Shown in pieces: positions 1 to 64,000 of a DNA stretch of 64,000 nucleotides (position 1 is its first letter; every line of letters starts with the position of its first letter). A model generated the notes under the pieces. The model made no database searches, was not told the DNA's origin, and was given only the letters and a program-made list of their open reading frames with translations. This stretch comes from Chromobacterium sp. ATCC 53434 (GTDB taxonomy: Bacteria; Pseudomonadota; Gammaproteobacteria; Burkholderiales; Chromobacteriaceae), in contig NZ_CP025429.1 of assembly GCF_002848345.1 (NCBI RefSeq), positions 4,464,001 through 4,528,000 of the forward strand, read 5' to 3'. Position numbers and translations under genes: made by a program.

Positions 1-81
1 CCTACCCGCCGCGCCGGCATTTGGTATGCTTGTAGCGCTTTTACCGCTTTTTTATATCGCACAGGAACGCTTTACACCATC

Positions 82-1665
82 ATGGACTTTTCATGGCTGT
101 CCGACCCCGCCGCCTGGCTGGGCCTCTTGACGCTGATCATCCTCGAGATCGTACTCGGCATAGACAACCTGATCTTCGTGGCCATCCTGGCCGAAAAACT
201 TCCACCAGAACAACGCGACCGCGCCCGCATCGTCGGCCTGTCGCTGGCGCTCGTCATGCGCCTCTTGCTGCTGGCCAGCGTCTCCTGGCTGGTCACGCTG
301 ACCACGCCGCTGTTCTCGGTCATGGGCGTCGGCTTCGCCGGCCGCGACCTGATCATGCTGGGCGGCGGCGTCTTCCTGCTGTTCAAGGCCACCACCGAGC
401 TGCATGAGCGGCTGGAGGGCGTAGACCACGTCAAGAGCGGCAGCCAGCGCGCCTACGCCGCCTTCGCCACCGTCGTCGCGCAGATTCTGGTGCTGGACGC
501 AGTGTTCTCGATCGACTCCGTCGTCACCGCCATCGGCATGTCCGAGCACCTGCCGGTGATGATGCTGGCCGTCATCGTCGCGATGATATTGATGATCGCC
601 GCCAGCAAGCCGCTGACTTCCTTCGTCAACGCCCATCCGACGGTGGTGATGCTGTGTCTGGGCTTCCTGTTGATGATAGGCTTCAGCCTGGTCGCCGACG
701 GTTTCGGCTTCCACATACCGAAGGGCTATCTGTACGCGGCCATCGGCTTCTCGGTGCTGATCGAGGCCTTCAACCAGGTGTCGCAGGCCAACCGCATCCG
801 CTACATGAACCGCTCGCAGAGCTTCCGCGAGCGCACCGCCAACGCGGTGCTGAGCCTGATGGGCAGCCGGCTGTCCGACGCCGCCAACGCCGAGGCCAAG
901 CCCGAGGCCGGCCCGCAGCAGGTGGAGGACGCCGCCTTCGGCCACAACGAGCGCGCGATGATACACAGCGTGCTGACGCTGGCCGAGCGACCGATCCGCG
1001 TGATCGCCACCCCGCGCGCCGACATCCACCGCCTGGACCTGAGCCAGCCGGAAGCGGCGCAGCGCAAGGCGCTGCGGGACAGCCCGTACTCGCGCCTGGT
1101 GGTGATACGCGACGGCAGCATAGACGAGCCGCTGGGCATCGTCGCCCGCAAGGACCTGCTGGCCCAGCTCCTGGACGGCCGCCCGCTGGACGTGGACGCC
1201 GCGCTGCGCCAGCCGCTGGTGCTGCCGGAGACCGTCACCGTGCTGAAGGCGCTGGAAAGCTTCCGCCAGCACGCCGCCGACATGGCCTTCGTCGTCAACG
1301 AGTTCGGCAGTCTGGAAGGCATCGTCACCCAGAAGGACCTGATGGAGGCGATCGCCGGCGAATTCCCGGAAGAGCACGAGCGTCACGAACTGCCGGCCAT
1401 CGTCGCCAACGCCGACGGCAGCTACGACGTCGAGGGCAGCCTGGAATTGGTGACGCTGGAGCAGTATCTGACGCTGGGCGATTTCGAGGACGAGGACTTC
1501 CACACCGTGGCCGGCCTGCTGATGGACTGCCTGGAGCGCATCCCGCGCGAGGGCGACGAAGTCGGCATCGGCGAATGGAAGCTGCGCGTCACCGCGCAGA
1601 AGGGCAACCGCACCGAACGGGTGCTGATCAGCCCGCAGTCCGACAGCTTCGATGCCGGCATCTGA
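82..1665 (+). CDS. TerC-family membrane protein with CBS pair and CorC/HlyC C-terminal domain
   Basis: 527-residue inner-membrane protein of the YoaE/YegH type. Residues about 1-235 form the TerC-like multi-helix membrane domain, with the acidic motif [12 protein letters not shown] near the N-terminus and FSIDSVVTA in a later helix. A CBS-domain pair follows (about 290-430, including [10 protein letters not shown] and [18 protein letters not shown]), then a transporter-associated CorC/HlyC domain (about 440-515). TerC proteins are implicated in metal, especially manganese, export or metalation of exported proteins; the CBS pair is probably a nucleotide sensor. Substrate cannot be told from sequence. 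An AGGAA-like ribosome site lies upstream of the ATG. The end overlaps the next gene by 14 bases. Confidence 0.9.
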
Positions 1666-1951
1666 TCCGGCCCAGGGCCTTCCCCGGCCCTGGTTCCTCT
1701 ACGTGCTGCGCTGCGCCGACGGCGCGCTGTACACCGGCGTCAGCACCGATGTCGCGCGCCGCTACCGCCAGCACCAGGCAGGCAAGGGCGCGCGCTACAC
1801 CCGTTTGAACCCGCCGGTCGCCGTCGCACTGATCGTCGAATACCCCGGCCGCTCCGCCGCGCTGCAGGCCGAACACGCGTTCAAGCAGCTGTCCGCCGCG
1901 GCCAAGCGGGATTTCCTGGGCCGCCACGGCGACGCCGCCGTCCCGGCCTGA
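1652..1951 (+). CDS. GIY-YIG nuclease superfamily protein (YhbQ-like)
   Basis: 99-residue single-domain protein. The hallmark is visible as [18 protein letters not shown] (residues about 11-28), followed by [19 protein letters not shown] with the conserved arginine, and the family glutamate in [10 protein letters not shown]. Small stand-alone GIY-YIG proteins of the UPF0213/YhbQ group are widespread; proposed roles are in DNA repair but the function is not settled. The start overlaps the TerC gene by 14 bases in another frame, so the two are probably co-transcribed and translationally coupled. Confidence 0.88.
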
Positions 1952-2080
1952 GCCGCCGGCGCTCCCCCTCTTTTCCTCCGACGCTGGCCTAGCCCGCGCG
2001 ATGAACGGTATAGTGAACGCCATCGTCATCGCGTCCGCTCCGCGGCGGCAACCGCGGCCGGGCCACCACCGGGAGGGATC

Positions 2081-2998
2081 ATGCCAGGCAGTATTTCCCG
2101 AATCGCCGCGCTATTGGCCGGCGCTCTGCTGGCCGCCGCGGCCAGCGCCGCCGACGCCGTCCGCGTCGGCTCCAAGATAGACACCGAGGGCGCGCTGCTC
2201 GGCAACCTCATCCAGCAGGTGCTGGAAGCCCACGGCGTCAAGACCGAGAGCCGGCTGTCGCTGGGCAATACCAAGGTGGTGCGCACCGCCATCGCCGCCG
2301 GCGAGATCGACATCTACCCCGAATACACCGGCAACGGCGCCTTCTTCTTCTCCGACGAGAAGAACCCGGCGTGGAAATCGGCCGCCGCCGGCTACCAGCG
2401 GGTCAAACAGCTCGATTACGACAAGAACCGCATTGTCTGGCTGGCGCCGGCGCCGGCCAACAACACCTGGACCATCGCCGTCCGGCGCGATGTCGCCAGC
2501 GCCAACCACCTCGGCACGCTCGCCGATCTGGGCGCCTGGCTGAACCGCGGCGGCCGCTTCAAGCTGGCCGCCTCGGCCGAATTCATCGAACGGCCGGACG
2601 CGCTGCCGGCCTTCCAGAACGCCTACGGCTTCAAGCTGCGCCGGGACCAGCTGCTGGCGCTGGCCGGCGGCGACACCTCGGCCACCGTCAAGGCGGCGGC
2701 CGAGCAGACCTCGGGCGTCAACGCCGCGATGGCCTACGGCACCGACGGCCCGGTGGCGGCGCTGGGCCTGATCGCGCTGCGTGACCCCCAGGGCGTGCAG
2801 CCGGTGTACGCGCCGACGCCCATCATCCGCGCCGACGCGCTGGCCCGCCACCCGGACATCGCCGCCTGGCTCAAGCCGGTGTTCCAATCGCTGGACGAGC
2901 CGACGCTGCAACAGTTGAACGCCAGCATCGCGCTGGAAGGCCGCAATGCGCGCCAGGTGGCCGCCGGCTACCTGAAGCGCAAGGGCTTCATCAAGTGA
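2081..2998 (+). CDS. osmF: Osmoprotectant ABC transporter, periplasmic binding protein
   Basis: 305 residues with an N-terminal signal peptide (hydrophobic run IAALLAGALLAAAASAADA, cleavage likely after ASA) and an OpuAC/OsmF-type domain: VRVGSKIDTEGALLGNLIQQ, a DIYPEYTGNGA motif, and GTDGPVAALGL near the ligand hinge. Family members bind glycine betaine or other quaternary amines and deliver them to the membrane importer encoded directly downstream. The order binding protein, permease, ATPase, permease is the same as E. coli yehZYXW, a low-affinity betaine system. A clear ribosome site (GGGAGGGATC) precedes the ATG. The substrate is inferred from the family. Confidence 0.9.
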   Translation: MPGSISRIAALLAGALLAAAASAADAVRVGSKIDTEGALLGNLIQQVLEAHGVKTESRLSLGNTKVVRTAIAAGEIDIYPEYTGNGAFFFSDEKNPAWKSAAAGYQRVKQLDYDKNRIVWLAPAPANNTWTIAVRRDVASANHLGTLADLGAWLNRGGRFKLAASAEFIERPDALPAFQNAYGFKLRRDQLLALAGGDTSATVKAAAEQTSGVNAAMAYGTDGPVAALGLIALRDPQGVQPVYAPTPIIRADALARHPDIAAWLKPVFQSLDEPTLQQLNASIALEGRNARQVAAGYLKRKGFIK

Positions 2999-3017
2999 CG
3001 GCGAAGGCGCGCGCCTG

Positions 3018-4157
3018 ATGCGGCCGCGCAACCGGGTGCGACTGGCGCTGGCCCTGCTGTTGCTGGCCGGCGCCTGCTGCCCCTTGCTCAGCCACGCGCC
3101 CAACCGCCTGCTGAGCGGCCAGGGTCTCTACCTTACCGCGCTGCCCGGCGCCGCCTGGCTGTTGATGCCGGCGCTGCCGCTGCTGCTGGCGCCGTGGCTG
3201 GCCGACGCCCGCCGGCTGCACGGCCTGTTGGCGCCGTGCGCCGCCGTGCTCGCCAACGGACTGTTGCTGCTGGCAGGCCATGAGGCCGCACGCTTGGGCG
3301 GCGGCGATCGGGACGCGCTCTCGCGCACCACCTTCGGCGCCGGCTTCTGGCTGCTGCAGCTGGCCGCCGGCCTTTATCTGGCCGAGGCGCTGCGCGGCCT
3401 GGCCCTGAAGCCGCCGGCCCGCGCGCTGGCGGTCTGCGCCGCCTGCCTGCCGGCGCTGGCCCTGCTGGCCGCCGGCCGGCTGGACGCGCTGGCCTTGCTG
3501 CGCGAATACCACAACGACGCGGACGCCTTCCACCAGGCGCTGCTGCGCCATCTACAATTGCTGGCGCTGTCGGTGCCGCCGGCCGCGCTGCTGGGCGCGG
3601 CGCTGGGCTTGGCGGCCTTCCGCCGCCCCCGCGTCGAAGCCTGGCTGTTTCCGGCGCTGAACACGCTGCAGACGGTGCCGTCTCTGGCGCTGTTCGCGCT
3701 GTTGATCGCGCCGCTGGCCTGGCTGGGCCGGCTATGGCCGCAATCCGGCATCGCCGGCGTCGGCCTGGCGCCGGCCGTCACCGCGCTGGCGCTGTACTCG
3801 CTGCTGCCGATGACCCACGGCGCGCTGGCCGCGCTGCGCCAGGTGCCGGCCGCCGCCCGCGACAGCGCGCGCGGCATCGGCATGTCGCCGTGGCAGGTGT
3901 TCCGCCTGGTGGAGCTGCCGCTGGCGCTGCCGGTGCTGATGACCGGCCTGCGCGTCACCACGGTGCAGGCGGTGGGCCTGGCGGCGGTGGCGGCGCTGAT
4001 AGGCGCCGGCGGCTTCGGTGCCATCGTGTTCCAGGGCCTGTCAGCCAGCGCGCCGGACCAGGTGCTGCTGGGCACGCTGCCCATCGTTATCCTGACGTTG
4101 TGCTGCGACACCGTCTTCAAACTGCTGGCCTCGCGGCTGGAGCGCGCCCCCCGATGA
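3018..4157 (+). CDS. yehY: Osmoprotectant ABC transporter permease (YehY-type, long form)
   Basis: 379-residue inner-membrane permease. The N-terminal half has several extra hydrophobic helices; the C-terminal 200 residues are the ABC permease domain with the coupling (EAA-like) loop VPAAARDSARGIGMSPWQVFRLVELPLALP in pieces around residues 275-305. The long N-terminal extension distinguishes this subunit from the short partner at 5080. It starts 20 bases after osmF and its stop overlaps the ATPase start as ATGA, which argues for tight operon coupling. Confidence 0.88.
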   Translation: MRPRNRVRLALALLLLAGACCPLLSHAPNRLLSGQGLYLTALPGAAWLLMPALPLLLAPWLADARRLHGLLAPCAAVLANGLLLLAGHEAARLGGGDRDALSRTTFGAGFWLLQLAAGLYLAEALRGLALKPPARALAVCAACLPALALLAAGRLDALALLREYHNDADAFHQALLRHLQLLALSVPPAALLGAALGLAAFRRPRVEAWLFPALNTLQTVPSLALFALLIAPLAWLGRLWPQSGIAGVGLAPAVTALALYSLLPMTHGALAALRQVPAAARDSARGIGMSPWQVFRLVELPLALPVLMTGLRVTTVQAVGLAAVAALIGAGGFGAIVFQGLSASAPDQVLLGTLPIVILTLCCDTVFKLLASRLERAPR

Positions 4158-5083
4158 TAGAAATTTCCGCCGTCAACAAATCGTTCCACGGCTGGCAAGC
4201 GGTGTCGGAACTGACGCTGAATGTGGCCGCAGGCGAGCTGGCGGTGCTGGTCGGCAGCTCCGGCTCCGGCAAATCGACGACGCTGAAAATGCTGAACCGG
4301 CTGCTGGAGCCGGACAGCGGCGAAATCCGCATCGCCGGCCGCGACATCCGCGAACAGCCGCCGGAGCGGCTGCGCCGCCACATCGGCTACGCGATACAGT
4401 CGGTGGGCCTGTTCCCGCACTGGAACGTCGAAGAGAACATCGCCGCGGTGCCCAGATTGCTGGGCTGGCCGCGGCAGCGGATACGGGATAGGGTGGACGA
4501 GCTGCTGGCGCTGCTGCAACTCCCCGCCGACTTCCGCCGGCGCTACCCGCAGCAGCTGTCCGGCGGCCAGCAGCAGCGCGTCGGCGTCGCGCGGGCGTTG
4601 GCCGCCGATCCCGACGTGCTGCTGATGGACGAGCCGTTCGGCGCGCTGGACCCGGTCACCCGCGCCAGCCTGCAACAGGAACTGGCCCGCATCCACCGGC
4701 TGTCCGGCAAGACCATCGTCCTGGTCACCCACGACATCGACGAGGCGTTGCTGCTGGGCCAGCGCATCGCGGTGATGGACCAGGGCCGCCTGCTGCAACA
4801 GGGCAGCCCGCGCGACATCCTGCTGCATCCGGCCAACGACTTCGTCCGCGATTTCTTCCAGCCCGACGAGGCCGGCGTGCGCTTGCTGGGCCTGCAGCGC
4901 GTCGCCGAGCGGATGCGGCCCGGCGAGCGCGCCGCCGGCGACCCAGTCCGGGCCGACGCCACGCTGCGCCAGGCGCTGTCGGCCTTCATCGTCCAGGGCG
5001 CGACGGCGCTGCCGGTGGTGGACGCCGCCGGCGCCGAAATCGGCGCGCTGCGCTTCGAAGACCTGCTGGGCGCGCCGGCATGA
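4154..5083 (+). CDS. yehX: Osmoprotectant ABC transporter ATP-binding protein
   Basis: 309-residue ABC ATPase. Walker A is [10 protein letters not shown] (about residue 37), signature [15 protein letters not shown], Walker [14 protein letters not shown], and switch histidine in LVTHDIDEA. The C-terminal about 70 residues after the nucleotide-binding domain resemble the single CBS-like regulatory segment of OpuCA/YehX proteins. The ATG at 4154 lies in the ATGA overlap with yehY; an in-frame extension upstream is only shadow coding inside yehY. It overlaps yehW by four bases. Confidence 0.9.
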
Positions 5084-5817
5084 GGCGGCGCATCGGCCTG
5101 ATTGTCGGCGCGCTGGCGCTGGCCGCGCTGCTGCTGGCTCTGCCGCATGGCGCGCCGCTGTTCCACCATCTGTTCCCGGAGCTGGACCGCCCGCTATACC
5201 AGCAGGACGACATCGCCGAGCTCTTGCTCGCCCACCTGGGCATCGTCGCGCTGTCCGGCGGCGGCGCCTCCGTGCTAGGCATCGCCGCCGCGCTGTGGGT
5301 CGGCCGGCCCGCCGGCGGCGATTTCCGCCCGCTGCTGGAGACGCTGCTGGCCATCGCCCAATCGTTTCCGCCGGTGGCGGTGCTGGCGCTGACGGTGCCG
5401 CTGATAGGCTTCGGCGCCGCGCCGGCGCTGATCGCGCTGGCGCTGTACAGCCTGCTGCCCATCACCCACGCCGCGCTGGCCGGCCTGGCCTCGGTGCCGG
5501 AAGACGCGCGCGAGGCGGCGCGCGGCATGGGCATGAGCCCGGCGCAGATGCTGTGGCGGGTGGAGCTGCCGCTGGCGGCGCCGGTCATCGTCGCCGGCGT
5601 GCGCACCGCGATGGTGATCAATATCGGCACCGCCGCGCTAGCGTCCACCGTCGGCGCCCGCACGCTGGGCCTGCCCATCATCGTCGGCCTGTCCGGCTTC
5701 AACACCGCCTACGTGATACAGGGCGCGCTACCGGTGGCGCTGCTGGCCATCGTCGTCGACCAGGCGTTTTTGTGGCTGGGCGACTGGCTGAGACCTCCTG
5801 ATCTTGGCAAACCATAG
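5080..5817 (+). CDS. yehW: Osmoprotectant ABC transporter permease with replaced C-terminus
   Basis: 245-residue short permease with the coupling loop [20 protein letters not shown]. The gene overlaps yehX (ATGA). Its last third is unusual: bases 5651-5779 are duplicated at 8051-8179, after a 2.4-kb AT-rich insert. This copy then diverges into a new tail ([12 protein letters not shown]), whereas the downstream copy carries what is probably the ancestral tail ([10 protein letters not shown]). Total length is close to the family norm (about 243 in E. coli YehW), so the chimeric protein is probably functional. Confidence 0.87.
5651..5779 (+). repeat. Left copy of 129-bp direct repeat (3' end of yehW)
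   Basis: Bases 5651-5779 match 8051-8179 at 127 of 129 positions; the two differences are at 5722/8122 and 5740/8140. The offset is exactly 2400 bp. The repeat falls inside the coding sequence of yehW, and similarity stops sharply at both ends. Confidence 0.97.
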
Positions 5818-6585
5818 TCCGCCATCAAGACCCGGCTCACCGCCAACCCGTCGCTGCGCCTTTCCGTCATATTGAACTTCATAAAAATGGATGGCTCTAT
5901 CTGTAGCGACAACGCTTGCCAAACGCACTGGAAACGACGGTGTCATTGCCAGCTTCCGTGCATGCCGGCTCTTGCTATTGCCCGCTCTCGCCAGTGTCTT
6001 AATGCCCTGCAATCTACAAAACCAATGCCAGCGCTTTGGTTTTCCCTACTCGGTCTTCGCCAAAAAACAACAACTGCCAATAATTTGCTATACCGTGAAT
6101 AAGAACATTTCGATGAAATCAAGCTATTCGGGTGACTGTGCACGGCGCAGTGACTTAGCCTTACCGCCATGCAGAACAGTTACGTAATGGCCGAACGACA
6201 TTCAATTCCATTGTCATTTAAAATAAATGCCACAGCATTACATGCCACATGGCGCTTTCATCGAAGCAAATTTAGCTCCTTGGCAAGCCGTAGCCCAAGC
6301 ACGGACATGCCTGCCAGCGGACTGAGCCACGTTGAGGAGACTCCCATAATCATGGTGAAAACGTTGCCAAGCTGAAAGCAACTGCAACTGTTCAACAAAA
6401 TTACCCGACAATGGCATCAACCGAGTGTTTGTGCGGCAGCGCGTTTCTCAAGTAAAATGAACCCATTTTCGTGAATAACGATTACTGGATTGATTGTTAT
6501 TATCACCTGCTATATCACCATGCATTTCGACGACAAGTCAGTATTCTTTTATCGCTGCTTGCCGCCCTTTTCAAAAGCCTAGATC
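5818..6585. other. Non-coding or decayed AT-rich stretch inside the islet
   Basis: About 770 bases without a supportable gene. Several frames of 60-98 codons exist on both strands but none has a convincing ribosome site or recognisable protein character. The 3' end, just before 6586, is very AT-rich and probably holds the promoter of the glycosyltransferase. Confidence 0.6.
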
Positions 6586-7845
6586 ATGATTCAAAAAAAA
6601 TTTCGCCTTGTCGAAAAACATAGAGCGTACAGAAAAAAAATTGTTGCGAACCGCCTCTCCCTGAAAGAAAAAATTTCCGGTCGGTATCAAGAATGGCGCC
6701 TTTCTCGATCCAATACCCAAATAGTAAGCCATATTGCAAGACGCCTGTATCAAAAAATCAAAGACAAGCTTCGCCTTTCATACTCGGTGCATAACAGCAT
6801 TCATCTTTCCCCGCCAAAGAAGGTGAAACAGAATATTTTCTGTATCAGAATAACCGGCGGGATAGGCGATGCCGTCATCATTGCAAGAATGGCCCGGGAT
6901 TTAGTGGCCAATATTGGCGAATATCAATTCGATATTTACTTTCAATCCCCCGCTGTCATTAGACCATTCTTTAGCAAAATAAAAGGCTTTCGAGAATGCA
7001 TGCACATAGATGCATTCGATCAAACCAAGCATTACTACCAGTTCTCACTTATCGCAAATCAATTTGTCTATTTCGAGGATGGCGTAGCCAATCTTCAAGA
7101 GATTACTGCTAAACATCCTAAGCTGCTTAGCATATTCTCGAATACAGTTGCCACAAAGAATAAGTATGATCGATATATAAGGCTGCATCCCACCCTTGAT
7201 GGCGCCTTTTCCGACATTGCCACCAAACAGGGGCATCGTCGCTATACATACCTCCATCACACGCTGGGGATCAAGTATACGAGCGACCTCTTGGATATCG
7301 AGCTCGCATCTCAGCTCCCCTCTGCCTTATTAGATAAGAATTACATTACCATTCATGATGGTTGGGATGGCAATTTTCCGATAAAAAGCCATAGACCAAC
7401 CAAATCGGTACCAATAGAAAAATGGGCGGAAATTGTTGCCTTGATAAAAAAAGAACGAAGCGATATAACGATCGTTCAGTTAGGCGGAGCGACCGGATCG
7501 AATATTGACGGCGTTGATATCAATTTCAAAAACAAACTTAGCTTTGATCAAGCCACGACTGTGCTATCAAAATCGCTACTTCATATAGATGCTGAGTCCG
7601 GCCTTGTTCATATCGCTGCATCTTTAGGTGTACGTAGCATCGTTTTGTTTGGCCCGACCAACTCGGATTGGTTCTCCTATCCAAGCAATATCAATATATT
7701 GCCGAAAGAGTGTGGAAATTGCTGGTGGTCAACCAATAACTGGATGGAGAAATGTCCCGCAGGATTCGATATTCCTATTTGCACAAATAGCATAAGCGCA
7801 AAATTAGTCGCTAAAGAGGCGGTAAAATTTTTAAGCACGGTATGA
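6586..7845 (+). CDS. Glycosyltransferase family 9 (heptosyltransferase-like)
   Basis: 419-residue cytoplasmic protein. The fold is recognised from an N-terminal ITGGIGDAVIIARMAR segment and the C-terminal donor site DAESGLVHIAASLGVRSIVLFGP, both typical of the ADP-heptose:LPS heptosyltransferase superfamily (GT9). A cysteine pair CGNC and a later KCPAGF near the C-terminus are also seen in some surface-glycan members. The first 80 residues are very basic and lysine/arginine rich, which may help membrane association. The gene is AT-rich relative to its surroundings and sits alone within a repeat-bounded islet, so recent acquisition is likely. It could modify lipopolysaccharide or another surface glycan; the acceptor is unknown. 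Confidence 0.83.
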   Translation: MIQKKFRLVEKHRAYRKKIVANRLSLKEKISGRYQEWRLSRSNTQIVSHIARRLYQKIKDKLRLSYSVHNSIHLSPPKKVKQNIFCIRITGGIGDAVIIARMARDLVANIGEYQFDIYFQSPAVIRPFFSKIKGFRECMHIDAFDQTKHYYQFSLIANQFVYFEDGVANLQEITAKHPKLLSIFSNTVATKNKYDRYIRLHPTLDGAFSDIATKQGHRRYTYLHHTLGIKYTSDLLDIELASQLPSALLDKNYITIHDGWDGNFPIKSHRPTKSVPIEKWAEIVALIKKERSDITIVQLGGATGSNIDGVDINFKNKLSFDQATTVLSKSLLHIDAESGLVHIAASLGVRSIVLFGPTNSDWFSYPSNINILPKECGNCWWSTNNWMEKCPAGFDIPICTNSISAKLVAKEAVKFLSTV

Positions 7846-7880
7846 AATTTATCTAGCTTAGAATTTAACTAGATCAATCG

Positions 7881-7923
7881 GTAGGCTTGCTCAAGAGATA
7901 AAGAAACTCATGAGCAAGCCTAC
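7881..7923. repeat. Perfect 13-bp inverted repeat downstream of the glycosyltransferase
   Basis: GTAGGCTTGCTCA (7881-7893) pairs perfectly with TGAGCAAGCCTAC (7911-7923) across a 17-base loop. It lies 36 bases after the stop codon. There is no T-tract, so it is either a Rho-aided or mRNA-stabilising hairpin, or a recombination or protein-binding site in the islet. Confidence 0.75.
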
Positions 7924-8050
7924 ACCGCGACAGCGCCAAACCAAGTCGTCGTACCCCGACAACCCATGCTTCAGAAATCAACGATAACCGTCTGATAACA
8001 AGCAAGCATGGTAGAAAATCTACTATTACAAGCCACGCCAGCAAACAATT

Positions 8051-8211
8051 TCGGCGCCCGCACGCTGGGCCTGCCCATCATCGTCGGCCTGTCCGGCTTC
8101 AACACCGCCTATGTGATACAGGGCGCGCTGCCGGTGGCGCTGCTGGCCATCGTCGTCGACCAGGCGTTTTTGTGGCTGGAGGAATCGCTGAGCCCGCAAC
8201 GGCATGGCTGA
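8051..8211 (+). pseudogene. Displaced 3' end of yehW
   Basis: In frame this encodes [20 protein letters not shown] and onward, identical to the end of the YehW protein, and then the alternative tail [10 protein letters not shown] and a TGA. It lacks any permease N-terminus; an ATG at 8008 fuses it to unrelated islet codons. It is best read as the original end of yehW cut off by the islet. Confidence 0.9.
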
Positions 8212-8233
8212 ACCGGCGGCCCGGCGCGGCCGC

Positions 8234-8271
8234 TGTGGATAAGAACGGCCCGGCGCGATTTCTGTGGATAA
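8234..8271. promoter_or_regulatory. Two perfect DnaA-box sequences
   Basis: TGTGGATAA occurs at 8234-8242 and again at 8263-8271, both the reverse complement of the consensus DnaA box TTATCCACA, starts 29 bp apart in the same orientation. The site is between the displaced yehW end and the mnmE terminator, about 4.3 kb from dnaA. They may titrate DnaA, belong to the origin, or be chance; no function is shown by sequence alone. Confidence 0.6.
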
Positions 8272-8313
8272 GCCCGCCGGCCGCCCCCGGGACCACGGTG
8301 CCCGCCAGAAAGC

Positions 8314-8339
8314 AAAAAACCACCGGCAAGCGGTGGTTT
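8314..8339 (-). terminator. Rho-independent terminator of mnmE
   Basis: AAACCACCG and CGGTGGTTT form a perfect 9-bp stem around GCAAG. On the minus strand the stem is followed by a run of T, 20-odd bases after the mnmE stop codon. Confidence 0.88.
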
Positions 8340-8358
8340 CGGGGCAGGGATCGCGCGC

Positions 8359-9711
8359 TTACTTGCCTATGCAGAAGCGCGAGAAGATCACGCCCAGCAG
8401 ATCGTCGGCGGAGAAGGCGCCGGTGATCTCGGACAGCGCGTTCTGCGCCATCCGCAATTCCTCGGCGAAGATCTCCACCTGCTCCCAGTCGGCCTCGGCC
8501 AGCTCCAGGTGGTCGGCGGCGCGGGCGATCGCGTCCAGGTGGCGCTGCCGCGCCAGGAACACGCCCTCGTCGGCGCCGCTATAGCCTATCATCTCCAACA
8601 GCTTGGCCTTCAGGATGTCGACGCCGTCGTGGGTGCGGGCCGACAGCCTGACCAGCGGATGGCCGTCCAGCTCCGACAGGCCGGCGGCCTCGCCGGACAG
8701 GTCCACCTTGTTGAAGACCTGCACCCTGGGCAGCGCCGGCGGCAGCCGCTCCAGTATCGCCTGCACCTCGGCGGTCCGGCCCTCGCGGCTGTCCACCAGC
8801 AGCAACGCCAGATCGGCGCGCTCCACCGCCTGCCAGGTGCGCTCTATGCCTATCTTCTCCACCACGTCGTCGGTGTCGCGCAGGCCGGCGGTGTCGATCA
8901 CGTGCACCGGTACGCCGTCGATGACGATCTCCTCGCGCACCGTGTCCCGGGTGGTGCCGGCGATATCGGTGACGATGGCGACGTCGTCGCCGGCCAGCGC
9001 GTTCATCAGGCTGGACTTGCCGACATTGGGCTGGCCCACCAGCACCACGTGCATGCCCTCGCGCAGGATGGCGCCCTGCTTGGCGGTAGCCTGCACGCCG
9101 ACCAGATGGCCGCGCAGCCGCTGCAAGCGGCCCAGCGCGTCGGCCTGCTTCAGGAAGTCTATCTCCTCGTCCGGGAAGTCCAGCGTCGCCTCGACCAGCA
9201 TGCGCAGATTGATCAGCTCGTCCACCAGGCCGTGTACCTCGCGCGAGAACGCGCCCTTCAGCGACTTCAACGCGCTCCTGGCCGCCGTCTCGCTGCTGGC
9301 GTCTATCAGGTCGGCCACGCTTTCGGCCTGGGCCAGGTCCAGCTTGTCGTTGAGGAAGGCCCGCTTGGTGAACTCGCCCGGCTCGGCCAGCCGCGCGCCC
9401 AGCTCCACGCAGCGCGACAGCAGCATCTTCAGCACCACCGGCCCGCCATGGCCCTGCAGCTCGATCACGTCCTCGCCGGTGAAGCTGTTGGGGCCGGGGA
9501 AGAACAGCATCAGGCCGTTGTCCAGCGCCTGGCCCTCGGCGTCGACGAAGTCGGTGTAGGTCGCGTAGCGCGGCTTCGGCGTCTTGCCATTGGAGATGGC
9601 CTGCGCGAACGGCAGCAGGTTCTTGCCGGACACGCGGATCACGCCGACGCCGCCGCGTCCCGGAGCGGTGGCGACGGCGCAGATGGTGGCGGGGGTGTAG
9701 CTGAGATTCAT
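8359..9711 (-). CDS. mnmE: tRNA uridine-5-carboxymethylaminomethyl modification GTPase MnmE
   Basis: 450 residues. With MnmG this K+-activated GTPase makes the cmnm5 modification at tRNA wobble uridine. Visible are the N-terminal tetrahydrofolate-binding segment ([21 protein letters not shown]), the helical domain, the embedded G domain with P-loop [20 protein letters not shown], and NKVD, and the invariant C-terminal CIGK motif carrying the catalytic cysteine. I chose the ATG at 9711 (MNLSYTP) because AAGGA precedes it; an in-frame extension of 18 codons upstream lacks support. It points away from dnaA like yidC. Confidence 0.95.
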
Positions 9712-9897
9712 CGGCATTCCTTGGATGCTTTGCCGCGGACGGCGGGCTGGTACACGGGCGGACATCGGGCATCAAGAGTCGGCATCGCCCCTCTCCCCGG
9801 CCCTCTCCCGCGAGGGGAGAGGGAGGCAGGCCGCCTTGCGCTCATGCTCCGCACCGGCTTCATGCCCGCGGCAAACTGATTTATCTAATTATCCAGC

Positions 9898-9922
9898 AAA
9901 AAACCCGGCCAGTGGCCGGGTT
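9898..9922 (-). terminator. Rho-independent terminator of yidC operon
   Basis: AACCCGGCC and GGCCGGGTT form a stem with a two-base loop (AGT region), and on the minus strand the stem runs into a T-tract. It sits 25 bases past the yidC stop. Confidence 0.88.
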
Positions 9923-9946
9923 CGATCAGCAATTAGGACGGGTCGC

Positions 9947-11569
9947 TTACGACTGCAGCGCGGCCTTGTTGCTGTTGGCGATCTGCTTGTTGATGAACCA
10001 CTGCTGCGCGATCGACAGCACGTTGTTCACCACGTAGTACAGCACCAGGCCGGCCGGGAAGAAGAAGAACAGCGCCGAGAAGGCCAGCGGCATGATCTTC
10101 ATCATCTTCGCCTGCATCGGATCGGCCGGCGGCGGGTTCAGGAAGGTCTGCAGGAACATCGTGGCGGCCATGATGGCCGGCAGGATGTAGTACGGATCCG
10201 GACGGGCCAGGTCGGTATACCACAGCACCCACGGCGCGCCGCGCAGTTCCACCGATGCCAGCAGCGCCCAATAGAGGCCGATGAACACCGGGATCTGGAT
10301 CAGCATCGGCAGGCAGCCGCCCAGCGGATTGACCTTCTCGGTCTTGTACATCTCCATCACCGCCTGCTGGAACTTCATGCGGTCGTCGCCGTACTGCTCC
10401 TTCATCCGCTCCAGACGCGGCGCCAGCGCCTTCATCTTGGCCATCGAACGATAGGAGGCGGCGGTCAGCGGGTAGAACACCGCCTTCACCGTCAGCGTCA
10501 GCAGGATGATGGCCCAACCCCAGTTGCTGACCAGCGCGTGCAGCTTCACCAGCAGCCAGAACAGCGGCGAGGCGAAGATGTAGAACATGCCGAAGTCCTT
10601 GGCATATTCCATGCCGTCGGCCACCTTGGAGATCAGGTTGTACTCTTCCGGACCGGCGTACAGCGGCACCGACACGCTCAGGCTCTTGCCCGGGGCGATG
10701 GCGGCGTAGTCCACCAGCGCGGCGGCGGAATTCAGGCCGCCGGTCTGGCTCAGTTCAAAGCGGCAGGCGCGCTCGTCCTTGCACACGGTCTTGCCGTCCA
10801 GCGGCTTCAGCACCCAGGCGGACAGGAAGTAGTGCTGCACCATCGCCACCCAACCGTCGGTGGTGGTCTTGGCGTAGTCGCCCTTGCCCTTGGCCAGGTC
10901 GTCGAAGCTGACCTTCTGGAACTTGTGCTCGGAGGTGTACACGGCCGGGCCGGTGTAGGTGTGAGCGAAACGGCCCTCACCTTCCGGCGCCTGGCTGTCG
11001 CGCAGCAGGCGGTAGTAGGCCATCGGCGCCACCGGCGTGGTGCCGCCATTGACGATGTCGTAGCGGACGCCGATCTCGTAGCTGCCCTTGTCGAAGGTGT
11101 AGACCTTGCTCACCTTGACGCCGTTGGCGTCCGGCGCGGTCAGCTTCACTTCCAGCTTGTCGCCGTTCAGCTCGTAGCTGGACTTGTCGGCGGTGAAGAC
11201 GGTTTTATGCGTCGGCAGCGCCGGGTTGCTCGCCGCCACCAGGCCGGTCTGGGCCACATAGGTGCGCTTGGCGTCGTCCTCGAACAGCTGGAACGGCTGA
11301 TTGTGGTCTTCGGCGGCGCCGTGCTTCAGCAGCTTCAGCGAACGCAGATCGCCGCCCACGGTATCGATCTCGGCCTCGACCACATCGGTCTTGACGCGAA
11401 TGCGTTGGCCATAAGTCAGCTTGTTGCCGTCAACCGGCTGCGCGGCGCTGGCCGCGGCCTCGGTCTTGGCCGCCTGCTGCTGGGTGTGCTTGGGCATGAA
11501 ATACTCATTCCACCCAAACAGGATGCCCACAGACAGTAGAACAAAGATTATCAGTCGCTTGGAATCCAT
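9947..11569 (-). CDS. yidC: Membrane protein insertase YidC
   Basis: 540 residues. YidC inserts and folds inner-membrane proteins alone or with Sec. An N-terminal signal-anchor ([16 protein letters not shown]) is followed by the large periplasmic beta domain (about 60-340) and the five-helix conserved insertase core ([38 protein letters not shown] with the family arginine-rich hairpin in [21 protein letters not shown]). The ATG at 11569 (MDSKRL) is chosen because it matches the family N-terminus; an ATG 12 codons upstream at 11605 overlaps the end of yidD and is a possible alternative. Part of the rpmH-rnpA-yidD-yidC cluster. Confidence 0.95.
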
Positions 11570-11588
11570 CTTCTCGATACCGGAAAGT

Positions 11589-11798
11589 TCAGGGAACCGG
11601 GTCATAGCCGCTGCCGCCCCAGGGGTGACAACGTCCGATGCGGCGGGCGGCCAGCCAGCCGCCCTTGAGCGCGCCGTGTTTTCTCACCGCCTCGATCGCG
11701 TAGCTGGAACAGGTGGGCTGGAAGCGGCAACGCGGTGCCAGCCACGGGCTGATAGCCAGCTGGTAGAAACGGATCAGGAGGATGAGGATGCGCGACAT
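11589..11798 (-). CDS. yidD: Membrane protein insertion efficiency factor YidD
   Basis: 69 residues with the family signature [20 protein letters not shown] and [14 protein letters not shown]. YidD is a small membrane-associated protein thought to help YidC-dependent insertion. It overlaps rnpA by 25 bases and precedes yidC by 19 bases. Confidence 0.93.
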
Positions 11799-12139
11799 CG
11801 TGCCAGTTTAGCAAACAACGCCTGCAAAGCCGTTACAGCTTCGGCGCGCTGTTCGCGGGTAAACGCCGTCTTGGCGCGCACCACGTAGTCCACGCCGCCC
11901 AGGCCATGCTGATTCAGGCGGAACCACTCGCGCACGCAGCGCTTGATGTAATTGCGTCGCACCGCCCGCTTGGCGACCTTCTTGCCGACCACCAGCCCGA
12001 CACGGGCGTGGTCCAGACCGTTGGCGCGGGCGTACACCTGGAAGAACGCATTGCTGCGCTGCTGCCGCAAACTAAAAACGGATGAGAACTCATCCGTTTT
12101 TAATAGCCGGTACGCACGGCGAAAGCGGTAAGCCGACAA
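11774..12139 (-). CDS. rnpA: Ribonuclease P protein component
   Basis: 121 residues. The protein subunit of RNase P, which matures the 5' end of tRNA. The RNR signature is visible as [18 protein letters not shown], preceded by [11 protein letters not shown] and an N-terminal FSSVF segment. Directly follows rpmH, the standard arrangement, and overlaps yidD. Confidence 0.94.
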
Positions 12140-12143
12140 AGGC

Positions 12144-12278
12144 TTAGACGGCCAGTTGCTTGCGGCCCTTGGCGCGGCGAGCGGCGATGACGCGACGGCC
12201 GCCCTTGGTCTTCATGCGGACCAGGAAGCCGTGGGTGCGTGCGCGACGGGTCTTGGAAGGCTGGTAAGTACGTTTCAT
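12144..12278 (-). CDS. rpmH: 50S ribosomal protein L34
   Basis: 44 residues translated from the minus strand, starting [18 protein letters not shown] and ending RKQLAV; the highly basic composition and sequence are diagnostic of L34. Stop TAA at 12144-12146. First gene of the leftward cluster and immediately next to the origin-side intergenic region. Confidence 0.95.
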
Positions 12279-12608
12279 GATATGGGTTTCCTGTTTCGAA
12301 ACGGAAATAAACGCGTGATTTGACTAGATATTCGTCGCTTTGTCAACGAGGAATTTTCTCCACCCCTGTGGATAACTTTGCAAAAAACCGTTAGAATGTC
12401 TGGGTTTACCGTTGCCGTCCGGCTGCACAACAAATGAACGCCACCAGGGCCGCTGCCCGCCGCGTTCCACCACCGCAGCCTGCCGGCCGCTTCCATGCCG
12501 AATATCCGCCGCCTGCGCGCCTGTTGCGCCAGCGCCGCATGCGGCTCCTCCCGCTGTTGCAAGCCCTGTGCCCGCAGCGGGTTTTTCGCTTTCACTTGCG
12601 TATATGTA
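12279..12608. promoter_or_regulatory. rpmH-dnaA intergenic region, candidate origin
   Basis: A 330-base gap between divergent housekeeping clusters. An AT-richer part (about 12290-12400) contains one perfect DnaA box, TGTGGATAA, at 12367-12375. Genes on either side point away from it, as expected for a replication start. Only one consensus box was found, so classical multi-box oriC structure is not demonstrated; the region also must hold the promoters of rpmH and dnaA. Confidence 0.45.
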
Positions 12609-14015
12609 ATGACCGAACTGGATCAATTCTGGCCTGCTTGCCTCGCTCGCCTGGAGGCCGAACTGTCTTCGCAACAGTTCAACACCTGGATCAAGCCGCT
12701 GACTGCCGAAGCCGGCGACGAAGGCATTGCGCTGTTCGCGCCGAACCGCTTCATCATGCAGTTCATCAAGGATCGCTTCCTTGGCCGCATAGAAGAGCTG
12801 GCGGTGGAACTGGTGGGCGAGTGTCTGGTGGAGCTGCGTCTGGGCGCGCCGTCGACGAAGCCGCTGCAGCCGGCCGCCCCCGGCGGCCAGCCCAAGGTCC
12901 GCGAGCCGGCCAAGGCCGCCGCCAGCAACGCGCCGGCCGCGCCGTCCCCGGCCAAGCAGGCCGCGGTGAAGGCCATAGGCGGCAGCCACGAGAGCACGCG
13001 GCTGAACCCGTCCTTCACCTTCGACACGCTAGTGACCGGCAAGGGCAACCAGCTGGCGCGCGCCGCGGCGATGCAGATCGCCGAGAATCCGGGCGACCAG
13101 GCCTATAACCCGCTGTTCGTCTACGGCGGCGTGGGCCTGGGTAAGACTCACTTGATCCAGGCCATCGGCAACCACGTGTTCCAGAAGAACCCGCAGGCCA
13201 AGATCCGCTACATCCACGCCGAACGCTATGTGGCCGACATCATGCGCGCCTACCAGCACAAGGCCTTCGACGAGTTCAAGCGCTACTACCACTCGCTGGA
13301 CCTGTTGCTGATTGACGACATCCAGTTCTTCGCCGGCAAGAACCGCACCCAGGAAGAGTTCTTCTACGCCTTCAACGCGCTGATCGAGGGCGGCAAGCAG
13401 GTCATCATGACCTGCGACAGCTACCCCAAGCAGATAGAAGGCATGGAAGAGCGGCTGATCTCCCGCTTCTCCTGGGGCCTGACGGTGGAAATCCAGCCGC
13501 CGGAGCTGGAAATGCGCGTGGCCATTCTGATGAAGAAGGCCGAGGCCGACAGCATCAAGCTGGAACACAACGTCGCCTTCTTCATCGCCCAGAACGTGCG
13601 CTCCAACGTGCGCGAGCTGGAAGGCGCGCTGAAGCGTGTGGTGGCCTACGCCCGCTTCACCAACCAGAACATCACACTGGAGCTGGTGAAGGAAGCGCTG
13701 AAGGACATCCTGGCCGCCGGCAACCGCCAGGTGACCGTGGACGCCATTCAGAAGACGGTGGCCGAGTACTACAAGATCAAGCTGTCCGACATGCACAGCA
13801 AGAAGCGCAGCCGCGACATCGCCCGGCCGCGCCAGGTGGCGATGGCCCTGGCCAAGGAGCTGACCCAGCTGTCCCTGCCGAATATCGGCGACGCCTTCGG
13901 CGGCCGCGACCACACCACGGTGCTGCACGCCTGCAAGACCATCACCGAGATGCGCGCCAACGACGCCGACATCGCACACGATTACGAAGCGCTGCTTTCC
14001 ATGCTGCGCAATTAA
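12609..14015 (+). CDS. dnaA: Chromosomal replication initiator protein DnaA
   Basis: 468 residues. Domain I begins ELDQFWPACLARLEAELSSQ; a Pro/Ala-rich linker (about 85-125) follows; domain III has Walker A GGVGLGKTHL and Walker B LLLIDDIQFF; domain IV ends with the DnaA-box-binding signature LPNIGDAFGGRDHTTVLHA. The ATG at 12609 is chosen over an in-frame ATG 38 codons upstream because the family N-terminus starts here and the extension is cysteine-rich non-homologous sequence. First gene of dnaA-dnaN-gyrB. Confidence 0.97.
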   Translation: MTELDQFWPACLARLEAELSSQQFNTWIKPLTAEAGDEGIALFAPNRFIMQFIKDRFLGRIEELAVELVGECLVELRLGAPSTKPLQPAAPGGQPKVREPAKAAASNAPAAPSPAKQAAVKAIGGSHESTRLNPSFTFDTLVTGKGNQLARAAAMQIAENPGDQAYNPLFVYGGVGLGKTHLIQAIGNHVFQKNPQAKIRYIHAERYVADIMRAYQHKAFDEFKRYYHSLDLLLIDDIQFFAGKNRTQEEFFYAFNALIEGGKQVIMTCDSYPKQIEGMEERLISRFSWGLTVEIQPPELEMRVAILMKKAEADSIKLEHNVAFFIAQNVRSNVRELEGALKRVVAYARFTNQNITLELVKEALKDILAAGNRQVTVDAIQKTVAEYYKIKLSDMHSKKRSRDIARPRQVAMALAKELTQLSLPNIGDAFGGRDHTTVLHACKTITEMRANDADIAHDYEALLSMLRN

Positions 14016-14057
14016 CACCATGATCCGACTCTTCACCATTCATTGGGAGCCCGCCAC

Positions 14058-15167
14058 ATGCTGATCCTGCAAGCCGAACGCGATGCCCTGCTCAAGCCCC
14101 TGCTGGCAGTCACCGGCATTGTCGAGCGTCGTCACACCCTGCCCATCCTGTCCAACGTCCTGATCGAGAAAAAGGGCGGACAGGTAGGCTTCCTGGCCAC
14201 CGACCTGGAAATCCAGATCACCACCGCCAGCAGCGACGAGTTGCCGGGCGAGGATTTCCGCCTGACCACCTCGGCCAAGAAGCTGCAGGACATCCTGCGC
14301 GCCATCCCCGGCAACACCGCCGTGACGCTGGAACAGCTGGACGGCGGCCGCCTGGTGCTGAAGGCCGGCAAGAGCCGCTTCAACCTGCAGACGCTGCCGG
14401 CCGAAGACTTCCCGCTGCTGTCCGTGGGCAGCGCCGGCGAATCCAGCTTCACGCTGTCGCAGCGCGAGCTGAAGCGCCTGATCTCCCAGGTGCAGTACGC
14501 GATGGCGGTGCAGGACATCCGCTACTATTTGAACGGCCTGCTGATGCAGACCGACGGCAACCAGGTGCGCCTGGTGGCCACCGACGGCCACCGCCTGGCC
14601 TTCGCCAGCGCCGACGTCACCGCCACCCTGCCGAAGGCCGAGGTGATCCTGCCGCGCAAGACTATCATCGAGCTGTACAAGCTGCTGCAGGACAGCGACG
14701 ACGAGATCAAGATCGAAGTGCTGGCCAACCAGGTGCGCTTCAGCTTTGGCGCCACCGTCATCATCAGCAAGGTGGTGGACGGCAAGTTCCCCGACTACAA
14801 CCGCGTGATCCCGCTGGACAACGACAAGCTGTTCCTGATCGAACGTCTGGAATTCCTGCACGCGCTGCAACGCGCCGCCATCCTGGCCAACGAGAAATTC
14901 CGCGGCGTGCGCCTGGTGCTGGCGCCGGGCAAGATGTCCATCCTGTGCACCAACAGCGAACAGGAAGAGGCCGAGGAAGAGCTGGAAATCGCCTTCCAGG
15001 GCGGCACGCTGGAAATCGGCTTCAACATCAACTACCTGCTGGACGTGCTGACCAATCTGCCGGCCGACACCCTGCAACTGGCGTTTGGCGACTCCAACCG
15101 CAGCGCGCTGTTCACCATTCCGGACGTCAGCAACTTCAAGTACATCGTGATGCCGATGCGCATCTAA
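14058..15167 (+). CDS. dnaN: DNA polymerase III beta sliding clamp
   Basis: 369 residues, beginning MLILQAERDALLKPL with the conserved HTLPILSNVLIE and ending in YIVMPMRI, the canonical clamp C-terminus. The protein forms the dimeric ring that tethers polymerase to DNA. It lies 42 bases after dnaA. Confidence 0.97.
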   Translation: MLILQAERDALLKPLLAVTGIVERRHTLPILSNVLIEKKGGQVGFLATDLEIQITTASSDELPGEDFRLTTSAKKLQDILRAIPGNTAVTLEQLDGGRLVLKAGKSRFNLQTLPAEDFPLLSVGSAGESSFTLSQRELKRLISQVQYAMAVQDIRYYLNGLLMQTDGNQVRLVATDGHRLAFASADVTATLPKAEVILPRKTIIELYKLLQDSDDEIKIEVLANQVRFSFGATVIISKVVDGKFPDYNRVIPLDNDKLFLIERLEFLHALQRAAILANEKFRGVRLVLAPGKMSILCTNSEQEEAEEELEIAFQGGTLEIGFNINYLLDVLTNLPADTLQLAFGDSNRSALFTIPDVSNFKYIVMPMRI

Positions 15168-15209
15168 ATGTAGAACGGAGCGGGCGGCCCAGCCGCCCAC
15201 CGGGTTAAA

Positions 15210-15237
15210 GAGCCGCCGCCCACCGGACGGGCGGCTC
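15210..15237 (+). terminator. GC-rich hairpin between dnaN and gyrB
   Basis: GAGCCGCC (15210-15217) pairs with GGCGGCTC (15230-15237). No T-tract follows, so termination would be weak or Rho-dependent; a second GC-rich dyad lies just upstream near 15181. Confidence 0.45.
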
Positions 15238-15247
15238 TCAAGAATGA

Positions 15248-17689
<2,442 letters not shown>

Positions 17690-17760
17690 CGTTGTAGGGT
17701 GACACTCAAAGTGAAATTTGTGTCAGGTTAGTGAAAAAATGCTGACACAGATAATGAAAA

Positions 17761-17790
17761 AACCCACCGGAGCAATCCGGTGGGTTTTTT
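17761..17790 (+). terminator. Rho-independent terminator after gyrB
   Basis: AACCCACCGG (17761-17770) pairs with CCGGTGGGTT (17777-17786) and is followed by TTTT. Between the gyrB stop and this hairpin are further dyads built from TGACAC/GTGTCA and TGTCAG/CTGACA (17700-17748). Confidence 0.92.
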
Positions 17791-17798
17791 ACGATTGA

Positions 17799-19244
17799 TC
17801 AAACTACCGCTTTTCGGCCGGAGCGGACTTTCGACAGAGAAGAGGGGAACGGCTGGTTTACACAGAATACCGTACAAGCTCCTGACATTGGGCGGAGATA
17901 CGGCGCAGTATCAATGTCGCCATCCAGAAGAGACAGATCGAACACAGCTTGCGCCAACGCGGGGAATTCTTGCGCAGCAATGGCGTCGGTGTCGACTGAG
18001 AACTTGTAGAGGCTGGTTAGTGCCAGGGCTTGCAGAGAGCGACAGAGCGCAGTCGATAGTTCGGCTGACCAAGATTCAGACGCCAATGTGAGGGCTGAAG
18101 AGCCCCTCAGATACGGAGCACAGCTGGCCATGACCTGCAACACCGAGCGCAGAGGCTGTTTGAGCAGGAACTCAACATAGATAGCAACGTCGCCACTGGT
18201 TTTGACGCGCAATCCGCGCCGAACAATTGTCTGGACGACATCCTTAACATGGATCGGTTCGGTCCCCCAAGCAGGATGCGTAACCCGACAGTTCGCGCGA
18301 AGCATGACATTCCAGAGCGGCTGCAGTTGCATGCGCTTGTGGATCGGGAAGAGCTTGAGTAGGTACTGCTCTTCTAGGTGATCAATCATACGCAGGTACT
18401 GGGTCGACCGATCCCCTTGTATTGAACGGCGTTGAAGTTCTATGGCTGCCTCGCGCTTGCCAGCAACTGTCTGCGCGAAGTGCTGGCGCACGAGCAGCGA
18501 GTAGAGCTCAAGGTCACCTGTCACCAGAACCATTACGATAGGGGCATCCAAGTATTTCCGAATACACTCCAACAGGCTGACCGCATGCGTGGAATCCGTG
18601 TCGGCATCGTCGAATGCCAACATGAGTGCGCGTACGCCGAGGATACGGCAGGCCGTGGAAAACAGACAGTGCAGCTTCGCTCGCAGGTTCGTACTATCGC
18701 CGGCACGCTCCAGTCCCCATTCGAGGAACAGATCCGGGTCCAAATCGTTAAGAGGGTGGTAGTCCTTGGCGAACATACTCAGGCCTCCGGCGACTCCCTT
18801 GAAAGTGCGGTGCCATTCTTCTCGTAGCTGTTCGTCTTGCGATCGGCACTGCACTTTGAGAGCGTCGTCAACCCGCTTGCGAAGTTGTTGCAGTATCACA
18901 AGAAGGATAATCTCGCTGCGCTCAATGCGACTTGGATCGATCAGGTTGATGAAAGCAAGATGGCCATTCACCTGGGCGTCGTTCTCAAGGGCGACTTTTA
19001 CCGAGCTAAGGAATGTCGACTTGCCCGCACCTCGTGTCCCGTCCAGGAACTGTGTCCAGCCACTACCGGGGTCATACCTTGAGGTCGCTTCTGCGTTGAG
19101 GTGTTTGATAACCTGATCTCGAAGGCGCTCGTAGTTCTCTCTGTGTACGAGTTGGTCGATCGATAGCGCTTTGGCACTGTCCCCATGCTCAAGACGAATA
19201 AGTACTTCTGAGGATTTCTCTGGGGCGGCTGTGGGTTGGATCAA
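17799..19244 (-). CDS. P-loop ATPase resembling RADAR RdrA, probably C-terminally truncated
   Basis: 481 residues. Walker A is DGTRGAGKSTFL (about residue 70) and the Walker B region is ALMLAFDDADTD, followed by a leucine-rich AAA/KAP-like segment (YLDAPIVMVLVTGDLELYSL). The overall layout resembles RdrA, the ATPase of the antiphage RADAR system, but the protein is much shorter than I would expect for RdrA and no RdrB adenosine deaminase is nearby. The last residues run into the sequence just beyond the gyrB terminator, suggesting the 3' part was lost at an insertion or deletion boundary. The start is a TTG with GGGAG upstream. The RdrA assignment is from memory of the family and is tentative; a KAP-type or other defence ATPase is an alternative. 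Confidence 0.5.
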   Translation of the reverse strand: MIQPTAAPEKSSEVLIRLEHGDSAKALSIDQLVHRENYERLRDQVIKHLNAEATSRYDPGSGWTQFLDGTRGAGKSTFLSSVKVALENDAQVNGHLAFINLIDPSRIERSEIILLVILQQLRKRVDDALKVQCRSQDEQLREEWHRTFKGVAGGLSMFAKDYHPLNDLDPDLFLEWGLERAGDSTNLRAKLHCLFSTACRILGVRALMLAFDDADTDSTHAVSLLECIRKYLDAPIVMVLVTGDLELYSLLVRQHFAQTVAGKREAAIELQRRSIQGDRSTQYLRMIDHLEEQYLLKLFPIHKRMQLQPLWNVMLRANCRVTHPAWGTEPIHVKDVVQTIVRRGLRVKTSGDVAIYVEFLLKQPLRSVLQVMASCAPYLRGSSALTLASESWSAELSTALCRSLQALALTSLYKFSVDTDAIAAQEFPALAQAVFDLSLLDGDIDTAPYLRPMSGACTVFCVNQPFPSSLSKVRSGRKAVV

Positions 19245-19589
19245 GGGGTATCTCCCGGGGTTTCAATCGTGGGAGCCACTCCATACTTTCTCGACAGGCA
19301 GGTGCGGCCTGTTGGACTGTGCCGGGTTTGGTTGGGGTCCCAATCTTATGATTTTAGCATGCCAAAATGACCATGGCCTGTCCTGCTCATATGGAAAATG
19401 TGAGATAAGGCTGCCTCCGTCAAATTCACGGCAAAGAGCATACGACGGCTTTGGCCGACGATCTGCCTTCGTCCTTTTCGAACCATCAGCAGGTTGGCTA
19501 AAGCTGTCCTCTGAAAACCAGATCAAAGATGACTACTGTCGCTTGGGAAGCAGCTGGACTGTCCCGGGTACCGTAGACAAACTCCCGCC
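19245..19589. other. Intergenic stretch with no supportable gene
   Basis: About 345 bases between the ATPase and the IS3 remnant. Two similar strings, TGGACTGTGCCGGG near 19314 and TGGACTGTCCCGGG near 19555, could be remnants of insertion-sequence ends. Otherwise nothing is recognised. Confidence 0.4.
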
Positions 19590-19772
19590 TCACGCCGAGA
19601 TCCGCTCAAAGGCCTCCGAGATATTCATGCCGCCGAATTTGTTGCGCCAGAGGTAATAGCTGGCTTCCGAGAAGGCATGCTTGCGGCACAGCTCGACAAT
19701 GGGCATTCCCGCGTCCGCTTCGTGCAGGAAGCCGATGATCTGTTCTTCAGTGAATCGTTTCTTCATGTCCAA
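19590..19772 (-). pseudogene. IS3-family OrfA fragment
   Basis: 60 codons. The first 48 or so (KKRFTEEQIIGFLHEADAG, VELCRKHAFSEASYYLWRNK, FGGM) are the helix-turn-helix start of an IS3-family OrfA. The normal continuation (coiled coil and the frameshift into the OrfB transposase) is absent, so the copy is truncated. The sequence upstream, with TGGACTCTAAAGTCACAC, may be the element's terminal region, cut by the neighbouring IS630 insertion. Confidence 0.82.
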
Positions 19773-19825
19773 TCTCCGTGTGTGGTTGATTGGACTCTAA
19801 AGTCACACGCTACTCAGAGTGGCTA

Positions 19826-20947
19826 TTAATCCGGCAGTCAAATACCGTACAGAAAGCTCATGCCGCGTAGCGGATTTTTTCATGCCGGAAGTACGACCGG
19901 ATTCTGGCCGGCTGCTTCTGCAATGAGCGTAAATGGGACAGCACTTTCCCTTGAAGTTGACCGTCTGATCGAACCGGCTCACCTGCGCTCATTCTGGCCT
20001 TCAGGTCGCCGTTCAAGTATTCATCCGGGTTCAGTTCCGGTGAGTAGCTGGGCAGGAAGAACAACTCAATCGCCTTCTTGTTCTCTTCCTCCTCCAACCA
20101 TGCTTGCACCAGCTTGCTGTGATGCACGCGCAAGTTGTCGAGGATCAAGAACACCTTCTTGCCGCCAGCATCACGGATCAGCCGCATCAGAAACTTGATC
20201 AGCACCCGGGCCGTCAAGGTCTCCCGGTACAGCATGAAGCGCATCTTGCCTTGGTTGGTAATGGCCGAAATCAAGTTGATGCGCGCTCTTTTCGATTGGG
20301 ATAACACCAGAACTGGGGTTTGGCCTTTTGGGGCGTAGCCACGCGGAAAGTGCTCAACACTCGACACCGCCGATTCGTCGCCCCAGCTGATTTCAGCCAT
20401 TTCCGCTTTGGCACGCGCGACGATAGCCGGGTATTCCTCCTTGAGCCATTTCTCGACTGCTGCCGGTCGCTGCTCATAAGCGCGTTTGAGCGGGCGCTGC
20501 GGCGTAAAGCCCCAGCGGGCCAAGTACAGACGGACAGTACGGATCGGCAGATCGATCAGAAACATCTGCTTGATTACAGCCTTGACCGCCTGAGCACTCC
20601 ACAGGGCAAACCTCAGCTTCATCTGGTCTGGCGTGCGATCCACGATGTCCTGCTTGATCCGGGCTTCCTGCGCCTCGGTCAGCCGACGGCCGGTGCCTTC
20701 GGCGCGACCGCGCTTCTGTTCTTTGAATCCCTGCGCACCTAGTGCTGCCTCACGCACCACCCAGGCGGAAATGGTGGGGCGGCGCAGCCCGAGTTCTTCG
20801 GCAATACTGGCTTGAGACCGGCCTCGCTTGTACATCCGGATAGCGGTACGCCTCAGCTGCTCACGGGCGGCCAGTTCAAGCTTGCGCACATCGATTTTTT
20901 CCATGCCGGAAGTATACAATCTGTACGGATTATTACTGCCGGATTAA
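19826..20947 (-). mobile_element. Complete IS630-family insertion sequence
   Basis: About 1.12 kb. Terminal inverted repeats begin TTAATCCGGCAG at 19826 and are mirrored by CTGCCGGATTAA ending at 20947, with further imperfect matching (CCGTACAGA) inward. The element is flanked by TA on both sides (19824-19825 and 20948-20949), the target duplication made by IS630/Tc1-type elements. It carries one full-length transposase. Confidence 0.9.
19858..20904 (-). CDS. IS630-family transposase
   Basis: 348 residues. An N-terminal paired helix-turn-helix (RMYKRGRSQASIAEELGLRR) is followed by a DDE catalytic domain: first Asp in SWGDESAV, second in FLILDNLRVHHS, and Glu/Asp region PSYSPELNPDEYLNGDLK. 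No frameshift is visible, so the transposase is likely intact. The ATG at 20904 (MEKIDVRKLE) is chosen; five codons upstream an alternative exists inside the terminal repeat. Confidence 0.92.
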   Translation of the reverse strand: MEKIDVRKLELAAREQLRRTAIRMYKRGRSQASIAEELGLRRPTISAWVVREAALGAQGFKEQKRGRAEGTGRRLTEAQEARIKQDIVDRTPDQMKLRFALWSAQAVKAVIKQMFLIDLPIRTVRLYLARWGFTPQRPLKRAYEQRPAAVEKWLKEEYPAIVARAKAEMAEISWGDESAVSSVEHFPRGYAPKGQTPVLVLSQSKRARINLISAITNQGKMRFMLYRETLTARVLIKFLMRLIRDAGGKKVFLILDNLRVHHSKLVQAWLEEEENKKAIELFFLPSYSPELNPDEYLNGDLKARMSAGEPVRSDGQLQGKVLSHLRSLQKQPARIRSYFRHEKIRYAA

Positions 20948-21191
20948 TAGTAAAAAGCCCACCGGACCATGTGGCGGGGCAGGCTTCTCTAGCAAGACAC
21001 GGCACTCATGCCAGATGGCACTGGTAGTTCACCGGATCAAGCCGGCAGTGGTCGTCTATCGCGCCGCGCAACTGAAACAATTGGGGCTCTTGCGGAAAAC
21101 GTTCCACGAGCACGGAGACTCGCCGCCAGGTCAGTAGTGGACCACCATCGGCAAACGCTACCATTAGGCTTTGCGCTCATACTCCGGCCCG

Positions 21192-21944
21192 ATGCCAAAT
21201 CAACAGCAAACTCGCACGCCCCACACCTCGCTCCCCTATACCCGCAAGCCGGAGCCCAAGCTGGGCAGGGCAGGCGTGTTGGCCATCGTGCAAATACTGG
21301 AATTTCTGCTCAAACTGGCCGCATTGAACATCACCCTGCTGGGCATCTTCGCCTGGATTGCCGGGAGTTGCTACCGTTACGGTTTCTGGTCCCAAGTTGG
21401 CAATGGCGGCCCCATATCGTCCATTTCGCTACAAGAAACTGCCCTATATGGCTTCATCTCACCGTATAAAATCTGGCTATGGGCAGTTCTTGCTATTTCC
21501 GTCTTCAGTATATTTATTGCTGCTTTGGGAATTGGCATAAAAAGAAAAGAACGCCAGCCTAAAAACAGTGCCATCCGGATTTGGTTGGAAAAACGTTTCA
21601 GTTACGATAAAAGCTTCTTTATTTTATCGATGATCGTCTTTACTGTCGCTTGCTTTATTTATTCATACCTGATATTTCCCATTGGATTATGGGTTGTCGG
21701 ATCTTATTCGACAGGGAAAGACAACTTCTTGAAGAGTGCGTGCCATGCCAAGTTAGAAAGCCGCTACGCCACCACAATCACCCTGGACAACGGCAAAACC
21801 ATCAACGGCTGGCTACTGGACCGTTCCGACAAGTTTCTGATGCTGGCCGATGGCGGCCACGTCTACACCGTCGCCATTGGCGAAAAGGTCCGCTTGATGG
21901 ACACTACCGCGCTTGCGCTGGATTGCAAGCCGCCAAGTGTTTGA
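21192..21944 (+). CDS. Membrane protein of unknown function
   Basis: 250 residues, not recognised. Three hydrophobic segments are visible: about residues 28-60 (VLAIVQILEFLLKLAALNIT), 93-115 (WAVLAISVFSIFIAALGIGI) and 138-163 (FILSMIVFTVACFIYSYLIF). The C-terminal 60 residues are soluble and contain KTINGWLLDRSDKFLMLADG, resembling a small beta-rich domain. A diverged copy of this C-terminal tail is present at 23640-23825. No strong ribosome site is seen at the chosen ATG; a TTG lies seven codons upstream. Confidence 0.6.
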   Translation: MPNQQQTRTPHTSLPYTRKPEPKLGRAGVLAIVQILEFLLKLAALNITLLGIFAWIAGSCYRYGFWSQVGNGGPISSISLQETALYGFISPYKIWLWAVLAISVFSIFIAALGIGIKRKERQPKNSAIRIWLEKRFSYDKSFFILSMIVFTVACFIYSYLIFPIGLWVVGSYSTGKDNFLKSACHAKLESRYATTITLDNGKTINGWLLDRSDKFLMLADGGHVYTVAIGEKVRLMDTTALALDCKPPSV

Positions 21945-22286
21945 GCCTAGACCAAATTCATAATTTCCTTGCAGGGCCTATCCACCGCTGATTGCTGGGT
22001 CTAAAAAATCCGGCCTCTGGCTCAGTAAATCCACCTACAAAACAGGTAAATAACGAGTTGCATTGAAATTCACCTTGTCATGCCACAATCCGTGAACCAG
22101 AATCAATTTCAGCTTCGGCTAAAGCCTGTTATTGGACAATAACCTGGGCATGGTAAACCCATATCCCCATAGTGCATCCATTGGGTAATATGGGTTTTCT
22201 TTTTCTTTTTGGTTGACATCAAGCGTTAATACTTTCCATTGAAATCGAGAAGTTTTGCGCATGAATTAGCAGAGAAGAGGATTGAC
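21945..22286. promoter_or_regulatory. Intergenic region with a terminator-like hairpin upstream of the toxin gene
   Basis: AAACCCATAT (22155-22164) pairs with ATATGGGTTT (22188-22197), with inner CCCCAT/ATTGGG pairing, followed by a T-rich run TTCTTTTTCTTTTT. It is either the terminator of the upstream membrane protein gene or a leader hairpin of the following gene. The remainder is AT-rich and presumably includes the promoter. Confidence 0.65.
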
Positions 22287-23603
22287 ATGGGCAACAATGT
22301 TTACCAGCAGCCATTTTATGTCCCGCCACGGACATCTACCCCGTTTCCGGGAACGTGCAAATCTGGCCAGATCATCCTGTATAAGGATAATAACTGGAAC
22401 AGCACGACCCTCACCGTCGACACCAACAGCCCGCAGTATCCATCCGGCCATTTCTTTTCATTCTCCGGAACACCGTTGCAGGACAATGCAACCTGGATTG
22501 TCTTCAATCTGCCGGAGAACGTCGTCTGCACGCTTTGCAACAACGTGGTGCAAAACGCCAATCCCTACGATTTTTCCGGCGCCGGCGTCTGCGTGGATTT
22601 GATCGGCAATGGCCAGGTTCAAACCATCGACCTGGTGGCCTATGGCGCCAACGACTGCCTCAGCGGCGGCGTCTGGCGTGATGTGGAACCGGATCAAGGC
22701 TGGTTTCAGCTGTTCTACGACATCGGCGAGAGCGGCTCGTTTGCCACCATTTTCCTAAGCGAATGGCCCACCGCCCAGCCGGTCTCCATCGCCAAATGGT
22801 GGCTGCAGGATCAAGGCTCCTCGGTCAATTTCCCCTGCCTGACGCCGCCGCAGCAGCTGACGCTCTCCGACAACTCCGATGGCAGCGGCCAATCCGTCAC
22901 CGTTGGCGCAAGCAACGCCTTTGGCACCTACGGCACGCCGGCCGTGATGGACCTGACCGGCAGCGGCATGAACGACAAGGTGAGTTCCTTCACCTACAGC
23001 CTGCTTTCGCCGGTCAGAACGGTTGTTTCGTCGGTCACCGTCAATGTGGACTCCACCATTTTGCCCGGCCAGACCTTTACCGAAACCATCAAGGGCACCA
23101 ACGCCTCGTCGGAAGTGCTCACCGTGACCGATACCGTGGCCGTGGGCAAGACGGTGGAGATCTCCAATACCGCGACGCAGCAATACGAGACGATGGCGTC
23201 CATCTCCGCCACCGTCACGGCGACGGAGGGCGTTCCGGATGTGGACTCCATCCAGGCCAGCCTGACCACGTCGTTCTCCGTGACGTCCACGACATCGTCG
23301 TCCCAGACAACGACCAATACCAGCACCATCAGCCTGGAGCAGCAGATCACCTTCAACGTCCCACCGCAGTCCAGCTATTCCGGCGTGGCCACCATCTCCA
23401 TCGGCCAGGTGCCACCCACAACCGTGACGCAGAACGGGCAGTACTACTACAGCCAGAACCTGCCCGGCTCGGTCAAGCAAGCCGACGGCACCTATCTGCT
23501 GACTTCGCCGATCACCGTCAACATCAGCGGCGAAGTGGGCTCGTCGGTTCAGTTCACCGTCACCTCCACCCCTCTGACTACCGCGTCTCTTAGCTCCAAA
23601 TAG
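22287..23603 (+). CDS. Predicted beta/gamma-crystallin plus aerolysin-type (ETX/MTX2-like) pore-forming protein
   Basis: 438 residues. The first about 245 residues look like beta/gamma-crystallin Greek-key units: GQIILYKDNNWNSTTLTV near the start and LTLSDNSDGSGQSVTV with MNDKVSSFTY later, the Trp/Asn-Asp-x-Ser-Ser pattern of that fold. The C-terminal about 190 residues are beta-strand rich and full of Ser/Thr/Val, with FTETIKGTNASSEVLTVTD, a long amphipathic serine/threonine stretch (TTSFSVTSTTSSSQ, TTTNTSTISL) that could be the membrane-inserting hairpin, and ITFNVPPQSSYSGVATI, typical of aerolysin/ETX-MTX2 toxins. No Sec signal is visible, so export route is unclear. Start at 22287 is chosen for the AGAAGAGG ribosome site; an in-frame ATG lies 16 codons upstream. 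Assignment is by fold pattern and is moderately sure. Confidence 0.62.
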   Translation: MGNNVYQQPFYVPPRTSTPFPGTCKSGQIILYKDNNWNSTTLTVDTNSPQYPSGHFFSFSGTPLQDNATWIVFNLPENVVCTLCNNVVQNANPYDFSGAGVCVDLIGNGQVQTIDLVAYGANDCLSGGVWRDVEPDQGWFQLFYDIGESGSFATIFLSEWPTAQPVSIAKWWLQDQGSSVNFPCLTPPQQLTLSDNSDGSGQSVTVGASNAFGTYGTPAVMDLTGSGMNDKVSSFTYSLLSPVRTVVSSVTVNVDSTILPGQTFTETIKGTNASSEVLTVTDTVAVGKTVEISNTATQQYETMASISATVTATEGVPDVDSIQASLTTSFSVTSTTSSSQTTTNTSTISLEQQITFNVPPQSSYSGVATISIGQVPPTTVTQNGQYYYSQNLPGSVKQADGTYLLTSPITVNISGEVGSSVQFTVTSTPLTTASLSSK

Positions 23604-23639
23604 GCCAGCCGCCTCGCGGCCTGCCCAGGCCATGCCTGG

Positions 23640-23825
23640 GTGGGCCGCTACTGGCGACGCGGCTGCCTGCGCTCCAGCACATTCCTGACGCTGGCCAACG
23701 GCCGCCATGTTCACACCGTCGCCATCGGCGACAAGATACTGCCGATGGACACCGCCACACTCGCGCTGGATTGTGGAAAACCAACCGTATTCTGTTGCAA
23801 CACGGGTCATGCAACACGAGCCTAA
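23640..23825 (+). pseudogene. Diverged remnant of the 21192 gene's C-terminus
   Basis: The stretch LTLANGRHVHTVAIGDKILP and MDTATLALDC corresponds to LMLADGGHVYTVAIGEKVRL and MDTTALALDC at the end of the 21192 protein; 19 of 28 aligned residues are identical from LA to DC. No upstream membrane portion is present. The toxin gene therefore sits between a complete gene and a decayed paralogous tail. Confidence 0.75.
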
Positions 23826-24251
23826 GCGCGCTCAACCCTGAAGAAGCGGCGCTCTAAAGCCAGCCCGCCAAGCGGCTGGAAAGCCGTAGCGGGCTTAGTC
23901 GCCGCGGCTTGCCGTATCGCGCGCCTTGCCCGCCTATCCACCCCGTTTCGCCCGCCCTTTTTCCGCACGATCCCCGCACTTTGCCGCCAGATAACGGCCC
24001 GATCTCGCCCTGTTGCCATCTTGCCAACGACTTATGCCAAAAATCATACGTTCGCTTTAATTCCTGATTACATACTGATACTATGCACTTAGGATAGTTC
24101 TATGAAGTAGATTATTTCATGTTCATATAAGAACTATTCATATGCCACCCGACATCAGATCCGGGGGCAGGGCCTTTTCGCAGCCGCCGCATAGAACGGC
24201 GGCGCGGCAAGCGCGAAACGTTTGAATCAACACAAGACGGGGCTATACACG
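23826..24251. promoter_or_regulatory. Upstream region of the oxoamine synthase operon with a long dyad
   Basis: An AT-rich dyad sits at 24094-24137: ATAGTTCTATGAA on the left and TTCATATAAGAACTAT on the right, which match as inverted repeats apart from an extra TA. It is 115 bases before the operon's start and is a candidate operator. The rest of the region is GC-rich and shows no gene. Confidence 0.5.
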
Positions 24252-25463
24252 ATGCATCAACACACCAATATCAAAAAGGCCATCCAGCTGAGCAACAGCT
24301 TCTGGGATGTGACCACCGCGGCCGGCATGGCCAATATCGTCACCCGCAATCTGGGCGACGGTCGTCACGAGGCGGTGGCCAATGGCCGACACTTCACCAA
24401 TATGTCGTCCTACTCCTACCTGGGGCTGGACTCTCACCCGGCCATCCTGCGCGCCGCGGCGGACGCGGTGCTGAATACCGGCTCGCTGAACACCTCCATC
24501 TCGCGCATCCGTGTGCAGTTCGACATCCTTCAGCAGGCGGAAGAAGCGCTGGCCGGCCTGGTGGACGCGGAGACGCTGACGGTGCCGTCCTGCGCCGCCT
24601 CGGCCGCCGCCACGCTGCCCTTGCTGGCTTCCGGCGCGCTGACCGGCGACGTGGCGCCGCTGATGGTGTTCGACAAGAACGCCCACTTTTGCCTGAACAT
24701 GATGAAGCCGATCTGCGCCGACGAGACGGAGATCCAGACCATACGCCACAACGATCTGAACGCGCTGGAGGACTTGTGCAAGACGCATCAGCGCGTCGCC
24801 TACGTCGCCGACGGCGTGTACAGCACCGGCGGCATGGCGCCGGTGAAGGAGTTGCTGGCCCTGCAGGACAAGTACGGCCTGTTCCTGTTCTTCGACGAGG
24901 CGCACGGCCTGTCCACGCTGGGCCATCAGGGCCGCGGCCTGGTGCTGGAGGAGATGGGCGCGATCAACGACCGCACGCTGATCGTCACCTCGCTGAACAA
25001 GGGTTTCGGCGCGTCCGGCGGCGCCATCTTCCTGGGTCCGCGCGGCGACGCCGAGCGCCGCAAGCTGGCCACCCGCTTCGGCGGCCCGGTCACCTGGTCG
25101 CAGCGCATCAACACCGCCGGCCTGGGCGCCATCATCGAGTCGGTGGCCGTGCACAAGTCGGCCGAGCTGCCGGTGCTGCAGCAGAAGCTGCAGGACAATA
25201 TCCGCCTGTTCGACCAGCATGTGGAATCGGAAAACAGCGGCGAGCCGCTGCCTATCCGCTTCGTCTCCATCGGCTCGGAAGAGCGCACCATCCTGTACGC
25301 CAAGAGCCTGCTGGAAGACGGCTATTACACCTCGCCCATCTTCTTCCCGGTGATCGCCAAGGGCCGCGCCGGCCTGCGCATCATGATCCGCGCCAATATG
25401 ACGGCGGCGGAGATCGAGCGCTTCGGCGCCTGCCTGAAGCAGCTGCGAGCCAACCATGAGTAA
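24252..25463 (+). CDS. PLP-dependent alpha-oxoamine synthase family enzyme
   Basis: 403 residues, the fold of 8-amino-7-oxononanoate synthase, 2-amino-3-ketobutyrate CoA ligase and CqsA. These enzymes condense an amino acid with an acyl-CoA, losing CO2. Visible are FTNMSSYSYLGLDSHPAI, the PLP-site aspartate and histidine in FFDEAHGLSTLG (D215, H218), and the Schiff-base lysine in TSLNKGFGASGGA (K250). It is not close to KBL or BioF by context: it starts an operon with an exporter and an acyl-CoA carboxylase, so a small-molecule biosynthetic role is more likely. The ATG at 24252 is chosen; a TTG ten codons upstream is weaker. Substrates are unknown. Confidence 0.8.
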   Translation: MHQHTNIKKAIQLSNSFWDVTTAAGMANIVTRNLGDGRHEAVANGRHFTNMSSYSYLGLDSHPAILRAAADAVLNTGSLNTSISRIRVQFDILQQAEEALAGLVDAETLTVPSCAASAAATLPLLASGALTGDVAPLMVFDKNAHFCLNMMKPICADETEIQTIRHNDLNALEDLCKTHQRVAYVADGVYSTGGMAPVKELLALQDKYGLFLFFDEAHGLSTLGHQGRGLVLEEMGAINDRTLIVTSLNKGFGASGGAIFLGPRGDAERRKLATRFGGPVTWSQRINTAGLGAIIESVAVHKSAELPVLQQKLQDNIRLFDQHVESENSGEPLPIRFVSIGSEERTILYAKSLLEDGYYTSPIFFPVIAKGRAGLRIMIRANMTAAEIERFGACLKQLRANHE

Positions 25464-26673
25464 GGCGTCGGCGCAGACCGCCGCCGCCCCGCTGGAGGCG
25501 GCGCGCCCGGCCGCGCGGCTGATGGTGCTGTCCTGCCTGATCGTGTTCATGGCGCAGATGGCCACCACCGTCTACCTGCCGTCGCTGCCGGCGGTGATGC
25601 GCGAGCTGGCGATGAGCCAGAGCCTGGTGGAGATGTCGATCTCCGGCTTCGTCGTCGGCGCCGCGCTGCCGGTGCTGTTCTGGGGATCGGCCGCCGACCG
25701 CTGGGGCCGCCGCGGCCCGCTGCTGGTTTCGCTGGCGCTGTTCGTGCTGTGCAGCGCGCTGCTGGCCGCCGTCGGCAGCGCCGTCGAGCTGCTGGCGCTG
25801 CGGGTGCTGCAGGGCATCGCCGCCGGCGGCGCGGCCATCATCGCCCGCATCATCGTCCGCGACAACTGGAGCGGCGACGAGCTGGCGCGCCGGCTGTCGG
25901 TGCTGTCCATCGCCTTCATCACGGCGCTGGGCGGCGGCCAGTTCATCGGCGGGCTGATAGGCGAGTACAGCCACTGGCAGGCCGGCTTCGTGCTGATGGC
26001 CGTCACCGGCTGCCTGGCCGCGCTGCTGAGCCTGAGCGTGCCGCTGCAGGGCGGCCGGCCGGCGGCCGCGCGCCACGGCGGCAGTCCCTACTGGCAGATC
26101 CTGCGCCGGCCCGGCTTTGTGCTGCCAGCCTGCGCCGGCGGCCTGGGCTTCGCCACCACGGTCACGCTGCAGGAAGTCAGCCCCTTCGTGTTCCAGGAGC
26201 ATTTCGGCCTGGCGGTGGCCAGCTTCGGCAATGTCGGCCTGCTGATCGGCCTGGCCTATTTCAGCGGCGCGATGGTGGTCAACCGCGCGGTGGCCAAGCT
26301 GGGCGGCAGGAAGCTGATGCGCGCCGGCGCGCTGCTGATGGCCACGGCCACCGTCGCCATGCTGCTGTGCTGGCATCTGGGCGTGCTGGAGGCCCGGCCC
26401 GGCCTGCTGCTGTTCATCGGCCTGTATTGCCTGACCATTTTCGGCCAGGCGGTGCTGTTCCCCAACAGCATGGCCACGGCGGTCAGCGACGCCAAGGACC
26501 ACGGCGCCCACGCGATGGCGCTGTGCGGCTTCCTGCAGCAAGGCCTGGCCGGCATCGCCGCCACCGCCTCGGTGCTGTTGCATCACAACGGCGCCTGGAC
26601 GCTGGCGGTGGCCGCGCTCGGCCTGATCACTCTTCTGCAAGTTCTGTTCCAGGCGCGCCTCAAGGCGGCCTGA
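25456..26673 (+). CDS. MFS exporter of the Bcr/CflA type
   Basis: 405 residues with about 12 hydrophobic segments. The motif A loop is present as GSAADRWGRRGPLL, and VYLPSLPAVMRELAMSQS is typical of Bcr/CflA drug-proton antiporters. It overlaps the oxoamine synthase gene by eight bases. In this operon it may export the product of the neighbouring enzymes or provide self-resistance; this is inference. Confidence 0.85.
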   Translation: MSKASAQTAAAPLEAARPAARLMVLSCLIVFMAQMATTVYLPSLPAVMRELAMSQSLVEMSISGFVVGAALPVLFWGSAADRWGRRGPLLVSLALFVLCSALLAAVGSAVELLALRVLQGIAAGGAAIIARIIVRDNWSGDELARRLSVLSIAFITALGGGQFIGGLIGEYSHWQAGFVLMAVTGCLAALLSLSVPLQGGRPAAARHGGSPYWQILRRPGFVLPACAGGLGFATTVTLQEVSPFVFQEHFGLAVASFGNVGLLIGLAYFSGAMVVNRAVAKLGGRKLMRAGALLMATATVAMLLCWHLGVLEARPGLLLFIGLYCLTIFGQAVLFPNSMATAVSDAKDHGAHAMALCGFLQQGLAGIAATASVLLHHNGAWTLAVAALGLITLLQVLFQARLKAA

Positions 26674-26688
26674 CGCAAGGAATCGGAT

Positions 26689-28293
26689 ATGTCTCGAATC
26701 GAATCGCGCCTCCCGGCCAGCGGCGAGGCCTATGAGCGCAATCTGGCGGCTTACGGCCAGCTGCGCGGCCAGATCGCCGCCGCCCGCGACGCCGCCTTGC
26801 AGGGCGGCGGCGCCGAGGCCCGCGCCAAGCAGGCGGCCAAGGGCAAGTTGTCGCCGCGCGAGCGGCTGTCGCTGTTGCTGGACCCGGGCACGCCCTTTCT
26901 GGAAATCGGCCAGCTGGCCGGCCACGAGGTCTACGACCACGCGGTGCCCTGCGCCGGCATCGTCACCGGCATAGGCATCGTCTCCGGCCACGCGGTGGCG
27001 GTGTTCGCCAACGACGCCTCGGTCAAGGGCGGCACCTACTATCCGCTGACGCTGCGCAAGCATCTGCGCACCCAGGACATCGCCCGCGAGCTGGGCCTGC
27101 CCTGCCTGTACCTGGTGGATTCCGGAGGCGTCTACCTGCCGCTGCAGGAGGAAATCTTCCCGGACGAGCACCATTTCGGCCGCATCTTCCGCAATATCGC
27201 CGAGATGTCGGCGCTGGGCCTGCCGCAAATCTCGGCCGTGCTCGGCTCTTGCACCGCCGGCGGCGCCTACATCCCGGCGATGAGCGACGAAACCATCATC
27301 GTGCGCGGCAACGGCTCCATCTTTCTCGGCGGCCCGCAGCTGGTGCGCGCGGCCACCGGCGTCATCGTCGACGCCGAGACGCTGGGCGGCGCCGACGTCC
27401 ACACCCGCGACAGCGGCGTGGCCGACCATTACGCGGTCAGCGACGAGCACGCCCTCCAGCTGCTGCGCGACATCGTCGCCCGCCGCGGCGTGGGCAAGCA
27501 GTACGCGCCGCCGCAGGCGCCGCTGCCGCCGCGCCACGATCCGGCCGAGCTGCCCGGCATCATCAGCGCCAATCCGCGCGAGCACATCCCGGCGCGCGAA
27601 ATCCTGGCCCGGCTGCTGGACGATTCGGCCTTCGCCGAATACCGCGCCCGCTTCGGCACCAGCATTCTGTGCGGCACCGGCCATATCGGCGGCTACCCGG
27701 TGGGCGTGCTGATCAATGACGGCGTGCTGTTCTCGGAAAGCGCGCAAAAAGCGGCCAACTTCATCGAAATCTGCTCCCAACGCGGTATTCCGCTGCTGTT
27801 CCTGCACAATATCAACGGCTTCATGGTGGGAGCGGAATACGAGGCCGGCGGCATCGCCAAGCACGGCGCCAAGATGGTCAACGCCGCCTCCTGCGCCCGC
27901 GTGCCCAAGTTCAGCATCCTGATAGGCGGCAGCTACGGCGCCGGCAATCTGGCGATGTGCGGCCGCTCCATCGGCCCGCAGCTGATGGCGATGTGGCCCA
28001 ACGCCAAGACCACGGTGGTCGGCGGCGAGCAGGCCGCCACCGTGCTGGCGCTGATCCGCGCCGAGCAGTTGGAAAAGCAGGGCAAGAGCTGGACGGCGGA
28101 AGAGGAGGAGGCCTTCAAGCGGCCGATACGCGAGGCCTACGAACGGCAGGGCCAGGCGCTGTACGTCGCCTCCCGCCTGTGGGTGGACGCCATCGTCGAC
28201 CCCGCCCAAACCCGGGAGTGGCTGGCGCTCAGCCTGGCGCTGGCCGCCGCCGCCCCCGCCCGGGAAACCCGCTTTGGCGTCTTCAGGATGTAG
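26689..28293 (+). CDS. Acyl-CoA carboxylase carboxyltransferase subunit (methylcrotonyl-CoA carboxylase beta-like)
   Basis: 534 residues. The crotonase-fold carboxyltransferase halves are visible with YLVDSGGVYLPLQEEIFPDE, GSCTAGGAYIPAMSDETIIV and, in the second half, FLHNINGFMVGAEYEAGGIA and GGSYGAGNLAMCGRS. These match the MCC beta group more closely than PccB, though geranyl-CoA or another branched acyl-CoA is possible. The usual leucine-degradation partners (isovaleryl-CoA dehydrogenase, methylglutaconyl-CoA hydratase) are absent. A ribosome site AAGGAATCGG precedes the ATG. Confidence 0.87.
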   Translation: MSRIESRLPASGEAYERNLAAYGQLRGQIAAARDAALQGGGAEARAKQAAKGKLSPRERLSLLLDPGTPFLEIGQLAGHEVYDHAVPCAGIVTGIGIVSGHAVAVFANDASVKGGTYYPLTLRKHLRTQDIARELGLPCLYLVDSGGVYLPLQEEIFPDEHHFGRIFRNIAEMSALGLPQISAVLGSCTAGGAYIPAMSDETIIVRGNGSIFLGGPQLVRAATGVIVDAETLGGADVHTRDSGVADHYAVSDEHALQLLRDIVARRGVGKQYAPPQAPLPPRHDPAELPGIISANPREHIPAREILARLLDDSAFAEYRARFGTSILCGTGHIGGYPVGVLINDGVLFSESAQKAANFIEICSQRGIPLLFLHNINGFMVGAEYEAGGIAKHGAKMVNAASCARVPKFSILIGGSYGAGNLAMCGRSIGPQLMAMWPNAKTTVVGGEQAATVLALIRAEQLEKQGKSWTAEEEEAFKRPIREAYERQGQALYVASRLWVDAIVDPAQTREWLALSLALAAAAPARETRFGVFRM

Positions 28294-28296
28294 ACC

Positions 28297-30261
28297 ATGT
28301 TCAAACGAATTTTGATCGCCAACCGCGGCGAGATCGCCCGCCGCATCGCCCGCAGCTGCCAACGGCTGGGCATAGAATTTGTCGCCGTCCACTCCAGCGC
28401 CGACGCCGGGGCGGACCATCTGCAGGGCGCCGTCGCGCGCGAATGGATAGGCGAGGCCCCGGCCAGCGCCAGCTATCTGAACGGCCAGGCCATCATAGAC
28501 GCCGCGCTGCGCAGCGACAGCGAGGCCATCCATCCCGGCTACGGCTTCCTGTCGGAAAACGCCGGCTTCGCCCGCGCGGTGGCCGAGGCCGGCCTGGTCT
28601 TCATCGGCCCGGACGCGGACACCATCGTCCAAATGGGCGACAAGGCGCGCGCGCGCCAATTGATGGAGGCCGCCGGCGTGCCGGTGCTGCCCGGCTCGCC
28701 GGAAGCCACCGAATCCTACGGCCTGATCCTGGAGACCTGCGCCGAGATCGGCTACCCTGTGATCCTGAAGCCGTCCGCCGGCGGCGGCGGCAAGGGCATG
28801 CAGGTGGTGTGGGCCGAGGCGGAGCTGCGCGAGGCGGTGGACGCCGCCGTGCGCATCGGCCGCTCCAGCTTCGGCGACGGCCGGCTGCTGGTGGAGCGCT
28901 ACGTCTCGCAGCCGCGCCACCTGGAGGTGCAGGTCTTCGGCGACGGCCGCGGCGCGGCGGTGCACCTGTTCGAGCGGGAATGCTCGCTGCAGCGCCGCCA
29001 CCAGAAGATCGCGGAGGAAGCACCCGCCTTCGGCCTGCCGGCCGACACCCGCGAGGCGCTGCTGGCGGCCGCGGTGCGCGGCGCCCAGGTGATAGGCTAC
29101 CGCAACGCCGGCACCTTCGAGTTCATCCTGGCGCCGGACGGCGGCTTCTACTTCCTGGAGGTGAACACCCGCTTGCAGGTGGAACACCCGGTCACAGAGG
29201 CCATCACCGGCCTGGACCTGGTGGAATGGCAGCTGCGCGTCGCCGCCGGCGAGGGCCTGCCGCTGGCCCAGGCCGACATCCGCGCCGACGGCCACGCCAT
29301 CGAGTGCCGCGTCTACGCCGAGGACCCGCTGCGCGAATTCGCGCCGATGCCCGGCGCCGCGCTGCACGCGCGCTGGCCGGCGCAGCTGCGCGTGGACTCG
29401 GCCTTCGACCATGGCGGCGCGGTGCCGGCCTTCTACGACCCGATGCTGGCCAAGCTGATCGCCCACGGCTCCGGCCGCGCGGCGGCGCTGGCGCAGTTGC
29501 AGACCGGCCTGCGCGACACCGAGCTTCTGGGCCTGACCAGCAATCTGGGCTTCCTGCAGCGGCTGCTGCGCGAGCCGCGGGTGCAGGCCGGCCAGCTGCA
29601 CACCCATCTGGTGGACGAGCTGGCGGCGGCGCCGGAGGCCAACCGCCTCACCGCCGCCGTGGCCTGCGCCGCCACCATCCGCCAGGCCCGCGCCTGCGCC
29701 GAATCGGCCTCGCCCTGGCAGGGCGGCGTCGGCGCCTACGACCGCGCCGCGCTGGATCCGGAGGCGCCGCTGGGCCGGGTGGCCTACCGCGGCGGCGCCG
29801 AGCGCTGGCAGGCCTGGCTGCTGGACCGCGACGGCGAGCAGACCCTGGTGCAGGTGGATGGACGGCGCCACGCCGTCAGCCTGGCCGGCGCCGGCGATCA
29901 CTGGCACGGCGAGGTGGACGGCTGGCGCTGGTACGCGCTGCTGCACGGCGACGATGTCGAGCTGAGCGTCGGCGGCCAGCGCGTCGCGCTGCGCGCCGAG
30001 CAGGCGGAACAGGCCGAGCAGGAAGCCGGCGGCGGCCTGCAGGTGCGCACGCCTATGCCCGGCACCGTGGTGGCCCTGCCGCTGGCGGCCGGCACTAGGG
30101 TGGAGGCCCAGCAGGTGGTGGCCATCGTCGAGGCGATGAAGATGGAAAACCGCCTGTACGCGCCCTGCGCCGGCATCGTGGCCGAGCTGCACTGCCAGGT
30201 CGGCGACATCGTCAACGCCGACGCGCTGCTGGTCAGCCTCAGTCCGGCAGAAGCCGAGTAG
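28297..30261 (+). CDS. Acyl-CoA carboxylase biotin carboxylase/BCCP subunit
   Basis: 654 residues. Biotin carboxylase domain (about 1-450): KRILIANRGEIARRIARSC, HPGYGFLSENAGFA, and the ATP-grasp region SAGGGGKGMQVV. The middle is the BT linker region of MCC-alpha-type proteins. The C-terminal biotinyl domain carries the acceptor lysine in VEAMKMEN (K615). With the preceding gene it should form an alpha6beta6 carboxylase that carboxylates an acyl-CoA. It follows the beta subunit by three bases and ends the operon. Confidence 0.9.
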   Translation: MFKRILIANRGEIARRIARSCQRLGIEFVAVHSSADAGADHLQGAVAREWIGEAPASASYLNGQAIIDAALRSDSEAIHPGYGFLSENAGFARAVAEAGLVFIGPDADTIVQMGDKARARQLMEAAGVPVLPGSPEATESYGLILETCAEIGYPVILKPSAGGGGKGMQVVWAEAELREAVDAAVRIGRSSFGDGRLLVERYVSQPRHLEVQVFGDGRGAAVHLFERECSLQRRHQKIAEEAPAFGLPADTREALLAAAVRGAQVIGYRNAGTFEFILAPDGGFYFLEVNTRLQVEHPVTEAITGLDLVEWQLRVAAGEGLPLAQADIRADGHAIECRVYAEDPLREFAPMPGAALHARWPAQLRVDSAFDHGGAVPAFYDPMLAKLIAHGSGRAAALAQLQTGLRDTELLGLTSNLGFLQRLLREPRVQAGQLHTHLVDELAAAPEANRLTAAVACAATIRQARACAESASPWQGGVGAYDRAALDPEAPLGRVAYRGGAERWQAWLLDRDGEQTLVQVDGRRHAVSLAGAGDHWHGEVDGWRWYALLHGDDVELSVGGQRVALRAEQAEQAEQEAGGGLQVRTPMPGTVVALPLAAGTRVEAQQVVAIVEAMKMENRLYAPCAGIVAELHCQVGDIVNADALLVSLSPAEAE

Positions 30262-30282
30262 GCCGCCGGATCCGGCAAAGCG

Positions 30283-30319
30283 AAAGCCCGTTCCGCCGTG
30301 AGGCGGCACGGGCTTTATT
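30283..30319. terminator. Bidirectional terminator between convergent genes
   Basis: AAAGCCCG (30283-30290) pairs with CGGGCTTT (30309-30316), with inner CCGCC/GGCGG pairing. It serves the carboxylase operon from the left and the hydrolase gene from the right. Confidence 0.82.
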
Positions 30320-30330
30320 CCATGCGCGGC

Positions 30331-31197
30331 CTACAGAAATCGCCAGCCATAACCGTCGCCGTCGCGGCTGACCACGCCGGCCGACGAGGCGCCGAAATGG
30401 GCGGTGAACACAGTGGCGCTGCGCTCGCAAGCGTAGTCCAGCAACCAGCGGCGCGACGCGCGCGCGCCGTCTTGTTCGCGGCAGAAGGCCGAATTCCACT
30501 CCGGGTGGTAGACCTGCGCCGGCGAATGCATCGCGTCGCCGGTGAAGATGGCGGTCTCGCCGGCCGAATGCAGCGAGATCGACATGTGGCCGGCGCAGTG
30601 TCCCGGCGTCGGGTGAAAATGAAAGGCCCCAGCGTAATCGGCGCCGGCCGCGTCCACGCCGACCGCCTGGCCGCTGGCCAGCACCGGCGCCACGCTGTCG
30701 TCGAACACCATGCGACGCTTGTCGGCCTCCGGCGTGGCGAAGAAGTCCAGCTCGCCCTGCGGCATCGCATAGACGGCGCGCGGAAAGGTCGGCACCCAGC
30801 GGCCGTCGACCAGACGGGTGTTCCAGCCGACGTGATCGGCGTGCAGATGGGTCAGCAGCACGTGGTCCACGTCCTCCGGCCGGATGCCCAGCGCGGCCAG
30901 GCGCGCCAGGAACGGCGTGCGCAGCCGGTGGAACATCGCGCTGAACGGCCGCTCCTTGTCGTTGCCCAGGCCGGTGTCTATCAGATAAACCTTGCCGTCC
31001 AGCTCCACCACCCAGGTGTGCACGCTGAGGATGATGTGCTCGCCGCCGTCGTCCAGCAGCGCGCGCAGCTGCGGCTGCTCGGCCAGCACCGCGTCGCTCC
31101 AGTCGGCGTAAAGATAGGCCGGCGTGATGCCGGTGAGCAGGGTGTCCGTCACGCGCGTCACGCGCGCATTGCCGATGCGGTAGGTTTGGGTGTTCAT
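30331..31197 (-). CDS. Metallo-beta-lactamase-fold hydrolase
   Basis: 288 residues. The zinc-binding motif is HLHADHVGW (H117, H119, D121, H122), with further ligands in TPGHCAGHMS and TGDAMHSP. The overall pattern, including VYLIDTGLGND, resembles the AHL-lactonase-like/quorum-quenching group of MBL hydrolases, but the same group covers many other ester and lactone hydrolases. Three consecutive ATG codons are at 31203, 31200 and 31197; the last fits best with AGAGA upstream. It is divergent from the LysR gene, which probably controls it. Confidence 0.85.
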   Translation of the reverse strand: MNTQTYRIGNARVTRVTDTLLTGITPAYLYADWSDAVLAEQPQLRALLDDGGEHIILSVHTWVVELDGKVYLIDTGLGNDKERPFSAMFHRLRTPFLARLAALGIRPEDVDHVLLTHLHADHVGWNTRLVDGRWVPTFPRAVYAMPQGELDFFATPEADKRRMVFDDSVAPVLASGQAVGVDAAGADYAGAFHFHPTPGHCAGHMSISLHSAGETAIFTGDAMHSPAQVYHPEWNSAFCREQDGARASRRWLLDYACERSATVFTAHFGASSAGVVSRDGDGYGWRFL

Positions 31198-31279
31198 CAT
31201 CATTCTCTGGTCGGTTGGCGGCGTGGCGACGCCGGGCATGGGTCCACTATCCCGGAAATCACTCATGCCTTCCAATGCC

Positions 31280-31302
31280 AATTTATGAATTTGTGATAAA
31301 TT
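31280..31302. promoter_or_regulatory. Likely LysR operator
   Basis: AATTTAT (31280-31286) and ATAAATT (31296-31302) form a perfect AT-rich dyad with a nine-base spacer, containing the T-N11-A pattern of LysR sites, in the divergent intergenic region between the hydrolase and the LysR gene. Confidence 0.7.
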
Positions 31303-31337
31303 AAAAGCATCACCACGGGCGGGAAGAATCTAGAGAT

Positions 31338-32243
31338 ATGGAGCTGCGGCATCTGCGCTATTTCGCGGCGGTGGCCGAACACGCCAGCATGCGCGCCGCG
31401 TCGGAGCGGCTGCACATCACCCAGCCCGCCATCACGCGCCAGATCCAGGACCTGGAGGCGGAGCTGGGCTTCACGCTGTTCACCCGCTCGCCACGCGGGC
31501 TGCGGCTGACGCCGGCCGGCGACAGCTATCTGCGCGACGCGCGCAGGATACTGGCGGCGCTGGACGCCGCGGCGACGGCCGCGCGCCGCGTCGCCGACGG
31601 CGTGGCCGGACAGCTGCGACTGGGTTATGTCGAGAACGCCGGCTGGGACGGCGTGGTGCCGCAGGCCTTGCACCGCTTCCAGGCGGAGGCGCCGGACGTC
31701 GCGATGGCGCTGTCCACGCTGAACAGCCCGGAGCAGCTCGCCGCGATCGCGCAGGACGCGCTGGACGGCGGCTTCATCTACCGCTTCGATCCACTGCCGG
31801 ACGACTTGGCCGCGCTGCCGCTGCTGAGCCACGACATCGTGCTGGCGCTGCCGCGCGCGTGGCGGATCGCGCACGACGAAGCGCAGCCGTTCGATCTGCA
31901 CGCGCTGGCCGGACGGCCGTTCGTCAGCTTTCCGCGCGCCGTCTACCCGGCCTACCACGACCGGCTGTTCAGCGCCTGCCAGCAGGCCGGCATCCGCCTG
32001 AACATCGTGCAGGAGCAACCGACCGAGGCGGCGATGCTGTCGCTGGTCTGCTCCGGCATCGGCGCCGCCATCGTCAACGCCGCCAATCTGGCGCGCCCGC
32101 CGGCGCAGGTGCGCTTCTACCGGCTGCAGAACCTGTCGGTGCCGCTGCCGCTGTGCTTCGTCTGGCAGCGCCAGGCCGGCAATCCGGCGCTGGCGCGCTT
32201 CGTCGAGACGCTGCGGGAAACCGTCAGGGTTGCCGAGGCCTGA
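31338..32243 (+). CDS. LysR-family transcriptional regulator
   Basis: 301 residues. The N-terminal winged helix-turn-helix is clear: LRHLRYFAAVAEHASMRAAS, LHITQPAITRQIQDLEAELG, FTLFTRSPRGLRLTPAG. A periplasmic-binding-like effector domain follows from about residue 90. The gene is divergent from the MBL-fold hydrolase and the operator lies between them, so regulation of the hydrolase and self-repression are probable. Confidence 0.92.
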   Translation: MELRHLRYFAAVAEHASMRAASERLHITQPAITRQIQDLEAELGFTLFTRSPRGLRLTPAGDSYLRDARRILAALDAAATAARRVADGVAGQLRLGYVENAGWDGVVPQALHRFQAEAPDVAMALSTLNSPEQLAAIAQDALDGGFIYRFDPLPDDLAALPLLSHDIVLALPRAWRIAHDEAQPFDLHALAGRPFVSFPRAVYPAYHDRLFSACQQAGIRLNIVQEQPTEAAMLSLVCSGIGAAIVNAANLARPPAQVRFYRLQNLSVPLPLCFVWQRQAGNPALARFVETLRETVRVAEA

Positions 32244-32484
32244 ACACGGAGGCCTTGCGCGGCGTCGCCGCCCGCAAAACCGGCCGCAATCCAAGCGGAA
32301 GCCCTGCTGATTGACGCAGTCGCATTCGTCCGATTCCCCGCCAGGATTGCCGTCATCGGTTAAATTCCCGGTTGCAGTGCAAGGGCAACGGCATTTATTT
32401 TTGCTCAATACGCACCAGATACCGGTTGAGCTTCTCACAAAAAGCGCATCCGAAGTCATCCGAAACTGGACAGCTCATGCGATT

Positions 32485-33774
32485 TTATTGACTTTTAAAC
32501 TCAAACCGATCCTGGCTTTTTAATGTTCTCGCCTGAGTTACCTCATACATCTCTCTTAGAAGAACATCTCTCTTTTCGGCTCTATCCAAATAATTCAAGG
32601 CAAGATCAGCTCTTCTTATCGACTCAAGCGCCAAGTTGCTTCTTTGCGACTTGTCTTCTATCAGACAAGGCGGTGTATCAATAACATATTCGACTTGTTT
32701 TGTTTCTAAATTACCTTCAAAAAAATTATTCATGTCACTTTCAAGATCGTCTCTTTCATAATTTTCTTGCGTCAGCATTCTAGCTGGAATCGCACCCATC
32801 ATTTCCAAAGCGCTCTTTGCCAAGTCTGCTTTTTCATTCTGGAAAACATACTTTTCCCCATCTGAAAAAATATTGACACTCGACATCTCAAGCACTTGGT
32901 CTTTCGTACGAAATGATTCTTTGGTGAACTTCAAGCTATCCACCTTCATCTCACCACTCAAAAGCGCTTGCGAATTCAGGCTTGTCGTGATTCCACACCC
33001 CATATTTCCATATTGCAATGACTGGCAAAATTGGAAATCGCCGACTTCAACGCTAGAAAGAACTTCGCTCTTTTCAAATACAGCATGTAAAAGTGACTGA
33101 ACCTGCTTGTAGCCATCAAGTATTTCTTCGTGGCTTTCTTTTACTTTTGCTTCATTTGTTGTATTTATTATTGTGGTCCGGATTTGATTACGGCCTTTAT
33201 CTATCTCCACATGCACCGCATACCAATGATCTTTGTTTGACAGTACGGGAATTACCATCTCTTTTATATTTGGATTTCTTTTCAGCCTAAAATCGATCAA
33301 ATCTCTAAGCTCGCTACTTCCCGTAGAAAGGCCATGCTTCACTTCATTTGAATTAAGCTCCACATATGGAAGTATTTCATTTTCCTTGCTATGGCTTTTT
33401 GAAATCATTCCTTCTAGTGCATGCATCTCGCTGTGGGGGAACGTCCCATTCATGCTTAAAATATTCTTACTTACATACTCAGGAACTTTAACTTCAAGCC
33501 CAGATTTGAATATCTTGACATTTTCACATCGACCATTTCCAGAAACTAGCAATTTTATATCGCCATATTCCTTATCAAAATACGATATCTCGTGCTCTTT
33601 TGAGTTGAAAAAGTCGTGCGATTTTTTGTCAATATTTTCCAGCGTTCTGATTGACACATCACGCTTACCCAGCAATTCCTGATGGAACTCTGTTTTTTCA
33701 TGCCGGGCTTTATTCTCTGTGCTTTCTAAGATGCTTACTTGCGATGGTTTGGCGGAAAATATTATCTCTGGCAT
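32485..33774 (-). CDS. Candidate CE-clan cysteine protease effector (Ulp1/SseL-like)
   Basis: 429 residues encoded by an AT-rich gene in GC-rich surroundings. A CE-clan catalytic layout is readable: His183 in SNKDHWYAVHVEI, a polar residue about 20 positions later (N204 in TTIINTTNE), the oxyanion glutamine Q254, and Cys260 in QYGNMGCGITT, giving the Q-x5-C-G spacing of Ulp1, SseL/ElaD-type deubiquitinases and YopJ-like proteases. No signal peptide or membrane helix is seen; the first about 100 residues are polar, as in type III secreted effectors. Asn replaces the usual Asp, which some members tolerate. It is a single gene with no chaperone nearby. Function and secretion are inferred. Confidence 0.62.
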   Translation of the reverse strand: MPEIIFSAKPSQVSILESTENKARHEKTEFHQELLGKRDVSIRTLENIDKKSHDFFNSKEHEISYFDKEYGDIKLLVSGNGRCENVKIFKSGLEVKVPEYVSKNILSMNGTFPHSEMHALEGMISKSHSKENEILPYVELNSNEVKHGLSTGSSELRDLIDFRLKRNPNIKEMVIPVLSNKDHWYAVHVEIDKGRNQIRTTIINTTNEAKVKESHEEILDGYKQVQSLLHAVFEKSEVLSSVEVGDFQFCQSLQYGNMGCGITTSLNSQALLSGEMKVDSLKFTKESFRTKDQVLEMSSVNIFSDGEKYVFQNEKADLAKSALEMMGAIPARMLTQENYERDDLESDMNNFFEGNLETKQVEYVIDTPPCLIEDKSQRSNLALESIRRADLALNYLDRAEKRDVLLREMYEVTQARTLKSQDRFEFKSQ

Positions 33775-34185
33775 GGCTTACTTTATAAAGAATCGATTGC
33801 ATTCAAAATGCATATTAAACAGCGGGATCAATTCATGCCTGCCCCATATGAAACGCAAGGTCCGATACTCTGGGTATCATTTCTTGAGTCCATGAAAGGC
33901 GACACCAATTGATAAATGGTTTTGAGCACGGATTGAAAGAACCTCAATCCATGTAGATTTCTTCTACGCGACAAGAAATAACAATGAACCACACCGCGAG
34001 TCTTGCAAAACTCGATCATCTCTTTCAGCCAACATCCGCCCACAGCCAACGGCTCGACGATGCCGCCCCGCTCCGCGGACGGACGCGACTCATGCCTTCG
34101 CGCGCCCTACCTGCTCCATATGGCAGTACATCCAGGAGGCGGTTGGCGGTAAAAACGGAATTTCACGCCGCCAAGGAGGCTAGCG
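33775..34185. promoter_or_regulatory. Intergenic region upstream of the effector gene
   Basis: About 410 bases without a convincing gene. The part next to 33774 is AT-rich and should carry the effector promoter. A small dyad, GTAGA and TCTAC five bases apart, lies at 33953-33967. The region near 34171 holds the strong ribosome site for the next gene. Confidence 0.5.
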
Positions 34186-34554
34186 ATGCGCATCGCCCCG
34201 TTTTGCCGCTCCGGCCCGGACCAGGCCGCCGCGCCCATCGATCCCACCCGCATCAGCGAGCAGGAGTGTCTGGACCTGTCCGGAGAGTTGATGCGCGCCG
34301 GCGCCATCACGCTGGGCCAGCGCGCGGCGCTGCTGGTGCCGGCCGCCAGCCATCTGTTCGACATCCTGCACGGCGAGGCCCTAGGCGAGCGCTTCGATCT
34401 ACTGGCCGGCATGCGCGCCGGCATAGACCGCTACCGGGCCCAGGGCCGGGACGAGCAGGCCGGCGAGGCGGAGCTGGCGCTGGCCGCGCTGCTGCGCCAC
34501 CGGGACGCGGCGGCGGAACGGATCGCCGCCGACGGATCGCCGCTTACAGCTTGA
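34186..34554 (+). CDS. Small protein of unknown function
   Basis: 122 residues, not recognised. AAGGAGG stands seven bases before the ATG, a strong ribosome site. The protein is helix-rich and alanine/arginine/glutamate-heavy with no signal peptide or membrane segment; the motif [20 protein letters not shown] opens the conserved-looking part. It converges on the chemoreceptor gene and overlaps its end by 11 bases. Confidence 0.6.
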
Positions 34555-36526
34555 AGCGGCCGATCAGGCTGTCCAGCTCCTCGCTCAGCCGCGCCAGCGC
34601 CACCGTGGCCTGTTGCGCCTGGTGAATGGAGTCGTCGGTCTGCAGCAGCATGCCGTGGATGTTTTCGATGTGGCGGGCGATCTCCTGGCTGGCGCTGGAC
34701 TGCTCGGCGGTGGAGACGGCGATGTCGCCCACCGCGTTTACCACCTGCTGCGCCTGACCGCTGATCTGCTGGATAGACTGCGACGATTCGCCGGCCAGCC
34801 GCACGCCCTGTTCCACCTGCTGCAGCGCGCCGTTCATGCTGTCGGACGCGTGGGCGGTGTCCTTCTGCATGGTCTGGATCACGTCGGAGATTTCCAGCGT
34901 GGCCTTGGCGGTGCGTTCGGCCAGCTTGCGCACTTCATCGGCCACCACCGCGAAGCCGCGGCCCTGCTCGCCGGCGCGGGCGGCCTCGATCGCCGCGTTC
35001 AAGGCCAGCAGATTGGTCTGGTCGGCGATGTCGCGGATCACCGACACGATGCCGGAGATGCGATCGGAACGCTGTTGCATGCCGCCCAGCACCTCGGCCA
35101 GCTGGCGCACGGTGCCGGCGATGCGGCCGATTTCCGCCGCGGTGGCGTCGACATTGGCGGCGGCCTGATTGGACAGGGTGTCCGCCTCGCGGGCGCGCTG
35201 CTCGGCCACCCGCGCCGATTCGGCGATGTGGGTGACGCTGACCGACAACTGCTCGACGCTGGCCGCGGTGGCGTTGGCCGCCTGAGACTGGCGGGCGGAG
35301 CTGTCGCGAATCTGATTCACGTCGCCGGACAACTGGCGCACCGAACCCAGCATGTCGCCGGCGTGGCGGCGCACGTCCAGCATCATCCTGCGCAGCGAGC
35401 CGGTGAAGGTATTGAACGCGCCGGCGGCCTGGCCGATCTCGTCGCGGCTGGCGATGGACAGCTCGCGGGTCAGGTCGCCGCTGCCGGAGGCCAGTTCGGT
35501 CATCGCGCCCTGCAGCCGGCCCAGCGGGCGCAGCAGCTGGTTCAGCGTCGCGCCCAACAGCAGCAGGATCAACACCAGGATGCCCAGGCTGATCAAGGCC
35601 GACTGCCAGCTGGCCGCCCGCACCGGGGCGAAAGCCTCGTCTTCGGGTATGGAGATGCGCACCGCCCACGGCGTGCCGGCCTCGCCGACGACGATGGGCA
35701 TGATGAAGTGGCGGAAGCCGTCTTCGCTGCGGTATTCGGCCGGACGGCCGTCCTTGATCGCCGCCTTGGCCTCGGCCGGCAGGTCCGGCGCGGCCTTGCC
35801 GTTCAGTCCGGGCTGGCGGCCGGCCAGCTGCACGCCGCCGTTGGAATACAGGCTCATGAAGCCGGCACCGTAAGGCTGCACCTTGGCCGCCATTTCCTGC
35901 AGGTGGCCCAACGCGATGTCGCAGCCGGCCACGCCCAGCACCTTGCCGCCGATGTTCAGCGGGAAGGAGATGGTGCCCATCAGGATCTTCACGTCCGGAT
36001 CGACATAGGGTTCGGTCAGCATCGGCTTGCCGGTCTTGCGCGGCTCGGTGTAGTAGGCGCTTTCGTCGACACCATCGCTGCCCCACACCACATCGACCTT
36101 GCCGGCCTTGCGGAACCAGTACACGCCGTAGCGGCCAGTGTGGTCGTTTTCCGGCTTGCCGGCCAGCTCGGCGTCGCGCCCGTCGAAGGCGTTGGTCTCC
36201 CAGTCCACCCAGTAGCCGACCGCGTCCGGATTATTGGGCAGCTGGCGCTTCACCACCTCGGACAGCAAGGAGCGGCCGTTGGCCGGCAGCGCGACCTTCA
36301 CGCCGGCCGCCGCTTCGGCCATCGCCTGCGCGGAATCATAGGTTTTGCCCAGCATGCGCTGCACGCGGCCGGCCTCGCTGTCCGCCAGCAGACGCGCATG
36401 CTCCAGCACCGCGTTTTCCGCGTTGCGGTAGCTGTTGTAGATATTGGCCCCCGCCAGCACGGTAAAGCCGATCAGGATCAGCAGGCCGGAACCGGCCAGT
36501 ATTTTGCCCTTGATGGTTGCAATCAT
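34544..36526 (-). CDS. Methyl-accepting chemotaxis protein with Cache sensor
   Basis: 660 residues. An N-terminal membrane helix ([20 protein letters not shown]) is followed by a periplasmic double-Cache domain (about 35-310; [16 protein letters not shown] and YWFRKAGK), a second helix ([19 protein letters not shown]), HAMP, and a cytoplasmic signalling domain with the hairpin [20 protein letters not shown]. The Cache domain suggests sensing of a small amino acid or organic acid. No CheR-docking pentapeptide is seen at the C-terminus (ends IGRFKL). AAGAGGTGAATC precedes the ATG. Confidence 0.94.
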
Positions 36527-36736
36527 GATTCACCTCTTGCCGGATGGACCGTCGCCCAATGCCGGTCCGTCCGATTGTCTGCTTATTCATCGCGGAATGA
36601 GAATCGATAGTCGCCCATCGCGACCGCTTCCCCAGTCCCGAAGGTAACGCAGGAAGCGTTCTAGCACAAAGGGATGATTACCGATGCCGCGCAAGGGGAG
36701 CGATGATACGCCGCGCCCCGCCGGCTGGCCACCCGG

Positions 36737-37435
36737 CTACCAGCCGGCGCGCTTGAACAGGCTGAGCTGGTTGACGCGGAACAGGCGGGCCGGCCGCTGG
36801 CTGCCTCCCTGGAACTGGTCGGTAGCGATCAGGATGTCGGCCTGGTCGGCGGCCTCGCCCGGGCGCATGTCGCCGACCTTGATGCCCAGCCGGGAACGGA
36901 AGGTGCCGCGCGGCACCGTCTCGCCGAAGATCTGCTCGTAAGTGCGCTGCAGCTGGGTCAGCGTGAAGCGCTCCGGCAGCAGCCAACAGGGCAGCGTCGA
37001 GTAGCTGGCCTTGTTGCGCACCCGCTCCACCGCCGCGCGGACCTGCTCGGCGTGGTCGAAGGCCAGTTCCGGCAGCTGGTCGACATCGTAGAAGTGGAAG
37101 ACCTCGGCGCCGGCCTGGCTCAAGTCCTCGTGCGGCATCAGCGCCACGTGGGAGATGGCCGCCGACCAGCCGCGCGGATCGCGCGTCGGGCCGGCGAAGG
37201 TGCGCAGCTGTTCCAGATAGCGCGGCGCCACGCCGGTTTTGTCGCGTAGCACGCGCAGCGCGGTGGCTTCGGCCGAGGCGTCCTCTTCCGGATGCACATA
37301 GCCGCCGGGCAACGCCAGGCTGCCTTGGAACGGCTGGCGGTCGCGCCGGTGCAACGCCGCCTGCAGCTTGCCCTGGTGCAGGGTGAGCAGGACGACGTCC
37401 ACGCTGACGATGGGAGTGGGGCGGGAGGTAAGCAT
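36737..37435 (-). CDS. nrtR: NrtR-type Nudix transcriptional regulator of NAD metabolism
   Basis: 232 residues. A Nudix-like domain (about 10-140) has the box in GGYVHPEEDASAEATALRVL, and the C-terminal part is the winged-helix of NrtR (RFTLTQLQRTYEQIFGE, FRSRLGIKVGD). NrtR represses NAD-biosynthesis genes and responds to ADP-ribose. The divergent neighbours prs and nadV are typical targets and two inverted-repeat operators lie between. The ATG at 37435 is chosen over a TTG five codons upstream. Confidence 0.88.
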   Translation of the reverse strand: MLTSRPTPIVSVDVVLLTLHQGKLQAALHRRDRQPFQGSLALPGGYVHPEEDASAEATALRVLRDKTGVAPRYLEQLRTFAGPTRDPRGWSAAISHVALMPHEDLSQAGAEVFHFYDVDQLPELAFDHAEQVRAAVERVRNKASYSTLPCWLLPERFTLTQLQRTYEQIFGETVPRGTFRSRLGIKVGDMRPGEAADQADILIATDQFQGGSQRPARLFRVNQLSLFKRAGW

Positions 37436-37475
37436 GGCCAGTCCGTTCAATCTTGTATGATGGTATTTTCGCCAA

Positions 37476-37498
37476 CTTAGTTGCAGATTTCAACTAAG
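37476..37498. promoter_or_regulatory. NrtR operator 1
   Basis: CTTAGTTG (37476-37483) and CAACTAAG (37491-37498) form a perfect dyad with a seven-base spacer in the nrtR-prs divergent region. Confidence 0.82.
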
Positions 37499-37516
37499 AG
37501 GGATATGCTGCGCTCA

Positions 37517-37539
37517 GTTAGTTGAAAAAAACGACTAAG
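37517..37539. promoter_or_regulatory. NrtR operator 2
   Basis: GTTAGTTG (37517-37524) and CGACTAAG (37532-37539) repeat the same 8-7-8 architecture with slight mismatches, with centre 41 bases from operator 1, about four helical turns, so both sites face the same side of the DNA. Confidence 0.8.
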
Positions 37540-37587
37540 TACGCAAGCAACCGCCGCGCGGTTGCGCTCAAGCAAAGGACTCACGCG

Positions 37588-38400
37588 ATGATCACCGTCA
37601 GCTACCACTCCCGGAACGGCCAGCAGCAAGCGCTGAAGCTGAATGTCTTCACCTTCCCCGGCGGCGAAGTGCACGCGACGGTGGAAACCGGCGCGCCGGC
37701 CGCCTCGCTGAGCATACGCGCCGATCTGCGCGACGCCGGCGAGACGATGGCGCTGCTGATGGCGACCGACGCGCTGCGCCGCGCCTATCCCGGCCTGCCG
37801 CTGGAACTCTGCCTGCCTTACGTGCCCTACGCCCGCCAGGACCGGGTGGCCAATCCGGGCGAGGCGCTGTCGGCCAAGGTGTTCTGCGGCCTGATCAACC
37901 AGCAGGGCTACAGCCGGGTCGTGATCCAGGACCCGCACAGCGACGTGGTGACCGCGCTGCTGGACCGGGTGGAGGTGGACGACCCGCTGCCGGCGCTGCG
38001 CCGCGCGCTGGAGGCCGTCGGCCCGGCCACGCTGGTGGCGCCGGACGCCGGCGCCCGCAAGCGGGTGCTGAAGCTGGCCCAGCTGCTGGGCTGCGACGCC
38101 GTCTGCGCCGACAAGGTGCGCGACACCGCCACCGGCAAGATCAGCGGCATCGAACTGCACGGCGCGCTGCCGGACGGCCCCTTGCTGGTGGTGGACGACA
38201 TCTGCGACGGCGGCGGCACCTTCGTCGGCCTGGCCGAGGCCATCGCCGCGCGCCAGGCGGCGGAAGGCAAGCGCGCGCCGCTGTACCTGTACGTGACCCA
38301 CGGCATCTTCAGCCGCGGCCTGGACCGACTGCTGGAGCGCTTCGACGCCGTGTTCGCCCGAAACGACTGGAGCGGCGACGCCCGCTGCCGCCTCGTTTGA
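37588..38400 (+). CDS. Ribose-phosphate pyrophosphokinase-like protein
   Basis: 270 residues, shorter than housekeeping Prs (about 315). The PRPP site is visible as LLVVDDICDGGGTFVGLA, with the N-terminal half showing FPGGEVHATVE and LPYVPYARQDRV. It probably supplies PRPP to the nicotinamide phosphoribosyltransferase encoded next. The ATG at 37588 is preceded by AAAGGA; an in-frame ATG 22 codons upstream lies in the operator region and is rejected. Confidence 0.88.
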   Translation: MITVSYHSRNGQQQALKLNVFTFPGGEVHATVETGAPAASLSIRADLRDAGETMALLMATDALRRAYPGLPLELCLPYVPYARQDRVANPGEALSAKVFCGLINQQGYSRVVIQDPHSDVVTALLDRVEVDDPLPALRRALEAVGPATLVAPDAGARKRVLKLAQLLGCDAVCADKVRDTATGKISGIELHGALPDGPLLVVDDICDGGGTFVGLAEAIAARQAAEGKRAPLYLYVTHGIFSRGLDRLLERFDAVFARNDWSGDARCRLV

Positions 38401-38491
38401 GCGCGGCCGACACAACCCCGATCCCGCGCGGCGCCTTGGCTCAGCCGCTTGCCAAGCGCCCCAGACCGAAAAGACAGATAGAAGGAGAATC

Positions 38492-40180
38492 ATGATGACC
38501 GCCCCGAAAACCGCCGAAAATAAAAACCAGCTGGTCCCGTTCAATCTGGCCGACTTCTACAAGACTGGCCACCCGGCGATGTATCCGCGCGAAACCACCC
38601 GGCTGGTGGCCAACTTCACGCCGCGCTCGGCCAAGTACGCCCCGGTGCTGCCGCAGCTGTTCGACGACAAGGTGGTGTGGTTCGGCCTGCAGGGCTTCAT
38701 CGAGGAATACTTGATCGACCTGTTCAACCGCGAGTTCTTCCAGCGCCCGAAAGCGGACGCGGTGCGCCGCTACCAGCGCCGGATGGACACGGCGCTCGGC
38801 GCCGGCGCGGTGGACGGCGGCCGACTGGAGGCGCTGCACGATCTGGGCCACCTGCCGCTGGAAATCCGCTCGCTGCCGGAAGGCGCGCGGGTGGACATCA
38901 AGGTGCCGCCGGTCACCTTCTCCAATACCCATCCGGACTTCCCCTGGGTGGCCACCTACTTTGAAACGCTGTTCAGCTGCGAGAGCTGGAAACCGTCCAC
39001 CGTGGCCACCATCGCCTTCGAATTCCGCAAGTTGCTGACTTACTTCGCCGCGCTGACCGGCGCGCCGCAGGACTTCGTCGGCTGGCAGGGCCACGATTTC
39101 TCGATGCGCGGCATGAGCGGCGTGCACGACGCGATGCGCTGCGGCGCCGGCCACCTGCTGTCCTTCACCGGCACCGACACCATCCCGGCGCTGGACTATC
39201 TGGAAGACCACTACGGCGCCGACGCCGACCGCGAACTGGTCGGCGGCTCCATCCCGGCGTCCGAACACAGCGTGATGGCGCTGCGCATCCTGTTGACCCT
39301 GCAGCGGCTGGCGCGGATGCCGGCGCACAGCGGCCTCGACGACAAGGCGCTGCGCCGACTGGCCGAGCGCGAGGTGGTGCGCGAATTCGTCGGCCGCGAC
39401 TACCCGACGGGCATGGTGTCCATCGTCAGCGACACCTTCGATTTCTGGAACGTGGTCACCGTGATCGCCCGCGAGCTGAAAGAGGACATTCTGGCCCGCC
39501 GCCCGGACGCGCTGGGCAACGCCAAGGTGGTGTTCCGCCCGGACTCCGGCGACCCTGTGAAGATCCTCACCGGCTACCGCGACGACGAACTGCTGTTCGA
39601 CGCGGCCGGCAACTGCACCGCGCGCGACGATGGCCGCCCTATCGGCGAGGCCGAGCGCAAGGGCGCGGTGGAGTGCCTGTGGGACATCTTCGGCGGCACC
39701 GTCACCGAGCGCGGCTACCGCGTGCTGGACAGCCATGTCGGCCTGATCTACGGCGATTCCATCACCCTGCCGCGCGCCCGCGACATCCTGCTGCGGCTGG
39801 CCGACAAGGGCTACGCCTCCTGCAATGTGGTGTTCGGCATCGGCAGCTTCGTCTACGGCATGAATTCCCGCGACACCTTCGGCTACGCGCTGAAGGCGAT
39901 CTACGCCGAAGTGGACGGCGAGGCCGTCGACATCTACAAGGACCCGGCCACCGACGACGGCACCAAGAAATCGGCGCGCGGCCTGCTGCGGGTGGAGGAG
40001 GAGGGCGGCCGCTACGTCCTGTACCAGCAACAGACGCCGGCCGAGGCCGACGGCGGCGCACTGCGGCCGGTGTTCCGCGACGGCGAGCTGCTGATCAAGC
40101 AATCGCTGGCCGAAATCCGCCAGCGGCTGCAGGCCTCGTGGACCTGCCCGACGCCGGGCAGCCTGGACTGGACCGCGTAG
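38492..40180 (+). CDS. nadV: Nicotinamide phosphoribosyltransferase
   Basis: 562 residues. NadV makes NMN from nicotinamide and PRPP in NAD salvage. Family features include FYKTGHPAMYPRETT near the N-terminus, GWQGHDFSMRGMSG, GSIPASEHSVMALR, DYPTGMVSIVSDTFDFWNV and RPDSGDPVKI in the active-site region. AGAAGGAGAATC gives the ribosome site; the second codon is also ATG. It forms an operon with the prs-like gene under NrtR. Confidence 0.92.
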   Translation: MMTAPKTAENKNQLVPFNLADFYKTGHPAMYPRETTRLVANFTPRSAKYAPVLPQLFDDKVVWFGLQGFIEEYLIDLFNREFFQRPKADAVRRYQRRMDTALGAGAVDGGRLEALHDLGHLPLEIRSLPEGARVDIKVPPVTFSNTHPDFPWVATYFETLFSCESWKPSTVATIAFEFRKLLTYFAALTGAPQDFVGWQGHDFSMRGMSGVHDAMRCGAGHLLSFTGTDTIPALDYLEDHYGADADRELVGGSIPASEHSVMALRILLTLQRLARMPAHSGLDDKALRRLAEREVVREFVGRDYPTGMVSIVSDTFDFWNVVTVIARELKEDILARRPDALGNAKVVFRPDSGDPVKILTGYRDDELLFDAAGNCTARDDGRPIGEAERKGAVECLWDIFGGTVTERGYRVLDSHVGLIYGDSITLPRARDILLRLADKGYASCNVVFGIGSFVYGMNSRDTFGYALKAIYAEVDGEAVDIYKDPATDDGTKKSARGLLRVEEEGGRYVLYQQQTPAEADGGALRPVFRDGELLIKQSLAEIRQRLQASWTCPTPGSLDWTA

Positions 40181-40187
40181 CCACCCT

Positions 40188-40211
40188 GCCCGCCGCCCGG
40201 CGGGCTTGTTT
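40188..40211 (+). terminator. Terminator after nadV
   Basis: GCCCGCCG (40188-40195) and CGGCGGGC (40198-40205) make a perfect 8-bp stem with a two-base loop, followed by TTGTTT. Confidence 0.8.
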
Positions 40212-40262
40212 CATTTAAGCAAAATGCCGATACTGAACAGGCAAACGCCGATGGAGGCCATC

Positions 40263-40727
40263 ATGTCCCAAGCCCTGTTCAAACCCGACGCCGGCCCGCT
40301 GTCGGAACAACCGCGCGCGCCGGCGCTGCGCCTCGCCCGGCTGTCGCGGCTGATCGGCCAGCCGGTGCACTCCGACCTGGAACTGGCGCGCTATGTGGCC
40401 GACGGGGCGAATCCCGATCTGATCGAATGCCTGATCAGCGAAGGTCTGACCCGCAAGGAGCTGGAATTCGTCATCCCGGCGCGCACGCTGTCCCACCGCA
40501 TCAAGAAGCAGGAGCGGCTGAGCCGCGACGAGTCCGAGCGCGGCGTGCGGGTGGCCAGCCTGCTGGCGCTGGCGCAGCAGGCGCTGGGCGAGGAAGCCAC
40601 CGGCTGGCTGCGGCAGCCGCTGCGCCGCTTCGACAACGCCAGTCCGCTGGAAGTGGCGCAGACCGAGCAGGGCGCGCGGCTGGTGGAAAACCTGCTGATC
40701 CAGATCGACGAAGGCTATGTCGCGTGA
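40263..40727 (+). CDS. Xre/MbcA/ParS-type antitoxin
   Basis: 154 residues with an N-terminal Xre-like helix-turn-helix (ARLSRLIGQPVHSDLELARY) and the C-terminal MbcA/ParS/Xre toxin-binding domain (ATGWLRQPLRRFDNASPLEV, GARLVENLLIQIDEGYVA). These antitoxins neutralise RES-domain NAD-consuming toxins. The stop overlaps the toxin GTG start (GTGA), the usual coupled arrangement. Confidence 0.88.
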   Translation: MSQALFKPDAGPLSEQPRAPALRLARLSRLIGQPVHSDLELARYVADGANPDLIECLISEGLTRKELEFVIPARTLSHRIKKQERLSRDESERGVRVASLLALAQQALGEEATGWLRQPLRRFDNASPLEVAQTEQGARLVENLLIQIDEGYVA

Positions 40728-41108
40728 TCGGCTGGCGCATCAGCAACTACGCTGACCTCAACGGCCTGGGCGGGCTGCGCGCCGACGGCCGCTGGCACCA
40801 CGCCGGCCGCCCCGTCGTCTACCTGGCCGACCATGCCGCCAGCGCGATGCTGGAAATGCTGGTCCACAGCGAGTTGCGCGTGCTGCCGGCCAGCTTTCAG
40901 TTATTGAAGGTGGAACTGCCGGACGAGGCCATCCTGGCGCTGGATCCGGTCGCCTTGCCGGACGACTGGCGCGCTGCTCAAGGTGCCGAGCGCGCTGGCG
41001 GTGGACGGCTGGAACCTGCTGCTGAACCCGCAGCATCCGGACGCCGCGCGTTGCCGCATCGTCGAGGTGATCGCCGCGCCGCTGGACGGCCGGCTACGCC
41101 CGGTCTGA
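40724..41108 (+). pseudogene. RES-domain toxin, broken by internal deletion and frameshift
   Basis: The RES N-terminus is clear from the GTG at 40724: IGWRISNYADLNGLGGLRAD, GRWHHAGRPVVYLAD, LVHSELRVLPASFQL. After DDWR (near 40972) the frame loses homology, while the C-terminal RES end reappears in another frame as GALLKVPSALAVDGWNLLL, NPQHPDAARCRIVEV, ending TGA at 41108. Roughly 18 codons plus a frame change are missing. RES toxins degrade NAD or modify Prs; here the toxin should be inactive while the antitoxin is intact. Confidence 0.87.
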
Positions 41109-41123
41109 CGTCCTTCCCCATAT

Positions 41124-41149
41124 AAAAAAACCGGCCTCGAGGGCCGGTT
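41124..41149 (-). terminator. Terminator of the S8 peptidase gene
   Basis: AACCGGCC (41129-41136) and GGCCGGTT (41142-41149) form an 8-bp stem. On the minus strand it is followed by a run of T. Confidence 0.85.
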
Positions 41150-41168
41150 CGTTCGCGCGGGTTCCGCG

Positions 41169-42614
<1,446 letters not shown>

Positions 42615-42644
42615 GAAAAACTCCTTCTGCTCGCGACGCGGCGC

Positions 42645-44306
42645 TCAGCGTTTCAGATACGGGATCACGGTCAGGCCGGCCGGAACCGGGCCCCCGCCGG
42701 CGGACGGGCTGCCCCAGTTGACGAAGCTGCCGTCCTTGGCCACCGCCAGGAAGCCGCCGAGCGCGGTGGCGTAGATCGCGCGGATGTTGCGCAGCTTGGG
42801 CTGCGCCGCCGAGCTGTCGCCGCCGTGAACCGCCGCGCCCCAGCTGACCACGGTGCCGTCCCGCTTCAGCGCGGCGAAGGCATAGTCGTTGGAGAACAGG
42901 GCCACCACATTGTTCAGCTGCGGCTGCACCGCCGAGCTGTCGCCGCCGCGGGTCTCGTCGCCCCAGCTGACCACGGTGCCGTCGCTTCTCAGCGCGGCGA
43001 AGGCCGTCTCGGTGCTGGCCACGGTCAGCACATTATTCAGCTGCGCCTGCACGCTGGCCACATTGTTGCGCTGGGCGTCGCCCCAGCTGACCACGGTGCC
43101 GTCGCGCCTCAGCGCGGCGAAGGCGGTCTTGCTGGCAAACACCTTGGCCACATTGTTCAGCCCGCCGGCGAAGCCGCTCAGATCGGCGCCGCGGTCGAAC
43201 ATGACGCCGCCTATCGTCGACACCACGCCGGTCTGGCTCAGCGCGGCGATCACATTGCGGTTGCTGAGCAGCGACAGATTGGCCTGCGGCATGGTCTGGG
43301 TGGCGGTGTAGAGGTCGTCGCTGTCCCAGTCCAGCCCCCAGCTCACCAGGCTGCCGTCCTTGCGCAGGGCGGTGAAGCTGTAGTCGGTGGAATAGATTTT
43401 CACCACATCGCGCAGCTGGGCCGCCACCGGCGAAACATCACCGCCGGAAACCTCGTCGCCCCAGGCGAACACAGTGCCGTCGCGCTTCAGCGCGGCCGCC
43501 GCGCCTTCGGAATAGCTGACGTCGACCACGTCGCTGAACTGCGCCAGCGTCGTCGGCGTGAAATACGACGACACCGAGGCGCTGCCGCCGTTGCCGTCGA
43601 AAGTCTTCTCCAGATTGCCCCAGGCGGTGGCGCTGCCGTCGCCGTTCAGCGCCACGAAGCCGCGCTTCAGCGCCCAGATATTGCGCACCTTGCTCAGCGG
43701 CGCCACCGGCGCCGTGCTGTCGGCGCTGCCGGCGCCCGGCGTGCCGGCGTAACTGCCGCCGGAGCCGGCGCGGCCCCAGGTCACCACGGTGCCGTCGGCC
43801 TGCAGCGCGGCCCAGGCGCGCTCGCCGCCGACCACCTTGACCACATTGCGCGGCTGCGTCTGCAGCGCCGAGGTATCGCCGCCCAGCCGGCTGCTGCCCC
43901 ATACCGCCAGCGTGCCGTCGGACTTGGCGACGGCGAACACCGACGGCGCGGCGAACACGTTCTGCGCGGCCAGCGTCACCATGGTGCTGAGGTTGCCGCA
44001 GCTGGCGCTGACGGTCAGCGGAGTGGTCGGATCCGGGTCGTCGATGCTGGCGCCGCGCAAGGGGCCGACATGACCGGGGCTGCTCCAGCCGACGGCCAGA
44101 TTGTTCGGGCAGTTGCCGCTGACTGCCGTCAACGTGCCGCCGCGGGCGCCGTACACGTCCACCGACAGGGAGGCGCCGGCGAAGTTGCTGGCGCCGGCGT
44201 TGTCACTGGAGGAGCCGCCTCCTCCTCCGCATCCGGCGAGCGCGCCCGCCAGCCCCAGACTCAGCGCCAATGCGCCGGCGTGCCGGGGCGAATACTTCCT
44301 GATCAT
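42645..44306 (-). CDS. Lipoprotein with RCC1-like repeats
   Basis: 553 residues. The N-terminus is a lipoprotein signal with LAGALAGC (lipid-bearing Cys26), then a glycine/serine linker. The body repeats a unit of about 50 residues of the form TAFAALRRDGTVVSWGD and LNNVVAL, the RCC1/alpha-tubulin-suppressor beta-propeller blade, with roughly seven or more copies. Such propellers usually bind partner proteins; role unknown. The ATG at 44306 is chosen for the signal; a start nine codons upstream exists. It precedes the S8 protease. Confidence 0.88.
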   Translation of the reverse strand: MIRKYSPRHAGALALSLGLAGALAGCGGGGGSSSDNAGASNFAGASLSVDVYGARGGTLTAVSGNCPNNLAVGWSSPGHVGPLRGASIDDPDPTTPLTVSASCGNLSTMVTLAAQNVFAAPSVFAVAKSDGTLAVWGSSRLGGDTSALQTQPRNVVKVVGGERAWAALQADGTVVTWGRAGSGGSYAGTPGAGSADSTAPVAPLSKVRNIWALKRGFVALNGDGSATAWGNLEKTFDGNGGSASVSSYFTPTTLAQFSDVVDVSYSEGAAAALKRDGTVFAWGDEVSGGDVSPVAAQLRDVVKIYSTDYSFTALRKDGSLVSWGLDWDSDDLYTATQTMPQANLSLLSNRNVIAALSQTGVVSTIGGVMFDRGADLSGFAGGLNNVAKVFASKTAFAALRRDGTVVSWGDAQRNNVASVQAQLNNVLTVASTETAFAALRSDGTVVSWGDETRGGDSSAVQPQLNNVVALFSNDYAFAALKRDGTVVSWGAAVHGGDSSAAQPKLRNIRAIYATALGGFLAVAKDGSFVNWGSPSAGGGPVPAGLTVIPYLKR

Positions 44307-44525
44307 CACGTTTCCTTTTCTCTCTTGTAGCACTGCTGTTGTTTATGTTTGTTATTCATGCATTCGGCATGAAAACAAAATTTAACAGTGCGGAAACAAA
44401 AGAGAAAAGTATTTAGCGACAACGCATGCCATCTGTGTATTTTTGCAACAATTTGCCAATTATTTACCGTCATCTTCTAAAACGGAAAACGGCATGATGT
44501 TGCAGGCCGATCGCGCTTTAATGGC

Positions 44526-46682
44526 TCATGTCTTCGACATCCACGACTCCTGCCGCTCATTGACGCCGATCCCGGCCTGATCCTGCACGATCCTGCCCTG
44601 CTCCAGCACCACCACCCGTTCCGCCATCGCGATGGTTTCCGGCCGGTGCGCCACCAGGATGCGCGTCATCTCGATGTCGCGCACCGCGGCGTTGACCAGC
44701 TTCTCGTTCCACACGTCCAGATGACTGGTGGCCTCGTCCAGCACCAGCAGCCTCGGCTGCTTGTACAGCGCCCGCGCCAACAGCACGCGCTGCTTCTGGC
44801 CGCCGGACAGCCCGGAGCCGATGTCGCCGACCAGGGTGTTGTAGTTCATCGGCATCGCCATGATTTCGTCGTGGATGGCGGCCAGCTTGGCGCACTCCTG
44901 CACCCGCGCCGAATCCGGCTGCGGATCGAAGAAGCAGATATTGTCGGAAATGGAGCCGGAGAACAGATGATCGTCCTGCATCACCGTGCCCAGCAGCCTG
45001 CGGTAGTTGGTCAGCCCCAGCTGCCGGAGCGGCACGCCGCCGATCAGGATCTCGCCCTCGGTCGGCTCCATCAGGCCCAGGATCAGTTTCAGCAGCGTGG
45101 TCTTGCCGCAGCCGGAGGTGCCGGTGACGGCCAGGCACTGGCCGGCCGGAATCGCCAGATTGAGCTCCTTCAGCACATAGGGTTCGCCGTCGGAGTAGCG
45201 GAAGGACAGATTGCGCACCTCGATCGCCGGCTGGATGTGAGCCGGGTCGATCTCGACGTCGCTGAGCTCCGGCTCCGCCGCGGTCAGCACGATGTCGGCC
45301 ACCCGCTCGCCGTGCAGCCTCAGCATCCTCAGTTCGAACAGCTTGTCTATCAGCGCGGCGATGCGCTGGCTGAACTGGTCCTTGTAGCTGAGAAAGGCGA
45401 ACAACATGCCGACCGAAAAGCGGTTGTCCATCACCGCCAGCGCCGCCAGCCACACCACGATCACCCGTTCGGCGCCGAACAGCAGCGTGTTGGCGGTCTG
45501 GAACGACAGGTTCAACCGGGCGATGCGCAGATCGGCGTTGAACTGCTCGGCCAGCGCGTTCATCCAGCCTATGCGCCGCTCCTCCTGCCGACCGAACAGC
45601 CGCACGCTCTGCGCGCCGCGCGCCGACTCGATGAAATGGGTGTTCTGCCGCGAGGCGTGGATGATCTGCTCGGCGGTCGCCTCGCGCAAGGAACGGAACA
45701 CGCTCCAGCGCAGCAGCGAGTACAGGGCCACCGCCACCAGGCTGATCGCCGCCAGCGACGGGCTGTACAGCAGCATCACCACCAGCGTGGCGATCACCAG
45801 CAAGCCGTCTATCACCCCCTCGACGAACTGGGTGGTCAGACTACGCTGCATGGTCTGGATCGAACCGAAGCGCGACACGATGTCGCCGAGGTGGCGCTTT
45901 TCGAACCACGGCAGCGGCAAGCGCATCAGATGGGCGAAGGCATTGCCCAGCCACTGGAAATTCAGGCTGGTGGCCAGCGCCGTCGTCGCCCAGGAGCGCA
46001 CCGCGCCTATCAGGGTCTGCAGCAACACCAAGAGCAGGAAGCCTATGCCGAGCACGGTGATCAGGTTGCGGTCGGCCGCCACCAGCGCCTCGTCGACCAC
46101 CCATTGCAGATAGAACGGCGCCGCCAGTGCGCACACCTGCAGCGCGATGCCCAGCAGCAGCAGCTGTCCCAACCCGTTCCCCAGGCCCTCCACCCTCCCC
46201 ATCAGCGACAGCAGGCTGAACTCCAGCTTCTCCTTGGCCTGCTGGAAAGACGCGTCCGGCGACAGCTCCAGCGCCACGCCGGTGAAATGCTTGGACGCCT
46301 CGTCCATCGTCAGCCGGCGCTCGCCTATCGCCGGATCGTGAATGACGATGTGGCGGGCGGCCACCTGCTTCAACACGACGAAGTGGTTCATGTCCCAGTG
46401 CAGCACGCAGGGCAGTTTCAGCTGCGGCAGATGCTGCAGGTCCAGCTTCAGCGGCCGCGACGCCAGGCCCAGGCCCTGGGCCATCGCGATCAGGCTCTTC
46501 AGCGTCGAGCCTTTCAGCGATACCGAGAAGCGGCGGCGCATATTGGCCAGATCGATGTGATGGCCCCAATAGCCGGCCACCATGGCCAGGCTGGCCAGGC
46601 CGCATTCGGCGGCCTCGGTCTGCAGCAGCAGCGGCAGCCTGCGCCGGCCCCAGAATTGCAGCATCGGTTGCTGATGGCTCAT
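44526..46682 (-). CDS. C39-peptidase ABC exporter for double-glycine leader peptides
   Basis: 718 residues of the LagD/CvaB/PCAT type. N-terminal C39 peptidase: Q21 and Cys27 in LLQTEAAECGLASLAMVAG, His100 in HWDMNHFVVL, Asp116 in IHDPAIG, so the protease looks intact. Six membrane helices follow (about 165-430), then the ABC domain with GTSGCGKTTLLKLI, LSGGQKQRVLLARAL and RLLVLDEATSHLD. Such proteins cut precursors after GG and export the mature peptide. One base separates it from the HlyD gene, and the divergent genes encode GG-leader peptides, its likely substrates. No TolC is in the window. Confidence 0.94.
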   Translation of the reverse strand: MSHQQPMLQFWGRRRLPLLLQTEAAECGLASLAMVAGYWGHHIDLANMRRRFSVSLKGSTLKSLIAMAQGLGLASRPLKLDLQHLPQLKLPCVLHWDMNHFVVLKQVAARHIVIHDPAIGERRLTMDEASKHFTGVALELSPDASFQQAKEKLEFSLLSLMGRVEGLGNGLGQLLLLGIALQVCALAAPFYLQWVVDEALVAADRNLITVLGIGFLLLVLLQTLIGAVRSWATTALATSLNFQWLGNAFAHLMRLPLPWFEKRHLGDIVSRFGSIQTMQRSLTTQFVEGVIDGLLVIATLVVMLLYSPSLAAISLVAVALYSLLRWSVFRSLREATAEQIIHASRQNTHFIESARGAQSVRLFGRQEERRIGWMNALAEQFNADLRIARLNLSFQTANTLLFGAERVIVVWLAALAVMDNRFSVGMLFAFLSYKDQFSQRIAALIDKLFELRMLRLHGERVADIVLTAAEPELSDVEIDPAHIQPAIEVRNLSFRYSDGEPYVLKELNLAIPAGQCLAVTGTSGCGKTTLLKLILGLMEPTEGEILIGGVPLRQLGLTNYRRLLGTVMQDDHLFSGSISDNICFFDPQPDSARVQECAKLAAIHDEIMAMPMNYNTLVGDIGSGLSGGQKQRVLLARALYKQPRLLVLDEATSHLDVWNEKLVNAAVRDIEMTRILVAHRPETIAMAERVVVLEQGRIVQDQAGIGVNERQESWMSKT

Positions 46683-46683
46683 C

Positions 46684-47973
46684 TCATGCCTTTCCGCTGA
46701 TGCTGTAGAGCGGCTCCAGCACCCACTCGTACAATTTGCGTTTTTCCAGCAGCACGCTGGCGTCCAGCGCCATGCCCGCCTTCAACGACTGCGTCTGGCC
46801 GTAGGTGGTGACGTTCTGGCGCTCCAGCCTCACCCTGACCCGGTACATCTGCTCGCCGGAACCACCCTGGCCTCCGGGCAGATACAACTCCTCCGGCCGC
46901 AGCGCGCTGCGCGACACCTCGCGCACCGTGCCCTTGAACTGGCCGAACTTCTGATACGGATAGGCCTGGTAGCGGATCAACACCGCCATGCCCGGCTTGA
47001 CGAAGCCGGCGGCGCGCGACGGCGCGTACAGCTCCGCCTCCAGCGGCGAGCCGGCCGGCGACAGATTGGCCAGCGTCTGGCCGGACGACACGGTCTGGCC
47101 GGCCTGGGCGGCGATGCCGCTGACCATGCCGGCCTGCGACGCCCTGACCAGCAGCTTGCGCTTGGCCTCGTTCTCGGTCAGGTCCTGTTCCAGCTCCGCC
47201 ATGCCGCGCTGCGCGGCCGCCTCGTCGCGCTTGGCCTGCAACTGCAGATCGCCCAGGTCGGACAGCGCCGCGTCGTGGTCGCTCTGTACCGCGGCGCAGT
47301 TGCGCTGCAGATCGGCCAGCTTGGTCTGCTGGTCTATCACCTCGGCCTGCTTGTCCTGCAACGCGGCGGCGGAGATGAACTGCGACTCCAGCAGCTTGCG
47401 GTTGCGCTGCAGCGTTTCCTCGGCCAGCGCCACGCGCCGCCGCTGCAGGCCGATCTGCTCGTTCATCCGCTGCAGCTCGGCCGCCAGATCGTCTGCCTTG
47501 CGCCGCAGCGTCTCCTGTTTCTGCCTGGCCTGCATCCGCAGCATCGCCTGGTCGCCGGCCAGGCTGTCGCGCCGCGACTGCAGCAGCGCGGTGATCTCGC
47601 GGCCGGCGTCGCCGCGGGTGGCGCTCTCGCGCTCGTTGCCGAGCACGAACAGCACGTCGCCGGCCCGCACCTGCTGGCCTTCGCGCACCTTGACCTCGGC
47701 CACCACGCCGGATTGCGACGGCTGCACCCGGATCAGCCCCTGGCTGGGCAGCAGCACGCCCGACACCTGGGCCTTGCGGGTATAGCTGGCCAGCACGAAG
47801 AACAGCACGATGGCCACGGCGATCAACGCGAAAACGCCGGTCAGCCAGGCGAGGCTGGCCGGACGCAGCAGCATGATGCGACCATAGCGCCGGTCGGAGG
47901 CATGGGTCAGGGCGGCGGAACGAAAAAGTGACACGGATAGGGCGCCTTCGGTGGACACGCCGCGTCGCAGCAT
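46684..47973 (-). CDS. HlyD-family membrane fusion protein
   Basis: About 429 residues. One membrane helix (WLTGVFALIAVAIVLFFVLA), a lipoyl-like half (SGVVAEVKVREGQQVRAGD), a long coiled-coil hairpin (about 120-270, rich in Q/E/R/L: AAELQRMNEQIGLQRRRVAL), the second lipoyl half and a beta-barrel. It links the ABC exporter to an outer-membrane channel. The start is uncertain: ATG at 47973 and TTG at 47988 both lack good ribosome sites. Confidence 0.88.
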   Translation of the reverse strand: MLRRGVSTEGALSVSLFRSAALTHASDRRYGRIMLLRPASLAWLTGVFALIAVAIVLFFVLASYTRKAQVSGVLLPSQGLIRVQPSQSGVVAEVKVREGQQVRAGDVLFVLGNERESATRGDAGREITALLQSRRDSLAGDQAMLRMQARQKQETLRRKADDLAAELQRMNEQIGLQRRRVALAEETLQRNRKLLESQFISAAALQDKQAEVIDQQTKLADLQRNCAAVQSDHDAALSDLGDLQLQAKRDEAAAQRGMAELEQDLTENEAKRKLLVRASQAGMVSGIAAQAGQTVSSGQTLANLSPAGSPLEAELYAPSRAAGFVKPGMAVLIRYQAYPYQKFGQFKGTVREVSRSALRPEELYLPGGQGGSGEQMYRVRVRLERQNVTTYGQTQSLKAGMALDASVLLEKRKLYEWVLEPLYSISGKA

Positions 47974-48434
47974 GCGGAGGTTCGACAATCTACCATTAAA
48001 GCCAATGTCATTTTAAGTGGCAACTGTCGCGACATATGCATTTGCGCGCATCCCGGTCCGGCACGCGTCCATGCATCCTCTTTCCTTCTTTAAATTCCGA
48101 TCGCCGATCGTCTGCGTGGCACACTGTCTGTTAGGACAGTTCAAGCGCCGTCATTTCGGACACTTTCCGCCGACGCCATCGACGACAGGCAAGCTGGGCA
48201 AGGCTCGCTGACTTGTTGCGGGATACAGACAACCCGCCCCCATTCCGCCGCCACGGCTGATTCGTAGTCATCCGAGTTGTTCCTCCATTGATACCGTCCA
48301 ATAGTGCACTGTCATCGATGGAATTATCCAATCCAGTCCAATCAATCAGCCACAACCAGGCTGCGCAGCTTCCATCCGGTGACGCGTCCGGGCCGCCAAT
48401 CGACGGCCCTCACACCAGCGTAAGGAGAAGCAAA
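47974..48434. promoter_or_regulatory. Divergent control region of the peptide/exporter locus
   Basis: About 460 bases between the HlyD gene and the first precursor gene. A perfect dyad, ACTGTC (48123-48128) and GACAGT (48135-48140) with a six-base spacer, is a candidate regulator site. Short frames here have no ribosome site or similarity and are not called. AAGGAG precedes the precursor ATG. Confidence 0.5.
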
Positions 48435-48596
48435 ATGCAAACCGACAAGCAAGTGGAACAGGTCGAACAGGACGACCAGGAAATCGCCGACATCCTCGGC
48501 ATCACCGTCCTGTCCCCGCTGGAAGAAAGCGCGGTCAGCGGCGGGCTGGAGCCCGTCCACACCGACGAAGACCACGTCCACGTTCACCCGAGCTAG
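48435..48596 (+). CDS. Double-glycine leader precursor peptide 1
   Basis: 53 residues. Leader residues 1-37 end DILGITVLSPLEESAVSGG, an acidic leader with a GG at 36-37, which is the cleavage pattern of C39 peptidases; the predicted core is LEPVHTDEDHVHVHPS (38-53). The leader matches precursor 2 (IxDxLGxxVLxPxEExxVSGG). AAGGAG is at ideal distance. The core is acidic and histidine-rich and has an alternating HVHVH run. It is the first gene of the unit containing oxygenases 1 and 2. Confidence 0.85.
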   Translation: MQTDKQVEQVEQDDQEIADILGITVLSPLEESAVSGGLEPVHTDEDHVHVHPS

Positions 48597-48625
48597 GCCG
48601 GTCTTCCCGCCCCTGAGCCAGCATC

Positions 48626-48660
48626 AGGCGCCCGGCTCCGCCTGGAGTCCGGGCGTGCCT
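48626..48660 (+). repeat. GC-rich stem-loop after precursor 1
   Basis: CGCCCGG (48629-48635) pairs with CCGGGCG (48649-48655), extended by AGG/CCT. No T-tract follows; it could reduce read-through from the precursor gene into the oxygenase genes or protect the precursor mRNA end. Confidence 0.5.
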
Positions 48661-48705
48661 CATCGCTCGCCGCACGCCCAGCGACCACTTCGGAGAATCC
48701 ATTCG

Positions 48706-49983
48706 ATGGACAAGCACACCCCAAGCTTCAGCGACGCATGGTGGGATGGTTTTCTGCACGAATCCCGGCATCTGAACAATCCGGTCGTGTTCAAGGGCGC
48801 GCTCGACGAGAGCCGGGTCGCCGCCTTCCGGCAAGCGGTGCTGGAGTTGCTGGCCACGCGGGCCGGCCTGCGGCAAAGCCCCTACGGTTTTCGCGTATAC
48901 GCGGCCGGCCGGCTGTTGAACCGCGACGAACTGGAACGCTTCTACGACTGCCCGCCCCAGGCTGGAGAAAGCCTGGAGGCATGGGGCGAGCGGGCGTTTC
49001 CCGGCACGCCGTACGGCATCATTCTCAATGCCGGAGAGAAATTCCATCACGAGCTTTCGCGCGAGATCGCGCTGATGCTGGCGCCGCTGTTCCAGAAAAT
49101 CGGCCTGCCGCGGGACGGCGTCCAGTTCAGCATCTTCATCGGCAATTACGACAAGACGCCGCTGGGCATACACCAGGACCTTCGCGGCGAAAACGTCATC
49201 CACTTCCATGTCGGCCCCGGCGCCAAGACCATGTATCTGTGGGAGCCGGAACGCTACCGCCGGCTGACCGAGGAGGAGGGGATCACCAAACGCGACTTCG
49301 CCGCGCTGAAACCGCACGCCCGAACTTTCCATTTCGAGGCCGGTGACCTGTTTTTCATGCCGGAAGGCACTTTCCACATCGGCGCACAGGACGAGTTGTC
49401 GATCGGCATCACCGTCTGGCAATACACCCACAGCAACCAGGCGATGTTCAAGAACCTGCACGCCTTCCTGCTCAAACAGCTGGACGGCGAGCCGGACGAC
49501 GCCATCGTCCACGACCCGTCGCCGCCGGACGACGGTGGCGCGCTGGAACCGATTCTCTCCGCTCGCCGGCTGCCGGAGGAGTACCGAGGCCGGGACTATG
49601 ACCAGCTGATGCGCCTGGCCTACCTGGACTGGCGCCACTGCCTGGCCAGCAACGCCGGCTACCGCAGCCCGCCGTTCCCGCGGGAAAAAGAGGAAAACCT
49701 GACGCCCGCCGACTGGGTGCGCGCGGAAACGCCGTACCGCATCCTGACGCGCGAAACGATGCCGGGGCGGATGGCCGTCTACGTGCGCGGCAACAAGCTG
49801 GAAATGAACCGCCACCCCGGCCTGATCGCGATGCTGGACCGGCTGAACCAGGGCCGGAGCTGCGCCGTCGCCGAACTGCTGGGCCTGCTGGACCCGCGCT
49901 GGCCGGCCAAGGTGGGCCTGCATCTGCTGAACGAGCTGTTCCACTGGCGCGGCGTCCTCAAGACCGACCCGCCGTCGAACTGA
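48706..49983 (+). CDS. JmjC/cupin-fold oxygenase-like protein 1 (candidate RiPP hydroxylase)
   Basis: 425 residues. The double-stranded beta-helix metal triad is GIHQD (H156, D158) and TFHIG (H224), with a basic residue in GPGAKTMYLW (K174) positioned like the 2-oxoglutarate-binding lysine of JmjC proteins. The C-terminal about 120 residues (VYVRGNKLEMNRHPGLIAML, ELLGLLDPRWPAKVGLHLL) resemble the winged-helix tail of YcfD/RoxA-type JmjC hydroxylases. It should therefore be an Fe(II)/2OG hydroxylase; its likely substrate is a precursor peptide of this locus. ATG at 48706 is chosen for GGAGA upstream. Two paralogs follow at 50015 and 51865. Confidence 0.72.
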   Translation: MDKHTPSFSDAWWDGFLHESRHLNNPVVFKGALDESRVAAFRQAVLELLATRAGLRQSPYGFRVYAAGRLLNRDELERFYDCPPQAGESLEAWGERAFPGTPYGIILNAGEKFHHELSREIALMLAPLFQKIGLPRDGVQFSIFIGNYDKTPLGIHQDLRGENVIHFHVGPGAKTMYLWEPERYRRLTEEEGITKRDFAALKPHARTFHFEAGDLFFMPEGTFHIGAQDELSIGITVWQYTHSNQAMFKNLHAFLLKQLDGEPDDAIVHDPSPPDDGGALEPILSARRLPEEYRGRDYDQLMRLAYLDWRHCLASNAGYRSPPFPREKEENLTPADWVRAETPYRILTRETMPGRMAVYVRGNKLEMNRHPGLIAMLDRLNQGRSCAVAELLGLLDPRWPAKVGLHLLNELFHWRGVLKTDPPSN

Positions 49984-50014
49984 GCCTTCGCCAACCCCAG
50001 CCAGGGAGCCCGGC

Positions 50015-51316
50015 ATGCACCATTTCCGCGAGAGCGACACGATAGAGAATCCCCTCGCTCCGGCCCGCCTGCGTCGGCAATTCGACGCCGGCTGGTGGAC
50101 CGATTTTCTCGCCCACAGCGAGCAGATGAGCCGGCCCTGCGTCTTCGCCGACGCGCTGGACGCCGGCCAGGCGCGCCTGATGCGCCGCCAGGTGCTGGAC
50201 ATCCTGGCCGAGCTAGGCCAGACGCACAAGGCGAAATACGGTTACCGCCTGTGGCTGGACGGCCGGCAGGTCGACGAGCTCGACGAGCACTTCGCCCTGC
50301 ATCCGCTGCCGCACGAGGAGGTGGAAGACTGGGTGGGCCGCGCCTTCGGCGAACGCAAGTTCGGCATCATCCTGAACCGCGGCGAGAAGTTCAGCCCCGG
50401 CCTGTCCCAGGCGATCGCGCTCATAATGGAGCCGGCGCTGAAGATGATAGGCATGCCGACCGAGGGCATTCTGTTCACGGTGTTCATCGGCAACTACGAC
50501 ATGACGCCGCTGGGCATACACAAGGACTCGCCCGGCAAGAGCGTGATCCATTTCCACCTTGGACCGGGGCCGAAGACCATGTACACCTGGCGCGACGACG
50601 ACTACGTCACCGCGCCCGGCGAGAAGCGCTGCAACAACATGAATATCGCCCCCCACCTGCCCAGCGCCGCGCACCATGCCTTCGGCGCGGGCCAGCTCTA
50701 CTTCATGCCGGAAAACATGTTCCATCTGGGCATGCAGGACGAGCTGTCCATCGGCATCGCCTGCTGGTTCTACAACCGCTCCGATCACGATTTCGCCTGC
50801 GAGCTGCTGCACCGCGTCCGGGAAGCCCACCTGCGCCCGTCCGAGCGCATGCTGAAAGCCGACCGGCGGCCGGTGGACGACATCGCGACCGTCGAATCGG
50901 CGCTGTCGTTGCTGGCGCTGCCCGGCGGCGGCGATCTGCGCGCGCTGATGCGCGACGTCTACCGCGACCTGCGCTACTCGCTGTTCAGCAACGCCGGCTA
51001 CCGCAACAGCCCGGTGCCGCGCGAGGACAAGCCCGAGATGCGGCCGGACAGCCGCGTCGTCGCCGAGGCGCCGTACCGGATGCTGTGCCGCCCGGCCGAC
51101 GAGGCCGGCCGGCTGGCGCTCTATGTGCGCGGCACCAAGATCGCGCTCGGCAATTTCCCGGGGCTGGAAGCCATAGTCGACCGGCTGAACGGCGGCGGCA
51201 AATTCGCCGTCGAGGACATCGTCGCCATGGTCGACGATCCGCTGGCGGAGAAGAAGGTCCGCTATCTGCTAGGCCTGCTGCACCGTTACCGCGGCATCGC
51301 CGTCACGCCGCGCTGA
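50015..51316 (+). CDS. JmjC/cupin-fold oxygenase-like protein 2
   Basis: 433 residues, a diverged paralog of the 48706 protein with the same architecture: WWTDFLAHSEQMSRPCVFAD, metal triad GIHKD (H169, D171) and MFHLG (H237), K187 in GPGPKTMYTW, and the C-terminal winged-helix-like part (LYVRGTKIALGNFPGLEAIV). HxD...H is kept although Gln is replaced by Lys in the middle. It begins 31 bases after oxygenase 1 and is followed by a terminator, so it ends the first unit. Confidence 0.72.
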   Translation: MHHFRESDTIENPLAPARLRRQFDAGWWTDFLAHSEQMSRPCVFADALDAGQARLMRRQVLDILAELGQTHKAKYGYRLWLDGRQVDELDEHFALHPLPHEEVEDWVGRAFGERKFGIILNRGEKFSPGLSQAIALIMEPALKMIGMPTEGILFTVFIGNYDMTPLGIHKDSPGKSVIHFHLGPGPKTMYTWRDDDYVTAPGEKRCNNMNIAPHLPSAAHHAFGAGQLYFMPENMFHLGMQDELSIGIACWFYNRSDHDFACELLHRVREAHLRPSERMLKADRRPVDDIATVESALSLLALPGGGDLRALMRDVYRDLRYSLFSNAGYRNSPVPREDKPEMRPDSRVVAEAPYRMLCRPADEAGRLALYVRGTKIALGNFPGLEAIVDRLNGGGKFAVEDIVAMVDDPLAEKKVRYLLGLLHRYRGIAVTPR

Positions 51317-51360
51317 GCGGCGCGACGACCATCCCGTCCTTCCCGACCACCCCATTCGGC

Positions 51361-51387
51361 TCGCCGCGCATGCGGCGATTATTTTTA
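51361..51387 (+). terminator. Rho-independent terminator after oxygenase 2
   Basis: TCGCCGC (51361-51367) pairs with GCGGCGA (51372-51378) around GCAT, followed by TTATTTTTATT. Confidence 0.85.
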
Positions 51388-51395
51388 TTATTTAT

Positions 51396-51424
51396 TTGAC
51401 ATTTTTTACTGTATTACCTATGAC
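51396..51424 (+). promoter_or_regulatory. Sigma-70-type promoter of the precursor 2 unit
   Basis: TTGACA at 51396-51401 and TATGAC at 51419-51424, 17 bases apart, in an AT-rich island directly after the terminator. The predicted transcript has a 5' leader of about 140 bases with two small hairpins (GCTGCC/GGCAGC near 51473-51489 and CCGCC/GGCGG near 51506-51519). Confidence 0.7.
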
Positions 51425-51570
51425 AAATAGTGCTGCGGATCATATCAGCAAAAACAAAGCGACAGGACGCCGGCTGCCAGCGCGGCAGCAAGCGACACGG
51501 AATGACCGCCCTCGGGCGGCAACGGCAAGGGCTGACCGTATTTTCAGCCCGCACACATAGAGGAAAAACC

Positions 51571-51714
51571 ATGACCAACGAAAAACAGCTTGCTCAAGAA
51601 CAAGACATCCAGGACTTTCTCGGCATGAAGGTTTTGACCCCGGCGGAAGAAGCCGACGTATCCGGCGGCAAGGTCACGGTTACCGTGACGGTTACCGTCA
51701 CCGTCTCCGAGTAA
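51571..51714 (+). CDS. Double-glycine leader precursor peptide 2 with Val-Thr repeat core
   Basis: 47 residues. The leader ends DFLGMKVLTPAEEADVSGG (GG at 32-33). The predicted core, KVTVTVTVTVTVSE, is an almost pure alternation of Val and Thr, encoded by a 12-bp repeat (51673-51708). Such a core would favour a beta strand with all Thr side chains on one face; hydroxylation of Val or Thr by the neighbouring oxygenases is a natural hypothesis. AGAGGAAAA precedes the ATG; upstream in-frame codons lie in the leader RNA and are not counted. Confidence 0.85.
   Translation: MTNEKQLAQEQDIQDFLGMKVLTPAEEADVSGGKVTVTVTVTVTVSE
51673..51708 (+). repeat. 12-bp tandem repeat encoding VTVT units
   Basis: Three imperfect units: GTCACGGTTACC (51673), GTGACGGTTACC (51685), GTCACCGTCTCC (51697), each translating to VTVT or VTVS. 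Slippage or unequal exchange could change core length in steps of four residues without shifting the frame. Confidence 0.9.
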
Positions 51715-51764
51715 GCTCCGCGAGCTTCTCGACCGGCCACGGCGTCCAAGCGGGCACCGTGGCC

Positions 51765-51801
51765 ATGCTGCGGCACAAGCGCCTTGTGCCGCAGCATTTT
51801 T
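51765..51801 (+). terminator. Strong terminator between precursor 2 and oxygenase 3
   Basis: ATGCTGCGGCACAAG (51765-51779) pairs perfectly over 15 bp with CTTGTGCCGCAGCAT (51783-51797) around CGC, followed by TTTT. It lies 50 bases after the precursor stop and 64 before the oxygenase 3 ATG, so oxygenase 3 would be made from read-through or a separate promoter, giving excess peptide over enzyme. Confidence 0.9.
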
Positions 51802-51864
51802 ACCGGCGCGCGCGCCGCCGGCGATATCGAACAACCCGTTTCCATACCCCCGGGACGAACGGTC

Positions 51865-53142
51865 ATGACGACAAGCATCACCGCCAGAGATGGCGACACT
51901 TTCGGACGCGCCTGGTGGCGGGACTTCATCGACCGGACCGATTCGCTGAGCCAGCCCATCGTGATCAGGGACCTGTTCCCGGCGGAACGGCTGGACTTCT
52001 ATACCCGCAAGGTGCTGGAGGTACTCGCCACCGTCAAAACCACCCAATACGGCTATCGAGCGTTCGTCGACGGCCGCCAGTTGGGGCCGGCGGACATGGA
52101 GGACTTGTTCAAAAAGGTCCCGGAGGACGATGAAACGCTGGAAGCCTGGGCGCAGCGGGCATTCGACGGCAGGAACTTCGGCATCATCCTGAACAACAGC
52201 GACAAATTCAACGAAGCGCTGGCCAGCGACGTCGCCAGCTCGCTGGCGCCGTTCTTCGCCGAGATCGGCCATCCGCGCGGCGGCGTCCAGACCACGATCT
52301 TCATCGGCAACTACGACCAGACCCCGATCGGCATCCATCAGGACGATCGCGGCGAAAGCGTGCTGCATTTCCATGTCGGCCCGGCCGACAAGACCATGTA
52401 TGTCTGGGACAAGGACGAATACGAGGCGCTGCTGAAGGACAAGAACTGGACCAAGAAGGACGTCGAGGCGCTGAAACCCTACGCGCGCGCCTATTCCTTC
52501 AGCGCCGGCGATCTGTACTACATGCCGGAAGGCACCTACCACCTCGGCGAGCAGGACGGGCTGTCGATAGGCATCACGATCTGGACCTACTGCCATACCG
52601 ACGATCTGTTGGTGCAGAACCTGCACCAGCAGATGCTGAAGCAGATACCGGTCAAGAAAACCCCGGACTTCCATCACGACAACCGCCCGCTGGACGACAC
52701 CAGCGGCCTGGACGACATCGTCAGGAAATACGCCGTCACCGACGAATGCAAGCATCTGAATTACGGCGACCTGCTCAGGGCGGCCTACCAGGACTGGCGC
52801 TACGGCATACACAGCAACGGCGGCTACCGCAACAAGCCTATGCCGCGCGCCGACGACGACAAGGCCGATTTTCAGCCCGGCGACCTGCTCCGGCTGGAGG
52901 CCCCGTACCGGATACTGATACGCGAATCGATCGCCACCGAGAAGATGTATCTCTACGTCCGCTGCGAAAAGATCGAGTTCCGCTATTTCGCCTGCCTGAT
53001 CCCGTTCATCGAACGCATCAACCGCGGCGAAGCCGTCCGCGTCGACGCGCTGCTGGCGCTGCTGGATCCAAGCTGGCCACCGCGCATCGGGCTGCACCTG
53101 TTGAACGAGTTGTACCGCTGCCGGGGCGTGGCCAAGCTCTAA
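51865..53142 (+). CDS. JmjC/cupin-fold oxygenase-like protein 3
   Basis: 425 residues, third paralog: WWRDFIDRTDSLSQPIVIRD, metal triad GIHQD (H158, D160) and TYHLG (H226), K176 in GPADKTMYVW, and the C-terminal winged-helix-like region. It is closer in motif to oxygenase 1 (both GIHQDxRGE) than to 2. The ATG at 51865 is chosen because the family start is MTTSITARDG... with WW at residues 17-18; upstream codons belong to the terminator region. The TAA stop is shared with the border of the MITE-like element. Confidence 0.72.
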   Translation: MTTSITARDGDTFGRAWWRDFIDRTDSLSQPIVIRDLFPAERLDFYTRKVLEVLATVKTTQYGYRAFVDGRQLGPADMEDLFKKVPEDDETLEAWAQRAFDGRNFGIILNNSDKFNEALASDVASSLAPFFAEIGHPRGGVQTTIFIGNYDQTPIGIHQDDRGESVLHFHVGPADKTMYVWDKDEYEALLKDKNWTKKDVEALKPYARAYSFSAGDLYYMPEGTYHLGEQDGLSIGITIWTYCHTDDLLVQNLHQQMLKQIPVKKTPDFHHDNRPLDDTSGLDDIVRKYAVTDECKHLNYGDLLRAAYQDWRYGIHSNGGYRNKPMPRADDDKADFQPGDLLRLEAPYRILIRESIATEKMYLYVRCEKIEFRYFACLIPFIERINRGEAVRVDALLALLDPSWPPRIGLHLLNELYRCRGVAKL

Positions 53143-53319
53143 GAGCCTGTTTACGATCTTTTTACGAGCAGCGCAGGCCAGCCCTTCGGGACGGTTTTCT
53201 GCCGGCGCATGGCTTTGTCAAACGTCCCTTGCAGTGAGCGACACTGCCGCGGGCCGTTTTTCGTGCCCTGCATCCGGCAGAATACCGTCGATGCCGCAAA
53301 AAGATCGTAAACAGGCTCT
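53142..53319. mobile_element. MITE-like element with perfect 22-bp terminal inverted repeats
   Basis: The left end starts AGAGCCTGTTTACGATC at 53142 and is mirrored perfectly over 22 bases by the right end 53298-53319. The element is about 178 bp and has no coding sequence. TAA occurs at both borders (53140-53142 and 53319-53321), suggesting a three-base target duplication of TNA as made by some IS5-family groups; this makes the functional element 53143-53318. The left TAA is the oxygenase 3 stop codon. Confidence 0.82.
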
Positions 53320-53490
53320 AAGCGCCTGTTCTCAAGGCGTTTTGAGAATGGGCAGTTGGAGCCGGCTCCCTGTGTGGAGGGACCTCCGAACAAAGGGGGA
53401 AAGGGTGGCAAGCATTTTCGGTTCAAATGTCCGCCAATGTCCAAGGACTTGCGTTGAGAGCGCCTGTAAGTCGCCGCCAGCAACGCACCG

Positions 53491-54810
53491 CTACTTCACT
53501 CCCAGCCGCTCCATCCGGTACCTCAGCGAACGGAAAGTCAGGCCCAGCCGCTTGGCCGCCTGGGTGCGGTTGTAGCGGGTGGCGTCCAGCGCCTTGACGA
53601 TGGCCTCGCGCTCGACGCGGTCCAGATAGTCCTGCAGCGGCTCGGCGCTGCCCGGCTCCGGCGCGTGCTCGGCCGGCGGCGTCAGTTGCAACTCGCCGCG
53701 GCCCAGCACCGGCCCGGAGGCCAGCGCCACCGCCCGCTCCAGGATGTTCTCCAGCTCGCGGAAGTTGCCGGGATAGGCGTAGTCCTGCAACGCTCTCAAG
53801 GCGTCGGCCGTCAGCTGCGGCGCGCCGTCGCCGCCGGCGTAGCGCCGCAGCAACCGCTGGGCGAACAAGGGAATGTCGTCGCGCAACTCGCGCAGCGGCG
53901 GCATTTTCAGCGGCAGCACATTCAGGCGGTAGTACAGGTCCTGGCGGAAGGCGCCGTCCTCGACCCCGGCCGCCAGGTCCCGGTGGGTGGCGCAGATGAT
54001 GCGCGCGTCCACCGCCTCCTCCTGGCTGGCGCCCAGCCGACGCACGGCCTTTTCCTGGATCGCGCGCAGCAGCTTGACCTGCATCGCCAGCGGCAGCTCG
54101 GCCACCTCGTCGAGAAACAGCGTGCCGCCCTGGGTCTGCTGGAAGAAGCCGTCGCGGTCGGCGTCGGCGCCGGTGAAGGCCCCCTTGCGGCAGCCGAAAA
54201 ACTCGCTCTCCATCAGGCTTTCCGGAATCGCGCCGCAGTTGACGGCGACGAAAGGCCGGCCGGCGCGCGGCCCCAGTTCGTGGATCAGCCGCGCCGCCTG
54301 CTCCTTGCCGGTGCCGGACTCGCCGCTGATGTAGACCGCCGCCTGGCTGCGCGCCAGCTTCTCCACCAGCCGCAACACGTCCCGTATCGCCGGCGATTCG
54401 CCCAACAGCCGCGGCTGCGGCGCCGGCCGGGCCGGCGACTCCACCCGCAGCGCCGACTTCACCAGGCTGCGCAGTTGCGCCAGGCTGACCGGCTTTTGCA
54501 GATAATCGAAGGCGCCGGCCTTCATCGCCCGCACCGCGTTGTCGGCGCTGCCGTAGGCGGTCAGCACCGCGATGGGCACGTCCAGGCCGGCCTCGCCGAT
54601 ATGGCGCACCACCTCCAGCCCCTCGCCGTCGGGCAGCCGCATATCAGTCAGCGCCAGATCGAAGGCGCCGGCCGCCAGCGCGCTGCGCGCCTCGGCCACG
54701 CTGCCGGCGCACACCGGCGCCAGGCCCATCTTGGCCAGCGTCAGTTCCAGCAGCTCGCGGATGTCGGGTTCGTCGTCGACGACCAGTACGCGCAACGGTG
54801 TCTTAGTCAT
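53491..54810 (-). CDS. pilR: Sigma-54-dependent response regulator PilR
   Basis: 439 residues: receiver domain with phospho-acceptor D56 (LALTDMRLPDG), AAA+ domain with GESGTGKE, the sigma-54-contact loop GAFTGA and GGTLFLDEVAELPL, and a C-terminal Fis-type helix-turn-helix (RYNRTQAAKRLGLTFRSLRY). The pairing with the downstream-oriented PilS and parC fits type IV pilus control (pilA regulation). It overlaps pilS by eight bases. Confidence 0.88.
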   Translation of the reverse strand: MTKTPLRVLVVDDEPDIRELLELTLAKMGLAPVCAGSVAEARSALAAGAFDLALTDMRLPDGEGLEVVRHIGEAGLDVPIAVLTAYGSADNAVRAMKAGAFDYLQKPVSLAQLRSLVKSALRVESPARPAPQPRLLGESPAIRDVLRLVEKLARSQAAVYISGESGTGKEQAARLIHELGPRAGRPFVAVNCGAIPESLMESEFFGCRKGAFTGADADRDGFFQQTQGGTLFLDEVAELPLAMQVKLLRAIQEKAVRRLGASQEEAVDARIICATHRDLAAGVEDGAFRQDLYYRLNVLPLKMPPLRELRDDIPLFAQRLLRRYAGGDGAPQLTADALRALQDYAYPGNFRELENILERAVALASGPVLGRGELQLTPPAEHAPEPGSAEPLQDYLDRVEREAIVKALDATRYNRTQAAKRLGLTFRSLRYRMERLGVK

Positions 54811-56358
54811 AAGCCAGGTGACCGATCAGCCGGAACACGCCGCCAGGCGGGCTGTAATCGAGCCGCGCGTCGTTGGCCTCGGCCAGCTCGCGCGCGATGT
54901 ACAGGCCCAGCCCGCTGCCGGCGCTGTCCGTGGTGAAGAAAGGTTCGAACAGGCGCGACTGGTCGGCCTCGGCCACGCCGGGGCCGTCGTCGATCACTCG
55001 CAGGATCAGGCAGTCCTCGGCGACGCCGGCCTGCAGCCGCACCGAACCGGGCCGCCGACTGCCGTGGCGCCAGGCGTTGGCCAGCAGATTGCCCAGCACC
55101 TGGGTCAGGTGGCCGCGGTCGAACAGCAGCCGGCAACCGGCCGGCGACTCGCAATGGATGGCGCCGGCCGCCTCCGGCTGCGCCATCGTGAAGTGTTCCA
55201 GCAGCTGGACCAGGAACGGCGCCAGCTCGATGGACTCGCGCTTGACGCGGTCGCGCCGGCCCAGCGTCAGCACGTCCTCGACCAGGCCGTTGATGCGCCG
55301 GCTGTTGTCCAGCATGATGCGCAACAGCCGCTGCCGCGCCGGATCGGCCTCGTCCTCGGCCAGCAGGTCGCCGGCGTGGCTGATCGCGGCCAGCGGATTG
55401 CGGATCTCGTGGGCGATGTTGGCGGTCAGCCTGCCCAGCGCCGCCAGCTTGATCCGCTTGGCCTCCTCGGCCATGTCGGCCATGTCGCGCATGAACAGCA
55501 CCACGCCGCGCAACTCGCCGTCCGGCACCGGCACCGGCACCAGTCGCCCCACCAGCTGGCGGCCGCGCACGCTGTGCTCGACGAAGGTGGACAGCGCCGG
55601 ATAGCCGTTTTCGCGCCAGCGCTGCACCAGGGGCAGCAGCTCCGGCAACAGCTGGCCGCGCTGCAGGCGGCTGAAGTAGCGCTCGGCCTGCAGATTGAAC
55701 TGGCGCAGGTGGCCGCCCTCGTCCAGCACGACGACGGCGTCGCGCTGGCTTTGCAGGATCAGCTCGTTCAGGTGGTTGAGGTTGGCGATTTCGCCGCCGC
55801 GGCGCGCGGCCAGCGCCTCGGACGCGCGCGCCATCCGCCCCAGCTGCCAGGTGGCGATGGCGGTCATGAAGCAGGCCATCGCCAGCAGCGCGCTGTAGAA
55901 CAGGTCTGACGAGCGGGCGGCGCCCATCTGGTATTCGACGCCGGCGTAGCCGAACAGCGTCAGCGTGGCGATGGCGGCGTAGAACAGCGCGTAGCGGCCC
56001 GAGGACAGCAAACCTGCGGTGGCGAGATAGGGCAGCAGCAGCAGGCCGAAGCCGCCGTGCAGACCGTCGTTCATCGCCATCAGCAGCACCATCATCGCGA
56101 TGTCGGCGGCGATAGCCAGCGTCAGCTGCAGCGTGTGGCCCAGCCGGCCGTCGCGCAGCAGGAACCAGCCGGCCACCAGCGCCAGATAGACGACGGACCA
56201 CAGGTAGAAGCGCGGTCCGCCGGCGATCAACGACTGGCCGTCGCTGCCGGACAGCAGCGACATCAGGAACAGGACCAGCAGCAGCAGGGCGCGGAAGCCG
56301 TTGACGAACAACAGCGCGGCGCGGGGCGAGAGGGCTTGCGGCTGGCCTGTCGGTCTCA

Positions 56359-56359
<1 letters not shown>
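54803..56359 (-). CDS. pilS: Sensor histidine kinase PilS
   Basis: 518 residues. Several N-terminal membrane helices (FVNGFRALLLLVLFLMSLLS, FLLRDGRLGHTLQ, TAGLLSSGRYALFYAAIATL), a PAS-like segment (DAVVVLDEGGHLRQFN), H-box in NIAHEIRNPLAAIS and ATPase boxes including VIDDGPGVAE and GSGLGLYIARELAEAN. ATG at 56359 (MRPTGQP) is chosen: it overlaps the parC stop as TGATG; an extension 12 codons upstream has no support. Confidence 0.88.
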
Positions 56360-58713
<2,354 letters not shown>

Positions 58714-58807
58714 GTTTTCTTGCTGTCTTGATCTGGATTGAGGCGCGCGGCTGCAGCCGATGGTATAGCATCTCCGACGACCGCGACCGGAATGGAGGAA
58801 TTCTACT

Positions 58808-59275
58808 ATGGCAAACAGGATAGCGTGGCACTGCCACGGTTTCGACGGCTTCAAGCCGCATGCGCTGTATCAGGTATTGCAACTGCGCGACCGCGTTTTC
58901 GTCGTGGAGCAGCAATCGATTTACGGCGATGTCGACGGTGTCGACACCCATTGCCTGCATCTGTCCGGCCGCGACGACGCCGGCCGGCTGCTGGCCTACG
59001 CGCGGCTGATCGCGCCCGGCGACAAATACCCGGACGCCGCCGCCGTCGGCCGGGTGGTGGTGGCGCCGGAAGCCCGCGGCCAGGGCCTGGGCAAGGCGCT
59101 GATGGCTCAGGCTGTGGCGCAGTGCCAGGCCCACTTCCCGGACGCGGCCATCATGCTGTCGGCCCAGCTGGACGCCAGCGCGCTGTATGCGTCCTTCGGT
59201 TTCGAGCCGGTGTCCGAGCCGTACGACGACGGCGGGATACTGCATCTGGACATGAGGCGGGCGCGGCAGCAATGA
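58808..59275 (+). CDS. GNAT acetyltransferase, ElaA-type
   Basis: 155 residues. The acetyl-CoA site is [20 protein letters not shown], and the N-terminus [20 protein letters not shown] is the ElaA signature. Substrate unknown. Divergent from parC, convergent with the TonB receptor. Confidence 0.9.
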
Positions 59276-59277
59276 AA

Positions 59278-59305
59278 ACAGCCGCCTGGAAGGCGGCTGT
59301 CTTTT
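59278..59305. terminator. Terminator between elaA-like gene and TonB receptor
   Basis: ACAGCCGCC (59278-59286) pairs with GGCGGCTGT (59292-59300), followed by CTTTTG on the plus strand; it also works from the minus side (GTTTTC). Confidence 0.85.
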
Positions 59306-59318
59306 GCTGACCCGGCTA

Positions 59319-61958
59319 TCAGAACTTGTAGTTGACGTTCAGATAGTAGGTGCGGCCCCACAGGTCGGTGTCGCTGCCGGAGAAGGTGCCCGGCGTCGAG
59401 GTGTTGGTGAAGTACGGCGGCGTACGGTTGCCGACGTTCTTCACCCCGCCGCCTATCTTCAGCTTCTTCAGCGGAGAGATGGTGAAGTCCACGTCGAAGG
59501 CGGTATAGGACGGAATCCGCGCGGACTTGCCCTGCAGCGAGCCGGTCGGGGAAATCGCCGTCTCCAGGTTCTTGAAGCCGGCGTAGCTGCGCGCGGTCAT
59601 GCCCACCGAATACTTGTCATAGCTGTATTCGGCGGTGAACACGTTCTTCCAGCGCGGCTGGGCGGCATAGTCCAGCTCTTCCAGCCAGGGATCGCTAGCC
59701 AGCTTGTGGTCCTTGAAGCTCAACAGGTGGCTGTGCTGGTTTTCCAGCTTCAGCTTGCCGTAGCTGCCCAGCGACCAGTCGTAACGCAGATCGATGTCGA
59801 GGCCCGAAGTGCTCAGGCCGCCGGCGTTCTGATACGGCGTGTTCACGTAGTCGATATCGCCCAGCACGCCGGGACCGGCCGGCTTGCGGACGATGGCGCC
59901 CGGGTATTTGGCCGGATTGGTGACCACGTCCTCGAGGTCGACGGCGTTGATGACGTTCTTCTGGTTGATGCGATAGAAGTCCACCGACGCGAACAGATCC
60001 TTCACCGGCTGCAATACCACGCCCAGGCTGAAGCTGTCGTTGGTCTCCGGCTGCAGGCCCGGATTGCCGCCGCTGACGATCTTGGTGCTGCTGGCCGGGC
60101 ACTTGTTGGCCGGAATGCCCTGCTGGGCGCACTGGTCGTAATCCTTCACCGAACCGTAGGCGGTGCGGGTCAGGTTCAGCTGGGTGAACGACGGCGCCTT
60201 GAAGCCGGACGTCGCCGAGCCGCGGAACATCACTTCCTTGATCGGCCGGTACGAGAAAGCGACCTTCGGATTGATGGTGTTGCCGAAGTCGCTGTAATGG
60301 TCGCCGCGCAAGGCCAGCTGCACTTCCAGGTTCTTGGCCAGCGGCAGGTTGAATTCGCCGTAGGCGGCGAAGATGCTGTGGCTGGCGTCCAGATAGCTCT
60401 GCGGCGCGGAGTTCATCACCAGGCCTTGCTGGCTGTTCATGTCCGGCGTGCTGACCAGGGTCTCGCGCCACCACTGGATGCCGGTGGCGAAGCCGGCGGC
60501 GCCGCCCGGCAGCTGGAACAGCTCGCTCTTAGACGCCTTCAATTCCAGGGCCTGCAGGCTGGTGGACGCCTTGTTGACGTCGTAGGCCTGGTACGGCGCC
60601 AGGCTGGAAGCCGGATTGCCGTGGAGGAACGGATTGTAGGTCGGGCCGTTCGGATTGCCGGTGCCCAGCGAATCCTCCAGCGAGCTCAGGTAGTCCTGGT
60701 TATTGTTGGTGACATTGTTGCCGCTGAGGTTGACGGACGCGTCGAAATCCCAGTCCTTCAGCGTCGTCGAATAACCGAGCACGGCGTGGTAGGTGTTGCT
60801 GGTGGCCTCGCGATCGCGGCCCCAGCCTTCGTTCAGGCCGCGATAGATCGTGATGTTGTCGACGCCGGGCTTGAAGCCGGGATTTTGCTTCAGAAGGTCA
60901 TTGATCAGCTTCTGGTCGGTCGGGTAGGCGGCGTCGCCCGGGGCCAGCGTGATCGCGTTGAGGAAGTTGCTGCCGCCTTGCAGATAAGTCTTGGTCTGGT
61001 TGAAGCCCAGCTCGGCGTAGACCTGGCTGTCCGCGTCCAGCTTCTTCGTCAGCACCGACAGCACGCCGTAGCGGGTGGTGCGCGGCGAGACCTGGGCGTC
61101 GACGCGGTCATAGTCGATCGGGCAGATGGTCTGCCCGGTGGACTTGGTCACCAGCGGCAGCGGACAGTAAGGCATCGCGGTGTACTGCGATTTCGGGCTG
61201 GTGCGCCAGCCGCCCCAAGTGCTCAGATAGCGGTTGTCGTCGCCGCCGTAGCGACGGAAGTCCCGGCTCTTGATCGCGTCGTGCTTGCTGTAGAACACCG
61301 GCTCGCGATGGTAGGCGTCGAACGAGAACAGCGCGTTGTAGCCGTCCTTGTCCAAGTCGCCGGTGCCGGCCGACACGCCGGCCGCCTGCTCGGCGCCGTC
61401 GCCGGCCGAGGTCTGGCCGTATCGGGCGTAGCTGTCCACGCCCTGGTAATTGCGTTTGGTCTTGAAGTTGATCACGCCAGCGACCGCGTCGGAACCGTAG
61501 ATCGCAGAAGCGCCGTCGCGCAGGATTTCGACCGATTCGATGACCGACAGCGGCAGCGTGTTCAGGTCGGTGAAGGAGTCAGTGCCGCTTTCCAGCTGGG
61601 CATAGGTGGCCAGACGGCGACCGTTCAGCAGGACCAGCGTGTATTTGGCGTCCATGCCGCGCATGCTGGCATGGGCCGCGCCGGGCACAAAGCTGGTGCT
61701 GCTGGTGCCGGAAGTGACGCTGGAGATCGCGGTCAGGTTATCCAGCAGCTGGATGACCGTCGACGCCCCGGTCTTGGCGATGTCCTCTTTCTTCAGGACC
61801 TCGACCGGCAGTGCGCCCTGCGTATTGATTCGCTTGATGTTGGAACCGGTGATGGTCACCCGTTCCAGTTGATTGTCATTTCCATCGGCGGCGTGCGCGC
61901 AGCCGCTCCCCAGCAGGCCGATGGCGGCGATCGCCTGGGCCAGGACAGTGATTCTCAT
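59319..61958 (-). CDS. TonB-dependent outer-membrane receptor
   Basis: 879 residues. Signal peptide, then a plug with the TonB-box-like start and VTITGSNIKRINTQGALPVEVL, EILRDGASAIYGSDAVAGVI, and a beta-barrel ending WGRTYYLNVNYKF with the terminal aromatic. The long form with Gly/Asn/Ser-rich loops and the VTGSNIKR motif is typical of receptors for oligosaccharides, peptides or siderophores in this class; no adjoining sigma/anti-sigma or transporter genes tell which. Confidence 0.94.
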   Translation of the reverse strand: MRITVLAQAIAAIGLLGSGCAHAADGNDNQLERVTITGSNIKRINTQGALPVEVLKKEDIAKTGASTVIQLLDNLTAISSVTSGTSSTSFVPGAAHASMRGMDAKYTLVLLNGRRLATYAQLESGTDSFTDLNTLPLSVIESVEILRDGASAIYGSDAVAGVINFKTKRNYQGVDSYARYGQTSAGDGAEQAAGVSAGTGDLDKDGYNALFSFDAYHREPVFYSKHDAIKSRDFRRYGGDDNRYLSTWGGWRTSPKSQYTAMPYCPLPLVTKSTGQTICPIDYDRVDAQVSPRTTRYGVLSVLTKKLDADSQVYAELGFNQTKTYLQGGSNFLNAITLAPGDAAYPTDQKLINDLLKQNPGFKPGVDNITIYRGLNEGWGRDREATSNTYHAVLGYSTTLKDWDFDASVNLSGNNVTNNNQDYLSSLEDSLGTGNPNGPTYNPFLHGNPASSLAPYQAYDVNKASTSLQALELKASKSELFQLPGGAAGFATGIQWWRETLVSTPDMNSQQGLVMNSAPQSYLDASHSIFAAYGEFNLPLAKNLEVQLALRGDHYSDFGNTINPKVAFSYRPIKEVMFRGSATSGFKAPSFTQLNLTRTAYGSVKDYDQCAQQGIPANKCPASSTKIVSGGNPGLQPETNDSFSLGVVLQPVKDLFASVDFYRINQKNVINAVDLEDVVTNPAKYPGAIVRKPAGPGVLGDIDYVNTPYQNAGGLSTSGLDIDLRYDWSLGSYGKLKLENQHSHLLSFKDHKLASDPWLEELDYAAQPRWKNVFTAEYSYDKYSVGMTARSYAGFKNLETAISPTGSLQGKSARIPSYTAFDVDFTISPLKKLKIGGGVKNVGNRTPPYFTNTSTPGTFSGSDTDLWGRTYYLNVNYKF

Positions 61959-62331
61959 CTTGTTTCCCTTCGTTCATCACGATGCTCGCGCTGCATGGGC
62001 GCAAGTCTGCTCCGGCGTCGTAATCTTTCTGAAACACGCGCCAGGGTAATGAAGTTGGCATTAAATGATGCCCTCGGCAACTTTATTGCCAGCGCGGTTC
62101 GACGAAGGGTTGGCCGAACCGTTGAAAACAATTTGTTAACGTTTTGATTACGATTGTGTTTTTTTGTTAATTCGCGCCGCGACAATATTTTGTTCGTGTA
62201 TCAACGACACAACAACCGCGCGGCCGGCAGGCCGTTCCGCCGGGCTTCGGCGCCGCGACCGCCATGCCCGGCGGGACGCCGCCGATGACTTAGGCTAGAA
62301 TGTCCTGTTTTCGTCTGCGGCGTTTCCGCCC
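61959..62331. promoter_or_regulatory. Divergent region between TonB receptor and hemA
   Basis: About 370 bases. An AT-rich block near 62110-62200 (with GTTAACGTTTTGATTACG) is likely promoter for the receptor; TAGAAT at 62296-62301 is a plausible -10 for hemA. No gene is seen. Confidence 0.45.
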
Positions 62332-63585
62332 ATGCATCTGCTTGCCTTCGGACTCAACCACCACACGGCTCCGCTGTCGATACGGGAAAAGCTGGCCTTT
62401 CCGGCCGAGACCCTGCCGCGCGCGCTGGACAGCCTGGTGGCGTCGCAGGCCGCGCGGGAAGCGGCCATCGTTTCCACCTGCAACCGCACCGAGATCTATT
62501 GCAGCAGCCCGGACCCGCGCGCCGCGCTGGACTGGCTGTGCCGGTTTCACGGTCTGAGCCAGGCGGAGATCGAGCCCTATCTGTACCGGCTGGAGGCGGC
62601 CAATGCCGCGCGCCACGCGTTCAGGGTGGCTTCGGGACTGGATTCGATGGTGCTGGGCGAGACGCAGATCCTGGGCCAGCTGAAGGACGCGGTGCGCAGC
62701 GCCGAGCACGCCGGCACGCTGGGCACCTTGCTGAACGGCCTGTTCCAGCGGACCTTCGCGGTGGCCAAGGAAGTGCGGTCCAACACCGCGGTCGGCGCCA
62801 GTTCGGTGTCGATGTCGGCGGCGGCGGTCAAGCTGGCCGAGCAGATTTTCCCGTCCATCGCCGAGTTGAACGTGCTCTTCGTCGGCGCAGGCGAGATGAT
62901 AGAACTGGTGGCGACCCACTTCGCCGCGCGCAATCCGTCCTGTATCACCGTCGCCAACCGCACGCTGGAACGCGGCCAGCGGCTGGCGGAGCAGTTCGGC
63001 GGCAACGCGGTGACGCTGGCCGAGCTGCCGGAATCGCTGTCGCGCTACGACGTGGTGGTCACCTCCACCGCCAGCCAGCTGCCCATCATAGGCAAGGGCA
63101 TGGTGGAGCGGGCGATCAAGGCGCGCCGCCACCGGCCGATGTTCATGCTGGACCTGGCCGTGCCGCGCGACGTGGAGCTGGAAGTGGGCAAGCTGGACGA
63201 CGTGTTTCTGTACAGCGTCGACGACATCGCCGGCATCGTCGAGGTCGGCAAGGAGGCGCGGCAGAACGCCGCCGCCGAGGCCGAGACCATCATACAGGCC
63301 CGCGTCGCCGAGTTCAGCGACTGGCTGAAGAAGCGCGAGACGGTGCCGCTGATCCGCGCCTTGCGCGACGAGGCCGACCGCACGCGCCGCCACGCGCTGG
63401 AAGGCGCGCTGAAACAGCTGGCGCGCGGCGAGGCGCCGGAAAAAGTGCTGGAGGCGCTGTCCGTCCAGCTGACCAATAAACTGATGCACCCGCCAACCCA
63501 GGCCTTGTCCTCGGGCAGCGGCGCGGAGCACGACGCGCAGGTGCAGGCCATCGCGCGGCTTTACCGTTTACATCCGGAGTCGTAA
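62332..63585 (+). CDS. hemA: Glutamyl-tRNA reductase
   Basis: 417 residues, first committed enzyme of C5 tetrapyrrole synthesis. The catalytic Cys50 is in [10 protein letters not shown], with [16 protein letters not shown] at the start, [17 protein letters not shown], and the NADPH-binding segment [11 protein letters not shown]. It overlaps prfA by one base (TAATG). Confidence 0.96.
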
Positions 63586-64000
63586 TGAAAGCGTCTATCG
63601 CAGCCAGGTTGTCGCAGCTGGCTGACCGTCTGGAAGAGGTGACCCACCTGCTGGCCAGCGAAACGGCCACCCAGGACATGGAAGCCTTCAGGAAACTCAC
63701 CCGCGAGCACGCCGAGCTGACGCCGGTGGTGGAGACCTTCGCCGCCTATCGCCGCTGCGAGGGCGACATCGCCGCCGCCGAGGAAATGCTGGCCGATCCG
63801 GAAATGAAGGAATTCGCCCAGGCCGAGATCGCCGACGGCAAGGACAAGCTGATCGCGCTGGACGTGGAGCTGCAGAAACTGCTGCTGCCGAAGGATCCGA
63901 ACGACGACAAGAACATCTTCCTCGAAGTACGCGCCGGCACCGGCGGCGACGAGGCGGCGCTGTTCGCGGCCGACCTGTTGCGGATGTATACCCGTTACGC
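63585..64000 (+). CDS. prfA: Peptide chain release factor 1 (partial, 5' portion)
   Basis: The first 138 or so codons run off the window. It starts [20 protein letters not shown] and reaches [20 protein letters not shown], the conserved class I release-factor segment that includes GTGGDEA. The GGQ peptidyl-hydrolysis motif would lie beyond the end. hemA-prfA linkage is common in this group. Confidence 0.95.

Follow-up and report, generated by a model that had tools for sequence, protein, structure and literature searches.

The window, a stretch of 64,000 nucleotides from Chromobacterium sp. ATCC 53434, was read through its open reading frames and profile matches and encodes two GG-leader peptides, three JmjC-fold paralogues (E1, E2 and E3), an HlyD-type protein and a C39-ABC exporter. 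The initial annotation had placed all these parts at one site, and every one of them is present; the interval 46684..53142 given for them encloses the peptides, the enzymes and the HlyD gene, but the C39 gene lies outside it. The parts are clustered as proposed, although the peptides head two separate modules, one comprising a His/Asp-rich peptide with E1 and E2 and the other a Val-Thr peptide with E3, a layout consistent with the earlier suggestion that the oxygenases serve different precursors.

Gene organization and precursor peptides

On the reverse strand lie the genes for the C39-peptidase ABC exporter (44526..46682, 718 aa; Pfam Peptidase_C39 at 8.4e-35, ABC_membrane and ABC_tran) and for its likely partner, the HlyD-type membrane fusion protein (46684..47988; Pfam HlyD_3 at 4.9e-19). 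All remaining features are on the forward strand. Module 1 opens with precursor peptide 1 (48435..48596, 53 aa), an open reading frame with a Shine-Dalgarno-like AAGGAGA upstream, in which a leader ending in AVSGG (48435-48545) is followed by the core LEPVHTDEDHVHVHPS (48546-48593). It continues with E1 (48706..49983, 425 aa, start set at the ATG at 48706), which has a C-terminal RRE-like domain and 46% identity to E3, and with a second JmjC-fold oxygenase, E2 (50015..51316, 433 aa, 39% identity to E3). Between the modules, after E2, a terminator-like stem with a T-rich tail (51361..51378) constitutes weak evidence for a boundary, because such sites in the whole stretch scarcely exceed those in shuffled sequence (6 versus 5.1). 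Module 2 consists of precursor peptide 2 (51571..51714, 47 aa), with AGAGGAAA upstream, a leader ending in DVSGG (51571-51669) and the core KVTVTVTVTVTVSE (51670-51711), and of E3 (51865..53142, 425 aa). The Val-Thr repeat and the His/Asp-rich peptide predicted earlier correspond to the cores of peptides 2 and 1 respectively. We recognised no immunity gene by eye among the listed open reading frames of the window; a small protein family is present in 14 other loci.

The two leaders had been called near-identical; they are similar and both end in VSGG, but are identical at only 14 of their last 26 residues. Peptide 2 as a lone query matches nothing besides itself. A single leader profile, FLGxKxLSPLExxxxxGG, built from ten peptides of nine of the loci counted below and then iterated, finds precursors across loci; it scores peptides 1 and 2 at 1e-8 and 2e-8, both being among its ten seeds.

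Most cores at related loci are of low complexity, namely poly-Gln, KEKEKE, KVKVK, VTVTVT or His/Asp, and CKCKCK cores also occur. Measured against same-length segments of neighbouring proteins, 48 of 60 cores (that of locus L014 being left out) rank below the 5% point of complexity, and 35 of them lie under the 1% point as well. Tyr makes up only 0.1% and Cys 1% of core residues, Trp is absent, and neither window core contains Arg. We considered a DNA microsatellite as the origin of the repeats and rejected it because the repeat codons are mixed (GTC, GTT and GTG for Val, ACG and ACC for Thr), as they are in the majority of 15 cores inspected; L033 keeps to a single Lys codon.

The oxygenases and their C-terminal domain

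E1, E2 and E3 are 38-45% identical in pairs and retain all the residues of the HxD...H triad and the lysine ascribed to them earlier: in the alignment GIH(Q/K)D, K and H occupy the JmjC metal and 2OG positions. In E3 these correspond to the metal ligands H158/D160 (52336-52344) and H226 (52540-52542) and to the 2OG lysine K176 (52390-52392). Among 92 aligned long relatives (family members that are short or score low not being counted), H158, K176 and H226 are conserved in 91, and the D160 position holds Asp in 89 relatives and Glu in the other 3. The initial annotation had suggested a profile search against JmjC and cupin_8 families; in Pfam, all three enzymes score under the gathering cut-offs of JmjC_2 and Cupin_8: E1 reaches 22.8 bits against 27.4 for Cupin_8 and 15 against 22 for JmjC_2, E3 reaches 13.6 against 22 for JmjC_2, and E2 matches no Pfam family at E<=1. 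JmjC_2 is reached at E<=0.01 by 11 of 40 members of the enzyme family alignment. When solved structures were searched by sequence, E1 had no matches other than weak ones to oxalate decarboxylases (E about 0.1), and the family profile had no match at E<=1, ribosomal oxygenases included. PHROGs offered nothing useful for the enzymes beyond one weak family of unknown function for E3, nor did PADLOC, whose matches to the exporter are confined to its ATPase part. The relationship to solved structures is visible by fold comparison only, sequence searches being unhelpful.

The predicted model of E3 (pLDDT 92.7) contains a double-stranded beta-helix JmjC fold, aligns over its whole length with ribosomal oxygenases and matches their architecture of JmjC, helical and winged-helix domains. 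The anticipated 2OG-oxygenase site is accordingly seen at the level of both sequence and fold, in the conserved residues, the JmjC fold and the ribosomal-oxygenase architecture, and the identification of E1-E3 as putative JmjC-fold Fe(II)/2-oxoglutarate oxygenases is supported by alignment and model alike.

The C-terminal domain of E3 (residues 338-425, 52876..53139), which does not figure in the initial annotation, has the strand-helix order bbb-aaa, as judged from its own model (pLDDT 95.9 when modelled alone). Foldseek relates it to MINA53, ThcOx, BmdC, McbBCD, MccB and the PbtF RRE, and RiPP enzymes form a large share of the list. In this model the domain resembles RiPP recognition elements and may bind the leader. 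The winged helix of ribosomal oxygenases is usually described as having another role than leader binding, and the domain could likewise be a winged helix with such a role; we consider this unlikely given the prominence of RiPP enzymes among the fold matches, the bbb-aaa order and the report, in passages of PMC12710340, of RRE-like folds in fusion with domains annotated as JmjC.

Co-occurrence of leader, oxygenase and exporter

Searching with the enzyme sequence and nothing else recovered 74 loci; with the window counted in, 48 loci carry close relatives (split from distant ones at 340 bits, a value chosen after the scores were seen) in Chromobacterium, Paucibacter and Bacteroidota. The leader profile identifies a precursor in 39 of these 48, comprising 38 loci and L014, whose precursor comes from a whole-genome leader match beside an assembly gap. 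Four more (L037, L042, L043 and L045), with no leader match at E<=0.01 in the whole-genome search, were read by eye from short open reading frames, bringing the total to 43/48; in L037, L043 and L045 the precursor follows the enzyme gene. Five loci have no precursor: the contigs of L012 and L046 begin at the enzyme gene, L050 is a 4.1-kb contig, L047 has broken frames, and in L048 no contig or frame defect accounts for the absence. The distance from precursor to enzyme was taken for the 42 modules in which the precursor lies no more than 6 kb upstream; in 40 of them it is 146-664 bp, counted from the start of the precursor to the first possible start of the enzyme open reading frame. The outliers are L014, whose 692 is a placeholder, and L008, whose 1591 arises because the first open reading frame there is called from too far upstream.

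Of 19 genomes of the genus Chromobacterium, 8 have the leader, each together with the enzyme, and the 10 enzyme-free genomes have no leader match. In a sample of 34 Bacteroidota genomes, which does not include L030, the profile gave 57 matches at E<=0.5, of which the 12 above E = 0.01 were discounted as weak; the remaining 45, spread over 29 of the 34 genomes with at least one each, are all at such loci, 44 falling inside the ranges of known loci (assigned by position alone, not by contig name) and the 45th lying beside a further JmjC gene. The presence of a GG-leader precursor beside the oxygenase is more than chance, since precursors with this type of leader are found again and again next to close enzyme relatives. 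The co-occurrence in unrelated genomes by which the initial annotation proposed to judge its idea thus extends across two phyla.

A C39-peptidase ABC gene lies within 8 kb in 42/48 close loci, and the D/E-C-G motif is present in all 42 exporters (35 by pattern and 7 by reading). The window exporter combines ABC domains with an N-terminal C39 peptidase domain bearing an ECG catalytic Cys motif, and is predicted to cleave peptides after GG and to export them. The initial annotation took the transporter to account for the peptides. We reject a dedicated exporter because 12 genomes of the genus have an exporter 77-100% identical to that of the window and 3 of these lack any JmjC relative; in those three, other GG-type short open reading frames lie near it. 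A universal HlyD/C39 pair is likewise rejected: relatives of the window HlyD, which scores 146 bits against the 209-bit cut-off of NCBIfam type_I_hlyD, are limited to seven loci (the window, L005-L009 and L037) and so are not general to such loci, and in four others the HlyD-like gene is of another kind and scores under the Pfam cut-off.

Core type changes 8 times on the enzyme tree, compared with a mean of 21.7 and a minimum of 17 in 2000 shuffles, taking one row per module and assigning core types by a simple letter rule. Core type thus tends to follow enzyme clade, though this is weak evidence of co-adaptation because common descent yields it too. E2 clusters in the tree with second enzymes of H-core loci, Chitinophaga among them.

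These observations bear on whether the peptides are substrates of the oxygenases at all. C39 exporters commonly transport unmodified GG peptides, the exporter site in the genus also has GG-type open reading frames without a JmjC gene, and the nearest full-length folds are ribosomal oxygenases, so that the peptides might be unmodified bacteriocins or signals and the enzymes might act elsewhere, for instance on a ribosomal protein. We regard this as highly improbable: leader type goes with the enzyme both in the genus and among the Bacteroidota genomes, the type of core follows the clade of the enzyme, modules of two enzymes and an H-rich core are found repeatedly, in Chromobacterium, Paucibacter and Chitinophaga, and the C-terminal domain of the enzyme resembles RREs. 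Genomic context favours the GG peptides over a ribosomal protein as substrate.

Proposed pathway and comparison with known systems

We propose, with a probability of about three in four, that the locus produces two RiPPs, whose repeated side chains are oxidised by leader-guided JmjC-RRE oxygenases before C39 cleavage and export. The co-occurrence, site and fold evidence supports the RiPP pathway suggested by the initial annotation. Its basis is gene content, linkage, active-site residues, predicted folds and recurring core types, from which we infer leader binding, hydroxylation, the number and position of hydroxyls, cleavage, secretion and a biological role. In each precursor, a conserved leader ending in GG followed by a low-complexity core, the leader would be held by the RRE-like domain, leaving the JmjC active site free to act along the core repeats. 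Repeated side-chain hydroxylation would be the likeliest reaction, adding 16 Da each time. E1 and E2 would together handle the His/Asp-rich peptide and E3 the Val-Thr repeat, after which the exporter and HlyD, common to both modules, probably cleave after GG and secrete the products.

The same pathway might instead carry other chemistry, such as cross-links, desaturation or oxidative cleavage, or yield a ligand-rich metal-binding peptide. Passages of PMC12636437 cite an alpha-KG enzyme that makes a Cys-Tyr cross-link in a RiPP and describe PosC/PflC as cleaving in addition to hydroxylating; furthermore, metal binding is conceivable for H/D-rich and CKCKCK cores. A Cys-Tyr cross-link is impossible for most cores because of their scarce Tyr and Cys, Trp is likewise wanting, and the repeats appear to fit multi-site hydroxylation best, making such alternatives a minority prospect, at perhaps one chance in a handful.

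More speculatively, and at slightly under even odds, these loci of Bacteroidota and Betaproteobacteria may represent a RiPP class in which leader-guided JmjC-RRE oxygenases act processively on near-homopolymers (poly-Gln, KEKE, KVKV, VTVT, His/Asp) to give densely hydroxylated secreted oligomers, with an ancestry probably common with ribosomal oxygenases. If so, the winged helix of YcfD/NO66/MINA53 would be a relict RRE. The proposed substrates, consisting almost entirely of Gln, Val-Thr, Lys-Glu or Lys-Val repeats, are very unusual, and the family makes testable the handling of homopolymers by 2OG oxygenases, a common leader-binding origin of ribosomal oxygenases and RiPP enzymes, and an extracellular role of polyhydroxylated low-complexity peptides, while supplying candidate enzymes for hydroxylating repeat peptides.

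The combination of JmjC oxygenase, repeat GG-peptide and C39 was not found in the open full texts of PubMed Central, a scope mostly exclusive of the subscription literature, and the RiPP family, which spans two phyla, is apparently previously undescribed. Alpha-KG enzymes are rare in RiPPs and mostly limited to hydroxylation, according to passages of PMC12636437. Among those described there, PosC/PflC of Pseudomonas similarly perform alpha-KG-dependent hydroxylation of Gln runs in a RiPP precursor, but are HEXXH enzymes of a family different from JmjC, with a nitrile-hydratase-like leader and clusters described as lacking a protease gene. BipG of biphenomycin, a gamma-ornithine hydroxylase in the description excerpted from PMC12707348, is by that description likewise a JmjC oxygenase hydroxylating a precursor side chain; its target, however, is ornithine made from Arg, a residue that the window cores lack. 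Portions of PMC12710340 place bacterial homologues of JmjC-fused RREs in RiPP-like contexts; unlike for the present loci, those passages describe neither a class of precursor nor a leader motif or a type of core. NHLP-type C39 exporters (TIGR03796, NCBIfam NHLM_micro_ABC1) share the C39 peptidase, ABC transporter and catalytic Cys motif with the window exporter, which differs in scoring 501 bits against their cut-off of 853 and in serving a short leader. Closest in form are the ribosomal oxygenases (YcfD/RoxA, NO66, MINA53), in which a JmjC barrel, a helical middle part and a winged-helix/RRE-like domain at the C terminus follow in the same order, and which have the same HxD...H and lysine; the window family differs from them in having no sequence-profile match to any solved structure and in that its genes neighbour one for a GG-leader peptide and generally also one for a C39 exporter.

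Oxygenase loci in the window and beyond

The genome of Chromobacterium sp. ATCC 53434 is a single contig of 5.14 Mb, and sequence searches identify Chromobacterium species as its nearest named relatives. In the window, a C39-ABC/HlyD exporter pair on the minus strand (44526-47988) is divergent from two plus-strand modules. The first comprises the His/Asp-rich precursor peptide 1 (48435..48596) and the JmjC-fold oxygenases E1 (48706..49983) and E2 (50015..51316); the second comprises the Val-Thr repeat precursor peptide 2 (51571..51714) and the oxygenase E3 (51865..53142). The three enzymes share 38-45% pairwise identity, and E3 matches only E1, E2 and itself in its own genome at E<=0.001. A MITE-like element of ~190 bp (53133-53328), whose ends are 34-nt terminal inverted repeats with 88% complementarity, abuts the E3 stop codon; with 40 of 97 candidates scored, it has at least 40 genome matches of 109 bp or more, its own copy counted, and at least 111 overall, many of them partial. 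Beyond the exporter lie ORFs that we labelled by eye from sequence as a subtilisin-like protease and an RCC1-repeat-like protein (41169-44333), neither of which was detected in four exporter regions from other genomes (L114-L117; tblastn, E<=1e-15).

A search with E3, scoring the 7990 candidates with most words in common, recovered at least 112 proteins. From these, 37 sequences were aligned with the three window enzymes, members being chosen by us on sequence and source, blind to gene context. Scanning genome contigs with this 40-sequence alignment yielded 171 stretches fitting a pattern, 79 of which encode a relative, in 74 loci from Chromobacterium, Paucibacter, Massilia, many Bacteroidota and, more distantly, Photorhabdus and other Proteobacteria. 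A split at 340 bits gives, with the window counted in, 48 close and 27 distant loci. The oxygenase was detected in 5 of 399 genomes from the order, four of them scoring 29-190 bits. In one Massilia locus (L047 9689-12468) the gene is broken into several short overlapping frames, reflecting either assembly error or decay.

Leaders and cores of the precursors

A leader profile, seeded with ten leaders from these loci and then iterated, detected a precursor in 38 of the 48 close loci; a match next to an assembly gap, from a whole-genome search, raised this to 39/48, and four picked by eye to 43/48. The catalogue holds 60 peptides (56 via the profile, four by eye) with the leader consensus xxxxNxKxFLGxKxLSPLExxxxxGG. 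None of the 27 distant loci showed this leader in the profile search. Since recovery of the seeds is built into the profile, the informative results are those of the genus and Bacteroidota genome tests. In the genus, a leader match occurs in none of ten enzyme-free genomes and in eight of nine enzyme-bearing ones, the ninth having only the distant enzyme type. Among 34 Bacteroidota genomes, 29 give leader matches at E<=0.01; all 45 of these matches fall at JmjC loci, and one exposed a second, previously unseen JmjC locus of its genome. Apart from one weak match (E 0.008, 12 residues), the window's genome was the only one of the order's 399 in which the leader was detected.

Most cores, the segments following the GG, are low-complexity. 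Their types include Gln runs of 7-17 among the 60 catalogued peptides, as well as KEKEKEKEKEK, KVKVKVKIK, VTVTVTVTVTV, VVRVVRVVQQVQ, HHHDHD and CKCKCKCK. Measured against same-length segments of neighbouring proteins, the minimum 12-residue entropy falls below the 5% point in 48/60 cores and below the 1% point in 35/60, the other 12 being unremarkable. The cores contain no Trp and 0.1% Tyr, and synonymous codons are mixed within most repeats examined. Core type tracks enzyme clade (8 changes vs a shuffle mean of 21.7), although inside the E3 clade of a quick tree the cores change between Gln-rich and Val-Thr. Modules that pair two enzymes with a His-rich core are found again in Paucibacter and Chitinophaga; in the quick tree, one Chitinophaga enzyme belongs to the E1/E3 clade and its partner to the E2 clade.

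Exporters and other neighbouring genes

Of the 48 close loci, 42 have a C39-peptidase ABC gene no more than 8 kb away, and its Cys motif is kept in all 42. Two of the six remaining loci are on short contigs (L050, 4.1-kb; L025, 4.8-kb), and an L004-type genome has a close exporter ~10 kb distant (L117). In the genus, an exporter 77-100% identical is present in 12 of 19 genomes, including all 8 leader-bearing ones. Three of the twelve (those of L114, L115 and L116) have no JmjC relative in the genus genome search, and other GG-type short ORFs lie near their exporter (L114 11879-12061, L115 14059-14456, L116 5892-6107), as they do at L117 7947-8186; the exporter in the genus is thus not tied to the oxygenases. 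Since the next genes by the exporter, labelled by eye as ntrC, its sensor kinase and parC, are shared between two of these three genomes and the window, peptide cassettes may be swapped in and out at this stretch. A further GG peptide (MKNQSLQTMLDELGEE...FVSGG) is encoded directly past the second enzyme in L005 (7504-7677) and L009 (12688-12861), and a similar peptide adjoins the exporter in L114, whose genome is without a JmjC relative.

In Bacteroidota, the loci often have instead an outer-membrane barrel gene, a representative of which matches OMP_b-brl_3 (27/48 close loci). A candidate immunity or accessory protein is a small family of 98-143 aa near the JmjC gene in 14 Bacteroidota loci (L013, L014, L015, L016, L017, L020, L022, L024, L029, L035, L038, L042, L044 and, with a weak match of 2e-5, L045), with an N-terminus that appears signal- or lipoprotein-like by eye in 8/14. 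Further tailoring is possible through two genes, one of the ThiF family and one N-acyltransferase-like, the latter with a weak FeeM match below cut-off, found alongside L029, L030, L031, L032, L035, L038 and L112 (12235-14591, identified by eye).

Several distant JmjC loci, from Photorhabdus, Photobacterium and a Neisseriaceae, look like a second RiPP type. Their short ORFs, which differ in type from the precursors above (L057 9616-9762, L059 4847-5002, L065 9487-9735, L066 9582-9725, L068 9666-9812, L070 9595-9735), carry a DLGLEVVED-like stretch (DLDIEVVES in L068, DLGLEILED in L057) and mostly an RPVRHIR-like tail. Several of these loci additionally encode an arginase-family protein and a Cupin_8 protein, and the chemistry is perhaps Arg to ornithine to hydroxy-ornithine.

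Predicted pathway and relation to known systems

Fold and linkage suggest that the C-terminal RRE-like domain of the oxygenases most likely binds the leader and that the JmjC site oxidises side chains of the core in several rounds along the repeat; the exporter would then cut at the GG. PMC12710340 mentions RRE-like domains fused to JmjC and places bacterial homologues in RiPP-like contexts; the fusion itself had therefore already been noticed. In the portions of the open-access literature consulted, we did not find a description of the leader, the cores or the gene set reported here. We therefore propose that the locus family represents a new class of RiPPs, whose RRE and JmjC components are of known kinds and whose biochemistry is predicted.

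Hydroxylation is the likeliest modification of the cores because BipG, a JmjC RiPP enzyme, hydroxylates ornithine, according to the part of PMC12707348 consulted, and because PMC12636437, in the sections consulted, describes the alpha-KG enzymes of RiPP pathways as largely limited to hydroxylation. The exception named there is one Cys-Tyr cross-link, a reaction hardly to be expected in the present cores. The same sections offer a precedent for poly-Gln hydroxylation in PosC/PflC, which differ from the present enzymes in being of a type unrelated to JmjC oxygenases.
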